From Inmirania thermothiophila (GTDB lineage Bacteria > Pseudomonadota > Gammaproteobacteria > DSM-100275): a stretch of DNA of 64,000 nt. The stretch's first letter is position 1. Each line of letters begins with the position of its first letter. Below, one piece after another: positions 1 through 64,000 of this stretch. The position numbers were made by a program, and so were the translations under genes. The stretch spans positions 1-64,000 of the forward strand of contig NZ_RJVI01000001.1 in NCBI RefSeq assembly GCF_003751635.1, given 5' to 3'. Below the pieces are notes generated by a model that worked only from the letters and a program-made list of their open reading frames with translations, was not told the origin of the DNA and ran no database searches.

Positions 1-91
1 CGTTCGACGTCTCCACCCCAGAACCGTCCGCCTTCACACGAACCCGAACGTTGTAGTCCACCACCCGCTTGACCGCGACCAGTACCTTCAT
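1..91 (-). CDS. etfB: Electron transfer flavoprotein beta subunit, N-terminal fragment
   Basis: Only the first 30 codons are inside the window; the gene continues past the left edge. The N-terminus (MKVLVAVKRVVDYN followed by a VRVKADGSGV stretch) is the typical start of EtfB, the AMP-binding subunit of the flavoprotein that takes electrons from acyl-CoA dehydrogenases and passes them to ETF:quinone oxidoreductase. Its ATG overlaps the stop of the upstream thioesterase gene (ATGA), so the two are probably translationally coupled. Its position at the end of a beta-oxidation operon fits the role. The identification rests on a short but characteristic segment. Confidence 0.85.
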   Translation of the reverse strand, partial: MKVLVAVKRVVDYNVRVRVKADGSGVETSN

Positions 92-627
92 GCCGCTCTC
101 TCCCGTGCCTCGTTCCCGTCCGTGCCCAGTCCGCGCAGGATCCGGGCCGCCTCCGGCAGCGCCGGCGAGGCGCCGCGGTGTCCGGCCGCCGCCAGCACCT
201 CGGCGGTGGGCACCCGCCCCCGCGGCCCGGCGAAGAGCCCCTGCACCCAGGCCGCCGCGCAGAGATCGCCCCCGCGCTCGAAGCGCTGCTCCAGATAGAA
301 CCACTTCTCGTCCCAGCCCGCGACCCGCGTCACCAGCGCATAGCGGGCGAGGGGCGCCAGGGGGCGGCGGAAGCGGATCGCCGCCGCCCCCAGCACCGGC
401 CGCCAGCGCCGGCGCAGCACCGTGCCCAGCAGCCCGGCGCGGCGCAGCAGGTCCAGCCGCCCGAGGTCCATCACCGCCAGGTAGCGGGCGTTGTTCATGT
501 GCCCGTTGAGATCGAGGTCGCCGGGCCACACCCGCAGCGCCAGCACCGAGGGCTCGAGCAGGCCGACGCGCGGGCGCAGCCAGCCGCGCACGCCGAGCAG
601 CCAGAGCAGCCGCAGCCACAGGTTCAT
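88..627 (-). CDS. Acyl-CoA thioesterase-like protein (hot-dog fold, THEM6/4HBT type)
   Basis: A 179-residue protein with a hydrophobic N-terminus followed by a 4HBT-type hot-dog signature: the DLDLNGHMNNARYL segment around residues 37–50 aligns with the active-site region of acyl-CoA/acyl-ACP thioesterases. The expected reaction is hydrolysis of an acyl-CoA thioester, but substrate chain length cannot be read from sequence. It starts 6 nt after the acyl-CoA dehydrogenase stop and overlaps the etfB start, so it belongs to the beta-oxidation operon. A role in releasing stalled or branched acyl-CoA intermediates is inference. Confidence 0.75.
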   Translation of the reverse strand: MNLWLRLLWLLGVRGWLRPRVGLLEPSVLALRVWPGDLDLNGHMNNARYLAVMDLGRLDLLRRAGLLGTVLRRRWRPVLGAAAIRFRRPLAPLARYALVTRVAGWDEKWFYLEQRFERGGDLCAAAWVQGLFAGPRGRVPTAEVLAAAGHRGASPALPEAARILRGLGTDGNEARERAA

Positions 628-633
628 GGGCGC

Positions 634-2418
<1,785 letters not shown>

Positions 2419-2421
2419 GGC

Positions 2422-4743
2422 TCAGTTCCTCAGCGGCTTGCCGGTCTCCAGCATGTGCTCCATGCGGGCCAGCGTGTCGGGATGGCGCACCAGGCGCATG
2501 AAGGCGGCCCGCTCCAGCGCCAGCAGGTCCTCCTCGGCGAGGGCGGCGGTGACGTCGGTCTCGCCCCCCGAGAGCACGCGCGCGAGCTCGCACGCCACCA
2601 CCACGTCGTGGGCGGTGGCCTTGCCCTGCTTGCGGAAGTCCTCGAGGGCCATCTCGAGGGCGACGCGCCCGGCGGGGCCCGGCAGGACGAAGGTGGGCGG
2701 CTCCGGCGGGCGATAGCCCTCGGCCAGCGCCAGGGCGCGGGCCCGGGCCTCGGCGAGGAGGCGGTCGCGGTTCATGGTGATGCCGTCGTCCGGGCCCAGG
2801 TAGCCCAGCTCCCGCGCCTCCTCGGCGGAGGTGGAGACCTTCGCCAGGCTGATGGTCTCGAAGACGCGCATCACCGGCGGCATGGGCCCGCGCGGCCCTC
2901 CCCGGGCGAACCGTGCCAGCAGCTCCTTGCAGCCCCCCCAGGCCGGGATCAGCCCCACGCCCACCTCCACCAGCCCCATGTAGAGCTCGGCGTGGGCCTG
3001 CACCGCATCGCAGTGGAGCAGGATCTCGCAGCCGCCGCCGAGGGCCATCCCCGAGGGCGCCCCCACCACCGGGAAGGGCGCCCGCTTGAGGGCGAGATAG
3101 GTCTCCTGGCCCTCCCGCACCATGGCCTCGATCTGATCCCACAGGGCGAGGTTGGCCGAGTAGAGGAGCAGCCCGAGGTTGGCGCCGGCGGAGAAGTGCT
3201 CGCCCTCGTTGTGGATCACCAGCGCGCGCATGCCGCGCGCGGGGATCTCCTCCACCGCCCGCCGCACCATGGCCAGCACCTGCGGGTCGAGGGCGTTCAT
3301 CTTGGTGTGGAACTCGAGGCAGGCCACGCCCTCGCCCACGTCCCAGAGGCTCGCCGAGCCGTTGCGGGCGAGCGGCTCGCCGCGCCGCTGCACGTCCCTG
3401 AGCAGGAGCACGCCGGGCGCGCGGGGGACCGCGTGCCAGGCCCCGTCCGGCCCCAGCTCCTCGAGCCGCCCCGCCTCGACGCGGTAGAACCCGCCGGCCT
3501 GCGCGGCCCGGGCGAGGAACGGCGGGACTTCCAGCCCGTCCGCGGCGAGCGCCTCGCCGAGCCAGCCCGCGCCGATGCGGTCGGCGAGCTCGAACGGGCC
3601 CCAGCGCCAGTTGTAGCCGAGGCGCATGGCCTCGTCGACGGCGCTCGCCCGCTCGGCGATCTCGGGCACCAGCGCCGCCGCGTAGGCGATGACGCGCAGC
3701 ATCACGTGGCGGGCGTAGCGGCCGCCGCGATCGGGGTGCTCGAGCAGCGCCCGCGGCCCCGTGCGCGCCGCCTCGACGCTCTCGAGCCGCGCCTTGCGCG
3801 CCGGGCGGTACGCGCCGCTCGCCAGATCGAGGGCCTCCTTGAGGCGGCCGCCGTCGTCGCGGCGCAGGCGGTAGAAGCCGCCCTTGCCCTTGCGGCCGGT
3901 GTAGCCCTCCGCGATCATCCGCGCCACCACCGGCGGCACCTCGGCGACCGCGCGCAGCGGATCCCCGGGCGGCAGGGTCGCGAGCAGGCTCTCCATCAGG
4001 TGCGGCATGAGGTCGATGCCCACCAGGTCGGCGAGCCCGAACACCCCCGTCTTGGGGATGCCCAGGGGACGGCCCAGGACGGCGTCGGCCTCCTCCACCG
4101 GCACCCCCTGCTCGATCGCCGCGGCGAGCGCGGTCTGCATCCAGAAGATGCCGATGCGGTTGGCGATGAAGCCGGGCGTGTCCTTGCAGCGCACCACGCC
4201 CTTGCCCAGGCGGCGGTCGCAGAAGGCGGCCACCGCCTCCACCGCCTCGGGCCGCACCTCGGGCCCCGCCACCAGCTCCAGCAGGCGCATGTAGCGCGGC
4301 GGGTTGAAGAAGTGCGTGATGAGGAAGGAGGCGGCGAAGGGCTCCGGCAGCCCCGCCACCAGCCGCGCGCGGGGGATGGTGGAGGTGTTGGACGAGACCA
4401 CGGCGTCGGGCCGGCGCACGGCCTCGATGCGCCGGTAGAGCGCCTGCTTGACGTCGAGCCGCTCGACCACGGCCTCGATGATCCAGTCGCACTCGGCGAG
4501 CCGCTCCAGGTGGTCCTCCACGTTGCCGGGGGTGACGAGCCGGGCGGCGCCGCGGTGCATGAAGGCGGCCGGCTTCGCCTTGCGCAGCCGCTCCAGCGCG
4601 CCCTTGGCGAGGGCGTCGCGGTCCTCCGCCCCCTCGGGCACGATGTCCAGCAGCAGCACCGGGACGCCGGCGTTGGCGAGATGGGCGGCGATCCCGGCGC
4701 CCATGACGCCGGCGCCGATCACCGCGACCTTGCGGATCTCCAT
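2422..4743 (-). CDS. 3-hydroxyacyl-CoA dehydrogenase / enoyl-CoA hydratase fusion (FadN type)
   Basis: A 773-residue bifunctional beta-oxidation enzyme. The order is dehydrogenase first: a Rossmann motif VIGAGVMGAG at residues 8–17 opens the NAD-binding domain, and a crotonase domain follows at roughly residues 440–650, with GMALGGGCEILLHCD and GLVEVGVGLIPAWGG carrying the two catalytic-type glutamates. This order is that of Bacillus FadN-like proteins and is reversed relative to E. coli FadB. The ATG at 4743 is chosen because it begins the Rossmann domain and overlaps the thiolase stop (TGATG). Upstream in-frame residues lack domain sense. It works with the adjacent thiolase in the cytoplasm. 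Confidence 0.92.
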   Translation of the reverse strand: MEIRKVAVIGAGVMGAGIAAHLANAGVPVLLLDIVPEGAEDRDALAKGALERLRKAKPAAFMHRGAARLVTPGNVEDHLERLAECDWIIEAVVERLDVKQALYRRIEAVRRPDAVVSSNTSTIPRARLVAGLPEPFAASFLITHFFNPPRYMRLLELVAGPEVRPEAVEAVAAFCDRRLGKGVVRCKDTPGFIANRIGIFWMQTALAAAIEQGVPVEEADAVLGRPLGIPKTGVFGLADLVGIDLMPHLMESLLATLPPGDPLRAVAEVPPVVARMIAEGYTGRKGKGGFYRLRRDDGGRLKEALDLASGAYRPARKARLESVEAARTGPRALLEHPDRGGRYARHVMLRVIAYAAALVPEIAERASAVDEAMRLGYNWRWGPFELADRIGAGWLGEALAADGLEVPPFLARAAQAGGFYRVEAGRLEELGPDGAWHAVPRAPGVLLLRDVQRRGEPLARNGSASLWDVGEGVACLEFHTKMNALDPQVLAMVRRAVEEIPARGMRALVIHNEGEHFSAGANLGLLLYSANLALWDQIEAMVREGQETYLALKRAPFPVVGAPSGMALGGGCEILLHCDAVQAHAELYMGLVEVGVGLIPAWGGCKELLARFARGGPRGPMPPVMRVFETISLAKVSTSAEEARELGYLGPDDGITMNRDRLLAEARARALALAEGYRPPEPPTFVLPGPAGRVALEMALEDFRKQGKATAHDVVVACELARVLSGGETDVTAALAEEDLLALERAAFMRLVRHPDTLARMEHMLETGKPLRN

Positions 4744-5879
4744 CACAGGGCCTCCAGGATGGTGGCGATGCCCTGGCCGCCGCCGATGCACTGGGTGGCG
4801 AGGGCGTAGCGGCCGCCGGTGCGCCTGAGCAGCGCCGCGGCCTTGCCGGTGATGCGCGCGCCGGTGGCGCCGAGGGGGTGGCCGAGGGCGATGGCGCCGC
4901 CGTCGATGTTGAGCCGCTCCGAGGGGATGGGCAGCTCGCGCAGGCAGGCGAGGACCTGGGCCGCGAACGCCTCGTTGAGCTCGACCACGTCGATCTGCTC
5001 GAGCTCGAGGCCGGCCCGCTCGAGGGCCTTGCGCGTGGCGAGCACGGGGCCGATGCCCATGATCTCCGGCGCACAGCCCGCCACCGCGAAGCTGCGGATG
5101 CGCGCAAGCGGCTCGAGCCCGTGCCGCTCGGCGTAGGCGGCGGAGCAGACCAGGGTGGCGGAGGCGCCGTCGGTGAGCGGGCTGGAGGTGCCGGCGGTCA
5201 CCGTGCCGTCGGCCATGAAGGCGGGCGCGAGCCCCGCCAGCGCCTCCAGGCTGGTGTCGGGCCGGATGCAGCCGTCCTCGGTGACGGTCCCGTCGGGCCC
5301 CTCGATGGGCACGATCTCGTCGGCGAAGCGCCCCTCGGCGCGGGCCGCGGCGGCGCGGCGGTGGCTCTCGACGGCGAAGGCCTCCTGCTCATCGCGGGGG
5401 ATACCGTACTTGCGGGCGAGGTTCTCGGCGGTCTCGCCCATGCCCATGTAGGCCCCCGGCATGCGCTCGCGCAGGCCCGGGTTCGGCAGCGGATTGAAGC
5501 CCATCATCGGCACCCGGGTCATGGACTCGACCCCGGCGCAGATGTAGGCCTCGCCGGCGCCGAGGGCGATGGCGCCGGCGGCGTTGTGGATGGCCTGCAT
5601 GGACGAGCCGCAGAAGCGGTTGACCGTGACCCCGCCCACCGCGAGGGGCAGATCCGCCAGCAGCGCCACCAGGCGGCCCAGGTTGAGCCCCTGCTCCCCC
5701 TCGGGGAAGGCGCAGCCGAGCTGCAGATCCTCGATGGTGGCGGGATCGACCCCGGTGCGCTCGATCAGCCCGCGCACCACCTGCGCCGCGAGGTCGTCCG
5801 GGCGCACGCGGGCGAGGGCGCCCTTGCGGGCGAAGTGGAAGGGGGACCGCACGTAGGCGGCGATGACGATGTCGGTCAT
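4743..5879 (-). CDS. fadA: Acetyl-CoA acyltransferase (thiolase)
   Basis: A 378-residue thiolase that cleaves 3-ketoacyl-CoA to acetyl-CoA and a shortened acyl-CoA. The nucleophilic cysteine is C90 in NRFCGSSM. The NEAF motif, the GGAIALGHPLGATGAR histidine motif and the C-terminal cysteine loop CIGGGQG (about residue 364) are all present, so the active site is intact. It begins 17 nt after the MerR-type regulator stop and overlaps the next gene by one base, which puts it as the second gene of the operon. The length fits FadA-type thiolases, though biosynthetic acetoacetyl-CoA thiolase cannot be fully excluded without comparison. Confidence 0.92.
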   Translation of the reverse strand: MTDIVIAAYVRSPFHFARKGALARVRPDDLAAQVVRGLIERTGVDPATIEDLQLGCAFPEGEQGLNLGRLVALLADLPLAVGGVTVNRFCGSSMQAIHNAAGAIALGAGEAYICAGVESMTRVPMMGFNPLPNPGLRERMPGAYMGMGETAENLARKYGIPRDEQEAFAVESHRRAAAARAEGRFADEIVPIEGPDGTVTEDGCIRPDTSLEALAGLAPAFMADGTVTAGTSSPLTDGASATLVCSAAYAERHGLEPLARIRSFAVAGCAPEIMGIGPVLATRKALERAGLELEQIDVVELNEAFAAQVLACLRELPIPSERLNIDGGAIALGHPLGATGARITGKAAALLRRTGGRYALATQCIGGGQGIATILEAL

Positions 5880-5896
5880 GGCAGGTGCTCCTCGCT

Positions 5897-6328
5897 TCAG
5901 GATGCCCGCGCCGCGGGCGCTTGCTCTCGTCTGCGCGCGAGCTCGGCCTCGGCCTCGCGCTCGATCTCCCGCAGCTCCTCCAGGGTCAGCTCCAGGTCCT
6001 CGCGCTGGCGCTCGAGCTGGGTGATGCGCCGGCGCACCCCCCCGAGCAGCGCCTCGAGCTGGCGCACGCGGCTGGGGTCGACGTCGTAGAGCGCGAGGTA
6101 CTCGCCGATCTCGGCCAGGGAGAAGCCGAGGCGCTTGCCGCGCAGGATCAGCTTCAGCCGCCCGCGGTCACGGCGGGTGTAGACCCGCGTGCCGGCCACC
6201 CGCTGGGGCCGGAGCAGGCCCTTGGCCTCGTAGAGGCGGATGGCGCGGGGCGAGACGCCCAGCTCCCGGGCGAGCTCGGTGATGGAATAGAGCCGCTCCT
6301 CCACCGGATGACCTGTGCTCGATCTCAT
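5897..6328 (-). CDS. MerR-family transcriptional regulator, probable regulator of the beta-oxidation operon (LiuR-like)
   Basis: A 143-residue MerR-family protein. The winged helix-turn-helix is at about residues 13–45 (YSITELARELGVSPRAIRLY, then EAKGLLRP), followed by a predicted long dimerisation coiled coil (residues ~95–135, rich in E, R and L). There is no C-terminal cysteine cluster, so it is not a metal sensor of the classical kind. LiuR-type MerR regulators control acyl-CoA catabolism in gammaproteobacteria, and this gene leads such an operon. The ATG at 6328 lies only six bases from a good -10 hexamer, so the message may be leaderless; an in-frame GTG 24 bases further in is an alternative start. 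Confidence 0.88.
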   Translation of the reverse strand: MRSSTGHPVEERLYSITELARELGVSPRAIRLYEAKGLLRPQRVAGTRVYTRRDRGRLKLILRGKRLGFSLAEIGEYLALYDVDPSRVRQLEALLGGVRRRITQLERQREDLELTLEELREIEREAEAELARRREQAPAARAS

Positions 6329-6334
6329 TGACCC

Positions 6335-6364
6335 AACATAGACGACGTTGACGCATGGGTCAAC
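6335..6364 (-). promoter_or_regulatory. Promoter and overlapping palindromic operator of the merR–fadA operon
   Basis: On the minus strand, TTGACC (6363–6358), a 17-bp spacer and TATGTT (6340–6335) form a good sigma70-type promoter. A perfect inverted repeat GTTGAC-N6-GTCAAC (6347–6364) covers the -35 region and part of the spacer. The placement suggests autoregulation by the MerR-type protein. The palindrome also sits upstream of the divergent quinone oxidoreductase gene. Confidence 0.6.
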
Positions 6365-6391
6365 CTGCGGACGTGCGCGCAATGCCGAAGC

Positions 6392-6420
6392 TTGCCCTCG
6401 CCCGCCGGGCGCGCTGAAAT
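6392..6420 (+). promoter_or_regulatory. Candidate promoter of the quinone oxidoreductase gene
   Basis: TTGCCC (6392–6397), a 17-bp spacer and TGAAAT (6415–6420) lie 35 bases upstream of the ATG. A strong ribosome binding site (GGAGGAGG, 6442–6449) precedes the start. Each hexamer matches the consensus at four of six positions. Confidence 0.4.
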
Positions 6421-6454
6421 CGCCCCATCCCAACCCCCGACGGAGGAGGCAGGC

Positions 6455-7438
6455 ATGGCCAAGGCGATCCGCATCCACGAGCACGGCGGCCCCGAGGTCC
6501 TGCGGCTGGAGGAGGTGGAGGTGGGCGAGCCGGGGCCGGGCGAGGTCCGGCTGCGGCAGACCGCCGTCGGGCTCAACTTCATCGACGTCTATCACCGCAC
6601 CGGGCTCTATCCCCTGCCCGCGCTGCCGGCGGTCCTGGGCATGGAGGGCGCGGGCGTGGTGGAGGCCGTGGGCGAGGGGGTGACCGAGGTCCGCCCCGGC
6701 GACCGCGTCGCCTACGCCGGCCTGCCCGTGGGCGCCTACGCCGAGGTGCGCCTGATCCCGGCCCATCGCCTCGTGCCCCTGCCCGACGACATCGACGATG
6801 TCCAGGCCGCGGGCGTGATGCTCCAGGGCATGACCGCGCAGTATCTCCTGCGGCGCACCTACCGCGTGCAGGCGGGCGAGACCATCCTCGTCCACGCCGC
6901 CGCCGGCGGCGTCGGCCTGATCCTGTGCCAGTGGGCGAGACACCTCGGCGCCACCGTCATCGGCACCGTGGGCAGCGCCGAGAAGGCCGAGCTCGCCCGC
7001 GCCCACGGCTGCCACCACCCGGTCAACTACCGCGAGGAGGACTTCGTCGCCCGCGTGCGCGAGCTCACCGGCGGCGAGGGCGTCCCGGTGGTCTACGACT
7101 CGGTGGGCCGCGACACCTTCATGGGCTCGCTCGACTGCCTGCGCCCGCTGGGGATGATGGTGAGCTTCGGCCAGGCCTCGGGCCCGGTGCCGCCGCTGGA
7201 CATCGGGGTCCTGGCGCAGAAGGGCTCGCTCTATCTGACGCGGCCGACGCTCATGACCTACACCGCCCGGCGCGAGGACCTCCTCGCCAGCGCCCGCGAG
7301 CTCTTCGAGGTGGTGCGAAGCGGCGCCGTGCGCATCGAGGTCCGCCAGACCTACCCGCTGGCCGAGGCGGCACAGGCGCACCGCGACCTCGAGGCCCGGC
7401 GCACCACCGGCTCCACCGTGCTCATCCCGGGCTGCTGA
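6455..7438 (+). CDS. NADPH:quinone oxidoreductase, zeta-crystallin type
   Basis: A 327-residue medium-chain dehydrogenase/reductase. The N-terminal GroES-like domain (AKAIRIHEHGGPEVL; LGMEGAGVVEAVGEGV) is followed by a nucleotide-binding fold with AAAGGVG at residues 148–154, a signature of the zeta-crystallin/QOR branch. No structural or catalytic zinc cysteines are seen, as expected for QOR. It reduces quinones by NADPH, or related enone substrates. The ATG at 6455 follows the GGAGGAGG ribosome binding site. It diverges from the MerR regulator and may share its operator. Symbol qorA would be reasonable but is not provable here. Confidence 0.88.
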   Translation: MAKAIRIHEHGGPEVLRLEEVEVGEPGPGEVRLRQTAVGLNFIDVYHRTGLYPLPALPAVLGMEGAGVVEAVGEGVTEVRPGDRVAYAGLPVGAYAEVRLIPAHRLVPLPDDIDDVQAAGVMLQGMTAQYLLRRTYRVQAGETILVHAAAGGVGLILCQWARHLGATVIGTVGSAEKAELARAHGCHHPVNYREEDFVARVRELTGGEGVPVVYDSVGRDTFMGSLDCLRPLGMMVSFGQASGPVPPLDIGVLAQKGSLYLTRPTLMTYTARREDLLASARELFEVVRSGAVRIEVRQTYPLAEAAQAHRDLEARRTTGSTVLIPGC

Positions 7439-7510
7439 GGGGGCGCCGGTGGCGGGACCTGGACGGGTGGCGGATAATCCCCGGGCAGGACCGTCCGAGC
7501 GTTGGAGACC

Positions 7511-8380
7511 ATGCCCGCCGCACGCGCCCTTGCCCGAGGCCTCGGCTGCGCCCTGCTCGCCCTGGCCGTGGCCGCCGGGCCCGTCGCACCGGCCGGTGCG
7601 GACGAGGGCCTGGCCCAGCGCCTGCGGCTGCTGCGCTACTACCTCCAGCCCGACCTCACCCGGCCGCTGGAGCAGGCCGCCAACCCCAGGGCGCGCGAGC
7701 TGCTCGCGCGCGCCCGCGACGCGGCCGAGGCCGCCGAACGGGCGGCGGAGGCGGGCGACGAGGAGGAAGCCGCGCGCCGAACCGAGACCGCGCTCCAGCT
7801 CCTCGCCAGTGCGCGTAGCGCGGCGCAGGAGCGCGCGGACGGCGACACCCCCAGGGACCGCGAGCGCATCCGCCAGATGCGGCAGGAGATCGAGGCCTAC
7901 CGCCAGGCCTTCGACGCCGGCCTGCGCGAGAAGGGCCCACAGGCCGCCGCGCTGCTCGACCGCGCGCGCTTCGAGGCCCTCGTGGCCGAGGCGCGGGAGG
8001 CGGAGAGGAAGGGCCGGCTGGGCGAGGCGCGGACCCGGCTCGAGCATGCCTACCAGATGATCGTCACCGCCCTCACGCGCCTGCGGCGCAACGACACCGT
8101 GGTCTACGGCCTCGACTTCCGCACCCCCGCCGACGAGTACGCCTACGAGCAGCGCCGCAACGAGAGCTACCGCATGCTGGTGGAGCAGATGGCGGCGGAG
8201 GCCGAGGCCGCGCGTCGCCGCCTCGCCGATCCCTTCCGCGACCGCGCCGAGCAGCTCCGCCAGGAGGCCGAGGCCGCCGCCGCGGCCGGCGACTGGGCCC
8301 GCGCCATCCGCACCATGGAAGAGGCGAACCGGCAGCTGGTGCGCGCCCTGCGCGCCATGGGCCTGCCGGTGCCTGGCTGA
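7511..8380 (+). CDS. Predicted exported alpha-helical protein of unknown function
   Basis: A 289-residue protein that I do not recognise. Residues 1–33 form a signal peptide (MPAARALARG, then a hydrophobic core ending AGA before DEG), so the mature protein is probably periplasmic. The rest is almost wholly helical and charged, with repeated units of the kind AxxAxxAGDxxxAxRxxE near residues ~70–90 and ~255–275, reminiscent of TPR or coiled-coil bundles. A conserved-looking non-repetitive core (NDTVVYGLDFRTPADEYAYE) sits at about residues 195–215. The ATG at 7511 is preferred over an upstream TTG. It lies 72 nt after the oxidoreductase and converges on the multicopper oxidase gene. Confidence 0.75.
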   Translation: MPAARALARGLGCALLALAVAAGPVAPAGADEGLAQRLRLLRYYLQPDLTRPLEQAANPRARELLARARDAAEAAERAAEAGDEEEAARRTETALQLLASARSAAQERADGDTPRDRERIRQMRQEIEAYRQAFDAGLREKGPQAAALLDRARFEALVAEAREAERKGRLGEARTRLEHAYQMIVTALTRLRRNDTVVYGLDFRTPADEYAYEQRRNESYRMLVEQMAAEAEAARRRLADPFRDRAEQLRQEAEAAAAAGDWARAIRTMEEANRQLVRALRAMGLPVPG

Positions 8381-8389
8381 CCCCCCGTC

Positions 8390-9805
8390 TCAGGTCACGC
8401 GCACCACCGCGATCATCCCCGCCTCGGCGTGGCTGACGATGTGGCAGTGGAAGAGCCAGTCGCCGGGGTTGTCGGCGACGAAGGCGACCTGCGCCTGCTC
8501 CCCGGGCCCGACCAGCACGGTGTCCATCATGCGCCCCACCGCGGCCGCGTCCTCGTGATGGACCACGCGGAAGGAATGGCCGTGCAGGTGCATCGGGTGC
8601 GGCCACGCGGTGAAGTTGCGGAAGTGCAACAGGACGTGGCTGCCCCGGCGGATCGTGAACAGCGGGGCCATCACGGTGCGGAAGCCGGCGATGCCGTTGA
8701 TGGCCCACAGCTTGCCCATGAGCAGGAGCCGCCCCAGGCCCTGCGGCGCGCCGTAGAGACGCGGGTTGGTGATCTCGCCCATGTCGCCGCCCTCGAGGTC
8801 GATGAACTCGCGCCGGGCGCGCGCCAGGTCGGGCAGCGGCACCGGGTTCGGCGGCAGCCGCACGGGGTCGCCGGGCGGCCCCGGCCGCAGCGGCGCCTCG
8901 GCGGCGTAGGCGAGCTCGGTCAGCCGCAGCGGCGACTGCGGATAGAAGGTATCGAGCACCCCGTAGCCGCGGCCGGGCTCCCCGGTCATGTCCAGCATCA
9001 GGTCCACGCGCTGGGCCGGCGCGATGGTGATCCCGCCGTCGGCCTGGAAGGGCTCGCAGGGCTGGCCGTCGACGGCGATCACCCAGGGGACGTGGCGGGC
9101 GAAGCGGAGCTGGAAGATGCGCGCGTTGCAGGCGTTGAGGATGCGCAGACGCACGCGCTCGCCGGCGCGCACCGGCTCCGGCCGCGGCATGCGGCCGTTG
9201 AGGGTGATGGTGTTGCCGAGGCGGCCGGCGCGGGCGAAGTCCTCCTCGCGGTGGAAGTCGTCCCGGATCCGGGCGTCCCGGGTCAGCCGCCAGTCGTCCA
9301 GGACCCACAGGATCTCGCGGTCGAAGGGCTGCGGCTCCGGCTCCTCGACGATGAGGGGGCCATACAGCCCGCGCCCGAGCTGCTCGTCGGAGTTGAAGTG
9401 GGAGTGGTACCAGAAGGTGCCCGCATCCGGGGGCGTGAACTCGTAGACGTAGGTCTCGCCGGGGGCGACGGGCTCCTGGGTCAGGTAGGGCACGCCGTCG
9501 GCGGCGTTGGCCAGGCGCACCCCATGCGCGTGCAGGGTGGTGGGCTCGGGCAGCTCGTTGCGCAGCACGATGCGGCACGGCTCCCCCTGGCGCAGCCGCA
9601 GCAGCGGCCCCGGCGAGCGCCCGTCATAGCACCACAGCTCGGTCTCCGGGAACGGCTCGTCGGCGAGGCGCACCTTCGCCACCTGCGCCCGCAGGCGGTA
9701 TTCGCGCACGCCGTCGGCCGCCCGCACCGCTCGCGCGCGCAGCAGCGGCGCCAGCGCGACCCCGGCACCGAGGCGAAGGAAGGCCCTGCGAGTCAGCGGC
9801 GGCAT
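8390..9805 (-). CDS. Tat-exported multicopper oxidase
   Basis: A 471-residue three-cupredoxin-type multicopper oxidase. The N-terminus carries a twin-arginine signal (TRRAFLRLG at residues 5–13, hydrophobic core, AxA-like site near 30), as usual for folded cuproproteins exported to the periplasm. All four copper-ligand clusters are present: HAHG (92–95), WYHSH (132–136), HPMHLHGH (403–410) and HCHIVSH…GM (453–464), the last giving the type-1 Cys454 and axial Met464. Members oxidise Cu(I), metals or phenols using O2; the substrate is not predictable, and no Met-rich CueO-like insert is obvious. It lies 40 nt downstream of the DamX-like gene on the same strand. Confidence 0.92.
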   Translation of the reverse strand: MPPLTRRAFLRLGAGVALAPLLRARAVRAADGVREYRLRAQVAKVRLADEPFPETELWCYDGRSPGPLLRLRQGEPCRIVLRNELPEPTTLHAHGVRLANAADGVPYLTQEPVAPGETYVYEFTPPDAGTFWYHSHFNSDEQLGRGLYGPLIVEEPEPQPFDREILWVLDDWRLTRDARIRDDFHREEDFARAGRLGNTITLNGRMPRPEPVRAGERVRLRILNACNARIFQLRFARHVPWVIAVDGQPCEPFQADGGITIAPAQRVDLMLDMTGEPGRGYGVLDTFYPQSPLRLTELAYAAEAPLRPGPPGDPVRLPPNPVPLPDLARARREFIDLEGGDMGEITNPRLYGAPQGLGRLLLMGKLWAINGIAGFRTVMAPLFTIRRGSHVLLHFRNFTAWPHPMHLHGHSFRVVHHEDAAAVGRMMDTVLVGPGEQAQVAFVADNPGDWLFHCHIVSHAEAGMIAVVRVT

Positions 9806-9845
9806 GGCCCCATTCTCGCGGTCATCCCCTACGACGGCAAGGTCT

Positions 9846-11279
9846 TCAGCGCGCCGCGCGGATCGCCGCCTGCAGCTCGCCGAACCGCCGCGGCCACGGC
9901 CCCGCCGCGCGCAGCCGCTGCGGCAACCGCGCCCGGGCCTGCACCGCCGCCGCGTGGTCCCGGAACTCGCCGTAGAGGAGCACGTACCAGTCCGCGCCGG
10001 CGCGGCGCAGCCGCACCACCGCGGCCGGAGCCGCGCCGCCGAGGCGCGCCGCCTCGCGCAGGAGCGCCTCGCGTGCGCGCGCACCGGCAAGCTGCAACGT
10101 GTAGTGCCCGGCCGGGCGGGCGAGCACCCACGCCTCGTCGTGCACCTGCCCGCCTGCGGGCGGTGGCGCCTGCTCGGCGGGCGCCGCAGCCGTCGCCTGC
10201 GCACCCTCGGCCGGGGCGGCCGGGGGCTCGCCGGCGGCGGGCGGCGGCGCCTCGGCCGCGGCGGGCCCCGCCGTGGCCTTCGCCCCCGGCGGCGCGCCCG
10301 CGGCCCCCTCGATCGGTGGCGGGGGTTCCGCCCCGGCGCTCGGCGGGGGTCCGACCTCCGCGGTGGGTGGCGGCCCGGCCGCCTCGGTGGGCACAGGCCC
10401 CGGCGGCTCCCGGTCCGCCCGGGCGGGCGGTTCCGCCGCCGGGGGCTCGGCGCGCGGGGCGGCGGGCTGCGGCGGCACCGGCAGGGGCCGCGTCCCCGCC
10501 TGCTCCTCGTCGCCCCCCACCAGGGTCAGGACCAGGGCCGCCGCCACCAGGACACCGCCGCCCGCGAGCAGCCACACCCGCCGCGGCAGCGCCGCCGGCC
10601 CGCGCCCCCCCTTCCGCTCCTCGTCGCTTCCGCCCAGCATGGCCTCGATCCTCCCGGGCATCCCCCCGCCGCGGCGCAGGGCCCGCCGCACCAGCGCCTC
10701 CTCGGGGTCGCGCCCCAGCCGGTGCGCGAGGTAGCCGCGCACCTCCTCCTCACCCCACGGCAGCAGCTCCACCGTGTGGGTCACCGCCGCCTCCAGGGCC
10801 CCGGCCACGCCGGGGACCCCGTCCGCGACGAGCTCCGGCGGCCCCGCGAGCACCAGGCGCAGCGCCCCCGCCCGCGGGCTCCGGTAGAGGGCGAGCAGCA
10901 GGTCCACGGTCTCCCGGGGTGCGGCATGGGCGTCGTCCAACACCACCAGGACCACGCCGCGCCCCTGCCCCAGCGCCTCGAGCCGCGCCTCCACGGCCCG
11001 GCGCAGCGCCGCCTCGCCGCCGTCCTCCGAAATCCCCAGGGCGCGCGCGAGGCGCCCCAGCGCCGCGGCCCGCCCCTCGCCCTCGCCGCCGCCGAGCCGC
11101 ACCACGCACCAGCCGGCAGCCTCCCCCCGCCCCGCCAGCAGCGCCACGAAGGTGCTGCGCCCGCTGCCCGCCGGGCCCGCGACGTGGAGACAGGCGCGGC
11201 CGTGCTGGAGCAGGTGATAGGCGAGATCGAGCCGCTGGCGCAGCCCGTCGGGCAGATAGAAAGCGGCGGCACCCTTCAC
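9846..11279 (-). CDS. damX: DamX-like cell-division protein: AAA ATPase domain, single membrane span and SPOR domain
   Basis: A 477-residue protein with an ExeA/GspA-like ATPase domain (residues ~1–215), a transmembrane helix (~235–256), a long Pro/Ala-rich linker (~265–390) and a C-terminal SPOR domain (~400–477, GHYTLQLAGAR…WYVLLYGEF). SPOR domains bind denuded septal peptidoglycan, and DamX is a divisome-associated SPOR protein; the linker and SPOR domain would be periplasmic. The P-loop GPAGSGRS (35–42) has Arg where Lys is expected, while the Walker B region (VVLVVLDDAH) is intact. The GTG start overlaps the stop of the WGR gene (GTGA). The position downstream of aroK–aroB is the classical damX locus, though two genes are inserted here. 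Confidence 0.85.
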   Translation of the reverse strand: MKGAAAFYLPDGLRQRLDLAYHLLQHGRACLHVAGPAGSGRSTFVALLAGRGEAAGWCVVRLGGGEGEGRAAALGRLARALGISEDGGEAALRRAVEARLEALGQGRGVVLVVLDDAHAAPRETVDLLLALYRSPRAGALRLVLAGPPELVADGVPGVAGALEAAVTHTVELLPWGEEEVRGYLAHRLGRDPEEALVRRALRRGGGMPGRIEAMLGGSDEERKGGRGPAALPRRVWLLAGGGVLVAAALVLTLVGGDEEQAGTRPLPVPPQPAAPRAEPPAAEPPARADREPPGPVPTEAAGPPPTAEVGPPPSAGAEPPPPIEGAAGAPPGAKATAGPAAAEAPPPAAGEPPAAPAEGAQATAAAPAEQAPPPAGGQVHDEAWVLARPAGHYTLQLAGARAREALLREAARLGGAAPAAVVRLRRAGADWYVLLYGEFRDHAAAVQARARLPQRLRAAGPWPRRFGELQAAIRAAR

Positions 11280-11530
11280 GCCGGGGCCTCCCGCCCCTCC
11301 GCGAAGACCACCCGGAAGCCGCGCCGAAGCTGCGTGTCCCGCGCCCGCTCCAGGGCCCGGACCGCCTCGTCGCGGCTGTCGTAGTGCTCGCGCCGCACGC
11401 GCCCGGCCCCGCCCTGGTAGCCGGTCTCGCGCACCAGCACCCAGCCGCCCAGCAGGTCCCGCTGCAGGATGAGGTGGCAGAAGCGCAGCGGCTCGCCGTG
11501 CATCGGCGGGGTCTGCATGTAGATGCGCAT
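11276..11530 (-). CDS. Small stand-alone WGR-domain protein
   Basis: An 84-residue protein whose residues ~25–80 resemble the WGR domain: a W in GGWVLVRETGYQG, a Gly-rich turn (GGAGRVRREHY), an acidic helix (SRDEAVRALERA) and a closing RRGFRVVF, equivalent to the family's K(R)GY ending. WGR domains occur in PARP-type proteins and, as small stand-alone bacterial proteins, have no assigned function. It sits between the dGTPase-like and DamX-like genes, with a GTGA overlap to the latter and a 12-nt gap from the former, so it is part of the aroKB–damX transcription unit. A nucleic-acid-binding role is only inference from PARP WGR domains. Confidence 0.72.
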   Translation of the reverse strand: MRIYMQTPPMHGEPLRFCHLILQRDLLGGWVLVRETGYQGGAGRVRREHYDSRDEAVRALERARDTQLRRGFRVVFAEGREAPA

Positions 11531-11542
11531 CGGCCGCCCCCC

Positions 11543-12703
11543 TCAGGTCAGCTCCGGCGGGTCGAACAGGCGGCGGTGCTCGGCCAGCGCGTAGCGGTCG
11601 GTCATGCCGGCGATGTAGTCGGCCACCGCCCGCGCCCGTCCCGCCTCGCCCGCCTCCGCCTCCAGCCGCGCCGCCGCCTCGCGCGCCGCCGGCGGCAGCA
11701 GCCGCGGGTTGTCCACGAAGGCCTCGAAGAGCGCCGTCACCACGCGCCGCGCCTTGGCGGTCATGCGCTCGACGCGGTAGTGGCGGTAGAGGCGCTCGCG
11801 CAGGAAGCCCTTGAGCTCCAGGCTCGCCCGGCGCATCGCCTCCGAGTGGCGGGCGAGGGGCTCGGGCCGCGCCCGCACCGCCTCCACGTCCGCGGGCGCC
11901 GCGGCCTCCAGGGCCGCCGCCGTGGCCTCGATGAGATCGGTGACCTGGCGGTCGATGAGCCGGCGCACCAGCTCGTGGACCCGCCTCCGGCCGCCGAGGC
12001 CGGGGTGCTCGGCCTCCACCTCGTCGAGGCACGCGCGCACGAGGGCGAGCCCGGCGAGCTCCTCCAGCCGCAGCAGCCCCGCCCGCAGGCCGTCGTCGAC
12101 GTCGTGGGCATGGTAGGCGATCTCGTCGGCGAGGTTCACCACCTGCGCCTCCAGGGTCGGCTGGGTGCCGTCGAGGAAGCGCCGCGCCACCTCGCCGAGC
12201 CCGCGCGCCCGCGCCGGCGGGCAGTGCTTGAGCAGGCCCTCGCGGGTCTCGAACATGAGGTTGAGGCCGCGGAAGCGCGCGTAGCGCTCCTCCAGCTCGT
12301 CCACCACCCGCAGCGCCTGCAGATTGTGCTCGAAGCCGCCCCACGGCGCCATGCAGGCGTCGAGGGCCTCCTGCCCGGCGTGGCCGAAGGGGGGATGGCC
12401 GAGGTCGTGGGCGAGGGCGATGCCCTCGGTGAGATCCTCGTCGAGCCCCAGGGCGCGGGCCACCGTGCGCGCGATCTGCGCCACCTCCAGGCTGTGGGTG
12501 AGGCGCGTGCGGAAGAGGTCGCCCTCGTGGTTGACGAAGACCTGGGTCTTGTACTCGAGCCGGCGGAAGGCGGCGCAGTGGATGATGCGGTCGCGGTCGC
12601 GCTGGTACTCGCCGCGGTAGCGCGGCGGCGGCTCCGGGTGCCGGCGCCCCCGCGAGCTGGCCGCGGAGGCGGCGTAGGGGGCGAGCCGCGCCGCCGGCAT
12701 CAT
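11543..12703 (-). CDS. dgt: Deoxyguanosinetriphosphate triphosphohydrolase-like protein (HD superfamily)
   Basis: A 386-residue dGTPase-like HD hydrolase. The metal-binding residues are visible: H70 in [11 protein letters not shown]99–D100 in [15 protein letters not shown] and a later conserved [15 protein letters not shown]. Characterised relatives remove the triphosphate from dNTPs. The length fits the shorter dGTPase-like protein family rather than the ~505-residue E. coli Dgt, so the exact nucleotide preference is open. The start ATG overlaps the aroB stop (ATGA), and a second ATG follows directly. Insertion of this gene between aroB and damX is a known arrangement in some gammaproteobacteria, as far as I recall, and implies co-expression with shikimate and division genes. 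Confidence 0.87.
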
Positions 12704-13785
12704 CCCGCGCCGAGGAGCCGCTCGAGGGCGTTGCGGTCGAAGGCGTCGGTGACCACCGCGCGCCCGATGCCCCGCAGCAGCACCAGCCGCCAGCGCCCGT
12801 CGGCGACCTTCTTGTCGAGCCCCATGGCCTCCAGCATCGCGCCCCCGTCGGCCTCCCGCGGCGGCGCCGTGGGCAGCCCCGCCGCCTCCAGCAGGGCCAC
12901 GATGCGCTCCAGCGCGGCGGGCTCCAGCCACCCCATCTCCACCGACAGCCGCGCCGCCAGCACCATGCCCGCGGCCACCGCCTCGCCGTGCAGCCAGATG
13001 CCGTAGCCCAGCACCCGCTCGATGGCGTGGCCGAAGGTGTGGCCGAGGTTGAGCAGCGCCCGCTGCCCGGCCTCCCGCTCGTCGGCGGCCACCACCGCCG
13101 CCTTGTTGCGGCAGGAATGCGCCACCGCCTCCACGAGGGCGCGCCGCTCGCGGGCGAGGAGCGCCGGCATCCGGGCCTCGAGCCAGGCGAAGAGGTCGGG
13201 GTCGCGGATGAGGCCGTACTTGATCACCTCCGCAAGCCCCGCCCGCAGCTCGCGCTCGGGCAGGGTGTCGAGGGTCGCGACGTCGGCGAGCACGCAGCGG
13301 GGCTGGTGGAAGGCCCCGATCATGTTCTTGCCGAGGGGGTGGTTGACCCCGGTCTTGCCGCCCACCGAGGAGTCCACCTGCGCCAGCAGGGTCGTGGGCA
13401 CCTGCACGAAGGCCACCCCCCGCTGGTAGCAGGCGGCGGCGAAGCCGGCGATGTCGCCCACCACGCCGCCGCCCAGGGCGAGGACGGTGGCGGTGCGGTG
13501 AAAGCCCGCATCGAGCAGGGCGTCCCAGATCCCCGCGACCGTGGCCAGGGTCTTGTGCGCCTCGCCGTCGGGCAGCACCACCTCGCGCCGCTCCAGGCCC
13601 TCCAGCGCCGGCGCCAGGGCGTCGAGGTAGAGCGGGGCCACGGTCTCGTTGGTGACCACCATCACCTGCCGCCCGGGCAGATGCGGGCGCAGCAGCTCCG
13701 CCTCGCCCAGGATCCCGGCGCCGATGTGGATGGGATAGTCGCGTCCGCCGCCGAGGCGGACGGTGAGCGTGGTCCGCGCGCTCAT
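12700..13785 (-). CDS. aroB: 3-Dehydroquinate synthase
   Basis: A 361-residue NAD- and metal-dependent enzyme converting DAHP to 3-dehydroquinate, the second step of the shikimate pathway. Signatures are the NAD-binding [16 protein letters not shown] (about residues 102–117), the active-site segment [20 protein letters not shown] (128–147) with [15 protein letters not shown], and the metal-ligand region [12 protein letters not shown]. Its length is typical. It is flanked by aroK upstream and the dGTPase-like gene downstream, overlapping both by ATGA junctions, the standard aroK–aroB pair. Confidence 0.97.
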
Positions 13786-14363
13786 GGCCGCTCCCGCCGT
13801 CCCTCCCTGCGCCTTCGCCCCACCCCGCGCCGGCGGCGGAACTCGCCCGTCGCCCGAAGCTGCGCGAGCACCGCCCGCACCGTGTCCTCGACCCCGCCGC
13901 CGCGGGTGTCCACCACGAAGTCCGCCACCTCGCGGTAGAGGGGGTCGCGCCGCGCGAAGAGCTCCGCCAGGCGCGCGCGCGGGTCTTCGGTCTGCAGCAG
14001 CGGGCGGTGGCGGCTGCGGCGCGTGCGCGCGTGCTGGGTCTCCACGTCGGCGTAGAGATAGACCACGTGGCCGCGGGTGAGCAGGCAGGCGCGGTTGGCC
14101 GGATCCATCACGGCGCCGCCGCCGGTGGCCAGCACGATGCCCGGAAGCCGCGTCAGGCGGTCGATCACCTCGCGCTCGCGGGCGCGGAACCCGGCCTCGC
14201 CCTCGGCGGCGAAGATCGCCGGGATGTCCATCCCCGCCTCGCGCGCCACCACCTCGTCGGCGTCCACGAAGTCGAGGCCGAGCAGGCGTGCGAGGCGTCT
14301 GCCCACGCTGCTCTTGCCCGCCCCCATGGGCCCCACCAGGAAGACGCTCGCCGGCCCGTCCAT
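13782..14363 (-). CDS. aroK: Shikimate kinase with arginine-rich C-terminal tail
   Basis: A 193-residue P-loop kinase that phosphorylates shikimate. Visible are the Walker A GPMGAGKS (11–18), the shikimate-binding [18 protein letters not shown], the GGG motif ([11 protein letters not shown]) and the lid/adenine region RSRHRPLLQ. The ATG at 14363 puts the P-loop at the usual distance from the N-terminus; an upstream TTG would add 12 residues. The last ~25 residues are almost entirely Arg and Gly ([18 protein letters not shown]), an unusual basic extension beyond the normal end of the family. It lies 49 nt after the Ig-like lipoprotein gene and overlaps aroB. Confidence 0.95.
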
Positions 14364-14412
14364 GGCCGGCAAGCTAGCGGCCCCCGCGGCGCGGATCAAG
14401 CCCGCCGGGACC

Positions 14413-17400
14413 CTAGGGGATGGTCAGCTCCACCTCGGCCGCGCCCTCGGCGGTGAAGAACGTGATGGTGGCGCTGTCGCCGGACTGCACGTTGCTCCCC
14501 TCCACCGCGACGCAGGCCGAGGCCGCGCCCCCGATGTTGGTCTGGGGCTTGCCGTTCTCGGCGTTGGGGTAGACCCACGGCCGCCACGTCACGTTCTCCG
14601 GCGCGCTCTGCGCCAGGGCGCAGCCGAGGACGAAGTCGTCGTCCACGTCGGCCGCGCCGTCGCCGTCCGTGTCCACGAGGCGCAGGCCGTCGCCGTCGGC
14701 GTCCGCGGTGCCGTAGATGGCGCCCTCGCTGCGGTCCAGGACCCCGTCGCCGTCGAGATCCTCGCCGGGATCCAGCACGCCGTTGTGGTTCAGATCCTCG
14801 CCGGTGTCGAGACGGCCGTCGCCGTCCACGTCCTCGTCGGTCGTGTCGAGACGGCCGTCGCCGTCCAGGTCCTCGCCGGGATCCAACGTGCCGTTGCTGT
14901 TGGCGTCCTCGTTCACATCAAGGTTGCCGTCGCCGTCGAGGTCCTCGTTGCCGTCGATGCGGCCGTCGCCGTCGACGTCGTAGCCGAGCGGCGTGCCCGC
15001 GTGGACGTCGAAGTCGCTGCCCTTGTCGGTGTCGCGGGAGGTCACCACGGAGGAGACCCACACCCCGACGAAGGGGAGCAGGATGCCGTCGCCGCCGTCG
15101 CGCACGTCCACGCTCACCGTCCCGCCGCTGCTCAGCGCGGCCGGGAGGGCGGTCACCGTCCACGGCGCGATGGAGGCGAAGCAGAAGCGCCCCTTGCTCA
15201 CCGCCTCGGCGTCGGTGTCGCTGGCCTTGGCCCAGATCCAGACCTGCGCCGACTGCGGCACCGTGTAGCGCTTGTCGTCGGTGGAGTAGGCCCCGGAGCC
15301 CGCATAGCCGTAGCAGCCCACGCGGATCGTGCCCCGCGCGTTGCCGCTGTTGTCGTTGTGGGCTGGGTAGGTGACGCGGAACTCGCCGATGCCGTCCCGG
15401 GTGAGGGTGAAGCCCGGCAGCAGCGCGCCGGAGCCGGGATCGAGGCCGGCGATGGTCGCCCCCAGCGCGGCCGCGCCCACCACGTACTCCAGGCCGGTGC
15501 CGTCGTTGCCGTAGGCGTTCTGGACCTCCAGCTCCGTCCCCAGCGTCGGGCTGGCGGCCACGAAGCGGCCCTTGTCGCCGGCCGGCGCGTTGCGCACCAG
15601 GACCACGTCGTCCGGCTCGATCCCCCGCGGCACGTCGTTGCGCTCGATGGTGTCGAGGAAGTCGAGGCTGGCGCTGGTGCAGCTCGTGGAGCTGGTGCAG
15701 GTAAGGGTCAGCAGCGAGCCGCCGCCGGTGAGCGTGGTGTCGCCGGCGGTGACCTGCCCCGCGGCGCCGTGGGCGATCACCGAGTCGATGAGCTGGAGCT
15801 GGACCACGGTGCCGTCCGGCACGGCGTTGCCCCACCGGTCGGTGACGTCCACCTTGCCCACGCGGCGGTAGTTGCCATTGCCGAGGTTCTCGATGCTCTC
15901 CTGCAGCGGCGAGGAGAAGACGATGGTGTGCGGCGGGCCGCTGGCGATCACCACCTGGGGGGCCACCGCCGTCACCGGCGCCGCCAGCGCCGCACCGCTC
16001 TCGTCCAGGAGCGCCTCCACCTTCACCTCCACCACGCCGGGCCGGGTGCCGGCGATCAGGTTGAGGTTGATGGATCCGCCACTGGTGCGCACCTCGATGG
16101 GTCCGGAGCGGGTGTCTACCACGGTCCCGGCCGCGTTGCGCCCGGTGACGTATTCGCCGCCGTGGGGCTGGGCGAGGACCGTGACCCGGAGGTTGTTCAG
16201 GCTGGGATCCCCGTAGCTGCTCTCGTCGATGGGGTTGCCCGAGCCGTCCAGCACCGTGACGGTGATGGTGGCGATCTCCTGCTTGCCGACCCCCTGGACG
16301 AAGATGTTCTGCTGATCGACCTGGAGCTGCACCGAGGCCGGGTCGCCCGTAGCGGCGCCGCCGAAGGTGACGCTGCCCGTCAGCCCGCTCACCTCCAGCA
16401 CGCTGAGGGTGGCCGTGCCGGCGGCCGACGGCGCCTGCAGGGTGAAGGTGGCCCGCCCGTTGGTGGTCGTCGTCGGGTTGGCGCTCGTCACCGTGCCCGC
16501 ATTGGCCACCAGCGTCACCTCCGTCCCGTCCGCCACCGGGTTGCCGTTGGCGTCCGCAAGCGTCACCGTCACCGTGGTCGTGCTGCTTCCGTCCGCAGGC
16601 AGACTCGCCGGGCTCGCCGTGATCGACGACCGCCCCGCATCAGGATCCCCAGGCAGGAACTCCACCTGCGTCGTCGCCACATACCCCAGAAACTCCGCCC
16701 GCACCGTCGCCTTGCCCGCCGTCGTCGGCGCCTCCAGAAACAGCACCGCCACACCGTCGGCGTTCGTGGTCGCGCTCGAGGCCGCAGCACCCGCCTGCGT
16801 CTGCAGACTCCCCAGATTGGTGCTCATGCTCACCGCCTCGTTGGCGATGGGCTCACCGTCCACATCCGTCAGCGTCGCCCGAATCTGCACCCGCGTCGCG
16901 CCGTCCGCCACCACCTGCGCCGTCGCAGCATCCAGCACCAGCGACCCCACATCCGCCGGCGACACCGACGCACTGGTGAAGGTCACCGTCCCCGTGAGAC
17001 TCAGCCCCGTGGGCCCGGCGGCCACCTCCGCCGTGACCGTGGCCGTACCACCCGACGGCACCGCACTCGGCGCCTGCACCGTGAAGGTGGCCCGCCCGTT
17101 GGTGGTCGTCGTCGGGTTGGCGCTCGTCACCGTGCCCGCATTGGCCACCAGCGTCACCTCCGTCCCGTCCGCCACCGGGTTGCCGTTGGCGTCCGCAAGC
17201 GTCACCGTCACCGTGGTCGTGCTGCTTCCGTCCGCAGGCAGACTCGCCGGGCTCGCCGTGATCGACGACCGCCCCGCATCAGGATCCCCAGGCAGGAACT
17301 CCACCTGCGTCGTCGCCACATACCCCAGAAACTCCGCCCGCACCGTCGCCTTGCCCGCCGTCGTCGGCGCCTCCAGAAACAGCACCGCCACACCGTCGGC

Positions 17401-18408
17401 GTTCGTGGTCGCGCTCGAGGCCGCAGCACCCGCCTGCGTCTGCAGACTCCCCAGATTGGTGCTCATGCTCACCGCCTCGTTGGCGATGGGCTCACCGTCC
17501 ACATCCGTCAGCGTCGCCCGAATCTGCACCCGCGTCGCGCCGTCCGCCACCACCTGCGCCGTCGCAGCATCCAGCACCAGCGACCCCACATCCGCCGGCG
17601 ACACCGACACACTGGCAAAGGTCACCGTCCCCGTGAGACTCAGCCCGGTCGCCACCTCCGCCGTGACCGTGGCCGTACCACCCGACGGCACCGCACTCGG
17701 CGCCGGCGCCTGCACCGTGAAGCTCGCAGCGCCCCCGGCGGTCTGCGCGGGGTTCGTGCTGAGCACGGCACCCACCGGGGTCCCGCCCGTGTCCTCCACC
17801 CGCAGGGTCACCGCGGTCCCATCGGCCACGGGATGCCCGGCGCTGTCGAACAGCAACGCCTTCACCGTGTATTGCGCGCTGCCGTCGGCGGAGACGCTCG
17901 CCGGCGAGATGGTCAGGACGGACTTGGTCGCATCGGCCGGGCCCGGTACGAAGGTGACCTGGACCTCGCCGCGAAAGCCGCCGGCGGTGGCGGTGACGGT
18001 GGCCGTCCCGAGGCGGGTCCCGGACAGGGTCACCTCGGCGATGCCCGAGGCATTCGTGGTCGCACTCGTGGCCGACAGGGTCCCGACGTCGGTGGCGAAC
18101 GTCACGGTCTCCCCCGCCACGGGCTGCCCCGCCGTGTCCAGGACCGTGGCCCGGATCGTCGCGCTGTCCGCCCCGTCCGCGGTAAGCGAGGAGGCACCCG
18201 CGGCCACCGTGACCGACGCCACCTGCCCGGTGCCAACGGAGCTGCTCCCGGTGCCGCCCGAGGTCCCGCCGCTGCCGCCGGTATCCGTTCCGCTACCGGT
18301 GGTGCCGGGCGCTGCGGTGAAACCGGAGTCCCCCCCGCACGCGGCCAGCGCCAGGACGAAGATGCCGACACCCAGGAGCCTTCCCCAGCGGCGGATCCCT
18401 TCCATCAT
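14413..18408 (-). CDS. Giant lipoprotein with tandem bacterial Ig-like (Big_1/invasin-type) domains and calcium-type DxDxDG repeats
   Basis: A 1331-residue predicted lipoprotein. The signal ends in the lipobox LAAC (Cys24), followed by a Gly/Ser/Thr linker. About six Big_1/invasin-like domains follow, recognised by repeated SADGSxxxTVxA openings, NGxPVADGTxVTL middles and GTVTF endings. Domains 3–4 are repeated as domains 5–6 with near-identical DNA (see the 639-bp repeat). The C-terminal third has an unrelated Ig-like stretch and then at least six DGDGxxDxxED repeats, the thrombospondin-3/dockerin style of Ca-binding loops. It should sit on the cell surface or the inner face of the outer membrane. 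Its place between pilQ and aroK suggests a link to type IV pili or adhesion, which is inference. The start is supported by an AGGAGAG ribosome binding site before ATGATG. Confidence 0.85.
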   Translation of the reverse strand: MMEGIRRWGRLLGVGIFVLALAACGGDSGFTAAPGTTGSGTDTGGSGGTSGGTGSSSVGTGQVASVTVAAGASSLTADGADSATIRATVLDTAGQPVAGETVTFATDVGTLSATSATTNASGIAEVTLSGTRLGTATVTATAGGFRGEVQVTFVPGPADATKSVLTISPASVSADGSAQYTVKALLFDSAGHPVADGTAVTLRVEDTGGTPVGAVLSTNPAQTAGGAASFTVQAPAPSAVPSGGTATVTAEVATGLSLTGTVTFASVSVSPADVGSLVLDAATAQVVADGATRVQIRATLTDVDGEPIANEAVSMSTNLGSLQTQAGAAASSATTNADGVAVLFLEAPTTAGKATVRAEFLGYVATTQVEFLPGDPDAGRSSITASPASLPADGSSTTTVTVTLADANGNPVADGTEVTLVANAGTVTSANPTTTTNGRATFTVQAPSAVPSGGTATVTAEVAAGPTGLSLTGTVTFTSASVSPADVGSLVLDAATAQVVADGATRVQIRATLTDVDGEPIANEAVSMSTNLGSLQTQAGAAASSATTNADGVAVLFLEAPTTAGKATVRAEFLGYVATTQVEFLPGDPDAGRSSITASPASLPADGSSTTTVTVTLADANGNPVADGTEVTLVANAGTVTSANPTTTTNGRATFTLQAPSAAGTATLSVLEVSGLTGSVTFGGAATGDPASVQLQVDQQNIFVQGVGKQEIATITVTVLDGSGNPIDESSYGDPSLNNLRVTVLAQPHGGEYVTGRNAAGTVVDTRSGPIEVRTSGGSINLNLIAGTRPGVVEVKVEALLDESGAALAAPVTAVAPQVVIASGPPHTIVFSSPLQESIENLGNGNYRRVGKVDVTDRWGNAVPDGTVVQLQLIDSVIAHGAAGQVTAGDTTLTGGGSLLTLTCTSSTSCTSASLDFLDTIERNDVPRGIEPDDVVLVRNAPAGDKGRFVAASPTLGTELEVQNAYGNDGTGLEYVVGAAALGATIAGLDPGSGALLPGFTLTRDGIGEFRVTYPAHNDNSGNARGTIRVGCYGYAGSGAYSTDDKRYTVPQSAQVWIWAKASDTDAEAVSKGRFCFASIAPWTVTALPAALSSGGTVSVDVRDGGDGILLPFVGVWVSSVVTSRDTDKGSDFDVHAGTPLGYDVDGDGRIDGNEDLDGDGNLDVNEDANSNGTLDPGEDLDGDGRLDTTDEDVDGDGRLDTGEDLNHNGVLDPGEDLDGDGVLDRSEGAIYGTADADGDGLRLVDTDGDGAADVDDDFVLGCALAQSAPENVTWRPWVYPNAENGKPQTNIGGAASACVAVEGSNVQSGDSATITFFTAEGAAEVELTIP
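16442..17716. repeat. Tandem duplication of a ~639-bp coding unit inside the Ig-like lipoprotein gene
   Basis: Copy 1 spans 16442–17080 (639 bp) and copy 2 spans 17081–17716 (636 bp). By eye, the first 528 bases of each copy are identical, after which there are a few substitutions, a 9-base deletion and a 6-base gain, all in frame. Each copy encodes two Ig-like domains (about 212 residues). The identity at silent positions indicates a recent duplication or ongoing homogenisation by recombination. Confidence 0.93.
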
Positions 18409-18485
18409 CCTGCTCTCTCCTGCTCGGTCCTCGCGCCCCCGACGAGGCGCCTCCACGCAGCCCCAACCCCCCGAAGGCCCGCGCC

Positions 18486-20615
18486 TCACCGCACCGCCTG
18501 CTCCCGCAGCACCTTCGGGGTGACGAAGATCAGAAGCTCGTTCTTGTTGTCCTGCAGCGACTTCTGGCGGAACAGCCAGCCCAGCACCGGCATGTCCCCG
18601 AGCAGCGGCACCTTGCGCGTGTTGTGGGTCCGGGTCTGCTCGTAGACGCCGCCGAGGACCACGGTGTCGCCGTTGTCCACGAGGACGCGGGTGGAGATCT
18701 CCCGCGTGTCCACCGGCGGCACCCCCAGGACGCTGCGCGAGAAGTCGGGGCTGTCCTTGTTCACGGTCAGGTCCATGAGGATGCGCTTGTCCGGGGTGAT
18801 GTGGGGCGTCACCTTGAGGCTCAGGACCGCCTTCTTGAACGAGACCGCGGTGGCGCCGCTCGAGGTCGCCTCCTGGAAGGGGATCTCCACGCCCTGCTCG
18901 ATGAGCGCCTCGTGCTGGTCGGAGGTGATGACCCGCGGGCTCGAGATGACCTCGCCCCGGCCCTCGGCCTGCAGCGCCGAAAGCTCCAGGTCGAGGAGGA
19001 CGTCGGAGCCGAGGATGGCGAGCGCGAGCCGGCCCGCGGGGTTGACGGCGGGCAGGCTCACCAGGAAGCGGTCACTGAGGGACGGGACGTCGAACGGAGT
19101 CGCGCTGCCCGTGGTGTTGAAGTTGCTCACACCGCTCTGGATCACGGTGTCGGTGGCGTTGCTGGAGCCGCTCAGCACGGCGATGTCGCCGCCGCCGCGG
19201 TCGTCCGAGGCCGTGACCCCGAAGCGCACCCCCAGGTCGCGGGCGAAGTCGTTGTTGGCGATCACCACCCGCGACTCGATCAGGACCTGCCGCACCGGGA
19301 TGTCGAGCTGGGCGACGACGCGGCGGATCTCGGCGAGCTTGGTGGCCGTGTCCTGCACCAGCAGGGTGTTGGTGCGCTCGTCCACGGTGACGCTGCCGCG
19401 CTCGGACAGCAGCGAGTTGCCCTCGCTCTTGAGGAGCGCGGCGATCTCCGCCGCCTTGGCGTAGTTGATCTGGATGAACTCCGAGCGCAGGGGCTCGAGC
19501 TCCGCGATCTGCTTCCTCGCCTCGAGCTGCTTGCGCTCCTGCTCCGCGAGCTCCTCCGCGGGGGCGACCAGGATGACGTTGCCCGCCTTGCGCATGGCGA
19601 GGCCCTTGGTCTTGAGGATGATGTCCAGGGCCTGGTCCCAGGGCACGTTCTTGAGCCGCAGGGTAAGGCTGCCCTGCACGGAGTCGCTCGCCACCAGGTT
19701 CAGGCCGGTGAAGTCGGCGATGATCTGCAGCGCCGCCCGCGCCTCGATGTCCTGGAAGTTGAGCGAGAGCCGCTCGCCGGTATAGCCGAACTTTTCCTGC
19801 TTACGCGCCTCCACCTCGGCCCGGGTGAGCGGCTTGAACTCGATGGTGAGGAGGTCGTCGGTCTGGTAGGCGAAGTGCTCGAACTCGGCCATGGGCGTGA
19901 TCACCATGACCACGCGGCCGTCGCGGCGGAAGGTGTCGATGGTGCGCACCGGGGTGGCGAAGTCCACCACGTCGAGGCGGCGCTCGAGGGCCTCCGGCAG
20001 GCCGGTGTCCGGGAACTCCAACACCACCTGCCCGCCCTCGGTGCGCATGTCGACCACGGTGGCAGGATCCGATAGCCGCACCAGCACCCGGCCCTCGCCC
20101 TCCTCGCCGCGGCGGAAGTCGATGTCCTCGATGCGCCGCGGGGGCTCCCCGCCGGCGCCCTCGGGCGCCGGCGCGGCCGCCGCCACCGCCGGCCCCGGCC
20201 GCCCCTGCAGCAGCAGTCGCAGGCCGTCCGCCTCGCGGCGGGTCTCGTAGGGCACCATGGCGGCGAGGTCGACCACCACGCGCGTCCGCCCCATCGCCTC
20301 CACCGCGTGCACCGCCTGCACCAGGCCCACCCCCACGGGCAGGCTGCGCCGCTCCATGCCGAGCCGCGTGTCCGGGAAGTCCAGCACGATGCGGGCGGGG
20401 TTCTCCGTGGTGAAGCTCACCGGCTCCGGCGCCTCGCCCCGGAACTGCAGGGCGAGCTGGACGCGATCGCCCGGCAGGGCCGCGAAGCGCACGTCCTCCA
20501 GGACCGCCTCCGCCGCGGCCGCCGCCCGCACCCCGGTCAGGACGCCCAGCAGCAGTAGCGCCGCCGCCAGCCCCGACCCCCATCCGCGCATGCCACGACT
20601 CGCAACCATCGGCAT
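18486..20615 (-). CDS. pilQ: Type IV pilus secretin PilQ
   Basis: A 709-residue outer-membrane secretin through which the type IV pilus is extruded. After a signal peptide (hydrophobic segment ending ~residue 35) there are two AMIN-type peptidoglycan-binding domains (EDVRFAALPGDRVQLAL and EDIDFRRGEEGEGRVLVRL), a secretin short domain (LSLNFQDIEARAALQIIADF), an N1-type domain and the C-terminal secretin core ending VFLV-like in LLIFVTPKVL. The ATG at 20615 lies 5 bases after the pilP stop and has GGAG eight bases upstream; internal ATGs at 20609 and 20591 are less well placed. It is the last gene of pilMNOPQ. Confidence 0.97.
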   Translation of the reverse strand: MPMVASRGMRGWGSGLAAALLLLGVLTGVRAAAAAEAVLEDVRFAALPGDRVQLALQFRGEAPEPVSFTTENPARIVLDFPDTRLGMERRSLPVGVGLVQAVHAVEAMGRTRVVVDLAAMVPYETRREADGLRLLLQGRPGPAVAAAAPAPEGAGGEPPRRIEDIDFRRGEEGEGRVLVRLSDPATVVDMRTEGGQVVLEFPDTGLPEALERRLDVVDFATPVRTIDTFRRDGRVVMVITPMAEFEHFAYQTDDLLTIEFKPLTRAEVEARKQEKFGYTGERLSLNFQDIEARAALQIIADFTGLNLVASDSVQGSLTLRLKNVPWDQALDIILKTKGLAMRKAGNVILVAPAEELAEQERKQLEARKQIAELEPLRSEFIQINYAKAAEIAALLKSEGNSLLSERGSVTVDERTNTLLVQDTATKLAEIRRVVAQLDIPVRQVLIESRVVIANNDFARDLGVRFGVTASDDRGGGDIAVLSGSSNATDTVIQSGVSNFNTTGSATPFDVPSLSDRFLVSLPAVNPAGRLALAILGSDVLLDLELSALQAEGRGEVISSPRVITSDQHEALIEQGVEIPFQEATSSGATAVSFKKAVLSLKVTPHITPDKRILMDLTVNKDSPDFSRSVLGVPPVDTREISTRVLVDNGDTVVLGGVYEQTRTHNTRKVPLLGDMPVLGWLFRQKSLQDNKNELLIFVTPKVLREQAVR

Positions 20616-20620
20616 CTCGC

Positions 20621-21157
20621 TCACTCCGTCAGCAACGACAGCGCGGCCATCCGCTCCTGCCAACCGCCCAGCCCGTCGGGCACGATCTCCCGCACCTGCA
20701 CCCGCTCCTCGCTCACCTCGACGATCTCGCCGAAGTTCTGGCCCAGGTGGTTGCCCACCGTGACCCGGTGCAGGGTGCCGTCGGGGGCGCGCACCAGGGC
20801 CCAGGTGCGCCCGCCCTGCTCCAGCGTCCCCACCATGCGCAGGGCATCCAGCGGGTACTGCTCCAGCAGCTCCCGCGGCCGGTTGAAGTCCGGCTGCAGG
20901 CCGCCGCCCGCCGAGGCCTGGACCTGCGCCGGCGGCTCGCGCCGCGAGACCGTGGGCTCGAAGGGATCGCGCAGGCCCTCCGGGCGATAGGCGAAGGTCT
21001 CGTAGGGCCGGACCTCGGGCAGCGGCTCGATACGCCCGCCCGGGCGCGCCCGGACCTCGGCCACGTAGCGCTCGAGGTCGGCCACGTCGGCGCGCGGCGC
21101 GCAGCCCGCCGCCAGCACCGCGGCCGCCGCCAGCACGCCCGCCACCCGCCGGCTCAC
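20621..21157 (-). CDS. pilP: Type IV pilus assembly lipoprotein PilP
   Basis: A 178-residue lipoprotein with lipobox LAAGC (Cys19). The body shows the PilP pattern: a RDPFEP segment in the linker (GLRDPFEPTVSRREPP), RELLEQYPLDALRMVGTL, and a beta-rich C-terminal domain ending LGGWQERMAALSL. PilP links the inner-membrane PilN/PilO complex with PilQ in the periplasm. The start is a GTG overlapping the pilO stop (GTGA). Confidence 0.95.
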   Translation of the reverse strand: MSRRVAGVLAAAAVLAAGCAPRADVADLERYVAEVRARPGGRIEPLPEVRPYETFAYRPEGLRDPFEPTVSRREPPAQVQASAGGGLQPDFNRPRELLEQYPLDALRMVGTLEQGGRTWALVRAPDGTLHRVTVGNHLGQNFGEIVEVSEERVQVREIVPDGLGGWQERMAALSLLTE

Positions 21158-21756
21158 CGCTGCTCCCCCTCTTCGAGGTAGCGGTAGGTCTTGGCGGTGG
21201 CCTCCATCACCAGCTCCTCGCTGTTGGCGCTGACCGGCGCGATGCGGATCTCGTGGATGGTGACGATGCGGGGCAGCGCCGCAAGGCCGCTGACGAAGCG
21301 GCCCAGCTCATGATAGCGGCCCACCACCCGCAACCGGATGGGCAGCTCAGCATAGAACTCCTTCGGCTGCTCCTGCTCCGGGCGGAAGAGCTCGAACTCG
21401 AGGCCGCTGCTGATCCCGGTCTGGGTGACGTCGACGAGCAGGTCCGCCACCTCGGTGCGGTCGGGAAGCTGGCGCAGCATGGCGCCGAAGGAGCGGCGCA
21501 TGAGGGCGAGCTGCTCCTTGTAGCGATCGAGGTTGGCGGCCTTGTGCTGCTTGGCCTCGAAGGTCTGCTTGAGCTCGGCCTCGCGCGCCCGCTCCCGCGC
21601 CAGCCCCTCGAGCTGGTTCCGGTGATCGAACCAGTAGCCGAGGAAGAGCACCGCCGCCACCCACGCCAGCAGCACCACCGCCCGCGCCGCGGCGGGCCAG
21701 GAGCCCACGTCGCGCAGGTCGAGGTTCCGCAGCTGGGAAAGATCCGCCATCCTCAT
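21154..21756 (-). CDS. pilO: Type IV pilus assembly protein PilO
   Basis: A 200-residue bitopic inner-membrane protein. There is a short cytoplasmic N-terminus, one transmembrane helix (about residues 24–42, AVVLLAWVAAVLFLGYWF), a periplasmic coiled coil (Glu/Lys/Arg-rich, ~45–90) and a ferredoxin-like C-terminal domain (LRVVGRYHELGRFVSGLAAL, typical of PilO). It forms heterodimers with PilN to align the pilus machine. The start overlaps the pilN stop (ATGA); a second in-frame ATG lies two codons further in. Confidence 0.96.
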   Translation of the reverse strand: MRMADLSQLRNLDLRDVGSWPAAARAVVLLAWVAAVLFLGYWFDHRNQLEGLARERAREAELKQTFEAKQHKAANLDRYKEQLALMRRSFGAMLRQLPDRTEVADLLVDVTQTGISSGLEFELFRPEQEQPKEFYAELPIRLRVVGRYHELGRFVSGLAALPRIVTIHEIRIAPVSANSEELVMEATAKTYRYLEEGEQR

Positions 21757-22327
21757 CCAGCCTGCTCCTCCTCTGCGGCGGCGCCCTTCGCGCCCACCTG
21801 CGTCACGCGCAGGGTGAAGCGGCGCACGCGGCTCTCCTCGCCGCGCGTGGCCTGGATCACCTCGAGGCGCGGGTCGGCGAGGATCGGCGAGGCCTCGAGG
21901 TTGCGCATCAGGGCGGAGACGCGGGCGTTGGACTCGGCCAGCCCCTCGATGGTGAGGGTGTCGCCCTGCTGGGCGAGGCGCAGGAGCTGCACCCCCTCCG
22001 GCACCGCGCGCGCGATCTCGTCGAAGAGGCGCACCGCCAGCGGCCGGCTCTGCTGCAGCTCCTGGATGATGCGCATGCGCGCGAGGAGCTGCTTGCGCGT
22101 CTTCTCGAGCTCCCGGATCTCCTTGATCTGGCGGTCGACGCGCGCGATCTCCTGCTCGAGGAAGCGGTTGCGGGTGCGCTGCGCCTCGATGAGCCCGTTG
22201 ATGTAGAGGTGGACCCAGACCACGGCGAGGGCCGCCGCCACCGTGGCGCCGCCCAGGGTGACGTAGAAGCGCCGCTGCCGCTCGCGCCGCAGCTCCTCGC
22301 GCCAGGGCAGCAGGTTGATCCGCGCCA

Positions 22328-22328
<1 letters not shown>
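21753..22328 (-). CDS. pilN: Type IV pilus assembly protein PilN
   Basis: A 191-residue inner-membrane protein beginning with ARINLLPWREELR, the conserved INLLPWR motif by which the cytoplasmic tail of PilN docks into PilM. A transmembrane helix follows (~residues 22–44), then a coiled coil and a periplasmic ferredoxin-like domain. It overlaps pilM by one base (TGATG) and pilO by four. Confidence 0.97.
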
Positions 22329-23446
<1,118 letters not shown>

Positions 23447-23523
23447 TTAATCCTTGAAGCCAACTATATAGCAGGAAAGCACAAGCGCGGAACCGGAACT
23501 GCGACCGCCTTCGAGAATCCGGG

Positions 23524-23529
23524 TATACT
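23524..23529 (+). promoter_or_regulatory. Candidate -10 element of the PBP1A gene
   Basis: TATACT (five of six consensus bases) lies 49 bases upstream of the ATG at 23578, inside an otherwise AT-enriched pilM/PBP1A intergenic region. No good -35 hexamer is placed at 16–18 bases, so the element is tentative. Confidence 0.35.
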
Positions 23530-23577
23530 GCGCGCCGGTTCCACGGCCCTCCGGCAGTCTAGACGACAACCCCATTC

Positions 23578-25974
23578 ATGCGCATCCTCGCCCGCCTTCT
23601 GGCCCTGGCGGCCGCGACGCTGCTCACGGGCGTCCTCGCCGCCGCGGGCCTCTACCTCTACCTGGCGCCGCGGCTGCCCGCGGTGGAGCAGCTTCGCGAC
23701 GTCCGCCTGCAGGTGCCGCTGCGGATCTATACCCGCGACGGGGCCCTCGTCGCCGAGTACGGCGAGAAGCGGCGCACGCCCCTGCGCTATGCCGACATCC
23801 CCGAGGTGGTGGTGCAGGCCTTCATCGCCGCCGAGGACGACCGCTTCTTCGAGCACCCCGGCGTCGACTACCAAGGGCTGCTGCGCGCGGCCTGGGCGCT
23901 CCTGCGCACGGGCGAGAAGCGCCAGGGCGGCAGCACCATCACCATGCAGGTGGCGCGCAACTTCTTCCTCAGCAGCGAGAAGACCTTCCTGCGCAAGCTC
24001 AACGAGATCCTGCTCGCCCTCAAGATCGAGCGCGAGCTCACCAAGGAGCAGATCCTCGAGCTCTATCTCAACAAGATCTACCTCGGCAACCGCGCCTACG
24101 GCGTCGCCGCCGCGGCCCAGATCTACTACGGCAAGCGGGTGGACGAGCTCACGCTCGACGAGGTGGCGATGATCGCGGGGCTGCCCAAGGCGCCCTCGCG
24201 GGACAACCCCGTGGCCGCCCCCGAGCGGGCGCGCGTGCGCCGCAACTACGTCCTCGGCCGCATGCGCGAGCTCGGCTTCATCGGCGAGGCCGCCTACCGG
24301 CGGGCCCTCGACGCCCCCGTGCACGCGCGCCTGCACGGCGTGCAGCCCGAGGTGGAGGCGATCCATCTCGCCGAGGCGGTGCGCGAGGAGGTGGTCGCCC
24401 GCTACGGCGAGGAGACCGCCTACACCGCGGGCCTGCGCGTCTACACCACCCTGGAGGCGGCGCGGCAGCGCGCCGCCGTGGCCGCCCTGCGCGAGGCCCT
24501 CGCGGCCTTCGAGCGCCGCCACGGCTACCGCGGTCCGGAGGCGCGCATCCCCTGGTCGCCGCCCCCCGGGCGCGAGGCCCTCGATGCCCGGCTGCGCGAG
24601 GCCGGCCGCATCGGCGACCTGCACCCTGCGGTGGTGACCGCGGTGGCCGAGCGCGGGGCCACGGTCTACCTCGGCGACGGCGTCGAGGCCGCCCTCGACT
24701 GGGACGCCCTGGCCTGGGCCCGTCCCCGCACCGCCGACGGCGGCCTCGGGCCCGCACCCCGCAGCGCCGCCGACGTCCTCGCCCCGGGCGACCTGGTGCG
24801 GGTGCGCGAGCGCGCCGACGGCGGCCTGGAGCTCGCCCAGGTCCCGGAGGTGGAGGGGGCGCTCGTCGCCCTCGATCCCGCCGACGGCGCCGTGCGCGCC
24901 CTCGTCGGCGGCTTCGACTTCGCCCGCAGCAAGTTCAACCGCGCCCTCCAGGCCCGGCGCCAGCCCGGCTCCAGCTTCAAGCCCTTCATCTACTCCGCGG
25001 CGCTGGCGGCGGGCTACACCGCGGCCAGCATCTTCAACGACGCCCCCGTGGTGGTGGAGGATCCCGCCCTCGGCGCCGCCTGGCGCCCGGAGAACTATAG
25101 CGGGCGCATCTTCGGCCCGACCCGCCTGCGCGAGGCCCTCGTGCACTCGCGCAACCTGGTCTCGATCCGCGTCCTGCAGGCGGTGGGGATCGACGCCGCG
25201 ATCCGCCACGCCGCCCGCTTCGGGTTCGACCCCGAGCAGCTGCCGAGGAACCTCTCCCTGGCCCTCGGCAGCGGGGCGGTGAGCCCCCTGGAGCTCGCCC
25301 GCGCCTACGCCGTCTTCGCCAACGGCGGCTTCCGCGTCGAGCCCTACTGGATCGAGCGCATCGAGGGCCCGGAGGGCGAGGTCCTGTTCGAGACCCGCCC
25401 GCGACGGGTCTGCGCCGCCTGCCCGCCCCCCGCCGAGGGGACATCGGACCCCGGCGGGGACGAGGTCGCGCCGCGGGTCCTCCCGGAGGACAACGCCTAC
25501 ATCATCACCAGCATGCTGCGCGACGTCGTCCGCCGCGGCACGGGCCGCGCGGCCCGCGTCCTCGGCCGCACCGACCTCGCGGGCAAGACCGGCACCACCA
25601 ACGACCAGCGTGACGCCTGGTTCGCGGGCTTCAGCCCCGCCCTGGTGGCGGTGGCGTGGGTGGGCTACGACGACATGCGTCCGCTCGGCGAGGGCGAGAC
25701 CGGCGCGCGGGCGGCGCTGCCGATGTGGATCGCCTTCATGCGCGAGGCGCTGCGGGGCGTCCCCGAGACCGTGCCGGCGCCGCCGGCGGGGCTGGTCATG
25801 GCGCGCATCGACCGCCGCACGGGGCGGCTCGCGCGTGCCGGCGACCCGGACGCCGTCTTCGAGGTCTTCCGACCCGGCCACGTACCGCCGCCGGCGGAGA
25901 CGGCGGCCCCGGCGGCCGCGGGCGGCGGGGGCGCCGCGCCGGCGCCGCCCCCGCCGCCGGAGCAGCTCTTCTGA
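23578..25974 (+). CDS. mrcA: Penicillin-binding protein 1A, bifunctional peptidoglycan synthase
   Basis: A 798-residue class A PBP anchored by an N-terminal transmembrane segment (~residues 5–30). The glycosyltransferase (GT51) domain carries the catalytic Glu86 in AAEDDRFFEHPG and the GGSTITMQVARN motif. An OB-like insert follows, then the transpeptidase domain with SSFK (nucleophile Ser465, Lys468), SRN and KTGTT (Lys670). The tail is Pro/Ala/Gly-rich. It polymerises and cross-links peptidoglycan at the periplasmic face. It diverges from pilM, as ponA does in Pseudomonas. Symbols mrcA and ponA are both in use for this gene. Confidence 0.96.
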   Translation: MRILARLLALAAATLLTGVLAAAGLYLYLAPRLPAVEQLRDVRLQVPLRIYTRDGALVAEYGEKRRTPLRYADIPEVVVQAFIAAEDDRFFEHPGVDYQGLLRAAWALLRTGEKRQGGSTITMQVARNFFLSSEKTFLRKLNEILLALKIERELTKEQILELYLNKIYLGNRAYGVAAAAQIYYGKRVDELTLDEVAMIAGLPKAPSRDNPVAAPERARVRRNYVLGRMRELGFIGEAAYRRALDAPVHARLHGVQPEVEAIHLAEAVREEVVARYGEETAYTAGLRVYTTLEAARQRAAVAALREALAAFERRHGYRGPEARIPWSPPPGREALDARLREAGRIGDLHPAVVTAVAERGATVYLGDGVEAALDWDALAWARPRTADGGLGPAPRSAADVLAPGDLVRVRERADGGLELAQVPEVEGALVALDPADGAVRALVGGFDFARSKFNRALQARRQPGSSFKPFIYSAALAAGYTAASIFNDAPVVVEDPALGAAWRPENYSGRIFGPTRLREALVHSRNLVSIRVLQAVGIDAAIRHAARFGFDPEQLPRNLSLALGSGAVSPLELARAYAVFANGGFRVEPYWIERIEGPEGEVLFETRPRRVCAACPPPAEGTSDPGGDEVAPRVLPEDNAYIITSMLRDVVRRGTGRAARVLGRTDLAGKTGTTNDQRDAWFAGFSPALVAVAWVGYDDMRPLGEGETGARAALPMWIAFMREALRGVPETVPAPPAGLVMARIDRRTGRLARAGDPDAVFEVFRPGHVPPPAETAAPAAAGGGGAAPAPPPPPEQLF

Positions 25975-25978
25975 GACC

Positions 25979-26593
25979 ATGGCGGGCGAGGAACGCATGC
26001 GCCTTCGCATCGCCGAGGCCGCGGCCCGGATCATGGCCGAGGAGGGCGTGCGCGACTACGGGGCGGCCAAGCGCAAGGCCGCGGCGCGGCTCGGCGCGAG
26101 CCGCCCGCGCCACCTGCCCACCAACCAGGAGGTGGCCGAGGCGTTGCTCGCCTACCAGCGGCTCTTCGCCGTCGAGGCGGCGGCCGAGCGGCAGGCGCTG
26201 CTGGCGCTCGCGGCCGACACCATGCGCCTGCTCGCGCCGTTCGAGCCGCGCCTGGTGGGGCCGGTGCTCGCCGGGGCGACCGGCGCCCACGCGGTGGTGG
26301 AGCTGCACCTCTTCAGCGAGCCGCCCGAGGAGGTGGCCTTCTTCCTCCTGGACCGCGGCATCCGCTACGAGGAGGACGAGCGACGCCTGCGCCCGCGCGC
26401 CGGCGCCGCGCCCGAGCCCTATCCGCTGTTCCGCATCCACCGTGAGGCGGCGCCCGTGGAGCTCGTGGTGCTGCCCCTGCGGGCCCTGCGCCAGGCGCCG
26501 GTCAGCCCCGTCGACGGACGGCCCATGGCGCGCGCCTCCCTGCGCGCGGTGCTGGACCTGCTGGCGGCGGCGGCCGCCGATCAGCCCCGCTGA
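25979..26593 (+). CDS. Conserved protein of unknown function downstream of PBP1A
   Basis: A 204-residue protein starting 4 bases after the PBP1A stop, so almost certainly in its operon. The N-terminal half is helical ([20 protein letters not shown], then [18 protein letters not shown]), and the C-terminal half looks alpha/beta with [18 protein letters not shown] and [16 protein letters not shown] recall similar proteins described loosely as nucleotidyltransferase-like, but I cannot see a clear GSxxxxxDxD catalytic motif and do not assign that function. The last 13 bases overlap the convergent citrate synthase gene. Confidence 0.75.
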
Positions 26594-27879
26594 TCCAGCG
26601 CCACGTAGTCGCGCCGCGCCGGCCCCGTGTAGAGCTGGCGCGGACGGCCGATGCGCAGCTCCGGATCCGACACCATCTCCAGCCAGTGGGCGACCCAGCC
26701 GACGGTGCGGGCGATGGCGAACATGACCGTGAACATGTTGGTGGGGATGCCGAGCGCCTTGTAGATGATCCCGGTGTAGAAGTCGACGTTGGGATAGAGC
26801 TTGCGCTCGATGAAGTACTCGTCGCTGAGGGCCACCTCCTCGAGGCGCATGGCGAGGTCGAGCAGCGCCTCGTTGCGCTTGCCCAGCTTCTCGAGCACCT
26901 CGTAGCAGTGGCGGCGGATGATCTTGGCGCGGGGGTCGTAGTTCTTGTAGACGCGGTGGCCGAACCCCATGAGGCGGAAGGGATCGTCCTTGTCCTTGGC
27001 CTTGGCGATGTACTTCGGGATGTTGTCCGGATGGCCGATCTCCTCGAGCATGCGCAGCACCGCCTCGTTGGCGCCGCCGTGGGCCGGCCCCCACAGCGCG
27101 GCGATGCCGGCGGCGACGCTGGCGTAGGGATGCGCCCCGGTGCTGCCAGCCAGGCGCACGGTGGAGGTGGAGGCGTTCTGCTCGTGGTCGGCGTGGAGGA
27201 TGAAGAGGACGTCGAGCGCCCGCTCGGCGACGGGATCCACCTCGTAGGGCTCCGAGGGGATGGCGAACATCATCCTGAGGAAGTTGCCCGTGTAGCTCAG
27301 GCGGTTGTCGGGGTAGACGAAGGGCTCGCCCTTGCCGTGCTTGTAGCAGGCCGCGGCGATGGTGGGCATCTTGGCGATGAGGCGGTGGGCGGCGAGGTCA
27401 CGGTCGGCCGGGTCGTTGATGTCGGTGTGGTTGTAGTAGAAGGCCGAGAGCGAGCCCACGACGCCGCACATCATCGCCATCGGATGGGCGTCGTAGTGGA
27501 AGCCGTTGAAGAAGCTCTTCAACGACTCGTTGATCATGGTGTGGTTGGTGATGGAGCGCTCGAAGGCGGCCAGCTCCTCGGCCGTGGGCAGCTCGCCGTA
27601 GAGGAGCAGGTAGGCCACCTCCAGGAAGGTGCTCTGCTCGGCGAGCTGCTCGATGGGATAGCCGCGGTAGAGGAGCACGCCCTCCTCGCCGTCGATGTAG
27701 GTGATGGCGCTGCGGCAGCTCGCCGTCGCCACGAACCCGGGGTCGAAGGTGAAGTAGCCGAGCGCCTTGGGGAGTCCGCCGATGGCCACCGTCGAGGGCC
27801 CCAGGGTCGGGTCGAGGATCGGCAGGTCCGCCCGCTTGCCGGTGCGGTTGTCGATGAGGGTCACGGTGTCGTTGGACAT
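26581..27879 (-). CDS. gltA: Citrate synthase
   Basis: A 432-residue type II (hexameric, NADH-sensitive type) citrate synthase joining oxaloacetate and acetyl-CoA at the entry of the TCA cycle. The catalytic triad is visible as His267 ([10 protein letters not shown]), His308 (GFGHRVYK) and Asp366 (NVDFYTG). The N-terminal beta domain [19 protein letters not shown] is typical of gammaproteobacterial GltA. The ATG at 27879 (MSNDTV) is chosen because the family begins there. It is monocistronic, with its own promoter upstream and a convergent gene downstream. Confidence 0.97.
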
Positions 27880-28001
27880 GCCTCGGTCCTCCTCGCTGGT
27901 TCCGCGCCATGGCCCGGCGACGGGCGGCCGCACCCCGCCGCGGCGTCGATCGGGGGCCGGCGGCCGCCCGCGGCGGGGGGCGCCGGCCGGAAAACGGCGG
28001 C

Positions 28002-28007
28002 ATTATA
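28002..28007 (-). promoter_or_regulatory. Candidate -10 element of gltA
   Basis: A perfect TATAAT on the minus strand lies 123 bases upstream of the gltA start in the only AT-rich patch of this intergenic stretch (about 27995–28045). The -35 position has no recognisable hexamer, so the promoter may need an activator. Confidence 0.45.
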
Positions 28008-28042
28008 CAGATAATTCTTCCGTATGCGGCGATTATGTTTCG

Positions 28043-28849
28043 CTATGAACCCCCGCCGATCTCGAGGTCCACGGGGTGGCGCAGACGGATGCGCCACGCC
28101 CCGCCGCCGCGGTAGGGGATGCCGCGCACGCCGACGCGCCGCCCCCGAAGCCGCTGCCAGTCGATGCCCTCGAACCAGGCCCAGTCCTCGCGCGCGACGC
28201 GCACGGCGACACCGCCGCGAAGCTCGAGCCAGACCGAGCGCCGCGTCCGCCGCACCGCCGCCACCTCGCCCTCCAGCCAGACGAAGCGCCCGGCCTCCTC
28301 AAGGCGGGCCCGCGCCGCATCCTGCCGCTGGTAGCGCGCTAGCGCCCACAGTCCGCGCCGGGCGCTGCGCGCCTCGGCCTCGGCACGGCGGTAGCAGGCC
28401 AGCCCGGCGACGTTGGGGGGCACCACCAGCGAGACGGCGAGCCCCTCCCGCAGCAGCACCTCCTCCACCGTGCGCCCGTCCGGGAGCAGGGCATGGGCGA
28501 GCAGCCGCCCGTAGCCGTCCGCGCGCTCGGCGTCGTAGCGCAGGCGCAGCCGCCCCTGCGCCCCGGCCACGAGGGCCTCGAGGCGGCCTCTCGCCTCGCG
28601 CGCCAGGGGCTCGTCCGGACGGCCGTCGCGGCCGAGCTCCGGGGTGTCGATGCCGATCAGGCGCAGGTGGCGGCCGCCCGCCAGCACCAGCGTGTCGCCG
28701 TCGATGACGTGGCGCACCCGCACCACCTCGTCGGCGGCCCCGGCGAGGCAGCCGGCGCGCGCGGGCCCGGCGAGCGCGAGGGCCAGGCCCAAAAGGACGA
28801 GGGCGCCCCAGCGGGGCGCCCTCGTCTCGATCCGGGCCGGCCACGCCAC
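28043..28849 (-). CDS. Exported thermonuclease-family (SNase-like) nuclease
   Basis: A 268-residue protein with a signal peptide (residues 1–~33, ending PARAG) and a staphylococcal-nuclease domain. Visible are RHVIDGDTLVL, LRLIGIDTPELGRDG (the metal and Arg region) and the YGRLLAHALLPDGRTVEEVL catalytic-loop segment. The SNase part ends near residue 175. The C-terminal ~90 residues form a beta-rich extra domain (LEGEVAAVRRTRRSVWLELRG), reminiscent of an OB-type fold found after some such domains. It starts 9 bases after the rpmE stop, but a strong terminator-like hairpin lies within its first codons, which should limit read-through from rpmE. Confidence 0.87.
   Translation of the reverse strand: MAWPARIETRAPRWGALVLLGLALALAGPARAGCLAGAADEVVRVRHVIDGDTLVLAGGRHLRLIGIDTPELGRDGRPDEPLAREARGRLEALVAGAQGRLRLRYDAERADGYGRLLAHALLPDGRTVEEVLLREGLAVSLVVPPNVAGLACYRRAEAEARSARRGLWALARYQRQDAARARLEEAGRFVWLEGEVAAVRRTRRSVWLELRGGVAVRVAREDWAWFEGIDWQRLRGRRVGVRGIPYRGGGAWRIRLRHPVDLEIGGGS
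28796..28826 (-). terminator. Intrinsic terminator of rpmE, lying inside the 5' end of the nuclease gene
   Basis: A perfect 14-bp GC-rich stem (28796–28809 with 28813–28826) and a 3-base loop are followed, in the rpmE direction, by CCTTTT. This is a textbook intrinsic terminator about 33 bases after the rpmE stop. It overlaps codons ~8–18 of the nuclease gene, so it may act as an attenuator. Confidence 0.75.
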
Positions 28850-28858
28850 GGCGGCAGG

Positions 28859-29062
28859 CTAGTCGAGGCCGTACTTGCGGCGGAACTTCTCGACCCGGCC
28901 CGCGGTGTCGACGATCTTCTGCTGGCCCGTGAAGAAGGGATGGCACTGCGAGCAGACCTCGACGTGGAGGTCGCGGCCCGCGGTGGAGCGGGTCTTGAAG
29001 CTGTTGCCGCAGCTGCAGGTGACCGTGATCTCTTCGTAGCGCGGGTGGATGTCCGGTTTCAT
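28859..29062 (-). CDS. rpmE: 50S ribosomal protein L31, zinc-binding (C+) type
   Basis: A 67-residue ribosomal protein L31 ([19 protein letters not shown], ending RRKYGLD). The four zinc-ligand cysteines are C16, C18, C37 and C40, so this is the C+ form that is replaced by the zinc-free paralogue under zinc starvation in many bacteria. The length is normal. It has its own promoter (29137–29109) and terminator. Confidence 0.97.
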
Positions 29063-29108
29063 GGCCTTCAGTCCTCGTCCCTTCCGGCAGGCGGGGGAAA
29101 GGCGCGAG

Positions 29109-29137
29109 ATGGTACGCGCGTTCCGCCGGGTTGGCAA
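29109..29137 (-). promoter_or_regulatory. rpmE: rpmE promoter
   Basis: On the minus strand TTGCCA (29137–29132), a 17-bp spacer and TACCAT (29114–29109) lie 46 bases upstream of the rpmE ATG. The -35 matches the consensus in five of six positions and the -10 in four of six. Confidence 0.6.
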
Positions 29138-29241
29138 GACGATCGGCGGAGCGCACGGCGCCCCGGGGACTTGGCGCGCCTTCACGAGACCGCGCCTCAG
29201 GAGCGGCCGCCAATCCCACGCAGAGCCGCGGGATTTGTCCC

Positions 29242-29276
29242 TTTTCCACAGAGCCTGTGGAAAACTCTGTGGATGT
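29242..29276. other. Cluster of three DnaA-box-like nonamers
   Basis: TTTTCCACA at 29242–29250, its reverse complement at 29256–29264, and ACATCCACA on the minus strand at 29268–29276. The first two form a perfect 10-bp inverted repeat with a 3-base spacer (29242–29264). Each differs from the consensus TTATCCACA by one or two bases. A fourth, perfect TTATNCACA box is at 29445–29453. Confidence 0.6.
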
Positions 29277-29327
29277 CGATCGAGACAACGGTTGCAAGCG
29301 GCGTCCCGGCGCCGCCGCGAACGCGCC

Positions 29328-29342
29328 GGTCAATTTTTGACC
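29328..29342. promoter_or_regulatory. Palindrome GGTCAA-TTT-TTGACC
   Basis: A perfect 6-bp inverted repeat around TTT, within a local AT-rich patch. It may be an operator or part of the unwinding region suggested by the neighbouring DnaA-box-like sites; its role is unknown. Confidence 0.4.
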
Positions 29343-29353
29343 TGCGCAGGAAC

Positions 29354-29369
29354 GCTTGAACAATCAAGC
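29354..29369. promoter_or_regulatory. Palindrome GCTTGA-ACAA-TCAAGC
   Basis: A perfect 6-bp inverted repeat with a 4-base centre, 11 bases after the preceding palindrome and 154 bases upstream of rimO. It resembles a dimeric repressor site; the regulator is unknown. Confidence 0.4.
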
Positions 29370-29444
29370 CGTTACGGATTGAGGTCGGGCGCGACCCGGG
29401 AGCGGGCCCGTCCCCTGGAGGCGCGGGCAGGCCCACCGCCGCCC

Positions 29445-29453
29445 TGTGCATAA
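29445..29453 (-). other. Canonical DnaA box
   Basis: The minus-strand sequence TTATGCACA matches the strict consensus TTATNCACA exactly. It lies about 170 bases from the three looser boxes in the same intergenic region. Confidence 0.6.
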
Positions 29454-29523
29454 CCGCAGAAAACCCTTGCCGTCGGCGCCCGTCTGTGGTACTGGGGCGC
29501 ACCCACCCCGGAGGGCGGATCCC

Positions 29524-30819
29524 ATGCAGCGCAGGCCCCGCATCGGCCTCGTCAGCCTCGGCTGCGCCAAGGCGCTGGTGGACTCGGAGCGGCTCCTCGG
29601 CCGCCTCCGCGCCGCCGGCTACGACACGGCGCCAGACTACGCCTCGGCCGACCTCGTGGTCGTCAACACCTGCGGCTTCATCGAGGCCGCCGAGGCCGAG
29701 TCGCTGGACGCGATCGCCGAGGCCATGCGCGAGAACGGCCGGGTGGTGGTGACGGGCTGCCTCGGCGGGCGCGCCGAGCGCCTGCGCGAGCGCTTCCCCG
29801 GCCTCGTCGCCGTCACCGGTCCCGCGGCCTTCGACGAGGTGGTCTCGGCGGTGACGCGGGTGCTGCCCGCCCCCGGCCCCCGCCCCGGCGCGGCGACCCC
29901 CATCGTGCGCCTGACCCCGCCCCACTACGCCTACCTCAAGATCGCGGAGGGCTGCGACCACCGCTGCACCTTCTGCATCATCCCGCAGCTTCGCGGCCCG
30001 CTCGCGAGCCGCCCGCCCGAGGACGTCCTCGCCGAGGCCGAGGCCCGCGTCGCCGCCGGCGCCCGCGAGCTGGTGGTCATCGCCCAGGACACCGCCGCCT
30101 ACGGGCGCGACCTGCCGCCGCGGGGGCGGGCATGGCCCGGCATCGCCGCTCTCGCCGCCGCGCTGGGCGAGCTCGGCGTGTGGGTGCGCCTGCACTACCT
30201 CTATCCCTACCGCGCCCTGGAGCGGCTGGTGCCGCTCATGGCGGAGGGCCGCATCCTCCCCTACCTCGACATGCCGCTGCAGCACGCAAGCCCCGCGGTG
30301 CTGCGGCGCATGCGGCGGCCTGCACGCAGCGCCGACGTGCTCGCCCGCCTCGCCCGCTGGCGCGCCCTGTGCCCGGACCTCACCGTGCGCAGCACCTTCA
30401 TCGTCGGCTTCCCGGGCGAGACCGAGGACGACTTCCGCCGGCTGCTGGACTTCCTCGAGGCCGCCGAGCTGGACCGTGTCGGCTGCTTCACCTACTCGGC
30501 CGTGGCCGGCGCCGCCGCCAATGCGCTCCCGGGGGCGGTCCCCGAGGAGGTCAAGCAGGAGCGGCTCGCCCGCCTCATGACCCTGCAGCAGGCGATCAGC
30601 CGGCGGCGGCTGCGCCGCTGGGTGGGGCGCCGCATCCCGGTCCTCGTCGACGCCGTGGAGGGCGACGTCGCCCTCGGCCGCGGCCCGGCCGACGCCCCCG
30701 AGGTGGACGGCTGCGTGCACGTGCGCGACGCCGCCGGCCTGCGGCCGGGGGACCTGGTGGAGGTGGAGGTGGAGCGCAGCGGCGACCACGACCTCTGGGG
30801 CCGGCCGCTCGGCCCCTGA
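29524..30819 (+). CDS. rimO: Ribosomal protein S12 methylthiotransferase RimO
   Basis: A 431-residue radical-SAM methylthiotransferase that modifies Asp89 of ribosomal protein S12. The N-terminal MTTase domain holds the three auxiliary-cluster cysteines C14 ([12 protein letters not shown]), C50 ([11 protein letters not shown]) and C79 (VVTGCLGG). The radical-SAM cluster is C144-x3-C148-x2-C151 (CDHRCTFC), and a TRAM domain closes the protein. The ALVDSE signature separates RimO from MiaB. The ATG at 29524 has a GGAGGG ribosome binding site; an upstream in-frame ATG lacks one. Confidence 0.97.
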
Positions 30820-30831
30820 GCCGCCCTCAGG
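30815..30831. terminator. Short inverted repeat between convergent rimO and rof-like genes
   Basis: CCTGAG-N5-CTCAGG spans the two facing stop codons. It has no T-tract, so it may be a weak bidirectional terminator or simply reflect the two stops. Confidence 0.25.
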
Positions 30832-31063
30832 CGGTGCGGAAGGCGCGCAGGCGGTCGAGGCGCAGCACCCGGCGCACGCCGCCGGGACCGACCCCGATCA
30901 GGTACTCGGCGTGGGCGCGGGTGCGCAGGTCCAGCGGCCGCCACCGCTCCACCCGCAGCCCCCCGCCGCGCCCGCACCACACGAGGCGCAGCCGCTCGCC
31001 GTGCATGATCGCGAGCTCGAGCCTGCCGTAGACCTCACAGGGGATCGGCCGATAGGGCCGCAT
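30827..31063 (-). CDS. Rof-like protein (candidate Rho-binding antiterminator)
   Basis: A 78-residue protein with the Rof fold pattern: YRPIPCEVYGRLELA at the N-terminus (compare YxPISCxxYDxLE in E. coli Rof), a beta strand with RLRLVW, then the LRTRAHAEYLIG segment and a terminal RVLRLDRLRAF (compare EYL…RLDRL). In E. coli, Rof binds Rho and inhibits termination. Here the gene overlaps the 3' end of hemW by 29 bases, so it is translated from the end of the rdgB–hemW transcript. The match is motif-based and short. Confidence 0.6.
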   Translation of the reverse strand: MRPYRPIPCEVYGRLELAIMHGERLRLVWCGRGGGLRVERWRPLDLRTRAHAEYLIGVGPGGVRRVLRLDRLRAFRTA

Positions 31064-32204
31064 CGCGCGCCTCCCCGGGGACCGTCTCCACCATCAAGGC
31101 TAGCAGACCGTCGAGGTGCCGAAGGCCCCGGCGGGTCGGCCGCACCCGGGGGCCGAGGCGCACCAGCCCCAGCGCCGCGGGGCGGGCCAGCCGCCGCCCG
31201 AGCTCCGCCCAGGGTCGTCCCGTGCGCCGCCGCCACAGGTCGCGCTCGAAGCCGCCGGGCAGGCGCAGGGCGTTCAGGGCGAACTCCAGCGCCAGCATCG
31301 GCCCCGCCACCGCCTCCTCCCGCACCGGCGCGCCGGCGAGATAGGCCGCCGGGGCGCGGGGCTTGGCCCGCCGCAGCACGGTCCCGTCCGCCGCCGTGCG
31401 CTTGCCGTGGGCCCCCGGACCCACCCCCAGATAGTCGCCGAAGCGCCAGTAGTTGAGATTGTGGCGGCAGCGCCGGCCGGGGCGGGCGTAGGCCGAGACC
31501 TCGTAGCGCACCAGCCCCGCCCGCCGCAGCCGCCGCTCGCCGGCGAGCTGCATGGCCCAGAGCGCGTCGTCGCCGGGCAGCGGCGGCGGCCGGCGGTGGA
31601 AGGCGGTGCCGGGCTCGAGGGTGAGCTGGTAGTAGGAGACGTGGTCGGGGGCGAGGGCGAGCGCCGCCTCGAGGTCGGCCTCCGCCGCCTCCCGGTCCTG
31701 GCCCGGAAGCCCGTACATGAGATCGATGTTGAGGTTGTCGAAGCCTGCGGCGCGGGCCTCGCGCACCGCCGCCCGCGCCGCGGCGGCGTCGTGGATGCGT
31801 CCGAGCGCCCGCAGCATCGCATCGTCCAGGCTCTGCACCCCCAGCGAGAGGCGGTTCACGCCGAGCCGGCGCATCGCCCGCAGCCAGCCGCGGTCCACCG
31901 TGCCCGGGTTGGCCTCGATGGTGATCTCGACCCCAGGGGCGAGCCGCAGCCGCCCCCGCACGGCCTCCAGCAGCCCGCGGTAGAACGCCGGCGAGAGCAG
32001 GCTCGGGGTGCCGCCGCCGAAATAGACCGCGTGCACGGGGCGGCACGGGCCGCGCGCCGCCTCCTCGGCGAGGTCCCGCCGCAGCGCCGCGAGCAGCTCG
32101 CGCTCGGGCAGGGGCCCCGGCGCGGGATGGGAGTTGAAGTCGCAGTACGGGCACTTGCGCTCGCACCACGGCAGGTGGACGTAGAGGGTGAGCGGGACGT
32201 CCAC
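31035..32204 (-). CDS. hemW: HemW-type radical SAM protein (haem chaperone, coproporphyrinogen III oxidase-like)
   Basis: A 389-residue radical-SAM protein. The cluster motif is C14-x3-C18-x2-C21 followed by D-F (CERKCPYCDF), the HemW form, whereas HemN enzymes have CxxxCxxCxC. Further signatures are YFGGGTPSLL, IEANPGT and NLNYWRFGDYLGVGPGAHG. HemW transfers haem rather than oxidising coproporphyrinogen. The GTG at 32204 lies 5 bases after the rdgB stop and immediately precedes the conserved PLTLYVHLPWC, so it is the natural start. Operon order rph–rdgB–hemW is common in gammaproteobacteria. Confidence 0.95.
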   Translation of the reverse strand: MDVPLTLYVHLPWCERKCPYCDFNSHPAPGPLPERELLAALRRDLAEEAARGPCRPVHAVYFGGGTPSLLSPAFYRGLLEAVRGRLRLAPGVEITIEANPGTVDRGWLRAMRRLGVNRLSLGVQSLDDAMLRALGRIHDAAAARAAVREARAAGFDNLNIDLMYGLPGQDREAAEADLEAALALAPDHVSYYQLTLEPGTAFHRRPPPLPGDDALWAMQLAGERRLRRAGLVRYEVSAYARPGRRCRHNLNYWRFGDYLGVGPGAHGKRTAADGTVLRRAKPRAPAAYLAGAPVREEAVAGPMLALEFALNALRLPGGFERDLWRRRTGRPWAELGRRLARPAALGLVRLGPRVRPTRRGLRHLDGLLALMVETVPGEARDAALSADPL

Positions 32205-32209
32205 CCCGT

Positions 32210-32806
32210 TCAGGCGAGGGCGCGGAGCCGCTCCACCAGCCGCGCCAGGGCCTGGCCCCGGTGGCTGACGCGGTCCTTCTCCTCGGGCGCGAGCTCGGCC
32301 GAGGTGCAGCCGCGCTCGTCGAGCCAGAACAGCGGATCGTAGCCGAAGCCGTTCGCCCCCCGCGGGGCCTCGGCGATGCGGCCCGCCCAGGAGCCCTCGG
32401 CGATGACGGGGGTGGGATCGGCCGCATGGCGCAGGTACACCAGCACGCAGTGGAAGCGCGCCGTGCGCCGCGCCCACGGCACCCCCGCCAGGGCCTCCAG
32501 CAGGCGGCGGTTGTTGGCCTCGTCGTCGGCGTCGGGGCCGGCGTAGCGCGCCGAGTGGATCCCGGGGGCGCCCCCGAGGGCGTCCACGAGGAGGCCGGAG
32601 TCGTCGGCGAGGGCGGGCAGCCCCGCCGCCTGCGCCGCGTGCCGCGCCTTGAGGAGGGCGTTCTCGACGAAGGTCGGCGCCGTCTCCGCGGCGGCCCCGA
32701 TGCCGAGCTCGCCCTGGCCCACGAGCTCGATGCCGAGCTCGGCCAGCGCCGGGGCCAGCTCGCGCACCTTGCCGCGGTTGCCGGTGGCGAGGACGACGCG
32801 GGTCAC
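32210..32806 (-). CDS. rdgB: XTP/dITP diphosphatase (non-canonical purine NTP pyrophosphatase)
   Basis: A 198-residue Ham1/RdgB-type enzyme that hydrolyses dITP and XTP. It begins [13 protein letters not shown], contains [26 protein letters not shown] with the catalytic acidic residues, and [21 protein letters not shown], then SHRGQAL at the end. The start is a GTG overlapping the rph stop (GTGA), and hemW begins 5 bases after its stop. Confidence 0.96.
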
Positions 32807-33528
32807 GGGCGCGGCCCCGCCAGCGCCTCCCGCTGCAGGGCCAGGAGCCGGTCGATGCCGCGCGCGGCGAGATCGAGCATGGCGTCCAGCTCGGCGCGGC
32901 TGAAGGGGTGGCCCTCGGCGGTGCCCTGGACCTCCACGAAGCGGCCCTGCTCGTCCATGACCACGTTCATGTCGGTCTCCGCCGCCGAGTCCTCGGCGTA
33001 GTCGAGGTCCAGCACCGGCGCGCCGCCGACGATGCCCACCGAGACCGAGGCCACCTGGCCGCGCAGCGGCGAGGCCTCGAGCTGGCCCGTCTCGAGCAGC
33101 CGCGCGACGGCGTCGGCGAGGGCCACGTAGGCGCCGGTGATGGAGGCGGTGCGGGTGCCTCCGTCGGCCTGGAGGACATCGCAGTCGAGGGTGATGGTGC
33201 GCTCGCCGAGGGCGTCGAGGTCCACCACCGCCCGCAGCGAGCGCCCGATCAGGCGCTGGATCTCCAGGGTCCGCCCCCCCTGGCGGCCGCGTGCGGCCTC
33301 GCGGGCGGTGCGCTCGCCCGTCGCCCGCGGCAGCATCCCGTACTCGGCGGTGACCCAGCCCGAGCCGGTGCCGCGCAGGAACCCCGGCACCCGATCCTCG
33401 ACGCTCGCCGTGCACAGCACGCGCGTGTCGCCGAACTCGATCAGCACCGAGCCCTCGGCGTGCTTGGTGTAGCCGCGCGTGATCCGCACCGGGCGCAGCT
33501 CGTCGGCGGCCCTGCCGCTGGGTCGCAT
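32803..33528 (-). CDS. rph: Ribonuclease PH
   Basis: A 241-residue phosphorolytic 3'-5' exoribonuclease that trims tRNA 3' ends. Characteristic segments are [20 protein letters not shown] at the N-terminus, [38 protein letters not shown] and the C-terminal [18 protein letters not shown]. The length is normal, and unlike E. coli K-12 Rph there is no sign of a frameshift. It heads rph–rdgB–hemW–rof and diverges from yicC. Confidence 0.97.
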
Positions 33529-33565
33529 GGCTCGCTCCTCCGCGTCGCTCCGTTAGAATGGCGCG

Positions 33566-33571
33566 ATTATA
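33566..33571 (-). promoter_or_regulatory. Candidate -10 element of rph
   Basis: A perfect minus-strand TATAAT lies 38 bases upstream of the rph ATG in the 64-bp rph/yicC intergenic space. The -35 position is weak (ATGGGT at 17 bp). Confidence 0.45.
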
Positions 33572-33592
33572 TCCACCCCGGGGAGCGGACCC

Positions 33593-35117
<1,525 letters not shown>

Positions 35118-35157
35118 CGCCGCCCTTCCACGGGATAGCTGAGGGCAGGAACCCGTC

Positions 35158-35421
35158 ATGGCGCGCATCACCGTCGAGGACTGCCTCGAGAGAATCGACA
35201 ACCGCTTCGAGCTCGTGCTGATGGCGGCCAAGCGGGCGCGCCAGCTCGCCATGGGCGAGGAGCCGCGGGTGCCGTGGGACAACGACAAGCCCACGGTGGT
35301 GGCCCTGCGCGAGATCGCCGCCGGCCTCGTCGATCGCTCCATCCTCGACGAGGTGGACGCCCGCGAGCACGCCCAGGAGTCCATCCTCTCCGACGAGGAG
35401 GCCCGCCAGGAGCTCTCCTGA
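35158..35421 (+). CDS. rpoZ: DNA-directed RNA polymerase omega subunit
   Basis: An 87-residue omega subunit, beginning [20 protein letters not shown] and continuing with AAKRARQL and [15 protein letters not shown], all conserved in RpoZ. Omega supports assembly of RNA polymerase and forms one ppGpp-binding site with beta prime. The gmk–rpoZ–spoT order is the standard gammaproteobacterial one. Confidence 0.97.
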
Positions 35422-35426
35422 ACGCG

Positions 35427-35460
35427 GGCCGCCGCGGCGCCGGTGACCGCCGCGGCGGCC
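35427..35460. terminator. Strong hairpin between rpoZ and spoT
   Basis: A perfect 13-bp GC-only stem (35427–35439 with 35448–35460) and an 8-base loop begin 6 bases after the rpoZ stop. No T-tract follows, so it could be a Rho-assisted or weak terminator, an RNA-stability element, or an attenuator ahead of spoT. Confidence 0.5.
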
Positions 35461-35472
35461 GGGGTGTATGAT
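35443..35472 (+). promoter_or_regulatory. Candidate spoT promoter
   Basis: GTGACC (35443–35448), an 18-bp spacer and TATGAT (35467–35472, five of six consensus bases). It is nearly the same layout as the rpoZ promoter. If used, transcription would start near 35479, downstream of the GTG at 35475. Confidence 0.4.
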
Positions 35473-35474
35473 CG

Positions 35475-37643
35475 GTGCGGTATGCGCCACCGGTCCCGCG
35501 CCCCTTGAACGTCTCCGAATCCAGCTGGGCGGTCTTCCGCATCGGCGACCTCGGCGCCATGCTCGAGGCCTACCTCGAGCCGGAGCAGGTCGCCGCCGTC
35601 TACCGCGCCTACGAGTTCGCAAGCCGCGCCCACGCGGGCCAGCGCCGCATGAGCGGCGAGCCCTACATCCTGCACCCCCTCGAGGTCGCCCGCATCGTCG
35701 CCGAGATGCGCATGGACGCCGAGAGCATCATGGCGGCGCTGCTCCACGACGTCCTCGAGGACACCGCGGTCAGCAAGGAGACGCTGGCACAGGAGTTCTC
35801 CGAGGAGGTGGCCGAGCTCGTCGACGGGGTCACCAAGCTCACCCAGCTCAAGGTGGGCACCCAGGCCGAGGCCCAGGCGGAGAGCTTCCGCAAGATGATC
35901 CTGGCCATGGGGCGCGACATCCGCGTGATCCTCATCAAGCTCGCCGACCGCCTCCACAACATGCGCACCCTCGCCCCGCTGCCGCCGGAGAAGCGGCGGC
36001 GCATCGCCCGCGAGACCCTCGAGATCTACGCCCCCATCGCCAACCGCCTGGGGATGAACTCGCTGCGCCTCGAGCTGGAGGACCTCGGCTTCGCCGCCCT
36101 CTACCCCATGCGCCATCGCGTCCTGCGCGAGGCGGTGGTGCGGGCGCGCGGCAACCGCAAGGAGATCATGGGCAAGATCACCGAGGCGATCCGGCGGCGG
36201 CTCGCCGACGAGGGTCTGGGCGGACGCGTCATCGGGCGCGAGAAGCACCTCTACGGGATCTACCTCAAGATGCGCCGCAAGGGGGTCTCCCTCGGCGAGG
36301 TGATGGACGTCTACGCGGTGCGCATCATCGTCGACAGCGTCGACACCTGCTACCGCGTCCTCGGTGCGGTGCACAACCTCTACAAGCCCGTCCCCGGCCG
36401 CTTCAAGGACTACATCGCGATCCCCAAGGCCAACGGCTACCAGTCCCTGCACACGACCCTGTTCGGCCCCTGGGGCGTGCCCATCGAGGTGCAGATCCGC
36501 ACCTGGGAGATGGACCGCGTGGCCGAGTCCGGCATCGCCGCCCACTGGCTCTACAAGAGCGGCGAGAGCGGCGCCCCCGGCCCCCAGGCCCGCGCCGCCG
36601 AGTGGCTGCGCAACCTGCTGGAGATGCAGAAGAGCGCCGGCAACTCGGTGGAGTTCCTCGAGCACGTCAAGATCGACCTCTTCCCGGACGAGATCTACGT
36701 CTTCACCCCCAACGGCGAGATCAAGCGCCTGCCCCGCGGCGCGACCCCGGTGGACTTCGCCTACGCGGTGCACACCGACGTCGGCAACCACTGCGTGGCG
36801 GCCAAGGTGGACCGGCGTCTGGTGCCGCTGCGCACGCCGCTGCAGACGGGGCAGACGGTGGAGATCCTCACCGCCCCCACGGCCCGGCCCAACCCGGCCT
36901 GGCTGTCCTTCGTCGCCACCGGCAAGGCGCGCGCCAACATCCGCAACTACCTCAAGCGGCTCGAGCGCGACGACGCCATCCGCCTCGGCCGCCAGCTCCT
37001 CGACCAGGCCCTGGCCGGGCAGGGCGCGGGCGACGTCGAGGACGTGCCGCCGCGGCGCCGGGACGAGGTCCTGGCCGAGTACGGGCTCGCCGCCATGGAC
37101 GACCTCCTGGCCGAGATCGGCCTCGGACGGCGCAGCCCCGAGCTGGTGGCGCGGCGTCTCGCCGCCGGCGGCGAGGAGGGCGAGCGGGCGGCGGGCCGCA
37201 CCGGCCCCCTTGCCATCACCGGCGCCGAGGGCATGGTGGTCACCTACGCCCGCTGCTGCCACCCCATCCCGGGCGACCCCATCGTCGGCTTCCTCAGCGC
37301 CGGCCGCGGCCTCGTGATCCACGCCCAGTCCTGTCGCAACCTGCGGAGCGGGCGCGTCGGCGAGTGGCTGGAGGTGGACTGGGCCGAGCGGGTGGAGGGG
37401 GAGTTCCCGGTGGCGATCCGCATCGACGCCGTCAACCAGCGCGGCGTGCTCGCCACCATCGCCGCCGCCATCGCCGAGTGCGGCTGCAACATCGAGGACG
37501 CCGCCGTGCACGAGCGCGACGGCCGCCACAGCGCCATCGACCTGACCATCGCCGTGCGCGACCGCGTCCACGTGGCGGCGGTGATGCGCCGCCTGCGCCG
37601 CATCCGCCAGGTGCTGCGCCTTGCGCGGCTGCGCCGCGGCTGA
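35475..37643 (+). CDS. spoT: Bifunctional (p)ppGpp synthetase/hydrolase SpoT
   Basis: A ~722-residue RelA/SpoT homologue. The N-terminal HD hydrolase domain has His91–Asp92 and the following ED (LLHDVLEDT), so hydrolase activity is expected. The synthetase domain includes RFKDYIAIPKANGYQSLHT from residue ~309 and an EVQIRTWEMD segment. TGS (IYVFTPNGEIKRLPRGATPVDFAYAVHT) and C-terminal ACT domains follow. The start is uncertain: GTG at 35475 gives the longest form, TTG at 35505 is compatible with the candidate promoter, and both lie before the conserved FRIGDLGAMLEAYL. It sits in gmk–rpoZ–spoT–ridA. Confidence 0.95.
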   Translation: MRYAPPVPRPLNVSESSWAVFRIGDLGAMLEAYLEPEQVAAVYRAYEFASRAHAGQRRMSGEPYILHPLEVARIVAEMRMDAESIMAALLHDVLEDTAVSKETLAQEFSEEVAELVDGVTKLTQLKVGTQAEAQAESFRKMILAMGRDIRVILIKLADRLHNMRTLAPLPPEKRRRIARETLEIYAPIANRLGMNSLRLELEDLGFAALYPMRHRVLREAVVRARGNRKEIMGKITEAIRRRLADEGLGGRVIGREKHLYGIYLKMRRKGVSLGEVMDVYAVRIIVDSVDTCYRVLGAVHNLYKPVPGRFKDYIAIPKANGYQSLHTTLFGPWGVPIEVQIRTWEMDRVAESGIAAHWLYKSGESGAPGPQARAAEWLRNLLEMQKSAGNSVEFLEHVKIDLFPDEIYVFTPNGEIKRLPRGATPVDFAYAVHTDVGNHCVAAKVDRRLVPLRTPLQTGQTVEILTAPTARPNPAWLSFVATGKARANIRNYLKRLERDDAIRLGRQLLDQALAGQGAGDVEDVPPRRRDEVLAEYGLAAMDDLLAEIGLGRRSPELVARRLAAGGEEGERAAGRTGPLAITGAEGMVVTYARCCHPIPGDPIVGFLSAGRGLVIHAQSCRNLRSGRVGEWLEVDWAERVEGEFPVAIRIDAVNQRGVLATIAAAIAECGCNIEDAAVHERDGRHSAIDLTIAVRDRVHVAAVMRRLRRIRQVLRLARLRRG

Positions 37644-37667
37644 GGCACCCCGAGGGAGGAGCAGCCC

Positions 37668-38063
37668 GTGAAGCGAGAGGCCATCCACACCGAGCACGCG
37701 CCGAAGGCCATCGGGACCTACTCGCAGGCGGTGCGCGCCGGCGCCACCGTCTATCTGTCGGGGCAGATCCCGCTGGACCCGGCCACCATGCAGCTCGTCG
37801 ACGACGGCATCGAGGCCCAGGTGCGCCGCGTCTTCGAGAACCTGCGCGCGGTCGCCCGCGCCGCCGGCGGCGACCTCGCCGACATCGTCAAGCTCACGGT
37901 CTACCTGCCCGACCTCGGCCACTTCCCGGTGGTCAACGAGATCATGGCCCAGTACTTCGAACCCCCCTACCCCGCGCGCGCCGCGGTGGGGGTGGCCGCG
38001 CTGCCCATGGGGGCGGCGGTGGAGATGGACGCGATCCTGGTCCTGCCCGAGGCGCCCGGCTGA
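37668..38063 (+). CDS. ridA: RidA-family reactive imine/enamine deaminase
   Basis: A 131-residue YjgF/YER057c/UK114 protein that hydrolyses 2-aminoacrylate and related enamines produced by PLP enzymes. It contains [16 protein letters not shown], the [11 protein letters not shown] strand and the conserved Arg in [16 protein letters not shown], with glutamate in VEMDAI. The GTG start has a strong GAGGGAGGAG ribosome binding site. It lies 24 bases after spoT, as in E. coli-like gene orders, and converges with the DUF99 gene 3 bases away. Confidence 0.95.
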
Positions 38064-38066
38064 GGC

Positions 38067-38624
38067 TCAGGCGCGGCCGCGGCTCGCGCCGCGGAAGACG
38101 CCGCCGGCGACGAGGTGCGCCACCCGCAGCGGCTCGGGCACGCGCCCCTCGAGCTGCAGAGCGCGCACCAGCGCCTCAGCCTCGTGGCGGCCGATCCCCG
38201 CGCGCTGGACGTGGACCCCGGCGAGGGGCTCCATGGGCCCGGCGCGCACGATCCGCGCCCACTTGTCCTCGCCCCCCGGGACCGCCGCCAGCGCGGCCCG
38301 GATGCGGCCCAGATCCGGCGCCCGCCGCGCCACCGCCAGCACCGCCAGGCCCGTCGCCCGGGCCAGCTCCGGGAGGTCCACCACGTTGAAGCCGGCGAAG
38401 GCGATCCCCTGCAGCAGCACCGCCTGCAGGTGGCCGCGGAAGCGCCCGCCCACGAGGCGCGCCAGGACCTCGGTGGCATCGTCGCCGTCGCGCGCGACGT
38501 CGCCGCGCACCACGCCCACCAGGCGGCGGCCGCTGTAGAGCACGCCCACCACCGGCACCGCCGCGGCGCCCCGGCGCGGGAAGGGGGCGTCGTCGAAGCC
38601 GACGACGTGGCTCGGCACCTTCAC
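38067..38624 (-). CDS. DUF99-family protein (archaeal-type, endonuclease V-related)
   Basis: A 185-residue protein matching the DUF99 pattern throughout: GFDDAPFPR at the N-terminus, a GDVARDGDDATEVLA segment, GIAFAGFNVVDLPEL in the core, the TGLAVLAVARRAPD strand and a C-terminal PEPLRVAHLVAGGVFRG, then SRGRA. The family is best known from archaea and is distantly related to endonuclease V; its function is not established. The start is a GTG overlapping the pdxH stop (GTGA), so it is co-translated with pdxH. Family assignment is from memory of the motif order but is strong. Confidence 0.8.
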   Translation of the reverse strand: MKVPSHVVGFDDAPFPRRGAAAVPVVGVLYSGRRLVGVVRGDVARDGDDATEVLARLVGGRFRGHLQAVLLQGIAFAGFNVVDLPELARATGLAVLAVARRAPDLGRIRAALAAVPGGEDKWARIVRAGPMEPLAGVHVQRAGIGRHEAEALVRALQLEGRVPEPLRVAHLVAGGVFRGASRGRA

Positions 38625-39211
38625 GGGTAGAGGAGCAGCCGCCGCCAGCCTCCGCCCTCGAGGCGATAGCACTCGCGCTCGTTGAGCCGGGCCGGGTCGC
38701 CGCGCCAGAACTCGATCCGCTCGGGCACGATGCGCAGGCCCGACCAGAAGGGCGGCCGCGGCACCGGCCCCTCGCCGAAGCGCGCCGCCATCGCCTCCAG
38801 GCGCGCCTCCAGCGTGGCGCGGTCCGGCAGCGGCTCGGACTGGCGCGAGGCCCAGGCGCCGAGCTGCCGCGCCCGCGGGCGGCTCGCCCAGTAGGCATCC
38901 GCCTCGGCCTCGGACACCCGCTCCACGCGCCCGGCCACGCGCGCCTGCTCCCATAGCGGATCCCAGTAGAAACAGGCCTCCGCCCACGGGCGCGCCGCGA
39001 GGTGACGCGCCTTGGGGCTGCCGAGGTTGGTGAAGAAGCGGATCCCGTCGCGCCCCACGCCCTTGGCCAGCACCACCCGCACCGAGGGCCGGCCCTCGGC
39101 GTCGGCGGTCGCCAGCGCCATCGCCTCCGGCTGCACCATCCCGGCCGCCCGCGCGCGCTCGATGGCCGCCGCAAGCCGCGCCAGGGCCTCGTCCAGCAGA
39201 TCCGCGCTCAT
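38621..39211 (-). CDS. pdxH: Pyridoxine/pyridoxamine 5'-phosphate oxidase
   Basis: A 196-residue FMN enzyme forming pyridoxal 5'-phosphate. Signatures are PEAMALATADAEGRPSVRVVL, RFFTNLGSPKARHL, the RQSEPL segment and the C-terminal ERIEFWRGDPARLNERECYR. The end is slightly divergent from the usual RLHDR…RLxP, but the length and domain are normal. The ATG overlaps the AttH-like gene's stop. The expected product is cytoplasmic. Confidence 0.92.
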   Translation of the reverse strand: MSADLLDEALARLAAAIERARAAGMVQPEAMALATADAEGRPSVRVVLAKGVGRDGIRFFTNLGSPKARHLAARPWAEACFYWDPLWEQARVAGRVERVSEAEADAYWASRPRARQLGAWASRQSEPLPDRATLEARLEAMAARFGEGPVPRPPFWSGLRIVPERIEFWRGDPARLNERECYRLEGGGWRRLLLYP

Positions 39212-40320
39212 CCCCCCTCCTCGCCGTAGCCCACGAGCTCCACGTAGCCGCGACCCCGCAGCGGCCGCCCCCCCCGCCGCCCCGTCACCGTCACCGCCCC
39301 CTCCCAGTAGCGCACCGAGAGATCCAGCTCCTGATCGGCGAGGAGCGGCTCGAGCACGAGCTCCAGCCCCTCCGCGGGCAGGGCCAGCGTCCATCCCGAA
39401 GGGTAGCGCACCCCCGTGCGGGGGCTGCGCCAGGTGCCGCGGACGCGCAGCCGCACGTCCTGCGCCGCGAGGGGCCGCACCCGCCCATCGGGCCCGACGC
39501 GGGTCCCGGCGCTCGCCGGGTCCGTGCCCCCGTCGCGCCGGCGCAGCCGGTAGTACATGAGCTCCCCCTCGCCCTCGAGCTGGAGCGCGAACCAGTCCCA
39601 GCCGGCCTGCCCGGGGCCGAGGGCACCGGAGCCCCACTCCCGGTCCATCCACGCCGTGCCGCGCACCGTCCGCGCCCCCGCCGGGGTGCGCACGCGCCCC
39701 TCGGCGGCGAGCCGCGTGTAGCCGTAGTAGATGCTCGCCTGCCCGGCCCCCGGCCCCTTGCGGCTGTAGCCCGCCCGGCCGTGGAGCACCCGCGGCCGCA
39801 GCGGCCGCAGCGCCAGGGCGAGCCCCCACGGGCCGTCGGCGGCGCCGATGCGCAGCACCCGGTCGGGGTCGCCCTCCATCCACCACGGCCCGACCCAGAC
39901 CCGGCGCGGGCTCGCCCCGGCCAGCCCGGCCGCCGGGCGCGCGAGCCGCTCGGCGGCGTGGAAGCGCCCGCCGCCGGCGTCCGTGAGCGCGAAGTGCGCC
40001 ATGTAGGCCTGGGCCGCGCGCCATCCCGCCGCCGCCCCGTCCGGCCGCAGGCCGAAGCGGAAGAAGGTGAGCTGGAAGCCGTAGCGGCCGCCGGCGTCGT
40101 CGGCGAGGTGGCCGGTGAGGTACCACCATTCGTGGCGATAGGCGGGGTGGGGGCCGTGGTCGCGGGGGAAGGCCAGCGCCACCGGCCCCGTGACCTGGGC
40201 CCAGCCCGGCGCATCCGGCGCGGCGAGGAGCCGGTCCAGCCGCAGCGGCGGCCCCGGCGGCGCAGGGCCCGCCCCGCAGCCGGCAAGGAGCAGGAGCATC
40301 GCCGCCGCCGCCGCCCGCAT
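39208..40320 (-). CDS. AttH/lipocalin-like secreted lipoprotein associated with an ABC transporter
   Basis: A 370-residue lipoprotein (lipobox LLAGC, Cys15) of the AttH / carotenoid 1,2-hydratase-like superfamily (COG5621, 'predicted secreted hydrolase'). Conserved segments are FPRDHGPHPAYRHEWWYLTG near the N-terminus, the GRYGFQLTFFRFGL strand, GYTRLAAEGRV and the AWMDREWGSGAL core. The fold is a double lipocalin-like barrel in characterised relatives; substrates of these lipoproteins are unknown. It begins 2 bases after the permease stop, so it forms a cassette with the ABC ATPase and permease upstream. Activity on carotenoids is not implied. Confidence 0.82.
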   Translation of the reverse strand: MRAAAAAMLLLLAGCGAGPAPPGPPLRLDRLLAAPDAPGWAQVTGPVALAFPRDHGPHPAYRHEWWYLTGHLADDAGGRYGFQLTFFRFGLRPDGAAAGWRAAQAYMAHFALTDAGGGRFHAAERLARPAAGLAGASPRRVWVGPWWMEGDPDRVLRIGAADGPWGLALALRPLRPRVLHGRAGYSRKGPGAGQASIYYGYTRLAAEGRVRTPAGARTVRGTAWMDREWGSGALGPGQAGWDWFALQLEGEGELMYYRLRRRDGGTDPASAGTRVGPDGRVRPLAAQDVRLRVRGTWRSPRTGVRYPSGWTLALPAEGLELVLEPLLADQELDLSVRYWEGAVTVTGRRGGRPLRGRGYVELVGYGEEGG

Positions 40321-40322
40321 CC

Positions 40323-42803
40323 TCACTCCTCGCGCAGGGCCCGGGCGGGCCGGGCGCGGGCCATGCGCCAGGCGGGCCAGAGCGCCGCCCCCACCGCCGC
40401 CGCCAGGGCCAGCGCCACCGCGCCGACGGCAAGGCGCCCGTCCACCCGCCAGGCCAGGCTCCAGCCGAAGGCGCGGGGGTTGACCACATCCACCAGCATC
40501 GCCGCCAGCGCAAGCCCCGCGGGCCAGGCCAGCACCCCGCAGGCGCCGCCCAGCACCGCCGCCTGGCCGAGGGCGAGACCGGCCACCCCCGCGGGGGTCG
40601 CCCCCACCGCCCGCAGCACCGCCGCCTCGCGCGTGCGCTCGAGCTGCAGCGCCATGAGCGCACCCAGCATCCCGCCGAAGGCCACCACCGCGGCGAGCAG
40701 CTGCAGCACCCGCGTCACCGTGAAGGTGCGGTCGAACACCGCCAGCGAGGCGGCAAGAAGCTCCCGCCCCGAGCGCACCGCGAGGGCCTGCCCGGTGGCC
40801 GCGCGCAGGCGCGCCGCCACCGCCGCCGGGTCCGCCCCGGGGCGGAGGAAGAGCGCCACCGAGGTCACCGCCTCGTCGCCCCAGTGGCGGCGGTAGACGG
40901 GCAGGGCCATGAGCACGGTGCCGCGGTCCGAGGCGTAGTCGGCGTAGACCCCGGCCACCGCGAAGGCGCGGACACCGGCCGCGGTCAGGAGGGGCAGGGC
41001 GTCGCCCGGCCCGAGGCGGAGCCGCCGCGCGAGCGGCTCCGAGACCAGCACCGCCCCCGCGTCGAAGGCCGCCCACGGCGCCGCCCCCTGCGCCAGCAGC
41101 CGGTAGCCCGCCCGTGCCGCGGGCGGCAGGGCCACCGCCGCAAGCCGCAGCCGCCCGCGCTCGGAGGGCACCTCCACGCCGCGATAGAGCCCGACCGCGG
41201 CCACCGCCGGATCGACCCGCGCCGCCGCCGGGACCCGCCGGTCCAGGGTGCCGCCGGGGCCCGCCGCCGAGACGTAGAGGTCGGCCCGCAGCCGCTGGCC
41301 GAGCCAGTCGGCGACGGTGGCGCGGAAGCTGTCGATCATGATCCCCATGCCCACCGCGGTGGCGGCGGCGAGGGTCAGCGCCGAGGCCGCAGGGCCGGTG
41401 CGGCTGAGGGCCCGGCCCGCCCCCCGTACCGCCATCGCCGCCAGCACGCCGCCCCGCGCGGCCAGCGGCGCGAGGAGGGCGGTGAGGGCGAGGACCCCCG
41501 CGGGGGCGAGGAGGGCGAGCGCCGCGAGCAGGGCCGCAAGCGCCGCGAAGGCGGCACCGAGCCCGGGCCCCACCGCCGGCACCAGCACCGCCGCCGCCGC
41601 GAGGACGAGCCCGGGGACGACGGCCGCCCGCAGCCGCCGCCGTGCCCCCGCCTCCAGGGTCGCCCGCCGCAGCACCGCCACCACCGGTGTCCGCGCCGCC
41701 TCCCAGGCCGGCACGGCCCCGGCGGCGAGGCTCGCCGCCGCCCCCAGGGCGAGGCCGGCGAGGTAGGGGCCGGCGCCGGGTGCCGCGCCGCGCACCGTCA
41801 CCGTGAGGTAGAGGTCGTCCACCGTGCGCAGCACCAGCCCCATGAGGCCGCGGCCGAGGACGGCGCCGAGGCCGAGCCCGAGGAGGCTGCCGCACAGCCC
41901 CAGCAGCGCCGCCTCGGCGAGCAGCAGCCCCGCCACCGTCGCCGCGGGGGCGCCGCTCGCGCGCAGCATGCCCACCAGGGCCCGCCGCTGCACGAAGGCG
42001 AAGCGCAGGGTGCTGTGCACCAGGAAGCCCCCCACCGCGAGCGCGAGCAGCGACAGCGCCTGCAGGTTGAGGCGGAAGGCACGCGTGAGCTCGGCGAGGA
42101 AGCGCCGCGTCTCCCCCGCCTCGGCGAGACGGTAGCCCGGCGGCAGCCACCGCGCCAGCGCCGCCGCCTGCCCGGCGTCGAGGACGAGGTCGATACCGCT
42201 CAACCGCCCCTCGAGGCCCAGCGCCTCCTGGGCGGTGGCGAGGTCGGCGAGGAGCAGCCCCTCGGCGCCCTGCCGCGCCACCGCGTCCCGGGCCTCGAGC
42301 CGGGCGGCGAGGGTCAGGGTCAGCGCGCGCCCGCCGGCGCGCACCGTGCGCCGCGCCCCCGGCCGCCAGCCCAGGGCCTCGGCGGTGGCCGCCGTCGCCG
42401 CCACCGCCCCGGGGGCGAGCAGGGCGGCGCCGTCGAAGGCGAGGCCGCGCCCGGCCGGATGGCGCCGCAGCGCCGCCTCCGCCACCGGGTCGAGCCCCAC
42501 CAGGCGCAGCGCCCGCCCGTCGGCCTCCACCACCCCCTCCACCACCGGCGCCGCCGCCACCCCCTCCAGGGCGAGGGCGGCGAGCAGCGCCTCGGGCACC
42601 CCCCGGGCCCCCCCCTCGATGCGGTGCGTCACCCGCCCCGTCACCGCCTCGGAGGCGGCCTCGAGGGCGCGCAGGGCGCCGGCGTTGGCCACCCTCACCG
42701 CCACCACCACGGCCACCCCCACCGCCACCCCGAGCAGCGCCAGCACGAGCTGGCCGCGGTGGCGCAGGAGGTGGCGGGCCAGCGCGGCGGCGGCAAGCCT
42801 CAT
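40323..42803 (-). CDS. FtsX-like ABC transporter permease
   Basis: An 826-residue integral membrane protein with an N-terminal helix (residues ~18–40, QLVLALLGVAVGVAVVVAV), a large periplasmic region, and several later hydrophobic blocks arranged as two FtsX units (about residues 245–420 and 680–820), the arrangement of large MacB/LolCE-like permeases. The last block has ERTREAAVLRAVGATPAGVAGL, the coupling-helix motif of the FtsX family. It pairs with the ATPase upstream (ATGA overlap). Such systems usually act mechanically on periplasmic lipoproteins or lipids rather than importing small molecules; the target is unknown. Confidence 0.87.
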   Translation of the reverse strand: MRLAAAALARHLLRHRGQLVLALLGVAVGVAVVVAVRVANAGALRALEAASEAVTGRVTHRIEGGARGVPEALLAALALEGVAAAPVVEGVVEADGRALRLVGLDPVAEAALRRHPAGRGLAFDGAALLAPGAVAATAATAEALGWRPGARRTVRAGGRALTLTLAARLEARDAVARQGAEGLLLADLATAQEALGLEGRLSGIDLVLDAGQAAALARWLPPGYRLAEAGETRRFLAELTRAFRLNLQALSLLALAVGGFLVHSTLRFAFVQRRALVGMLRASGAPAATVAGLLLAEAALLGLCGSLLGLGLGAVLGRGLMGLVLRTVDDLYLTVTVRGAAPGAGPYLAGLALGAAASLAAGAVPAWEAARTPVVAVLRRATLEAGARRRLRAAVVPGLVLAAAAVLVPAVGPGLGAAFAALAALLAALALLAPAGVLALTALLAPLAARGGVLAAMAVRGAGRALSRTGPAASALTLAAATAVGMGIMIDSFRATVADWLGQRLRADLYVSAAGPGGTLDRRVPAAARVDPAVAAVGLYRGVEVPSERGRLRLAAVALPPAARAGYRLLAQGAAPWAAFDAGAVLVSEPLARRLRLGPGDALPLLTAAGVRAFAVAGVYADYASDRGTVLMALPVYRRHWGDEAVTSVALFLRPGADPAAVAARLRAATGQALAVRSGRELLAASLAVFDRTFTVTRVLQLLAAVVAFGGMLGALMALQLERTREAAVLRAVGATPAGVAGLALGQAAVLGGACGVLAWPAGLALAAMLVDVVNPRAFGWSLAWRVDGRLAVGAVALALAAAVGAALWPAWRMARARPARALREE

Positions 42804-43495
42804 GGCGCCTCCACCAGGCGCCCGCCGCGCAGGGCCAGGACCCGTCCGGCGCGGGCGGCGGCCTCGGCGCTGTGGGTCACCAGTACCAGCGCCGCCCCGT
42901 GCTCGCGCACCGCGGCCTCGAGCAGGTCCAGCACCCCGGCCGCGGCCGCCGGATCCAGGTTCCCGGTGGGCTCGTCGGCGAGCACCACCGCCGGGTGCGG
43001 CGCCAGCGCCCGCGCGATGGCGACCCGCTGCTGCTCGCCCCCGGAGAGCTGCTCGGGGAAATCGCCGGCGCGCGCGGCCAGGCCCACCGCGGCGAGGAGC
43101 GCGCGGGCGCGGCGTCGCGCCCGCCCGGCATCGACCCCGTCGAGCTCCAGCGGCAGGCGCACGTTCTCCTCCACGGTGAGGGTGGGCAGGAGGTGGAAGA
43201 ACTGGTGCACGAAGCCCACGTGACGCCGGCGCAGCCGGCTGCGCGCGGCCTCCCCGAGGCCGGCGAGATCCTGCCCCAGCAGGCGCACGGTGCCGCCGTC
43301 GGGCGTCTCCAGACCGGCGAGCAGGTGCAGCAGGGTCGACTTGCCCGAGCCGCTCGGGCCGGTCACCGCCACCGTCTCGCCGGGCTCGAGACGCAGCGAG
43401 ACCCGGTCGAGGACCGTGCGCAGGGCGCCGGCGTCGGGGTAGCGCTTGACCAGCCCCTCGGCCTCGAGCGCGGCTTGCCTGCTCCCTGCGGCCAT
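42800..43495 (-). CDS. ABC transporter ATP-binding protein, LolD/MacB-like
   Basis: A 231-residue ATPase with Walker A GPSGSGKS (46–53), signature LSGGEQQR (150–157), Walker B AVVLADEP (169–176) and the THSAEAA switch region. The HVGFVHQFFHLLPTLTVEENV segment is the Q-loop form shared by the LolD/MacB group. It drives the FtsX-like permease encoded next. The ATG at 43495 is the first gene of the coupled ATPase–permease–AttH–pdxH–DUF99 run and diverges from iscR. Confidence 0.93.
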   Translation of the reverse strand: MAAGSRQAALEAEGLVKRYPDAGALRTVLDRVSLRLEPGETVAVTGPSGSGKSTLLHLLAGLETPDGGTVRLLGQDLAGLGEAARSRLRRRHVGFVHQFFHLLPTLTVEENVRLPLELDGVDAGRARRRARALLAAVGLAARAGDFPEQLSGGEQQRVAIARALAPHPAVVLADEPTGNLDPAAAAGVLDLLEAAVREHGAALVLVTHSAEAAARAGRVLALRGGRLVEAP

Positions 43496-43544
43496 CGCCC
43501 CATCCTAACAGGAGGCGCCGCGCCGCCGGCGGCGCCCCGCAATC

Positions 43545-43550
43545 TTGACA
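43545..43550 (+). promoter_or_regulatory. Candidate -35 element of iscR
   Basis: A perfect TTGACA lies 60 bases upstream of the iscR ATG. The best -10 at 17 bp (CATGCT, 43568–43573) is poor. I could not recognise a clear IscR type 1 operator. Confidence 0.4.
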
Positions 43551-43610
43551 TCTCCGCTCAGAAATCCCATGCTACCCGTCAATTCCACGTTCCAGGAACG
43601 GAGACTCCCC

Positions 43611-44072
43611 ATGCGCATCACCACCAAGGGCCGCTACGCCGTCACCGCGATGCTGGACCTCGCCGTCCACGAGGACCACGGCCCCGTGCCCCTGGCCGAG
43701 ATCTCCGAGGCCCAGGGCATCTCGCTGTCCTACCTCGAGCAGCTCTTCGCCAAGCTGCGCCGGCGCGGCCTCGTGCGCGGCACCCGCGGCCCCCACGGCG
43801 GCTACCGTCTGGCGCGGCCGGCCGACGAGATCAGCATCGCCGAGATCATCACCGCCGTGGACGAGAAGCTCGACGCCACCCGCTGCGAGCAGCGCGGCGA
43901 CTGCCGCGGCGGCGAGCGCTGCCTGACCCACGAGCTGTGGATGGAACTGAGCGAGCGCATCCACGACTTCCTCGACGGCATCACCCTGGCCGAGCTGGTG
44001 CGCCGCCCGGCGGTGCGCGAGCGCGCCGCCGCCCTGGACCTGCGCGGCGGCCGGCGCCGCTCGGCCGCCTGA
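43611..44072 (+). CDS. iscR: Rrf2-family [2Fe-2S] regulator IscR
   Basis: A 153-residue Rrf2-family DNA-binding protein. The N-terminus [17 protein letters not shown] and winged helix ([25 protein letters not shown]) are typical. The cluster ligands Cys92, Cys98, Cys104 and His107 occur at exactly the E. coli IscR positions, so it should bind [2Fe-2S] and sense Fe–S status. It is not next to iscSUA here but is followed after 28 bases by a 7Fe ferredoxin gene, which is probably its co-transcribed partner or target. The ATG at 43611 is chosen by homology. Confidence 0.94.
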
Positions 44073-44100
44073 GCCGCAGGCCCCACAGGGAGGAGGCACC

Positions 44101-44424
44101 ATGGCCTTCGTCGTGCTGGAGAACTGCATCCGCTGCAAGTACACCGACTGCGTGGACGTCTGCCCCGTGGACTGCTTCCACGAGGGCCCCAACATGCTCG
44201 TCATCGACCCCGAGGAGTGCATCGACTGCGCCCTCTGCGAGCCCGAGTGCCCGGCCGAGGCCATCGTGCCGGAGGACGAGGTGCCCGAGGACCAGAAGGA
44301 ATTCATCCAGCTCAACGCCGAGCTCGCCAAGGTCTGGCCGGTGCTCTCCGAGAAGAAGGACCCCCTGCCCGACGCCGACGAGTGGAACGGCGTCGCCGGC
44401 AAGCGCCAGTACCTGGAGCGCTGA
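44101..44424 (+). CDS. fdxA: Seven-iron ferredoxin FdxA ([3Fe-4S][4Fe-4S])
   Basis: A 107-residue ferredoxin closely resembling Azotobacter ferredoxin I. The nine cysteines are C9, C12, C17, C21, C25, C40, C43, C46 and C50 (Met counted), in [18 protein letters not shown] and [13 protein letters not shown], the exact spacing of the 7Fe family. The C-terminal tail ([26 protein letters not shown]) is also conserved. It is a low-potential cytoplasmic electron carrier, linked in relatives to oxidative-stress responses. GGAGGAGG lies just before the ATG. A large hairpin follows the stop. Confidence 0.97.
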
Positions 44425-44462
44425 GGCGCCCGCCGCCCGGGGTTGACGCCCCGGCGGGCGCC
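44425..44462 (+). terminator. GC-rich hairpin after fdxA
   Basis: An 11-bp stem (44425–44435 with 44452–44462) with a 16-base GC-rich interior starts directly after the fdxA stop codon. It has no T-tract, so it is more likely a 3'-end stabiliser or Rho-linked terminator than a classical intrinsic terminator. Confidence 0.5.
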
Positions 44463-44491
44463 GACTACCCCTTCCTGAAGGGCCATCGGGA

Positions 44492-44513
44492 CGCCCCGCC
44501 CTGCGGCGGGGCG
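44492..44513 (+). promoter_or_regulatory. Leader hairpin before the EF-G paralogue
   Basis: A perfect 9-bp stem (CGCCCCGCC with GGCGGGGCG) and a 4-base loop end 4 bases before the AGGAGG ribosome binding site of the downstream gene, so it could modulate its translation. Confidence 0.4.
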
Positions 44514-44529
44514 CGGGAAGGAGGTGCGC

Positions 44530-46560
44530 ATGCCGGGCTACACCACCGCGGAGATCCACAACCTCGCCCTCCTGGGCCACGCCGGGGCGGGCAAGACCCT
44601 GCTCGCCGAGGCGCTGCTGCACGCGGCCGGGGCGATCCCGGCGATGGGCAGCATCGAGCGCGGCACCACCGTGTGCGACTTCGAGCCCGAGGAGCAGGCC
44701 CACGGGCACTCCCTCAGCCCGGCGGTGGCCTCCTGCGACTGGAAGGGCCGCCACGTCAACCTCGTGGACACGCCGGGCTACCCCGACTTCCTGCCGCGCG
44801 CCTACGCCGTGCTGCCGGCGGTGGAGACGGCGGTGGTGGTGGTGGATGCCGAGCGCGGCATCGAGCTCGGCACCCGCCGGGCGATGGAGAAGGCGGCGGA
44901 GCTGGCGTTGCCGCGGGTGCTGGTGGTCAACCGCATCGACCAGGCGGGGCCGGAGGCGCTCGCCGCCCTCGTCGAGGCCCTGCGCGAGGCCTTCGGCCGC
45001 GAGGTGCTGCCCATCAACCTGCCCGCGCGCGACGGCGGCGTCGTCGACTGCTTCTTCTCCCCCGGCGGCGAGGCCGCTTTCCACTCGGTGGAGGCCGCCC
45101 ACACCGAGATCGTGGACCAGGTGGTGGAGATGGACGAGGATCTCATGGCCCTCTACCTGGAGCAGGGCGAGGTCCGTCCGGAGCAGCTCCACGAGCCGTT
45201 CGAGGCGGCCCTGCGCGAGGGCCACCTGATCCCGCTCCTGTTCACCAGCGCCGCCACCGGCGCCGGCATCCGCGAGCTGCTCGACGCCATCGTGGAGCTC
45301 TTCCCCAATCCGCTCGAGGGCAACCCGCGGCCCTTCCGCCGCGGCGCGGCCCCGTTCCACGCCAGCCACGACCCGGACGACCACGTCCTCGCCCACGTCT
45401 TCCGCGTCACCACCGACCCCTTCGTCGGCCGCCTCGGCATCTTCCGCATCCACCAGGGCACCGTGCGCCCGGACAGCCAGCTCTACGTCGACGACGGGCG
45501 CAAGCCGTTCCGCGTCGGCCACCTCCTGCGCATCCAGGGCAAGACGCAGACCGAGGTGGATGCGGGCATCCCGGGCGACCTCTGCGCCCTGGCCAAGATC
45601 GAGGAGCTCCACTACAACGCGGTCCTGCACGACGCCCCCGAGGACGGCGGCGTGTGCATGGTGCCGGTGGCCCTGCCCGAGCCCATGCAGGGCCTCGCCG
45701 TGGAGCCGGCCAAGAAGGGCGACGACGAGAAACTCACGCGGGCGCTTGCGGCGCTTGCCGCCGAGGACCCCTCCTTCCGCTACGAGCGTTCGCCCTCGAC
45801 CCACGAGACCATCATCCGCGGCATCGGCGAGCTGCACCTGCGCGTGATCCTCGAGCGCATGCGCAGCCGCCACCACCTGGAGGTGGAGACGCGCCCGCCG
45901 CGCATCGCCTACCGCGAGACCGTGCGTGCCGCCGCCGAGGGCCATCACCGCCACAAGAAGCAGACCGGCGGCGCGGGCCAGTTCGGCGAGGTCTTCCTGC
46001 GCATCGAGCCGCTGGAGCGCGGGGCCGGCTTCGAGTTCGTCAACCAGGTGGTGGGCGGCGCCATCCCGTCGCAGTTCATCCCCGCGGTGGAGAAGGGCGT
46101 GCGCCAGGCCATGGAGGAGGGCGCCCTCGCCGGCTACCCGATCCAGGACGTGCGCGTCATCGTCCACGACGGCAAGCACCACCCCGTCGATTCCAAGGAG
46201 GTGGCCTTCGTCACCGCCGGCAAGAAGGCCTTCCTCGACGCCTTCGCCAAGGCCCGCCCGGTGCTGCTGGAACCGCTGGTGGAGGTGGAGGTGACCGCCC
46301 CCGAGGCCCACGTGGGCGACATCACCGGCAACCTCTCGGGGCGGCGCGGGCGGATCCAGGGCACCGAGAGCCTCCCCGGGGGGCTCGTGGTGGTGCGTGC
46401 CGAGGCACCCCTGGCGGAGATGGCCGACTACGCCTCCTGGCTCAAGAGCGCCACCGGCGGCCACGGCAGCTACACCATGAGCTTCAGCCGCTACGAGCCC
46501 GCCCCGCCCGAGGTGCAGAAGGCGGTGGTGGCCGAGCGCCGGGCGGCGGAGACCGCCTGA
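44530..46560 (+). CDS. Elongation factor G-like translational GTPase (EF-G2-type paralogue)
   Basis: A 676-residue EF-G-like GTPase with the full domain order: G domain, domain II, and domains III–V ending in the GRIQGTESLPGGLVVVRAEAPLAEM segment of EF-G domain V. The P-loop is GHAGAGKT (residues 16–23) instead of the canonical AHxDHGKTT, VDTPGYPDF replaces VDTPGHVDF, and the switch I region is unlike EF-G1; these mark the EF-G2/EF-G-like subfamily, whose role in translation or recycling is unsettled. The ATG at 44530 is chosen because AGGAGG lies about six bases upstream. It follows fdxA, separated by two hairpins. Confidence 0.88.
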   Translation: MPGYTTAEIHNLALLGHAGAGKTLLAEALLHAAGAIPAMGSIERGTTVCDFEPEEQAHGHSLSPAVASCDWKGRHVNLVDTPGYPDFLPRAYAVLPAVETAVVVVDAERGIELGTRRAMEKAAELALPRVLVVNRIDQAGPEALAALVEALREAFGREVLPINLPARDGGVVDCFFSPGGEAAFHSVEAAHTEIVDQVVEMDEDLMALYLEQGEVRPEQLHEPFEAALREGHLIPLLFTSAATGAGIRELLDAIVELFPNPLEGNPRPFRRGAAPFHASHDPDDHVLAHVFRVTTDPFVGRLGIFRIHQGTVRPDSQLYVDDGRKPFRVGHLLRIQGKTQTEVDAGIPGDLCALAKIEELHYNAVLHDAPEDGGVCMVPVALPEPMQGLAVEPAKKGDDEKLTRALAALAAEDPSFRYERSPSTHETIIRGIGELHLRVILERMRSRHHLEVETRPPRIAYRETVRAAAEGHHRHKKQTGGAGQFGEVFLRIEPLERGAGFEFVNQVVGGAIPSQFIPAVEKGVRQAMEEGALAGYPIQDVRVIVHDGKHHPVDSKEVAFVTAGKKAFLDAFAKARPVLLEPLVEVEVTAPEAHVGDITGNLSGRRGRIQGTESLPGGLVVVRAEAPLAEMADYASWLKSATGGHGSYTMSFSRYEPAPPEVQKAVVAERRAAETA

Positions 46561-46567
46561 GGCGGCG

Positions 46568-48184
46568 TCACCGCCCCCGGCGCAGGCGCGCCGGCACCTC
46601 GGCCGCGGACCAGGGCGGACCCCAGAGCGGGCCGCTCGCGGCCGCGCAGCCGGCCTCGGCGAGCCGGCGGCAGGCGGCCTCGTCGCCGACGCCGCACCCG
46701 TAGAGGGGCAGACCCAGGGCCGCGGCCACGGCCGCCGCCGAACGCAGCCCGGCCTCGCTCGGGCGCGGATGCAGGCGCAGGCCGGCGAGGCCCGCCGCCG
46801 CCAGGGCCTCGAGGGCCACCGCCTCGGCGCCGAGGCCGTCGCCCACCACCGCAAGCCCCCGCGGCAGCCGCGCCGCGGCGGCGAGTTCCGCAAGCCGCAG
46901 CATCGCCTCCAGCCGTGCAGGCCCCAACGCCCCGCGCGGGGCGAGCCCGCCCAGCACCCGCGGCCCGACGGCCAGGCTCACCACCGGCACGTCCCCGCCC
47001 CACCGCCCCTGCGCCGCCCGCACCGCCGCCGCCACCGCCTCGTCCAGCGCCTCGCCGAGCCCCGTCCGCTCCGCCGCGAGGCGCAGCGCCTCGTCCTCGA
47101 GCGGGCCGTCGGGTCCGCGCCACGAGGGCACCGCCTCCAGCGCCGCCACCACACCGTCGGCGAGCCGCACCCGCGGCCGGAAGGCCACCTCGGGCCCACC
47201 CGCGGCGAGCGCCGCCGACAGCGCCGCCGCGATCCGCTCCCGCGCCTGCGCCTCCGCCGCCACGGCGCCGTCGTAGAAGCGCAGGCACCCACCCCCGGCG
47301 GCCTTCGCCCGGTACATGGCGGCATCGGCGCAGCGCAGCAGGGTCTCGCCCCCGGGGGCATCGTCGGGGTAGAAGGCCGCCCCCAGGCTCGCCCCCACCC
47401 GCACCTCGCGCCCCGCCACCGTCCACGGCCGCGCCAGCGCCCTCAGGATCTCGCGCCCGGCCCGCACCGCCGCCCCGACGCTGTCGGCCTCCTCCAGGAT
47501 CAGGGCGAACTCGTCGCCGCCGATGCGCGCCACCGTGTCCTCGCCGCGCACCGCGCCCTGCAGGCGCGCCGCGGCCTCGCGCAGGACCTCGTCGCCGGCG
47601 GCGTGGCCGAGGCGGTCGTTGACCTCCTTGAAGCCGTCGAGGTCGACGTAGAGGAGGGCGAAGCGGCGGCCGCCGCGGCGGGCCCGGCGCTCGGCCTGCG
47701 CCAGCCGGTCGTGGAGGACGATGCGGTTGGGCAGCCCCGTGAGCCCGTCGCGGTAGGCGAGGCGGCGAAGCCGCGCCTCGGCCGCCTTGAGCGGCCCGAT
47801 CTCGGTGAAGACCGCGACGTAGTGGGTGGTGCGGCCGTCCCCGTCCCGGATCGCGGTGATGGTGAGCCACTGCGGGTACACCTCCCCGTCCTTGCGCCGG
47901 TTCCAGACCTCGCCCTCCCAGCGCCCCCGCTCCCGAAGCGCCTGCCACATGGCGTCGTAGAAGGCGCGGTCGTGGCGGCCCGAGCGCAGGATGCGCGGCG
48001 TGCGCCCGAGGGCCTCCGCGGGCGTGTAGCCGGTGACGCGGGTGAAGGCGGGGTTGACGCGGACGATCACCCCGCGGGCGTCGGTGACCAGGATGCCGTC
48101 GCCTGCGGCCTCGAACACCGCCGCCGCCTGCCGCAGCGCCGCATCCTCCGACGTCCCGTCCACGAGGTCCGCAGGCCTCCTCAC
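46568..48184 (-). CDS. PAS–GGDEF protein with a degenerate EAL domain
   Basis: A ~538-residue cytoplasmic signalling protein. A PAS domain (about residues 20–130: AGDGILVTDARGVIVRVNPAF, WNRRKDGEVYPQWLT) is followed by a GGDEF domain with an intact GGDEF at 222–226, so cyclic di-GMP synthesis is plausible. The C-terminal region is EAL-like but lacks catalytic residues: EAL reads EAV, the DDFG loop reads GDGLG, and the Asn, Glu and Lys motifs (NLS, ExTE, KID) are lost. The C-terminus is therefore likely a non-catalytic EAL relic. The start GTG at 48184 is uncertain; a GTG seven codons further in is an alternative. Confidence 0.82.
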   Translation of the reverse strand: MRRPADLVDGTSEDAALRQAAAVFEAAGDGILVTDARGVIVRVNPAFTRVTGYTPAEALGRTPRILRSGRHDRAFYDAMWQALRERGRWEGEVWNRRKDGEVYPQWLTITAIRDGDGRTTHYVAVFTEIGPLKAAEARLRRLAYRDGLTGLPNRIVLHDRLAQAERRARRGGRRFALLYVDLDGFKEVNDRLGHAAGDEVLREAAARLQGAVRGEDTVARIGGDEFALILEEADSVGAAVRAGREILRALARPWTVAGREVRVGASLGAAFYPDDAPGGETLLRCADAAMYRAKAAGGGCLRFYDGAVAAEAQARERIAAALSAALAAGGPEVAFRPRVRLADGVVAALEAVPSWRGPDGPLEDEALRLAAERTGLGEALDEAVAAAVRAAQGRWGGDVPVVSLAVGPRVLGGLAPRGALGPARLEAMLRLAELAAAARLPRGLAVVGDGLGAEAVALEALAAAGLAGLRLHPRPSEAGLRSAAAVAAALGLPLYGCGVGDEAACRRLAEAGCAAASGPLWGPPWSAAEVPARLRRGR

Positions 48185-48219
48185 GCGGCCTCCGCCATAC
48201 TTGACAGCGTAGCACGGGA

Positions 48220-48248
48220 TTGGGCGCCGTCCGCGCCCCTGGTATCCT
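48220..48248 (+). promoter_or_regulatory. Candidate promoter of the HugZ-like gene
   Basis: TTGGGC (48220–48225), a 17-bp spacer and TATCCT (48243–48248). The predicted transcription start (about 48255) is almost at the GTG start codon (48257), implying a near-leaderless message. Confidence 0.4.
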
Positions 48249-48256
48249 TGCCGGCC

Positions 48257-48712
48257 GTGGACACCGCCGCCCTCGCCCGCATCCTCGCCCGGCTGCTCGA
48301 GACGCAGCGCTGGGGCGTCCTCGCCACGCGCGGGCCGTGGGCGGCCCACGTCGCCTTCGCCCCCTGGCGGGGCGGGCTGCTCCTGCACCTGAGCACCCTC
48401 GCCGCCCACACCCGCCACCTCCTCGCCGATCCCGCCGCCGCGCTGGCCGTGGGCGAGGCCGACGACGGCCGCACCGATCCCCAGACCCTGGCGCGGGCGA
48501 CCCTGCGCGGGCGCGTCGCGCCGGTGGAGGCGGCGGCGCGCGCGGCCGCCGGGCAGGCCTACCTGGCGCGCTTCCCCGCCGCCGCGCCGCGCTTCGCCTT
48601 CACCGACTTCGCCCTCTACCGCCTCGAGGCGGAGGAGGCGCGGGTGGTGGCCGGGCTCGGCGCCGCGGGCAGCCTCCGCGGCGAGGTCCTGCGCCGGGCC
48701 CTGGCGCCGTGA
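48257..48712 (+). CDS. HugZ-like pyridoxamine 5'-phosphate oxidase-fold protein
   Basis: A 151-residue split-barrel protein: LLETQRWGVLATRGPWAAHVAFAP resembles the opening of PNPOx-type FMN-binding proteins, followed by LHLSTLAAHTRHLLADPAAAL and FPAAAPRFAFTDFALYRLE, the pattern of HugZ/HutZ-like haem-related proteins and general FMN split-barrel enzymes. Haem degradation is not shown here because the C-terminal haem-ligand domain of HugZ is absent. The start GTG at 48257 is inferred; it overlaps a DUF423 gene by a GTGA junction. Confidence 0.75.
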   Translation: MDTAALARILARLLETQRWGVLATRGPWAAHVAFAPWRGGLLLHLSTLAAHTRHLLADPAAALAVGEADDGRTDPQTLARATLRGRVAPVEAAARAAAGQAYLARFPAAAPRFAFTDFALYRLEAEEARVVAGLGAAGSLRGEVLRRALAP

Positions 48713-49062
48713 CCGCGGGGGCCCGCGCCGCCCTCGCCCTCGCCGCCCTCGGCGGGGCCTGCGCCGTGCTCGCCGGGGCCTTCGCCGCCCACCTCGCCTC
48801 GGCCGATGCCGCCGCGCTCCTGGAGAAGGGGGCGCGCTACCAGCTCGCCCACGCCCTGGCGGCGATGGCCGTGCTCGCCCTCCCGCTGCCGCGGGCGGCG
48901 GCCCTCGCGGGGCTCCTCGCCGCAGCGGGCAGCCTCTTCGCCGGCAGTCTCTACACCCTCGCCCTCGGTGCGCCGGCGGCGCTGGGCTGGGTGACGCCGG
49001 TGGGCGGGACGGCGATGGTGGCGGGCTGGCTGCTGGTGGCGGCCGCGGCGCTGCGGCGCTGA
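48709..49062 (+). CDS. DUF423 (YgdD-type) small membrane protein
   Basis: A 117-residue inner-membrane protein with about four hydrophobic segments (residues ~5–25, ~42–60, ~65–82, ~92–112). Conserved DUF423 features are GAFAAHL near the N-terminus, the ALLEKGARYQLAHALA segment, GSLFAGSLYTLAL and TPVGGTAMVAGWL. No function is established. The GTG overlaps the HugZ-like stop (GTGA), so the pair is an operon. It converges on the sulfurtransferase gene 16 bases away. Confidence 0.85.
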   Translation: MTAGARAALALAALGGACAVLAGAFAAHLASADAAALLEKGARYQLAHALAAMAVLALPLPRAAALAGLLAAAGSLFAGSLYTLALGAPAALGWVTPVGGTAMVAGWLLVAAAALRR

Positions 49063-49078
49063 GGGGGCGGCGCCGCCC

Positions 49079-49909
49079 TCAGGGCGCAGGGCCGCGGGCC
49101 ACCGCACGTGCGGGATCGCGGATCCACTCGCTCCACGAGCCCGGGTAGAGGCGCGCCCCGGCGAGCCCCGCCAGCTCCATCGCCAGCAGGTTGTGGCAGG
49201 CGGTGACCCCGGAGCCGCAGTAGTGGACCACCCGCTGCGGGGCGGCGCCGAGGGCGGCGAAGCGCCGGGCGAGGGCGGCGGGGGGCAGGAAGCGGCCCGC
49301 CCGGTCCAGGTTGCCGGTGAAGGGCAGGTTCACCGCCCCCGGGATGTGCCCGGCCACGGGGTCGATGGGCTCCTCCTCGCCCCGGTAGCGCTCCGGGGCG
49401 CGGGCGTCCACGAGGCACCAGCCGCCGGCGCGGACGGCCTCCGCGTCCACGGTGGGCATGCCTCCGGGGCGCCCCTCGAAGCGGCACGGCCGCACCGCGC
49501 CGCGGTCGCGGGCAAGGCCCCCGCCGGCGGCCAGCCAGGCCGCCAGACCGCCGTCCAGGACCGCGACCCGGCGGTGGCCGAGCCAGCGCAGCAGCCACCA
49601 CAGCCTCGCCGCGAAGGCGCCGCCGGCGTCGTCGTAGGCCACCACCGTGGTCCCGGGGCCGATCCCCCACGCACCGAGCCGGGCCATGAGCGGCCCCGGC
49701 GCCGGCAGCGGATGGCGCCCGCTCGCCGCGGTGACCGGCCCCGAGAGGTCGCGCTCGAGATGGGCGTAGACCGCGCCCGGGATGTGGCCCTCGCGCCACG
49801 CCGCTTCGCCGGCCTCCGGGGCGTCGAGGCGGAAGCGGCAGTCCACCACCACCCAGCCCGGATCGCCGAGGCGGGCGGCGAGGGTGGCGGCGTCCGTCAG
49901 CGGCCGCAT
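49079..49909 (-). CDS. sseA: Sulfurtransferase (SseA-type, 3-mercaptopyruvate or thiosulfate)
   Basis: A 276-residue two-domain rhodanese. The N-terminal inactive domain has VVVDCRFRLDAPEAGEAAW and AYDDAGGAFAARLWWLLRW. The C-terminal domain carries the active Cys231 in CGSGVTAC, the loop typical of 3-mercaptopyruvate sulfurtransferases, with GHIPGAVNLPF in both domains' style. It transfers sulfane sulfur to cyanide or thiols. The start ATG overlaps the upstream metallopeptidase gene by 13 bases. Confidence 0.9.
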   Translation of the reverse strand: MRPLTDAATLAARLGDPGWVVVDCRFRLDAPEAGEAAWREGHIPGAVYAHLERDLSGPVTAASGRHPLPAPGPLMARLGAWGIGPGTTVVAYDDAGGAFAARLWWLLRWLGHRRVAVLDGGLAAWLAAGGGLARDRGAVRPCRFEGRPGGMPTVDAEAVRAGGWCLVDARAPERYRGEEEPIDPVAGHIPGAVNLPFTGNLDRAGRFLPPAALARRFAALGAAPQRVVHYCGSGVTACHNLLAMELAGLAGARLYPGSWSEWIRDPARAVARGPAP

Positions 49910-50601
49910 GCGGGCAGGCTCCACAGCGGCAGCACCTGCCGGCGCAGCGCCCGCTCGGCGCGGCGCCAGCGCGGCTCGTGCCGCGCCACCTCGGCCCAGA
50001 AGGCGTCGGAGTGGTCCAGGTGGCGCAGGTGCGCCAGCTCGTGGACGATGAGGTAGCGCACGAGCCAGCGCGGCAGCAGGAGCAGGTTGCGGTTGAGGCT
50101 CACCGTGCCCGCCGCCGAGCAGCTCCCCCAGCGCGTGCGCTGGGCGCGCACCGTGACCCGGGCCGGGCGAAGCCCCGTCCGTTCCGCCTGCGCCGCCACC
50201 AGGGCGGGCAGCAGGGCGCGCGCCCGCTCCCCGAGCCAGGCCTGCAGCCAGCGCGCCGGCCGCCGCGCCGCCTCGCCGCCGAGGCGCAGGGTGCGCGCGC
50301 CCGCCTCCTCCCGGAGCCCGGGCGGAGCGGCGGGGTCGCAGACCACCCGCCAGGCCTCGCCCGCCGCGCGCAGGGCCACGAGCCGCGGCGCGAGCCCGAG
50401 CCGGGGATGGGCGCGCCGGGCCCGGGCCGGCGCCCGGCGGGCCTCGATCCAGCCGCGGTGGCTGCGCACCAGCTCCGCCGCCAGGCGCGCCGGCGCCCCC
50501 CGCGGCAGCACCACCTCCACCTCGCCGCCCGGGTCCACGGTGAGGCGGGCGCGGCGCGCGCGCCCGCTGACGCGGATCCGGTACGGAGGCAGGACGTCCA
50601 C
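49897..50601 (-). CDS. YgjP-type (DUF45) predicted zinc metallopeptidase
   Basis: A 234-residue cytoplasmic protein of the YgjP/WLM-like family. The C-terminal domain has RTRWGSCSAAGTVSLNRNLLL, then HELAH (187–191) with a further His in HLDHSDAFW, giving an M48-like zinc site. The N-terminal half is a beta-rich domain with WIEARR. Activity is unproven for the family. The GTG start lies 9 bases after the GGDEF–EAL stop, so it is in that operon. The 3' end overlaps sseA. Confidence 0.87.
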   Translation of the reverse strand: MDVLPPYRIRVSGRARRARLTVDPGGEVEVVLPRGAPARLAAELVRSHRGWIEARRAPARARRAHPRLGLAPRLVALRAAGEAWRVVCDPAAPPGLREEAGARTLRLGGEAARRPARWLQAWLGERARALLPALVAAQAERTGLRPARVTVRAQRTRWGSCSAAGTVSLNRNLLLLPRWLVRYLIVHELAHLRHLDHSDAFWAEVARHEPRWRRAERALRRQVLPLWSLPACGR

Positions 50602-50610
50602 GGCGCGGCC

Positions 50611-52653
50611 TCAGCCCCGCTCCCTTACCCGTCCCACCGGGGCGGGGCGCCCGTAGTGGTAGCCCTGGGCGTAGTCGATGCCGAGCTCGCGCACGGCGGC
50701 GGCGATCTCGGCATCCTCCACGAACTCGGCGATGGTGCGCAGGCCGAAGCGCCGGGCGAGGCCGTGCATGTGCTCCACGAGGGCGCGGTCCCGCGGATCC
50801 CGGGGCATGGCGCGGACGAAGGTGCCCTCGATCTTGACGAAGTCCACCGGCAGGTACTTGAGGTACATGAACGAGGAGAAGCCGCTGCCGAAATCGTCCA
50901 GGGCGAAGCGGAAGCCTTCCTCGCGCAGCGCCTGCACCTGCGGCGCCAGCCGCCCCAGGTGGGGCAGCGCCTCCCGCTCGGTGATCTCGAAGACCACCCG
51001 CGCCGGGTCCACGCCGGCGGCGCGGATGCGCGAGGTCACCTCGGCCATGCGCGCAGGATCGCCGAAGGTGCCGCGGGAGAGGTTGACGAAGACCGGGGCA
51101 TCCCCCAGCCCCCCCGCCTGCACCAGGCCGCAGACGCGCTCCACCACGCGCAGGTCCACCGCCTCGGCGAGCCCCACCTGCTCGGCGACGTAGATGAACT
51201 GCCCCGCCTTGGCTTCGGCGCCCCGGAGCGCCACCCGCGCCAGGGCCTCGTAGGCGACGACGGTGCCGTCGGCGGCGGCGACGATGGGCTGGAAGACCAC
51301 CTCCACGCGGTCCTCGTCCAGGGCGCGGCGCAGGCAGTCGGCCTGGGCGAAGACCTCCATCACCCGCGCCTGCTCCTCCGGCCCCAGGTGCACCAGGCGG
51401 TTCTTGCCCGCCCGCTTGGCCTCGTACATGGCCACGTCCATGGCGCCGTGCAGCGCCTGCGGGGAGTCGCCGTTGCGCGGGTAGCTGACCACGCCCATGC
51501 TCACGGTGACCCGCGTCGTGCCCGTGGGCAGCGCGATCTCCGCCTCGGTCAGGCGCCGGTGCAGCTTGGCCGCGACGGCGACCCCCGCCTCCGGCTCGGT
51601 CTCGGGCAGGATCACCGCGAACTCGTCGCCGCCGAGGCGCACCGCCAGGTCGGTGGTGCGCAGCCCCTCCTGCACCAGCCGTCCCACCTCCCGCAGCACG
51701 AGGTCGCCGACGGGATGGCCGAAGGTGTCGTTGATGTGCTTGAAGTTGTCGAGATCGAACATCACGAGGCAGAACTCGGTGTCCGCGCGCCGCGCCCGCT
51801 GCACCTCGAAGGCCAGGAATTCCTCGAACTTGCGCCGGTTGTAGAGCCCGGTGAGGGTGTCGCGCACGGCGTATTCCTCGAGCTCGCGCGTGTGCCGCTC
51901 CACCATCTCGAGCAGATGGTTGAACTGGCGCGCCAGCACCACCAGCTCGCGCACCCGGCCCCGCTCGTCGACGCGCCGCCCGTAGTCGCGCCGCGCCTCC
52001 ACCGCGGCCATCGCCTCCACCAGGCGGCGCAGCGGCCGCACCACCCCGAGGCGCAGCTCGAGGTTGAGCAGCGCGAACACGACGAGGAGGAGGACCACCC
52101 CGGACACGGCCACCGAACGGGCGACGACGGTCACCGGCGCCCGCACCTCCCCCACCGGCATGCGGACGTCGATGACGCCGTTGACGTCGCCGAGGCGGGC
52201 CTCGGTGTGGCAGCGCAGGCACTCGTCGCGCACCCGCACCGGGTAGACGTAGCGCACCGTCCCGCGCTCGGTGCGCAGGAACTCGCGCCCGTCCCGCAGC
52301 GCCGCCTGCAGCACCGGGTCGGCCTCGCGCACGGCCCGCTCGCCCGGGATCTCGCCGAACTGGCGGATCACCGGCTCGCCGCGCAGGACCCGCACCTCCA
52401 CCCCGGGCGCAACCCGGTTCAGACGCTCGATGATGGGGGCGATGTCGTCCTTGCCCCAGCCCGCGCGCATGGCCGCGTAGAGGGTCTCGAACACCATGAG
52501 CGAGCGCTGGCGGGCGTCGACGCGGGCGAACTCCTCGACGGCGCGGGCGCGCAGGCCGCGCTCCAGGTGGTAGATCCCGGCCAGGGCCACGGCGAGGGCA
52601 AGCACCGTCAGCACGAGGAGCCAGCGGCCGAGGGGGATGGGATACCGGCGCAA
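50611..52653 (-). CDS. Membrane c-di-GMP protein: periplasmic CxxCH (DUF3365/Tll0287-like) domain, HAMP, GGDEF and EAL
   Basis: A 680-residue protein: N-terminal membrane anchor (~residues 10–28), a periplasmic domain (30–170) with a CLRCH haem-c motif (C145, C148, H149) of the Tll0287/DUF3365 type, a second membrane span (~173–197), a HAMP-like linker, GGDEF (intact GGDEF at 341–345, ~290–450) and EAL (EAL at 469–471, with the Asn, Glu, DDFG, Lys and ED motifs intact). It should make or break c-di-GMP in response to a redox or ligand signal at the haem. The start is a TTG at 52653 with a GGAGG ribosome binding site; a GTG 32 codons upstream would add an unlikely basic N-terminus. Confidence 0.9.
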   Translation of the reverse strand: MRRYPIPLGRWLLVLTVLALAVALAGIYHLERGLRARAVEEFARVDARQRSLMVFETLYAAMRAGWGKDDIAPIIERLNRVAPGVEVRVLRGEPVIRQFGEIPGERAVREADPVLQAALRDGREFLRTERGTVRYVYPVRVRDECLRCHTEARLGDVNGVIDVRMPVGEVRAPVTVVARSVAVSGVVLLLVVFALLNLELRLGVVRPLRRLVEAMAAVEARRDYGRRVDERGRVRELVVLARQFNHLLEMVERHTRELEEYAVRDTLTGLYNRRKFEEFLAFEVQRARRADTEFCLVMFDLDNFKHINDTFGHPVGDLVLREVGRLVQEGLRTTDLAVRLGGDEFAVILPETEPEAGVAVAAKLHRRLTEAEIALPTGTTRVTVSMGVVSYPRNGDSPQALHGAMDVAMYEAKRAGKNRLVHLGPEEQARVMEVFAQADCLRRALDEDRVEVVFQPIVAAADGTVVAYEALARVALRGAEAKAGQFIYVAEQVGLAEAVDLRVVERVCGLVQAGGLGDAPVFVNLSRGTFGDPARMAEVTSRIRAAGVDPARVVFEITEREALPHLGRLAPQVQALREEGFRFALDDFGSGFSSFMYLKYLPVDFVKIEGTFVRAMPRDPRDRALVEHMHGLARRFGLRTIAEFVEDAEIAAAVRELGIDYAQGYHYGRPAPVGRVRERG

Positions 52654-52669
52654 GAAACCTCCAATCCCG

Positions 52670-52691
52670 TCGATGGAAAGCCTTCGATGGA
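52670..52691. repeat. Short direct repeat upstream of the GGDEF–EAL gene
   Basis: TCGATGGA occurs twice with a 6-base spacer (52670–52677 and 52684–52691), about 20–40 bases upstream of the TTG start. It could be a regulator site. It does not resemble a c-di-GMP riboswitch. Confidence 0.35.
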
Positions 52692-52841
52692 GCCGACCAC
52701 TGCGATGGTACTTCAGGCGCCGCCGCCGCCCAAGCGCTCGCCCCTCCACCTTTTGGTCCGGCCCGTGCTGCGCGATCCGCGGCCTGACCCATGTCGGGTT
52801 GCGTTGACATCCCGCCCGGGCCGACCCGACACTGCCCGCCC

Positions 52842-53978
52842 ATGGAGCAAGGGACCCAGGTGCTCGTGGCCGGCGACGGGCCGGCGGGGGGGGCGCTGGC
52901 GCTCGCCCTGGCGCGGCGCGGTGTCGCCGTCGCCCTCGCCGGCCCGGGGCGGCACCACGGCCCCCGCCCCCTCGCCCTGTCGCGCGCGGCGGTACGGCTG
53001 CTGGCGCGGCTGGACGTCTGGGCGCCGGCGGCGGCGACGCCGCTGCAGGCGGTCCGGCTCGCCGCCGGGGGGTGGAGCAGCCGGATCGGGGAGGGGGCGC
53101 CGCTCGGCGCGGTGGTCCGCGCCGACACCCTCGCCGGGCTGCTGGACGCCGCCCTGGAGCGCGCCGGGGTGGAGCGGCTGCGCGCCCCCGTGCGCAGGCT
53201 GCGCCGCGGCCCGGATGGCGTCGAGGCGGAGGTGGGCGGCGCCCGGGTGCGGGCGCGCCTGGTGGTGGGCGCCGACGGGGCCGACTCCACGGTGCGCGCG
53301 CTGGCCGGGATCGGGACCCGTGAGGCCGACTACGGGCAGTCGGCCCTGGTGACCCTGCTGGCGCCGCGACGCCCCCACGACGGCGTGGTGGAGGAGCGCT
53401 TCACCCCCCGCGGCCCCCTCGTCCTCCTCCCGTGCGGCGAGGCCCTGGGGCTCGTCTGGCTGCTGCCGCGGGAGGCGGCCCGGAATCTTGCGGGGTCGGA
53501 CCCCGCCGCCCTCGCCGCGGCGCTCGCCGCCGCCGCGGGCGAGCCGCCGGGGCGGCCCCTGGCGCCGGCGCAGGCGGTCCCGCTGCGCCTCGTGCGCGCG
53601 CGCACGCTGGTCCACCACCGCTTGGCCCTGGCGGGGGGCGCCGCCTGCACCCTCCACCCCCTGGGGGCGCAGGGGCTCAACCTCGGCCTGCGCGACGTCG
53701 CCGCCCTCGCGCCCCTGGTGGCGGAGGCGGTGGCGACGGGGGGCGACCCGGGCGGCTGGCCGGTGCTGGAGGCCTACGCCCGCGCCCGCCGCGAGGACCA
53801 CCGGCGCACCGCCGCCTTCACCGACCTCGCGGCGCGGGCCCTCGCCGGGGGCTCGCCGCTGCGGCCGCTGGCGGCGCGCCTCGCCGCCCTCCTGGGCTGG
53901 GTCCCGCCCCTGCGCCGCGCGGTCCTCGCCCACGGCGGCGGCGAGGCCGCGTACCAGCCCGACCCGGAGGCGGTCTGA
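52842..53978 (+). CDS. ubiH: UbiH-like FAD-dependent ubiquinone biosynthesis hydroxylase
   Basis: A 378-residue flavoprotein monooxygenase of the UbiH/UbiF/UbiI/COQ6 family. It has an N-terminal GDGPAGGALA dinucleotide motif, a DG motif (VVGADGADSTVR) and a C-terminal FAD-ribityl region TLHPLGAQGLNLGLRD that reads GAQGLNLG as in the family. It probably hydroxylates the quinone ring. The exact position (C6 versus C5 or C1) cannot be assigned; ubiH is suggested because the neighbour looks like UbiI. The ATG at 52842 is chosen by the Rossmann start. It overlaps the next gene by one base. Confidence 0.82.
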   Translation: MEQGTQVLVAGDGPAGGALALALARRGVAVALAGPGRHHGPRPLALSRAAVRLLARLDVWAPAAATPLQAVRLAAGGWSSRIGEGAPLGAVVRADTLAGLLDAALERAGVERLRAPVRRLRRGPDGVEAEVGGARVRARLVVGADGADSTVRALAGIGTREADYGQSALVTLLAPRRPHDGVVEERFTPRGPLVLLPCGEALGLVWLLPREAARNLAGSDPAALAAALAAAAGEPPGRPLAPAQAVPLRLVRARTLVHHRLALAGGAACTLHPLGAQGLNLGLRDVAALAPLVAEAVATGGDPGGWPVLEAYARARREDHRRTAAFTDLAARALAGGSPLRPLAARLAALLGWVPPLRRAVLAHGGGEAAYQPDPEAV

Positions 53979-55180
53979 TGCGCCGGAGCGAGGTCGTCGT
54001 CGTGGGCGGCGGGATGGTGGGGGCCTGCACCGCGGCGGCGCTCGCCCGCGCCGGGGTCGCGGTGGACCTGGTGGAGCCGGCGCCGCCCGTCCCCGGCGAG
54101 GGCCTCGAGGTGCGGGTCTCGGCCCTGACCGTGGCCTCCGAACGCATCCTCGCCGCCCTCGGCGCCTGGGAGCGGATCGAGCCCGGGCGGCGCGCGCCCT
54201 TCCGGCGCATCCGCGTCTGGGAGGGCGACGCCCCCGGCACCCGCTTCGACGCCGACGCCACGGGCGCCGACCGCCTCGGCCACATCGTCGAGAACCGCGC
54301 CGTGCGCCTGGCCCTGTGGCAGGTGCTGCAGACCCTGCCTACGGTGCGGATCCACGCCGGGGCGGGGCTTGCGGGCCTCGTCGTCGGCGCCCGCGAGGCC
54401 TGCCTGCGTCTCACCGACGGCACCCGCCTCGCCGCCCCCCTGGTGGTGGGGGCGGACGGGGCGCGCTCCGGGGTGCGGCGCCTCGCCGGCATCGCCACCG
54501 TGGGCTGGCCCTATCGCCAGCGCACCATCGTCGGCCACGTCACCACCTCGCGCCGCCACCGCGACACCGCCTGGCAGCGCTTCCTGCCCACCGGCCCGGT
54601 GGCCTTCCTTCCCCTCGCCGACGGGCGCTGCTCGCTCGCCTGGCACAACGACGAGGGGCGCGCCGAGGCCCTGATGGCGCTGGAGGAGGCCGACTTCCTC
54701 GCCGCGCTGGAGGCGGCGAGCGGCGGCGTCCTCGGCGAGATGCTGGCGATCGAGGGCCGCGCCGCCTTCCCGCTGCACCTGCGCCACGCGGTGCGCTACC
54801 ACGCGCCCCGCGTCGCCCTCGTGGGTGATGCCGCCCACACCGTGCACCCCCTCGCCGGCCAGGGCGTCAACCTCGGCCTGCTCGACGCGGCCACCCTGGC
54901 CGAGGAGGTGGCGGCGGCGGTGCTCGCCGGCGACGACCCGGGCGAACCCGCCCTCCTCGCCCGCTACGAGCGCCGCCGCCGGCCCCACAACCTCGCCGCG
55001 GCGGCGGTGATGGACGGCTTCAAGCGCTGCTTCGGCAACCGCAGCCCGGCGCTGGCGTGGGCGCGGCGCGCGGGCCTCGCGCTGGCCGACCGCGCGGGCC
55101 CGCTCAAGACCGGCGTCATGCGCCTGGCCATGGGCCTCGACGGTCCGCTGCCCGCCCTCGCCCGCGGCGGCGGAGACTGA
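53978..55180 (+). CDS. UbiI/VisC-like FAD-dependent ubiquinone biosynthesis hydroxylase
   Basis: A 400-residue paralogue of the preceding protein. It has VVVGGGMVGACTAAAL at the N-terminus, VVGADGARSGVRRLAG, and the C-terminal GDAAHTVHPLAGQGVNLGLLD characteristic of the UbiH/F/I group. The EVRVSALTVASERILAALGAWE segment matches UbiI/UbiF (C5 hydroxylase). The two genes form the ubiH–ubiI pair seen in many gammaproteobacteria, here without pepP upstream. Both enzymes act in aerobic ubiquinone synthesis. Confidence 0.88.
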   Translation: MRRSEVVVVGGGMVGACTAAALARAGVAVDLVEPAPPVPGEGLEVRVSALTVASERILAALGAWERIEPGRRAPFRRIRVWEGDAPGTRFDADATGADRLGHIVENRAVRLALWQVLQTLPTVRIHAGAGLAGLVVGAREACLRLTDGTRLAAPLVVGADGARSGVRRLAGIATVGWPYRQRTIVGHVTTSRRHRDTAWQRFLPTGPVAFLPLADGRCSLAWHNDEGRAEALMALEEADFLAALEAASGGVLGEMLAIEGRAAFPLHLRHAVRYHAPRVALVGDAAHTVHPLAGQGVNLGLLDAATLAEEVAAAVLAGDDPGEPALLARYERRRRPHNLAAAAVMDGFKRCFGNRSPALAWARRAGLALADRAGPLKTGVMRLAMGLDGPLPALARGGGD

Positions 55181-55184
55181 GGCC

Positions 55185-56138
55185 CTACCACCAGAGGCCG
55201 CCGATGCGCCAGCGCGGCGGCCGCACCGCCACCGCCGGCAGGCGCAGCACCGGCCTCGTCCCGGGGTCGAGACCCCAGTCCACGGGCCGGGCGGCCACCG
55301 AGAGGATGCGCCGGATGCGCTCCTCGGTGGGCGGGTGGGTGCGCAGCAGCGACGGATCGGGCAGCCCCCGGCCCGGCAGGAAGAGCCGCTCCATCCAGCC
55401 GCGCTGGTAGCGCTCGAGCTTGGCCAGCGCCGAGGCCAGCCCCTGGGGGTCGCCGGTCAGGCGCACCGCGCCGAGGTCGGCCTCGTATTCGCGCGTGCGC
55501 GACAGCGCAAGCTGGAGCAGGGCCGAGACCGTGGGCGCAAGCACCAGCAGGAGCAGCGCCGCCCAGGGCAGGCCGCCGCCGGTGAGCAGCCACACCGGCA
55601 GGTTGAGCAGGACCAGGAGCTGGCCGAGGAAGGACAGGCTCGAGGTCAGGCGGCTGACGACGTCGGCGAGGCCCATGATCCAGAGGTCGTTGTGACGGAT
55701 GTGGCTGACCTCGTGGGCGAGCACCCCGGCCACCTCGCGCAGGGTCAGCCGCGCGAGCAGCCCGTCGGTGACCGCCACCGCCGCCTGCTCCGGCCGCCCC
55801 ACGGCGAAGGCGTTCATCACCGGGCTCGGCACCCAGTGCAGGGTCGGCACCGCGGGCAGCCCCGCCCGCGCCGCAAGGATCTCCAGGATACGGTACAGGG
55901 CCGGGGCCTCGGCCGGCGAGAGCGGCCGCGCGCCGTAGAGCCGCAGCACCAGGAGCGGGCTCACCTGGCCGCCGAGGAGCAGCACCGCGAGCACCGACAG
56001 GGCCGTCCACACCACCCCCTCGCGGCCGCCGAGGACCCAGCCCAGGGCGGCCGCAAGGAGCGCCATGCCGCCGAGCAGGAGCGCGGAGTGGACGAGGTTG
56101 CGCAGGCGGTGCAGGCGCAGGCGCTGGGGATCCAGCAT
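55185..56138 (-). CDS. HtpX-like membrane zinc metallopeptidase (M48)
   Basis: A 317-residue M48-family protease. Two hydrophobic segments lie at ~17–36 and ~42–66, followed by the zinc motif HEVSH (His142, Glu143, His146) and a second membrane pair around 165–205, with the third ligand in SRTREYEADLGAV. It has a C-terminal extension after THPPTEERIRRIL. It would degrade damaged membrane proteins at the cytoplasmic side. It faces ubiI 4 bases away (convergent) and diverges from tpm. HtpX is the nearest name, but the tail is longer than the E. coli protein. Confidence 0.87.
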   Translation of the reverse strand: MLDPQRLRLHRLRNLVHSALLLGGMALLAAALGWVLGGREGVVWTALSVLAVLLLGGQVSPLLVLRLYGARPLSPAEAPALYRILEILAARAGLPAVPTLHWVPSPVMNAFAVGRPEQAAVAVTDGLLARLTLREVAGVLAHEVSHIRHNDLWIMGLADVVSRLTSSLSFLGQLLVLLNLPVWLLTGGGLPWAALLLLVLAPTVSALLQLALSRTREYEADLGAVRLTGDPQGLASALAKLERYQRGWMERLFLPGRGLPDPSLLRTHPPTEERIRRILSVAARPVDWGLDPGTRPVLRLPAVAVRPPRWRIGGLWW

Positions 56139-56240
56139 GGCGGTACCGGGCGGGATGGGCCGGCCCTCCACTTTGGGCGCGCGCCGGCGCCCTTTCAAGT
56201 ACCCTGTGGGCGGACGGTGACAACGCGCCGGAGCGGAACC

Positions 56241-56888
56241 ATGGACCCGAAGTTCTGGATCGCGCGCTGGGAGCAGGGCCAGACCGGCTGGCACCTGCCG
56301 GAGGTGAACCCGCAGCTTCGCCGCTGGTGGGCCCGGCTCGGGCTCGCCGCGCCGGGCCGCGTCTTCGTGCCCCTGTGCGGGGCGAGCCTGGATCTCGGCT
56401 GGCTCGCCGGGCGCGGCCACGAGGTGGTGGGCTGCGAGCTCGCGCCGACCGCGGTCGCGCGCTGCTTCGCCGAGGCCGGCCTCGAGCCGGCGGTGGCCGC
56501 GGCGGGGGCGCTGCGGCGCTGGCGGGCCGGGCGCCTGGAGATCCTCGAGGGCGACTTCTTCCGCCTCGACCCCGAGACCCTCGGCGCGGTGGAGGCGGTC
56601 TACGACCGCGCCGCCCTGGTGGCCTTCCCGCCGGCGATGCGGGCGCACTACGTGGCGCACCTGCGCCGCCTGGCGCCGCGCGCGCCGCAGCTGCTGGTCA
56701 CCCTGGACTACCCGCAGGAGGAGATGGAGGGCCCGCCCTTCGCCGTGCCCGAGGCGGAGGTGCGCGCCCGCTACGCCGGCTGCACGGTGGAGCGGCTCGC
56801 CGACGAGGACGTCCTCGAGGCGCAGCCGCGCTTCCGCGCCCGGGGCCTGACGCGGCTGCGCGAGCAGGCCTTCCTGATCCGCCCGTGA
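56241..56888 (+). CDS. tpm: Thiopurine S-methyltransferase-like protein
   Basis: A 215-residue class I SAM methyltransferase of the TPMT family. It starts MDPKFWIARWEQGQTGWHLP and has RVFVPLCGASLDLGWLAGRG (motif I), AVYDRAALVAFPPAMRAHY and YPQEEMEGPPFAVP, all conserved in bacterial TPMT, including enzymes that methylate selenium and tellurium. The natural substrate is unknown. The stop codon is inside a perfect 19-bp tandem duplication. It converges with fba. Confidence 0.93.
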   Translation: MDPKFWIARWEQGQTGWHLPEVNPQLRRWWARLGLAAPGRVFVPLCGASLDLGWLAGRGHEVVGCELAPTAVARCFAEAGLEPAVAAAGALRRWRAGRLEILEGDFFRLDPETLGAVEAVYDRAALVAFPPAMRAHYVAHLRRLAPRAPQLLVTLDYPQEEMEGPPFAVPEAEVRARYAGCTVERLADEDVLEAQPRFRARGLTRLREQAFLIRP

Positions 56889-56910
56889 GGGCCTGATCCG
56901 CCCGTGAGGG
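56873..56910. repeat. 19-bp tandem duplication over the tpm stop codon
   Basis: Positions 56873–56891 and 56892–56910 are identical. The first copy contains the tpm stop codon, the second copy is non-coding. It looks like a recent replication slippage product. Confidence 0.9.
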
Positions 56911-56919
56911 CGCGGCGGC

Positions 56920-56945
56920 GCCGCCGGCCCCGCGGGGCCGGCGGC
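56920..56945. terminator. Bidirectional terminator-like palindrome between tpm and fba
   Basis: A perfect 26-bp GC-only palindrome centred at 56932/56933 lies 31 bases after the tpm stop and 7 bases after the fba stop on the other strand. No T-tract flanks it, so termination efficiency is uncertain. Confidence 0.5.
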
Positions 56946-56952
56946 CGCCCCC

Positions 56953-58017
56953 TCAGTTGACCCTGGGGTCGAGCTCGCCGCTGGCGTAGCGGGCGGTCAT
57001 CTCCTCCAGGGACAGGGGCCGGATCTTGGAGGCCATGCCCGCGGTGCCGAAGGCCTCGTAGCGGGCCTTGCAGATCTCCTTCATGGCCTGGGTGGAGGCC
57101 TTGAGGAACTTGCGCGGGTCGAACTCCTTGGGGTTCTCGGCGAGGAACTTGCGGATCGCCCCGGTGCTGGCGAGGCGCAGGTCGGTGTCGATGTTGACCT
57201 TGCGCACACCGTGCCGGATCCCCTCCTGGATCTCCTCCACCGGGACGCCGTAGGTCTGCCCGAGGTCGCCGCCGTAGCTGTTGATGATCTCGAGCCACTC
57301 CTGGGGCACCGAGGAGGAGCCGTGCATCACCAGGTGGGTGTTGGGGATGCGGGCGTGGATCTCCTTGATCCGCTCGATGGCGAGGATGTCGCCCGTCGGC
57401 GGGCGGGAGAACTTGTAGGCGCCGTGGCTGGTGCCGATGGCGATGGCCAGCGCGTCGACCCCGGTGGCCCTGACGAACTCGGCGGCCTGGTCGGGGTCGG
57501 TCAGCAGCTGCTCCCGGGAGAGCACCCCCTCGGCGCCGACGCCGTCCTCCTCGCCCGCGGTGCCGGTCTCGAGCGAGCCCAGGCAGCCGAGCTCGCCCTC
57601 GACGGAGACGCCGCAGGCGTGGGCCATCTCCACCACCTTGCGCGTGACCTCCACGTTGTACTCGTAGCTCGCCGGCGTCTTGCCGTCCTCGAGCAGCGAG
57701 CCGTCCATCATCACCGAGGTGAAGCCGAGCTGGATGGAGCGGACGCAGACCGCGGGCGAGGCGCCGTGGTCCTGGTGCACGCACACCGGGATGTGGGGCC
57801 ACTGCTCCACCGCCGCCTCCATCAGCTTCTTGAGGAAGGGGGCGCCGGCGTACTTGCGGGCGCCGGCCGAGGCCTGGACGATGACCGGGCTGTCGGTCTC
57901 GTCCGCCGCCTGCATGATCGCGTGGAGCTGCTCCATGTTGTTGACGTTGAAGGCGGGCACGCCGTAGCCGTGCTCGGCGGCGTGATCCAGGAGCTGTCGC
58001 AGGGTGATGAAGGCCAT
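56953..58017 (-). CDS. fba: Fructose-bisphosphate aldolase, class II
   Basis: A 354-residue zinc-dependent aldolase of the CbbA/class II B type. Key segments are HQDHGA (His81, Asp83, His84), the [20 protein letters not shown] strand, [13 protein letters not shown], then HGAYKF, HGSSSVP and NIDTDLRLA. It cleaves fructose 1,6-bisphosphate (and in Calvin-cycle organisms also condenses sedoheptulose bisphosphate). It is the last gene of tkt–gap–pgk–pyk–fba, 23 bases after pyk. Confidence 0.97.
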
Positions 58018-58040
58018 GGTCGCGATCCTCCCTCGCTCGT

Positions 58041-59498
58041 TCAGTTCTCTTCGGGCACCGGCATGTCGCCGACGCGCACGATCTTCATGGCGTTGGTGCC
58101 CCCGTGCACGCCCATGAGATCGCCCTTGGTGAGGATGACGAGATCGCCGTCCTCGACCGCGCCGAGGCGGCGCAGCACCTCCACGGCGTCGAGGTTGACG
58201 CGGGCGTGGTCGCTGCTGCAGACGTCGAACTCCACCGGGTAGACGCCGCGGTAGAGGGTCACGCGCCGCCGTGTGGCGCGGTGGCGCGAGAGCGCGTAGA
58301 TGGGGATGCCGGAGCGGATGCGCGACATCCACAGCGGCGTGTCGCCGGACTCGGTCAGCGCCGCGATCGCCCGCACCGGCAGGTGGTTGGCGGTGTACAT
58401 GGTGGCCATGGCGATGGCCTCGTCGATGCGGCGGAAGGTCCAGTCCATGCGGTGGCCGGAGACCTGGGCCGCGCGCTGGCGCTCGGCGCCGAGGCAGATC
58501 CGGTGCATGGCCTCCACCGCCTTGACCGGATAGCGCCCCACCGCGGTCTCGGCCGAGAGCATCACGGCGTCGGTGGCATCCAGCACGGCGTTGGCGACGT
58601 CGAAGACCTCCGCCCGCGTCGGCATCGGGTGGGTGACCATGGACTGCATCATCTGCGTCGCCGTGATCACCACCCGGTTGCGGTTGCGGGCGGCGCCGAT
58701 GAGCCACTTCTGGATCCCGGGCAGCTCCGCATCGCCCATCTCCACCCCGAGGTCGCCGCGCGCCACCATGATGGCGTCGGCCACCTCGAGGATCTCGTCC
58801 ACCGCACGCACCGCCTCGGCCCGCTCGATCTTGGCCACGATCCCGCCGCTGCCGCCGGCCTCGCGGAAGAGCGCCTTCGCCTCCGCCACGTCCTCGCCGC
58901 CGCGCGGGAAGGAGACGGCGAGGTAGTCGGCCTCGAGCTCGGCGGCGACGCGGATGTCGGCACGGTCCTTGTCGGTGAGCGCGCGCGCCGACAGCCCGCC
59001 GCCGCGGCGGTTGATGCCCTTGGCGTCGGAGAGCTCGCCGCCCACCACGACGCGGGTCTCGATGCGCCGCCCGCGCACCCGCTCCACCTCGAGGACGATG
59101 GCGCCGTCGTCGAGGAGCAGGATGTCGCCGGGGCCGACGTCCCGCGGCAGGTCCTTGTAGGTGATGCCGACGCAGGTCTCGTCGCCGGCGTCCGGCGGGC
59201 AGTCGGGGTCGATGGCGAAGGCGGCCCCCTCGCGCAGGTGCACCGGGCCGTTGCGGAAGCGCTCGATGCGGATCTTGGGGCCCTGCAGGTCCATCAGGAG
59301 CCCCACCTCGCGGCCGCAGGCCTCGGCGCGCTCGCGCAGCAGCCGCGCCCGGCGGCGGTGGCTTGCGGCGTCGCCGTGGGAGAAGTTGACGCGGGCGACG
59401 TCGATGCCCGCGCGGATGAGGGCGTCGAGGACCGCGGGGTCGTCCGTGGCCGGCCCCAGGGTGGCGACGATCTTGGTGCGGCGCGGCCGCTCCCTCAC
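58041..59498 (-). CDS. pyk: Pyruvate kinase
   Basis: A 485-residue pyruvate kinase: [19 protein letters not shown] and [13 protein letters not shown] at the N-terminus, the [14 protein letters not shown] strand, then [34 protein letters not shown] (the [12 protein letters not shown] active site, here preceded by an unusual D-A-I) and an intact C-terminal domain. It converts PEP and ADP to pyruvate. The GTG start overlaps the pgk stop (GTGA). The protein is PykA-like in length. Confidence 0.96.
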
Positions 59499-60685
59499 GC
59501 ACGCGCCTCCGCGGCCCGCGCCTCCAGCACCGCCACCGCGGGCAGCTTCTTGCCCTCGAGGAACTCGAGGAAGGCACCGCCGCCGGTGGAGATGTAGGAG
59601 ATGCCGCCGGCCACGCCGTACTTGTCGATGGCGGCCAGGGTGTCGCCGCCGCCGGCGATGGAGAAGGCCGGGCTCGCCGCGATGGCCTCGGCGAGCCGCC
59701 GCGTCCCCTCGCCGAAGGCGTCGAACTCGAACACGCCCACGGGACCGTTCCAGACGATGGTCCCCGCCCCCTGCAGGATCTCGGCGTAGCGCGCCGCGGT
59801 CTCGGGGCCGATGTCGAGGATCATCTCGTCCTCGCCCACCCGGTCCACGGGCTTGGTCACGGCCTCGGCCTCGGCGCTGAACTCGCGCGCCACCACCACG
59901 TCCACCGGGACCGGGATCTCGCCGCCCCGGGCCTTCGCCTGCTCCATCAGCCGGCGCGCCTCCGCCACGAGGTCCGGCTCGTGGAGGGACTTGCCCACGC
60001 GGTGGCCCGCGGCGGCGATGAAGGTGTTGGCGATGCCGCCGCCGACGATGAGACGGTCCACCTTGGCCGAGAGGGCGTCCAGCACGGTGAGCTTGGTCGA
60101 GACCTTGGAGCCGCCGACGATGGCCACCATCGGCCGCGCCGGGGCCTCGAGGGCCTTGCCGAGGGCCTCCAGCTCGGCCGCCAGCAGCGGCCCGGCGCAG
60201 GCCACGGGCGCGAAGCGGGCCACGCCGTGGGTGGAGGCCTGGGCGCGGTGGGCGGTGCCGAAGGCGTCCATGACGAAGACGTCGCAGAGCGCGGCGTAGC
60301 GGCGCGCCAGGGCCTCGTCGTCCTTCTTCTCGCCGACGTTGAAGCGCACGTTCTCGAGCAGGACGACCTCGCCCTCCGCCACCTCCGGGGGGTGCTCGAG
60401 ATAGTCGCGCACGAGGCGCACCTCCCGCCCGAGCAGCCGCCCCAGGTGCGCGGCCACGGGCGCCAGCGAGTCCGCCTCCGAGAACGCGCCCTCCTTGGGA
60501 CGGCCGAGGTGGGACATGACCATCACCCGCGCCCCCTCCCGCAGGCAGTGCTCGATGGTGGGCAGGGTGGCGCGGATGCGGGCGTCCGAGGTCACGCGCC
60601 CGTCCTGGATCGGGACGTTGAGGTCGGCGCGGATCAGCACCCGCTTGCCGCGGATGTCGAGGTCGGTCAGCTTGATGACGCTCAC
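59495..60685 (-). CDS. pgk: Phosphoglycerate kinase
   Basis: A 396-residue phosphoglycerate kinase with [22 protein letters not shown], the [15 protein letters not shown] segment, [17 protein letters not shown] and the nucleotide-binding [12 protein letters not shown] and GGGDTLAAI, all as in the family. The start is a GTG at 60685 with GGAG seven bases upstream. It is preceded by an intercistronic hairpin and overlaps pyk. Confidence 0.97.
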
Positions 60686-60708
60686 GGTCTCGCTCCTTCG
60701 CACCGCCA

Positions 60709-60732
60709 CGCCCGCCGGGGTCCCGGCGGGCG
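60709..60732. terminator. Hairpin between gap and pgk
   Basis: A perfect 11-bp stem with a 2-base formal loop (60709–60719 with 60722–60732) lies 14 bases after the gap stop. It has no T-tract and sits within the operon, so it is more likely an mRNA-processing or stability element, which is common between gap and pgk, than a terminator. Confidence 0.45.
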
Positions 60733-60746
60733 CGGGCGCGCCGACG

Positions 60747-63786
<3,040 letters not shown>

Positions 63787-63859
63787 GCTCGTCTCCTCTG
63801 GTCGCATCCCTTCCCCGGGGGTGCGCCGGGCGCGGGGCGCCGGTGCCGCCGGGCCGTGC

Positions 63860-63889
63860 AATATGCGGCGGGGGGGCGCATTCCCGCAA
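63860..63889 (-). promoter_or_regulatory. Candidate tkt operon promoter
   Basis: On the minus strand TTGCGG (63889–63884), an 18-bp spacer and CATATT (63865–63860) match the consensus at four of six positions each. An A/T-rich stretch (63887–63899) directly upstream could act as an UP element. The transcript would have about 70 bases of leader. Confidence 0.4.
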
Positions 63890-63895
63890 ATAAAA

Positions 63896-63919
63896 ATTCA
63901 GAATGCCTGCATGATTCAG
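63896..63919. promoter_or_regulatory. Direct repeat upstream of the tkt promoter
   Basis: ATTCAG occurs at 63896–63901 and 63914–63919, just upstream of the candidate -35. An imperfect dyad (GAATGC…GCATgATTC, 63901–63917) lies between. It may be an activator site; a CbbR-type LysR operator is one possibility but is not proved. Confidence 0.35.
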
Positions 63920-63946
63920 GCGCTTGCGCGCCCCGCCGGGGGGCTC

Positions 63947-64000
63947 TCAGCCGCCGTCGCGCCACTTGATGGAGCAGCCCATGCTCGGGATCTGCTCCTC
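63947..64000 (-). CDS. C-terminal fragment of a thioredoxin/redoxin-family protein
   Basis: Only the last 17 codons are inside the window; the gene enters from the right edge. The tail ends with PSMGCSIKWRDGG. A conserved PSIGCNIKWK-type ending is characteristic of AhpC/TSA-like 'thioredoxin family' proteins in bacteria. The stop is 161 bases upstream of the tkt start. The identification rests on this tail alone. Confidence 0.6.
   Translation of the reverse strand, partial: EEQIPSMGCSIKWRDGG

Follow-up and report, generated by a model that had tools for sequence, protein, structure and literature searches.

The window, by which we mean the whole 64,000-nucleotide stretch analysed, carries between rpmE and rimO the motifs listed in Table 1. 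These include the ones named by the original prediction, which had described three loose DnaA boxes within 35 bp (located at 29242–29276), two of them as a perfect 10-bp inverted repeat, together with one strict box, an AT-rich palindrome and a second dyad. The last three correspond here to the distal reverse box at +171, the Fis-type dyad at +54 and the IHF site at +88, respectively. The inverted repeat is made of boxes I and II (TTTTCCACAG/CTGTGGAAAA). The rpmE gene is divergent from the element and is faced by the box I side at a distance of 180 bp. The region has a G+C content of 68.8%, compared with 74.9% in the whole window.

Table 1 Features of the rpmE–rimO gap and of the second copy (offsets are counted from the end of the 32-nt core).
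Feature	Position	Strand	Details
Whole DARS-type element	29242..29453	+	Three-box core, AT-centred dyad, IHF site, reverse DnaA box
DnaA box I	29242..29250	+	TTTTCCACA
DnaA box II	29256..29264	−	TTTTCCACA; 14 bp from box I, opposite orientation
DnaA box III	29268..29276	−	ACATCCACA; 12 bp from box II; 2 mismatches to TTATCCACA, weaker
AT-centred dyad	29328..29342		GGTCAATTTTTGACC; no strand; matches Fis consensus GnnYAnnnnnTRnnC; +54 after the core
Second dyad	29354–29369		GCTTGA-ACAA-TCAAGC; read from sequence
IHF consensus site	29362..29374	+	AATCAAGCCGTTA; 0 mismatches to WATCAANNNNTTR; +88
Distal reverse DnaA box	29445..29453	−	TTATGCACA; +171
rpmE (ribosomal protein L31)	28859..29062	−	TIGR00105, 118.5 bits (cut-off 38.35); start codon is our choice
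rimO (S12 methylthiotransferase)	29524..30819	+	TIGR01125, 519.6 bits (cut-off 356.95); start is our choice, earlier GTG at 29446
Putative rimO promoter	29337..29364	+	Sigma-70-like hexamers TTGACC-16-AACAAT; overlap dyad and IHF site
Putative rpmE promoter	29109..29137	−	Sigma-70-like hexamers TTGCCA-17-TACCAT
Second copy of the element	C2:477450–477659		Positions 3951–4160 of locus L112

The strict AT-centred Fis pattern (GNTYAWWWWWTRANC) matched once in the 839 kb sampled of the genome, at the +54 dyad, and the exact IHF consensus matched twice in the same 839 kb, at the element's site and at one other. The Fis and IHF consensus sequences were taken from PMC4245941 and PMC4585315, that of Fis from PMC4245941. 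A structured RNA was considered and rejected, as the four Rfam matches were all under the gathering score and fell at 28791–28873, outside the element.

The sequence TTWTNCACA was observed three times in the window, against 0.07 expected, every time in the rpmE–rimO gap, and 0 of 100 shuffles gave three. The original prediction had proposed a genome-wide box count; in the 2.61-Mb genome we found eight exact TTWTNCACA, with three in the window element, two in a second copy (C2:477464 and C2:477651) and three elsewhere. Allowing one mismatch to TTATCCACA gave 57 places genome-wide, compared with 38 for the reversed pattern; isolated loose boxes thus differ little from background, and it is the clusters that stand out. 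Shuffles, genome counts and reversed-pattern controls rule out a chance origin of the boxes.

The pattern TGTGGAAAACTCTGTGGA, with up to 3 mismatches allowed, occurs at two places genome-wide, both perfect, in the window element and at C2:477464 (reversed control, 0). In both copies a forward box I is followed by two reverse boxes, II after 14 bp and III after a further 12 bp, measured from start to start. Downstream of its core, the second copy carries GGTCACAAGATGACC at +54, a one-mismatch IHF site at +87 and TTTTGCACA on the − strand at +169, and the genes on either side of it look to us like a regulator of the IclR type and a dehydratase of the MaoC type (NCBIfam matches below cut-offs).

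The other exact TTWTNCACA, at C1:486246, C1:900118 and C3:232276, had no second exact box nearby. The genome's only perfect TTATCCACA, with two inverted repeats around ACAACATCTTGTG beside it, was observed at L114 ~1747–1772 and 1935–1952 (C1:486246–486271 and 486434–486451), upstream of apparent Hsp20 and DnaJ-type genes, named by eye. A CRISPR-like array with a 36-nt repeat was also observed at C1:900559–900999 (L113 ~2560–3000), one spacer of which has a DnaA-box-like CTCTGTGGACAAACC.

A replication origin was among the meanings first proposed for the locus, and dense DnaA boxes with an IHF site are also features of E. coli oriC (PMC4245941). GC skew, sampled in stretches of ~20 kb, was negative at C1 1–220 kb, near zero at 220–255 kb, positive beyond and about zero at the C1 end. 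There was no change at C1 29 kb; the sign switches near dnaA (C1:269210), ~240 kb away from the window element, and the skew minimum that had been suggested as a check is not at the element. Furthermore, the window's 15 lowest-G+C 100-bp stretches are all elsewhere, and in the related genome G034 the skew turns at 560–580 kb, where dnaA lies (574 kb), while neither of its two elements coincides with the turn. Among 11 relatives (nine single-contig genomes and two others), 21 of 21 core places, a few of which have 3 mismatches and are possibly due to chance, were at least 93 kb from dnaA, the nearest being in G075. On GC skew in the sampled stretches and on the distance from dnaA in relatives, we reject the element as oriC, a reading to which we leave practically no weight. 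Its position away from the skew turn at dnaA, in the sampled stretches, is the off-origin one looked for in a DARS.

The gap between dnaA and dnaN (L001 2508–2700) contains loose TTGTCCACA-type boxes and is perhaps part of the real origin region. On C2, positive skew gives way to negative skew near 410 kb, and at this turn lies a dif-like sequence (C2:413167; L165 13167), with 6 of 28 mismatches to E. coli dif. Only ~64 kb separate the second copy from this dif-like site, a position that sets it apart from DARS1 and DARS2 of E. coli. Balanced replication arms would require C3 to be on the left arm, and the second copy's distance from the origin depends on the placement of C3.

A core pattern of 23 set positions, with up to 3 mismatches allowed, was present in 122 of 140 genomes of the class (the host's own included; each its own family, by rows), whereas the reversed control was present in 3 of 140. 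In the phylum sample, the core pattern was found in 182 of 299 genomes and the reversed control in 9 of 299; by row count, 104 of 114 genomes inside the class had it, versus 78 of 185 outside. The original prediction had named as grounds for its refutation an origin elsewhere together with a genome-wide box density no lower than that of the locus, or boxes not conserved in relatives. The outcome is split: the origin does lie at another place, but boxes are far denser at this locus than in the genome as a whole, and relatives retain them.

We surveyed 150 loci holding 146 distinct elements, among the matches listed: 30 plus 68 picked from the class search, 16 from the relatives' searches, 32 picked from the phylum search, the window element, the C2 copy and two E. 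coli sites. The 55 relatives retrieved share no more than the class with the host. The picks excluded places with 3 mismatches, readings of the same inverted boxes that overlapped in reverse, and a number of further places; one best core was kept per locus, and places were chosen by the core alone, ignoring the downstream sites. Among the matches listed, the 146 elements revealed downstream peaks for the Fis consensus at 53–55, the IHF site at 87–90 and the reverse box at 168–175, with no such fixed-offset peaks on the upstream side. Of the 144 elements with enough sequence, again among the matches listed, 57 had the Fis consensus, 37 an exact IHF site and 70 an exact box, compared with 0–3, 0 and 0–1, respectively, in six shifted-offset controls. 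With one mismatch allowed (144 elements or fewer, among the matches listed), the IHF site was found in 83 versus 0–4 at shifted offsets, and the box in 82 versus 1–12 (12 at +20).

We then restricted the count to 133 same-class elements, leaving aside the E. coli rows and keeping to the matches listed. The Fis consensus was at +52..56 in 51 of these, the IHF site (up to one mismatch) at +86..91 in 82, and the reverse box (up to one mismatch) at +166..177 in 81. Counted per element, 24 had no downstream site, 35 had one, 43 had two and 31 had all three, so that 74 of the 133 elements among the matches listed have at least two; random offsets, applied to elements with 400 nt downstream, gave a mean of 0.02 elements with at least two sites and a maximum of 1. 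The 31 full three-site elements (among the matches listed) come from 24 genomes. Similarly, downstream dyad symmetry was highest at centre +61 (3.06 of 7 pairs, versus a mean of 1.93, sd 0.20), and at least 5 pairs at +61 were found in 39 of 133 elements among the matches listed, versus 8–13 at three control places. The literature searched, in the parts available, describes neither a module with sites at +54, +88 and +171 nor a DARS beside rpmE.

The box–IHF–box part of this geometry resembles E. coli datA, in which DnaA boxes also stand on both sides of an IHF site, and DnaA titration had been among the proposed meanings. A titration or datA-like site would use boxes flanking an IHF bend to gather ATP-DnaA and store it or speed its hydrolysis; since five of the eight rare consensus boxes of the genome are in the two elements, the clusters would matter for titration. 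However, datA (locus L344; boxes at 2245+ and 2407+, IHF site at 2310−) has its boxes and IHF site oriented otherwise and has no three-box core in +/−/− orientation at 14 and 12 bp, whereas the core of the window element matches those of both DARS exactly. Titration alone, moreover, would not require the dyad, the IHF site and the box to keep set distances of the kind seen in the 74 of 133 elements with at least two sites. Titration is still a rival, and we consider it improbable as the element's main function.

A DARS reading calls for the proteins of the DnaA cycle. The genome encodes DnaA, Hda (215.7 bits, cut-off 194.8) and IHF-alpha (159.2 bits, cut-off 120.25), with two further matches that may be of either IHF or HU type. 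The best Fis-like candidate scored 84.8–85.7 bits, below the curated cut-off of 99; the gene before it reads from its sequence as what we take to be dusB, and the usual place of fis is downstream of dusB. Among the matches listed, elements of other classes had the +54 dyad in 6 of 9, the IHF site in 1 of 9 and the distal box in 0 of 9. Fis is limited to relatives of E. coli, according to PMC4245941, and the dyad may therefore not be a Fis site everywhere; if the other-class hosts have no Fis, the +54 dyad would have another binder there. In the individual other-class elements L312, L314, L315, L337, L338 and L339, we observed an AT-centred dyad at +53/54, in some of the TTGCCTA..TAGGCAA type, mostly without an IHF site or distal box.

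The gene neighbours bear on another proposed meaning, DnaA control of rpmE and rimO, in which Fis and IHF might also take part. The sigma-70-like hexamers overlap the dyad/IHF region on the + strand and precede rpmE on the − strand. Furthermore, among the matches listed, 10 of the other 145 elements, each from a different family, have rpmE inside their locus (a match in L260, at 35% identity, was excluded), and in 8 of those 10 it starts ~120–350 bp off on the box I side, as in the window (distances by subtraction). In E. coli, DnaA bound at DARS1 has a second effect, repression of a uvrB promoter (PMC6015884), which indicates that replication and promoter roles can coexist. Against a main role in promoter control, the module is also found beside other genes, namely at the second copy on C2 and at uvrB in other genomes, and a pure promoter role leaves two copies with the same geometry unexplained. 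The rimO gene follows the element in L201 (G034), L286 and L150, and also in L006 and L059, which were fetched for rimO; the core was in the flank of 3 of 109 other rimO loci (L006, L011 and L059, L011 being the G034 locus), so the link between element and rimO is not general and the place beside rimO is kept in a minority. We therefore regard promoter control as very unlikely to be what the element is for.

Beside uvrB, the E. coli DARS1 place, we found 12 of 145 elements, from seven families and with E. coli itself included, among the matches listed. L330 has 3 of 3 downstream sites, and L340 and L341 have 2 of 3, all three genomes being of one family; the other nine uvrB-side elements have one downstream site or none. 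L330, L340 and L341 link the DARS1 place to the downstream module, on a narrow base. One genome of the host's class encodes a UvrB that shares 91% identity with the E. coli protein, which makes the host a gammaproteobacterium.

The element is most likely a DARS promoting ADP release from DnaA, and thus a replication-timing switch, a reading to which we give, judging from the sequence, a probability of roughly three in four. This was one of the meanings in the original prediction, which is partly supported as a whole; the DARS-like part is well supported by anatomy, that is, by the exact orientation and spacing of the DARS1/DARS2 core and by the conserved module. Weighing against the DARS reading are the weak box III, a site order unlike that of DARS2 and the Fis candidate below cut-off, as well as the 24 of 133 elements (among the matches listed) that have no module and the uvrB-side elements, most of which have one site or none.

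From the sites and their spacing, we infer the following course of protein binding, DNA bending, ADP release and feedback. Two ADP-DnaA molecules on boxes I and II would meet head to head, with a third DnaA on box III; head-to-head ADP-DnaA on boxes I/II loses its ADP according to PMC8682772 and PMC5742627. The three-DnaA complex would release ADP, and the empty DnaA would leave, take up ATP and again fire the true origin near dnaA. IHF would bend the DNA at +88 and a Fis-type protein would sit on the +54 dyad, so that the arm may fold and bring the +171 reverse box near the core; such folding could make nucleotide exchange depend on cell-cycle and growth state. DnaA on the distal box could feed back, perhaps in the role of DARS2 box V, where ATP-DnaA displaces Fis and switches the site off (PMC8682772).

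In the literature searched, as far as its available parts go, DnaA recharging has been worked out in E. coli. The E. coli core joined to a different, rigid accessory module across many families would make DnaA recharging an old, general part of replication timing. The conserved module would give the geometry of the active complex and reveal what in the E. coli sites is particular to that lineage, and a compact natural DARS of ~210 bp would be suited to structural work.

We compared the element with the two E. coli K-12 sites. The feature common to DARS1 and DARS2 is a shared box spacing with box I opposite to boxes II and III (PMC5742627). The boxes are at 2108 (+), 2122 (−) and 2134 (−) of L117 in DARS1 (bioD–uvrB) and at 3136 (+), 3150 (−) and 3162 (−) of L118 in the DARS2 core (mutH–rppH), and the +/−/− order at 14 and 12 bp is identical in both copies of our element, DARS1 and DARS2. 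DARS1 thus has the same three DnaA boxes in the same orientation and spacing, and elements upstream of uvrB are present in several other families. DARS1 differs in its position between bioD and uvrB, whereas the window element lies between rpmE and rimO, and in its downstream side, which has no dyad at +54 or IHF site at +88 and only a one-mismatch box, TTTTTAACA, at +171.

DARS2 shares the core geometry and is described as having, on the same flank of its core, sites for both IHF and Fis as well as an additional DnaA box. It depends on IHF and Fis (PMC4245941), DARS2 homologues in E. coli relatives have been reported (PMC4245941 and PMC8682772), and DARS-like sequences are conserved across many proteobacterial species (PMC10380432). 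Our consensus scan of DARS2 revealed IHF-like sites at +61 and +77 (3 bp apart, as are IBS1-2 in the paper) and a Fis consensus at +113. The consensus box that comes next, on the + strand at +179, we took as box V; none of the three downstream sites is at the offsets of the window element. Farther downstream than its core, the E. coli DARS2 region (L118 3452–3486) also has another set of boxes spaced 14/12 (TTATCCCAG / TTATCCACA / weak box). The window element likewise has putative IHF and Fis sites beside its core, but the E. coli order of core–IHF–Fis–box V differs from the order core–dyad (+54)–IHF (+88)–reverse box (+171) found here.

The core is thus of a known kind, and the order core–dyad–IHF–box differs from that of E. 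coli DARS2. As a tentative reading, for which we see less than an even chance, the ancestral DARS of the class may have been one rigid ~210 bp element working as a folded nucleoprotein machine. The factor on its +54 dyad would be older than, or other than, Fis, because the dyad is also found in other-class elements. E. coli DARS1, with its worn +171 box, and the rearranged DARS2 could then be reduced or rebuilt descendants of this element.
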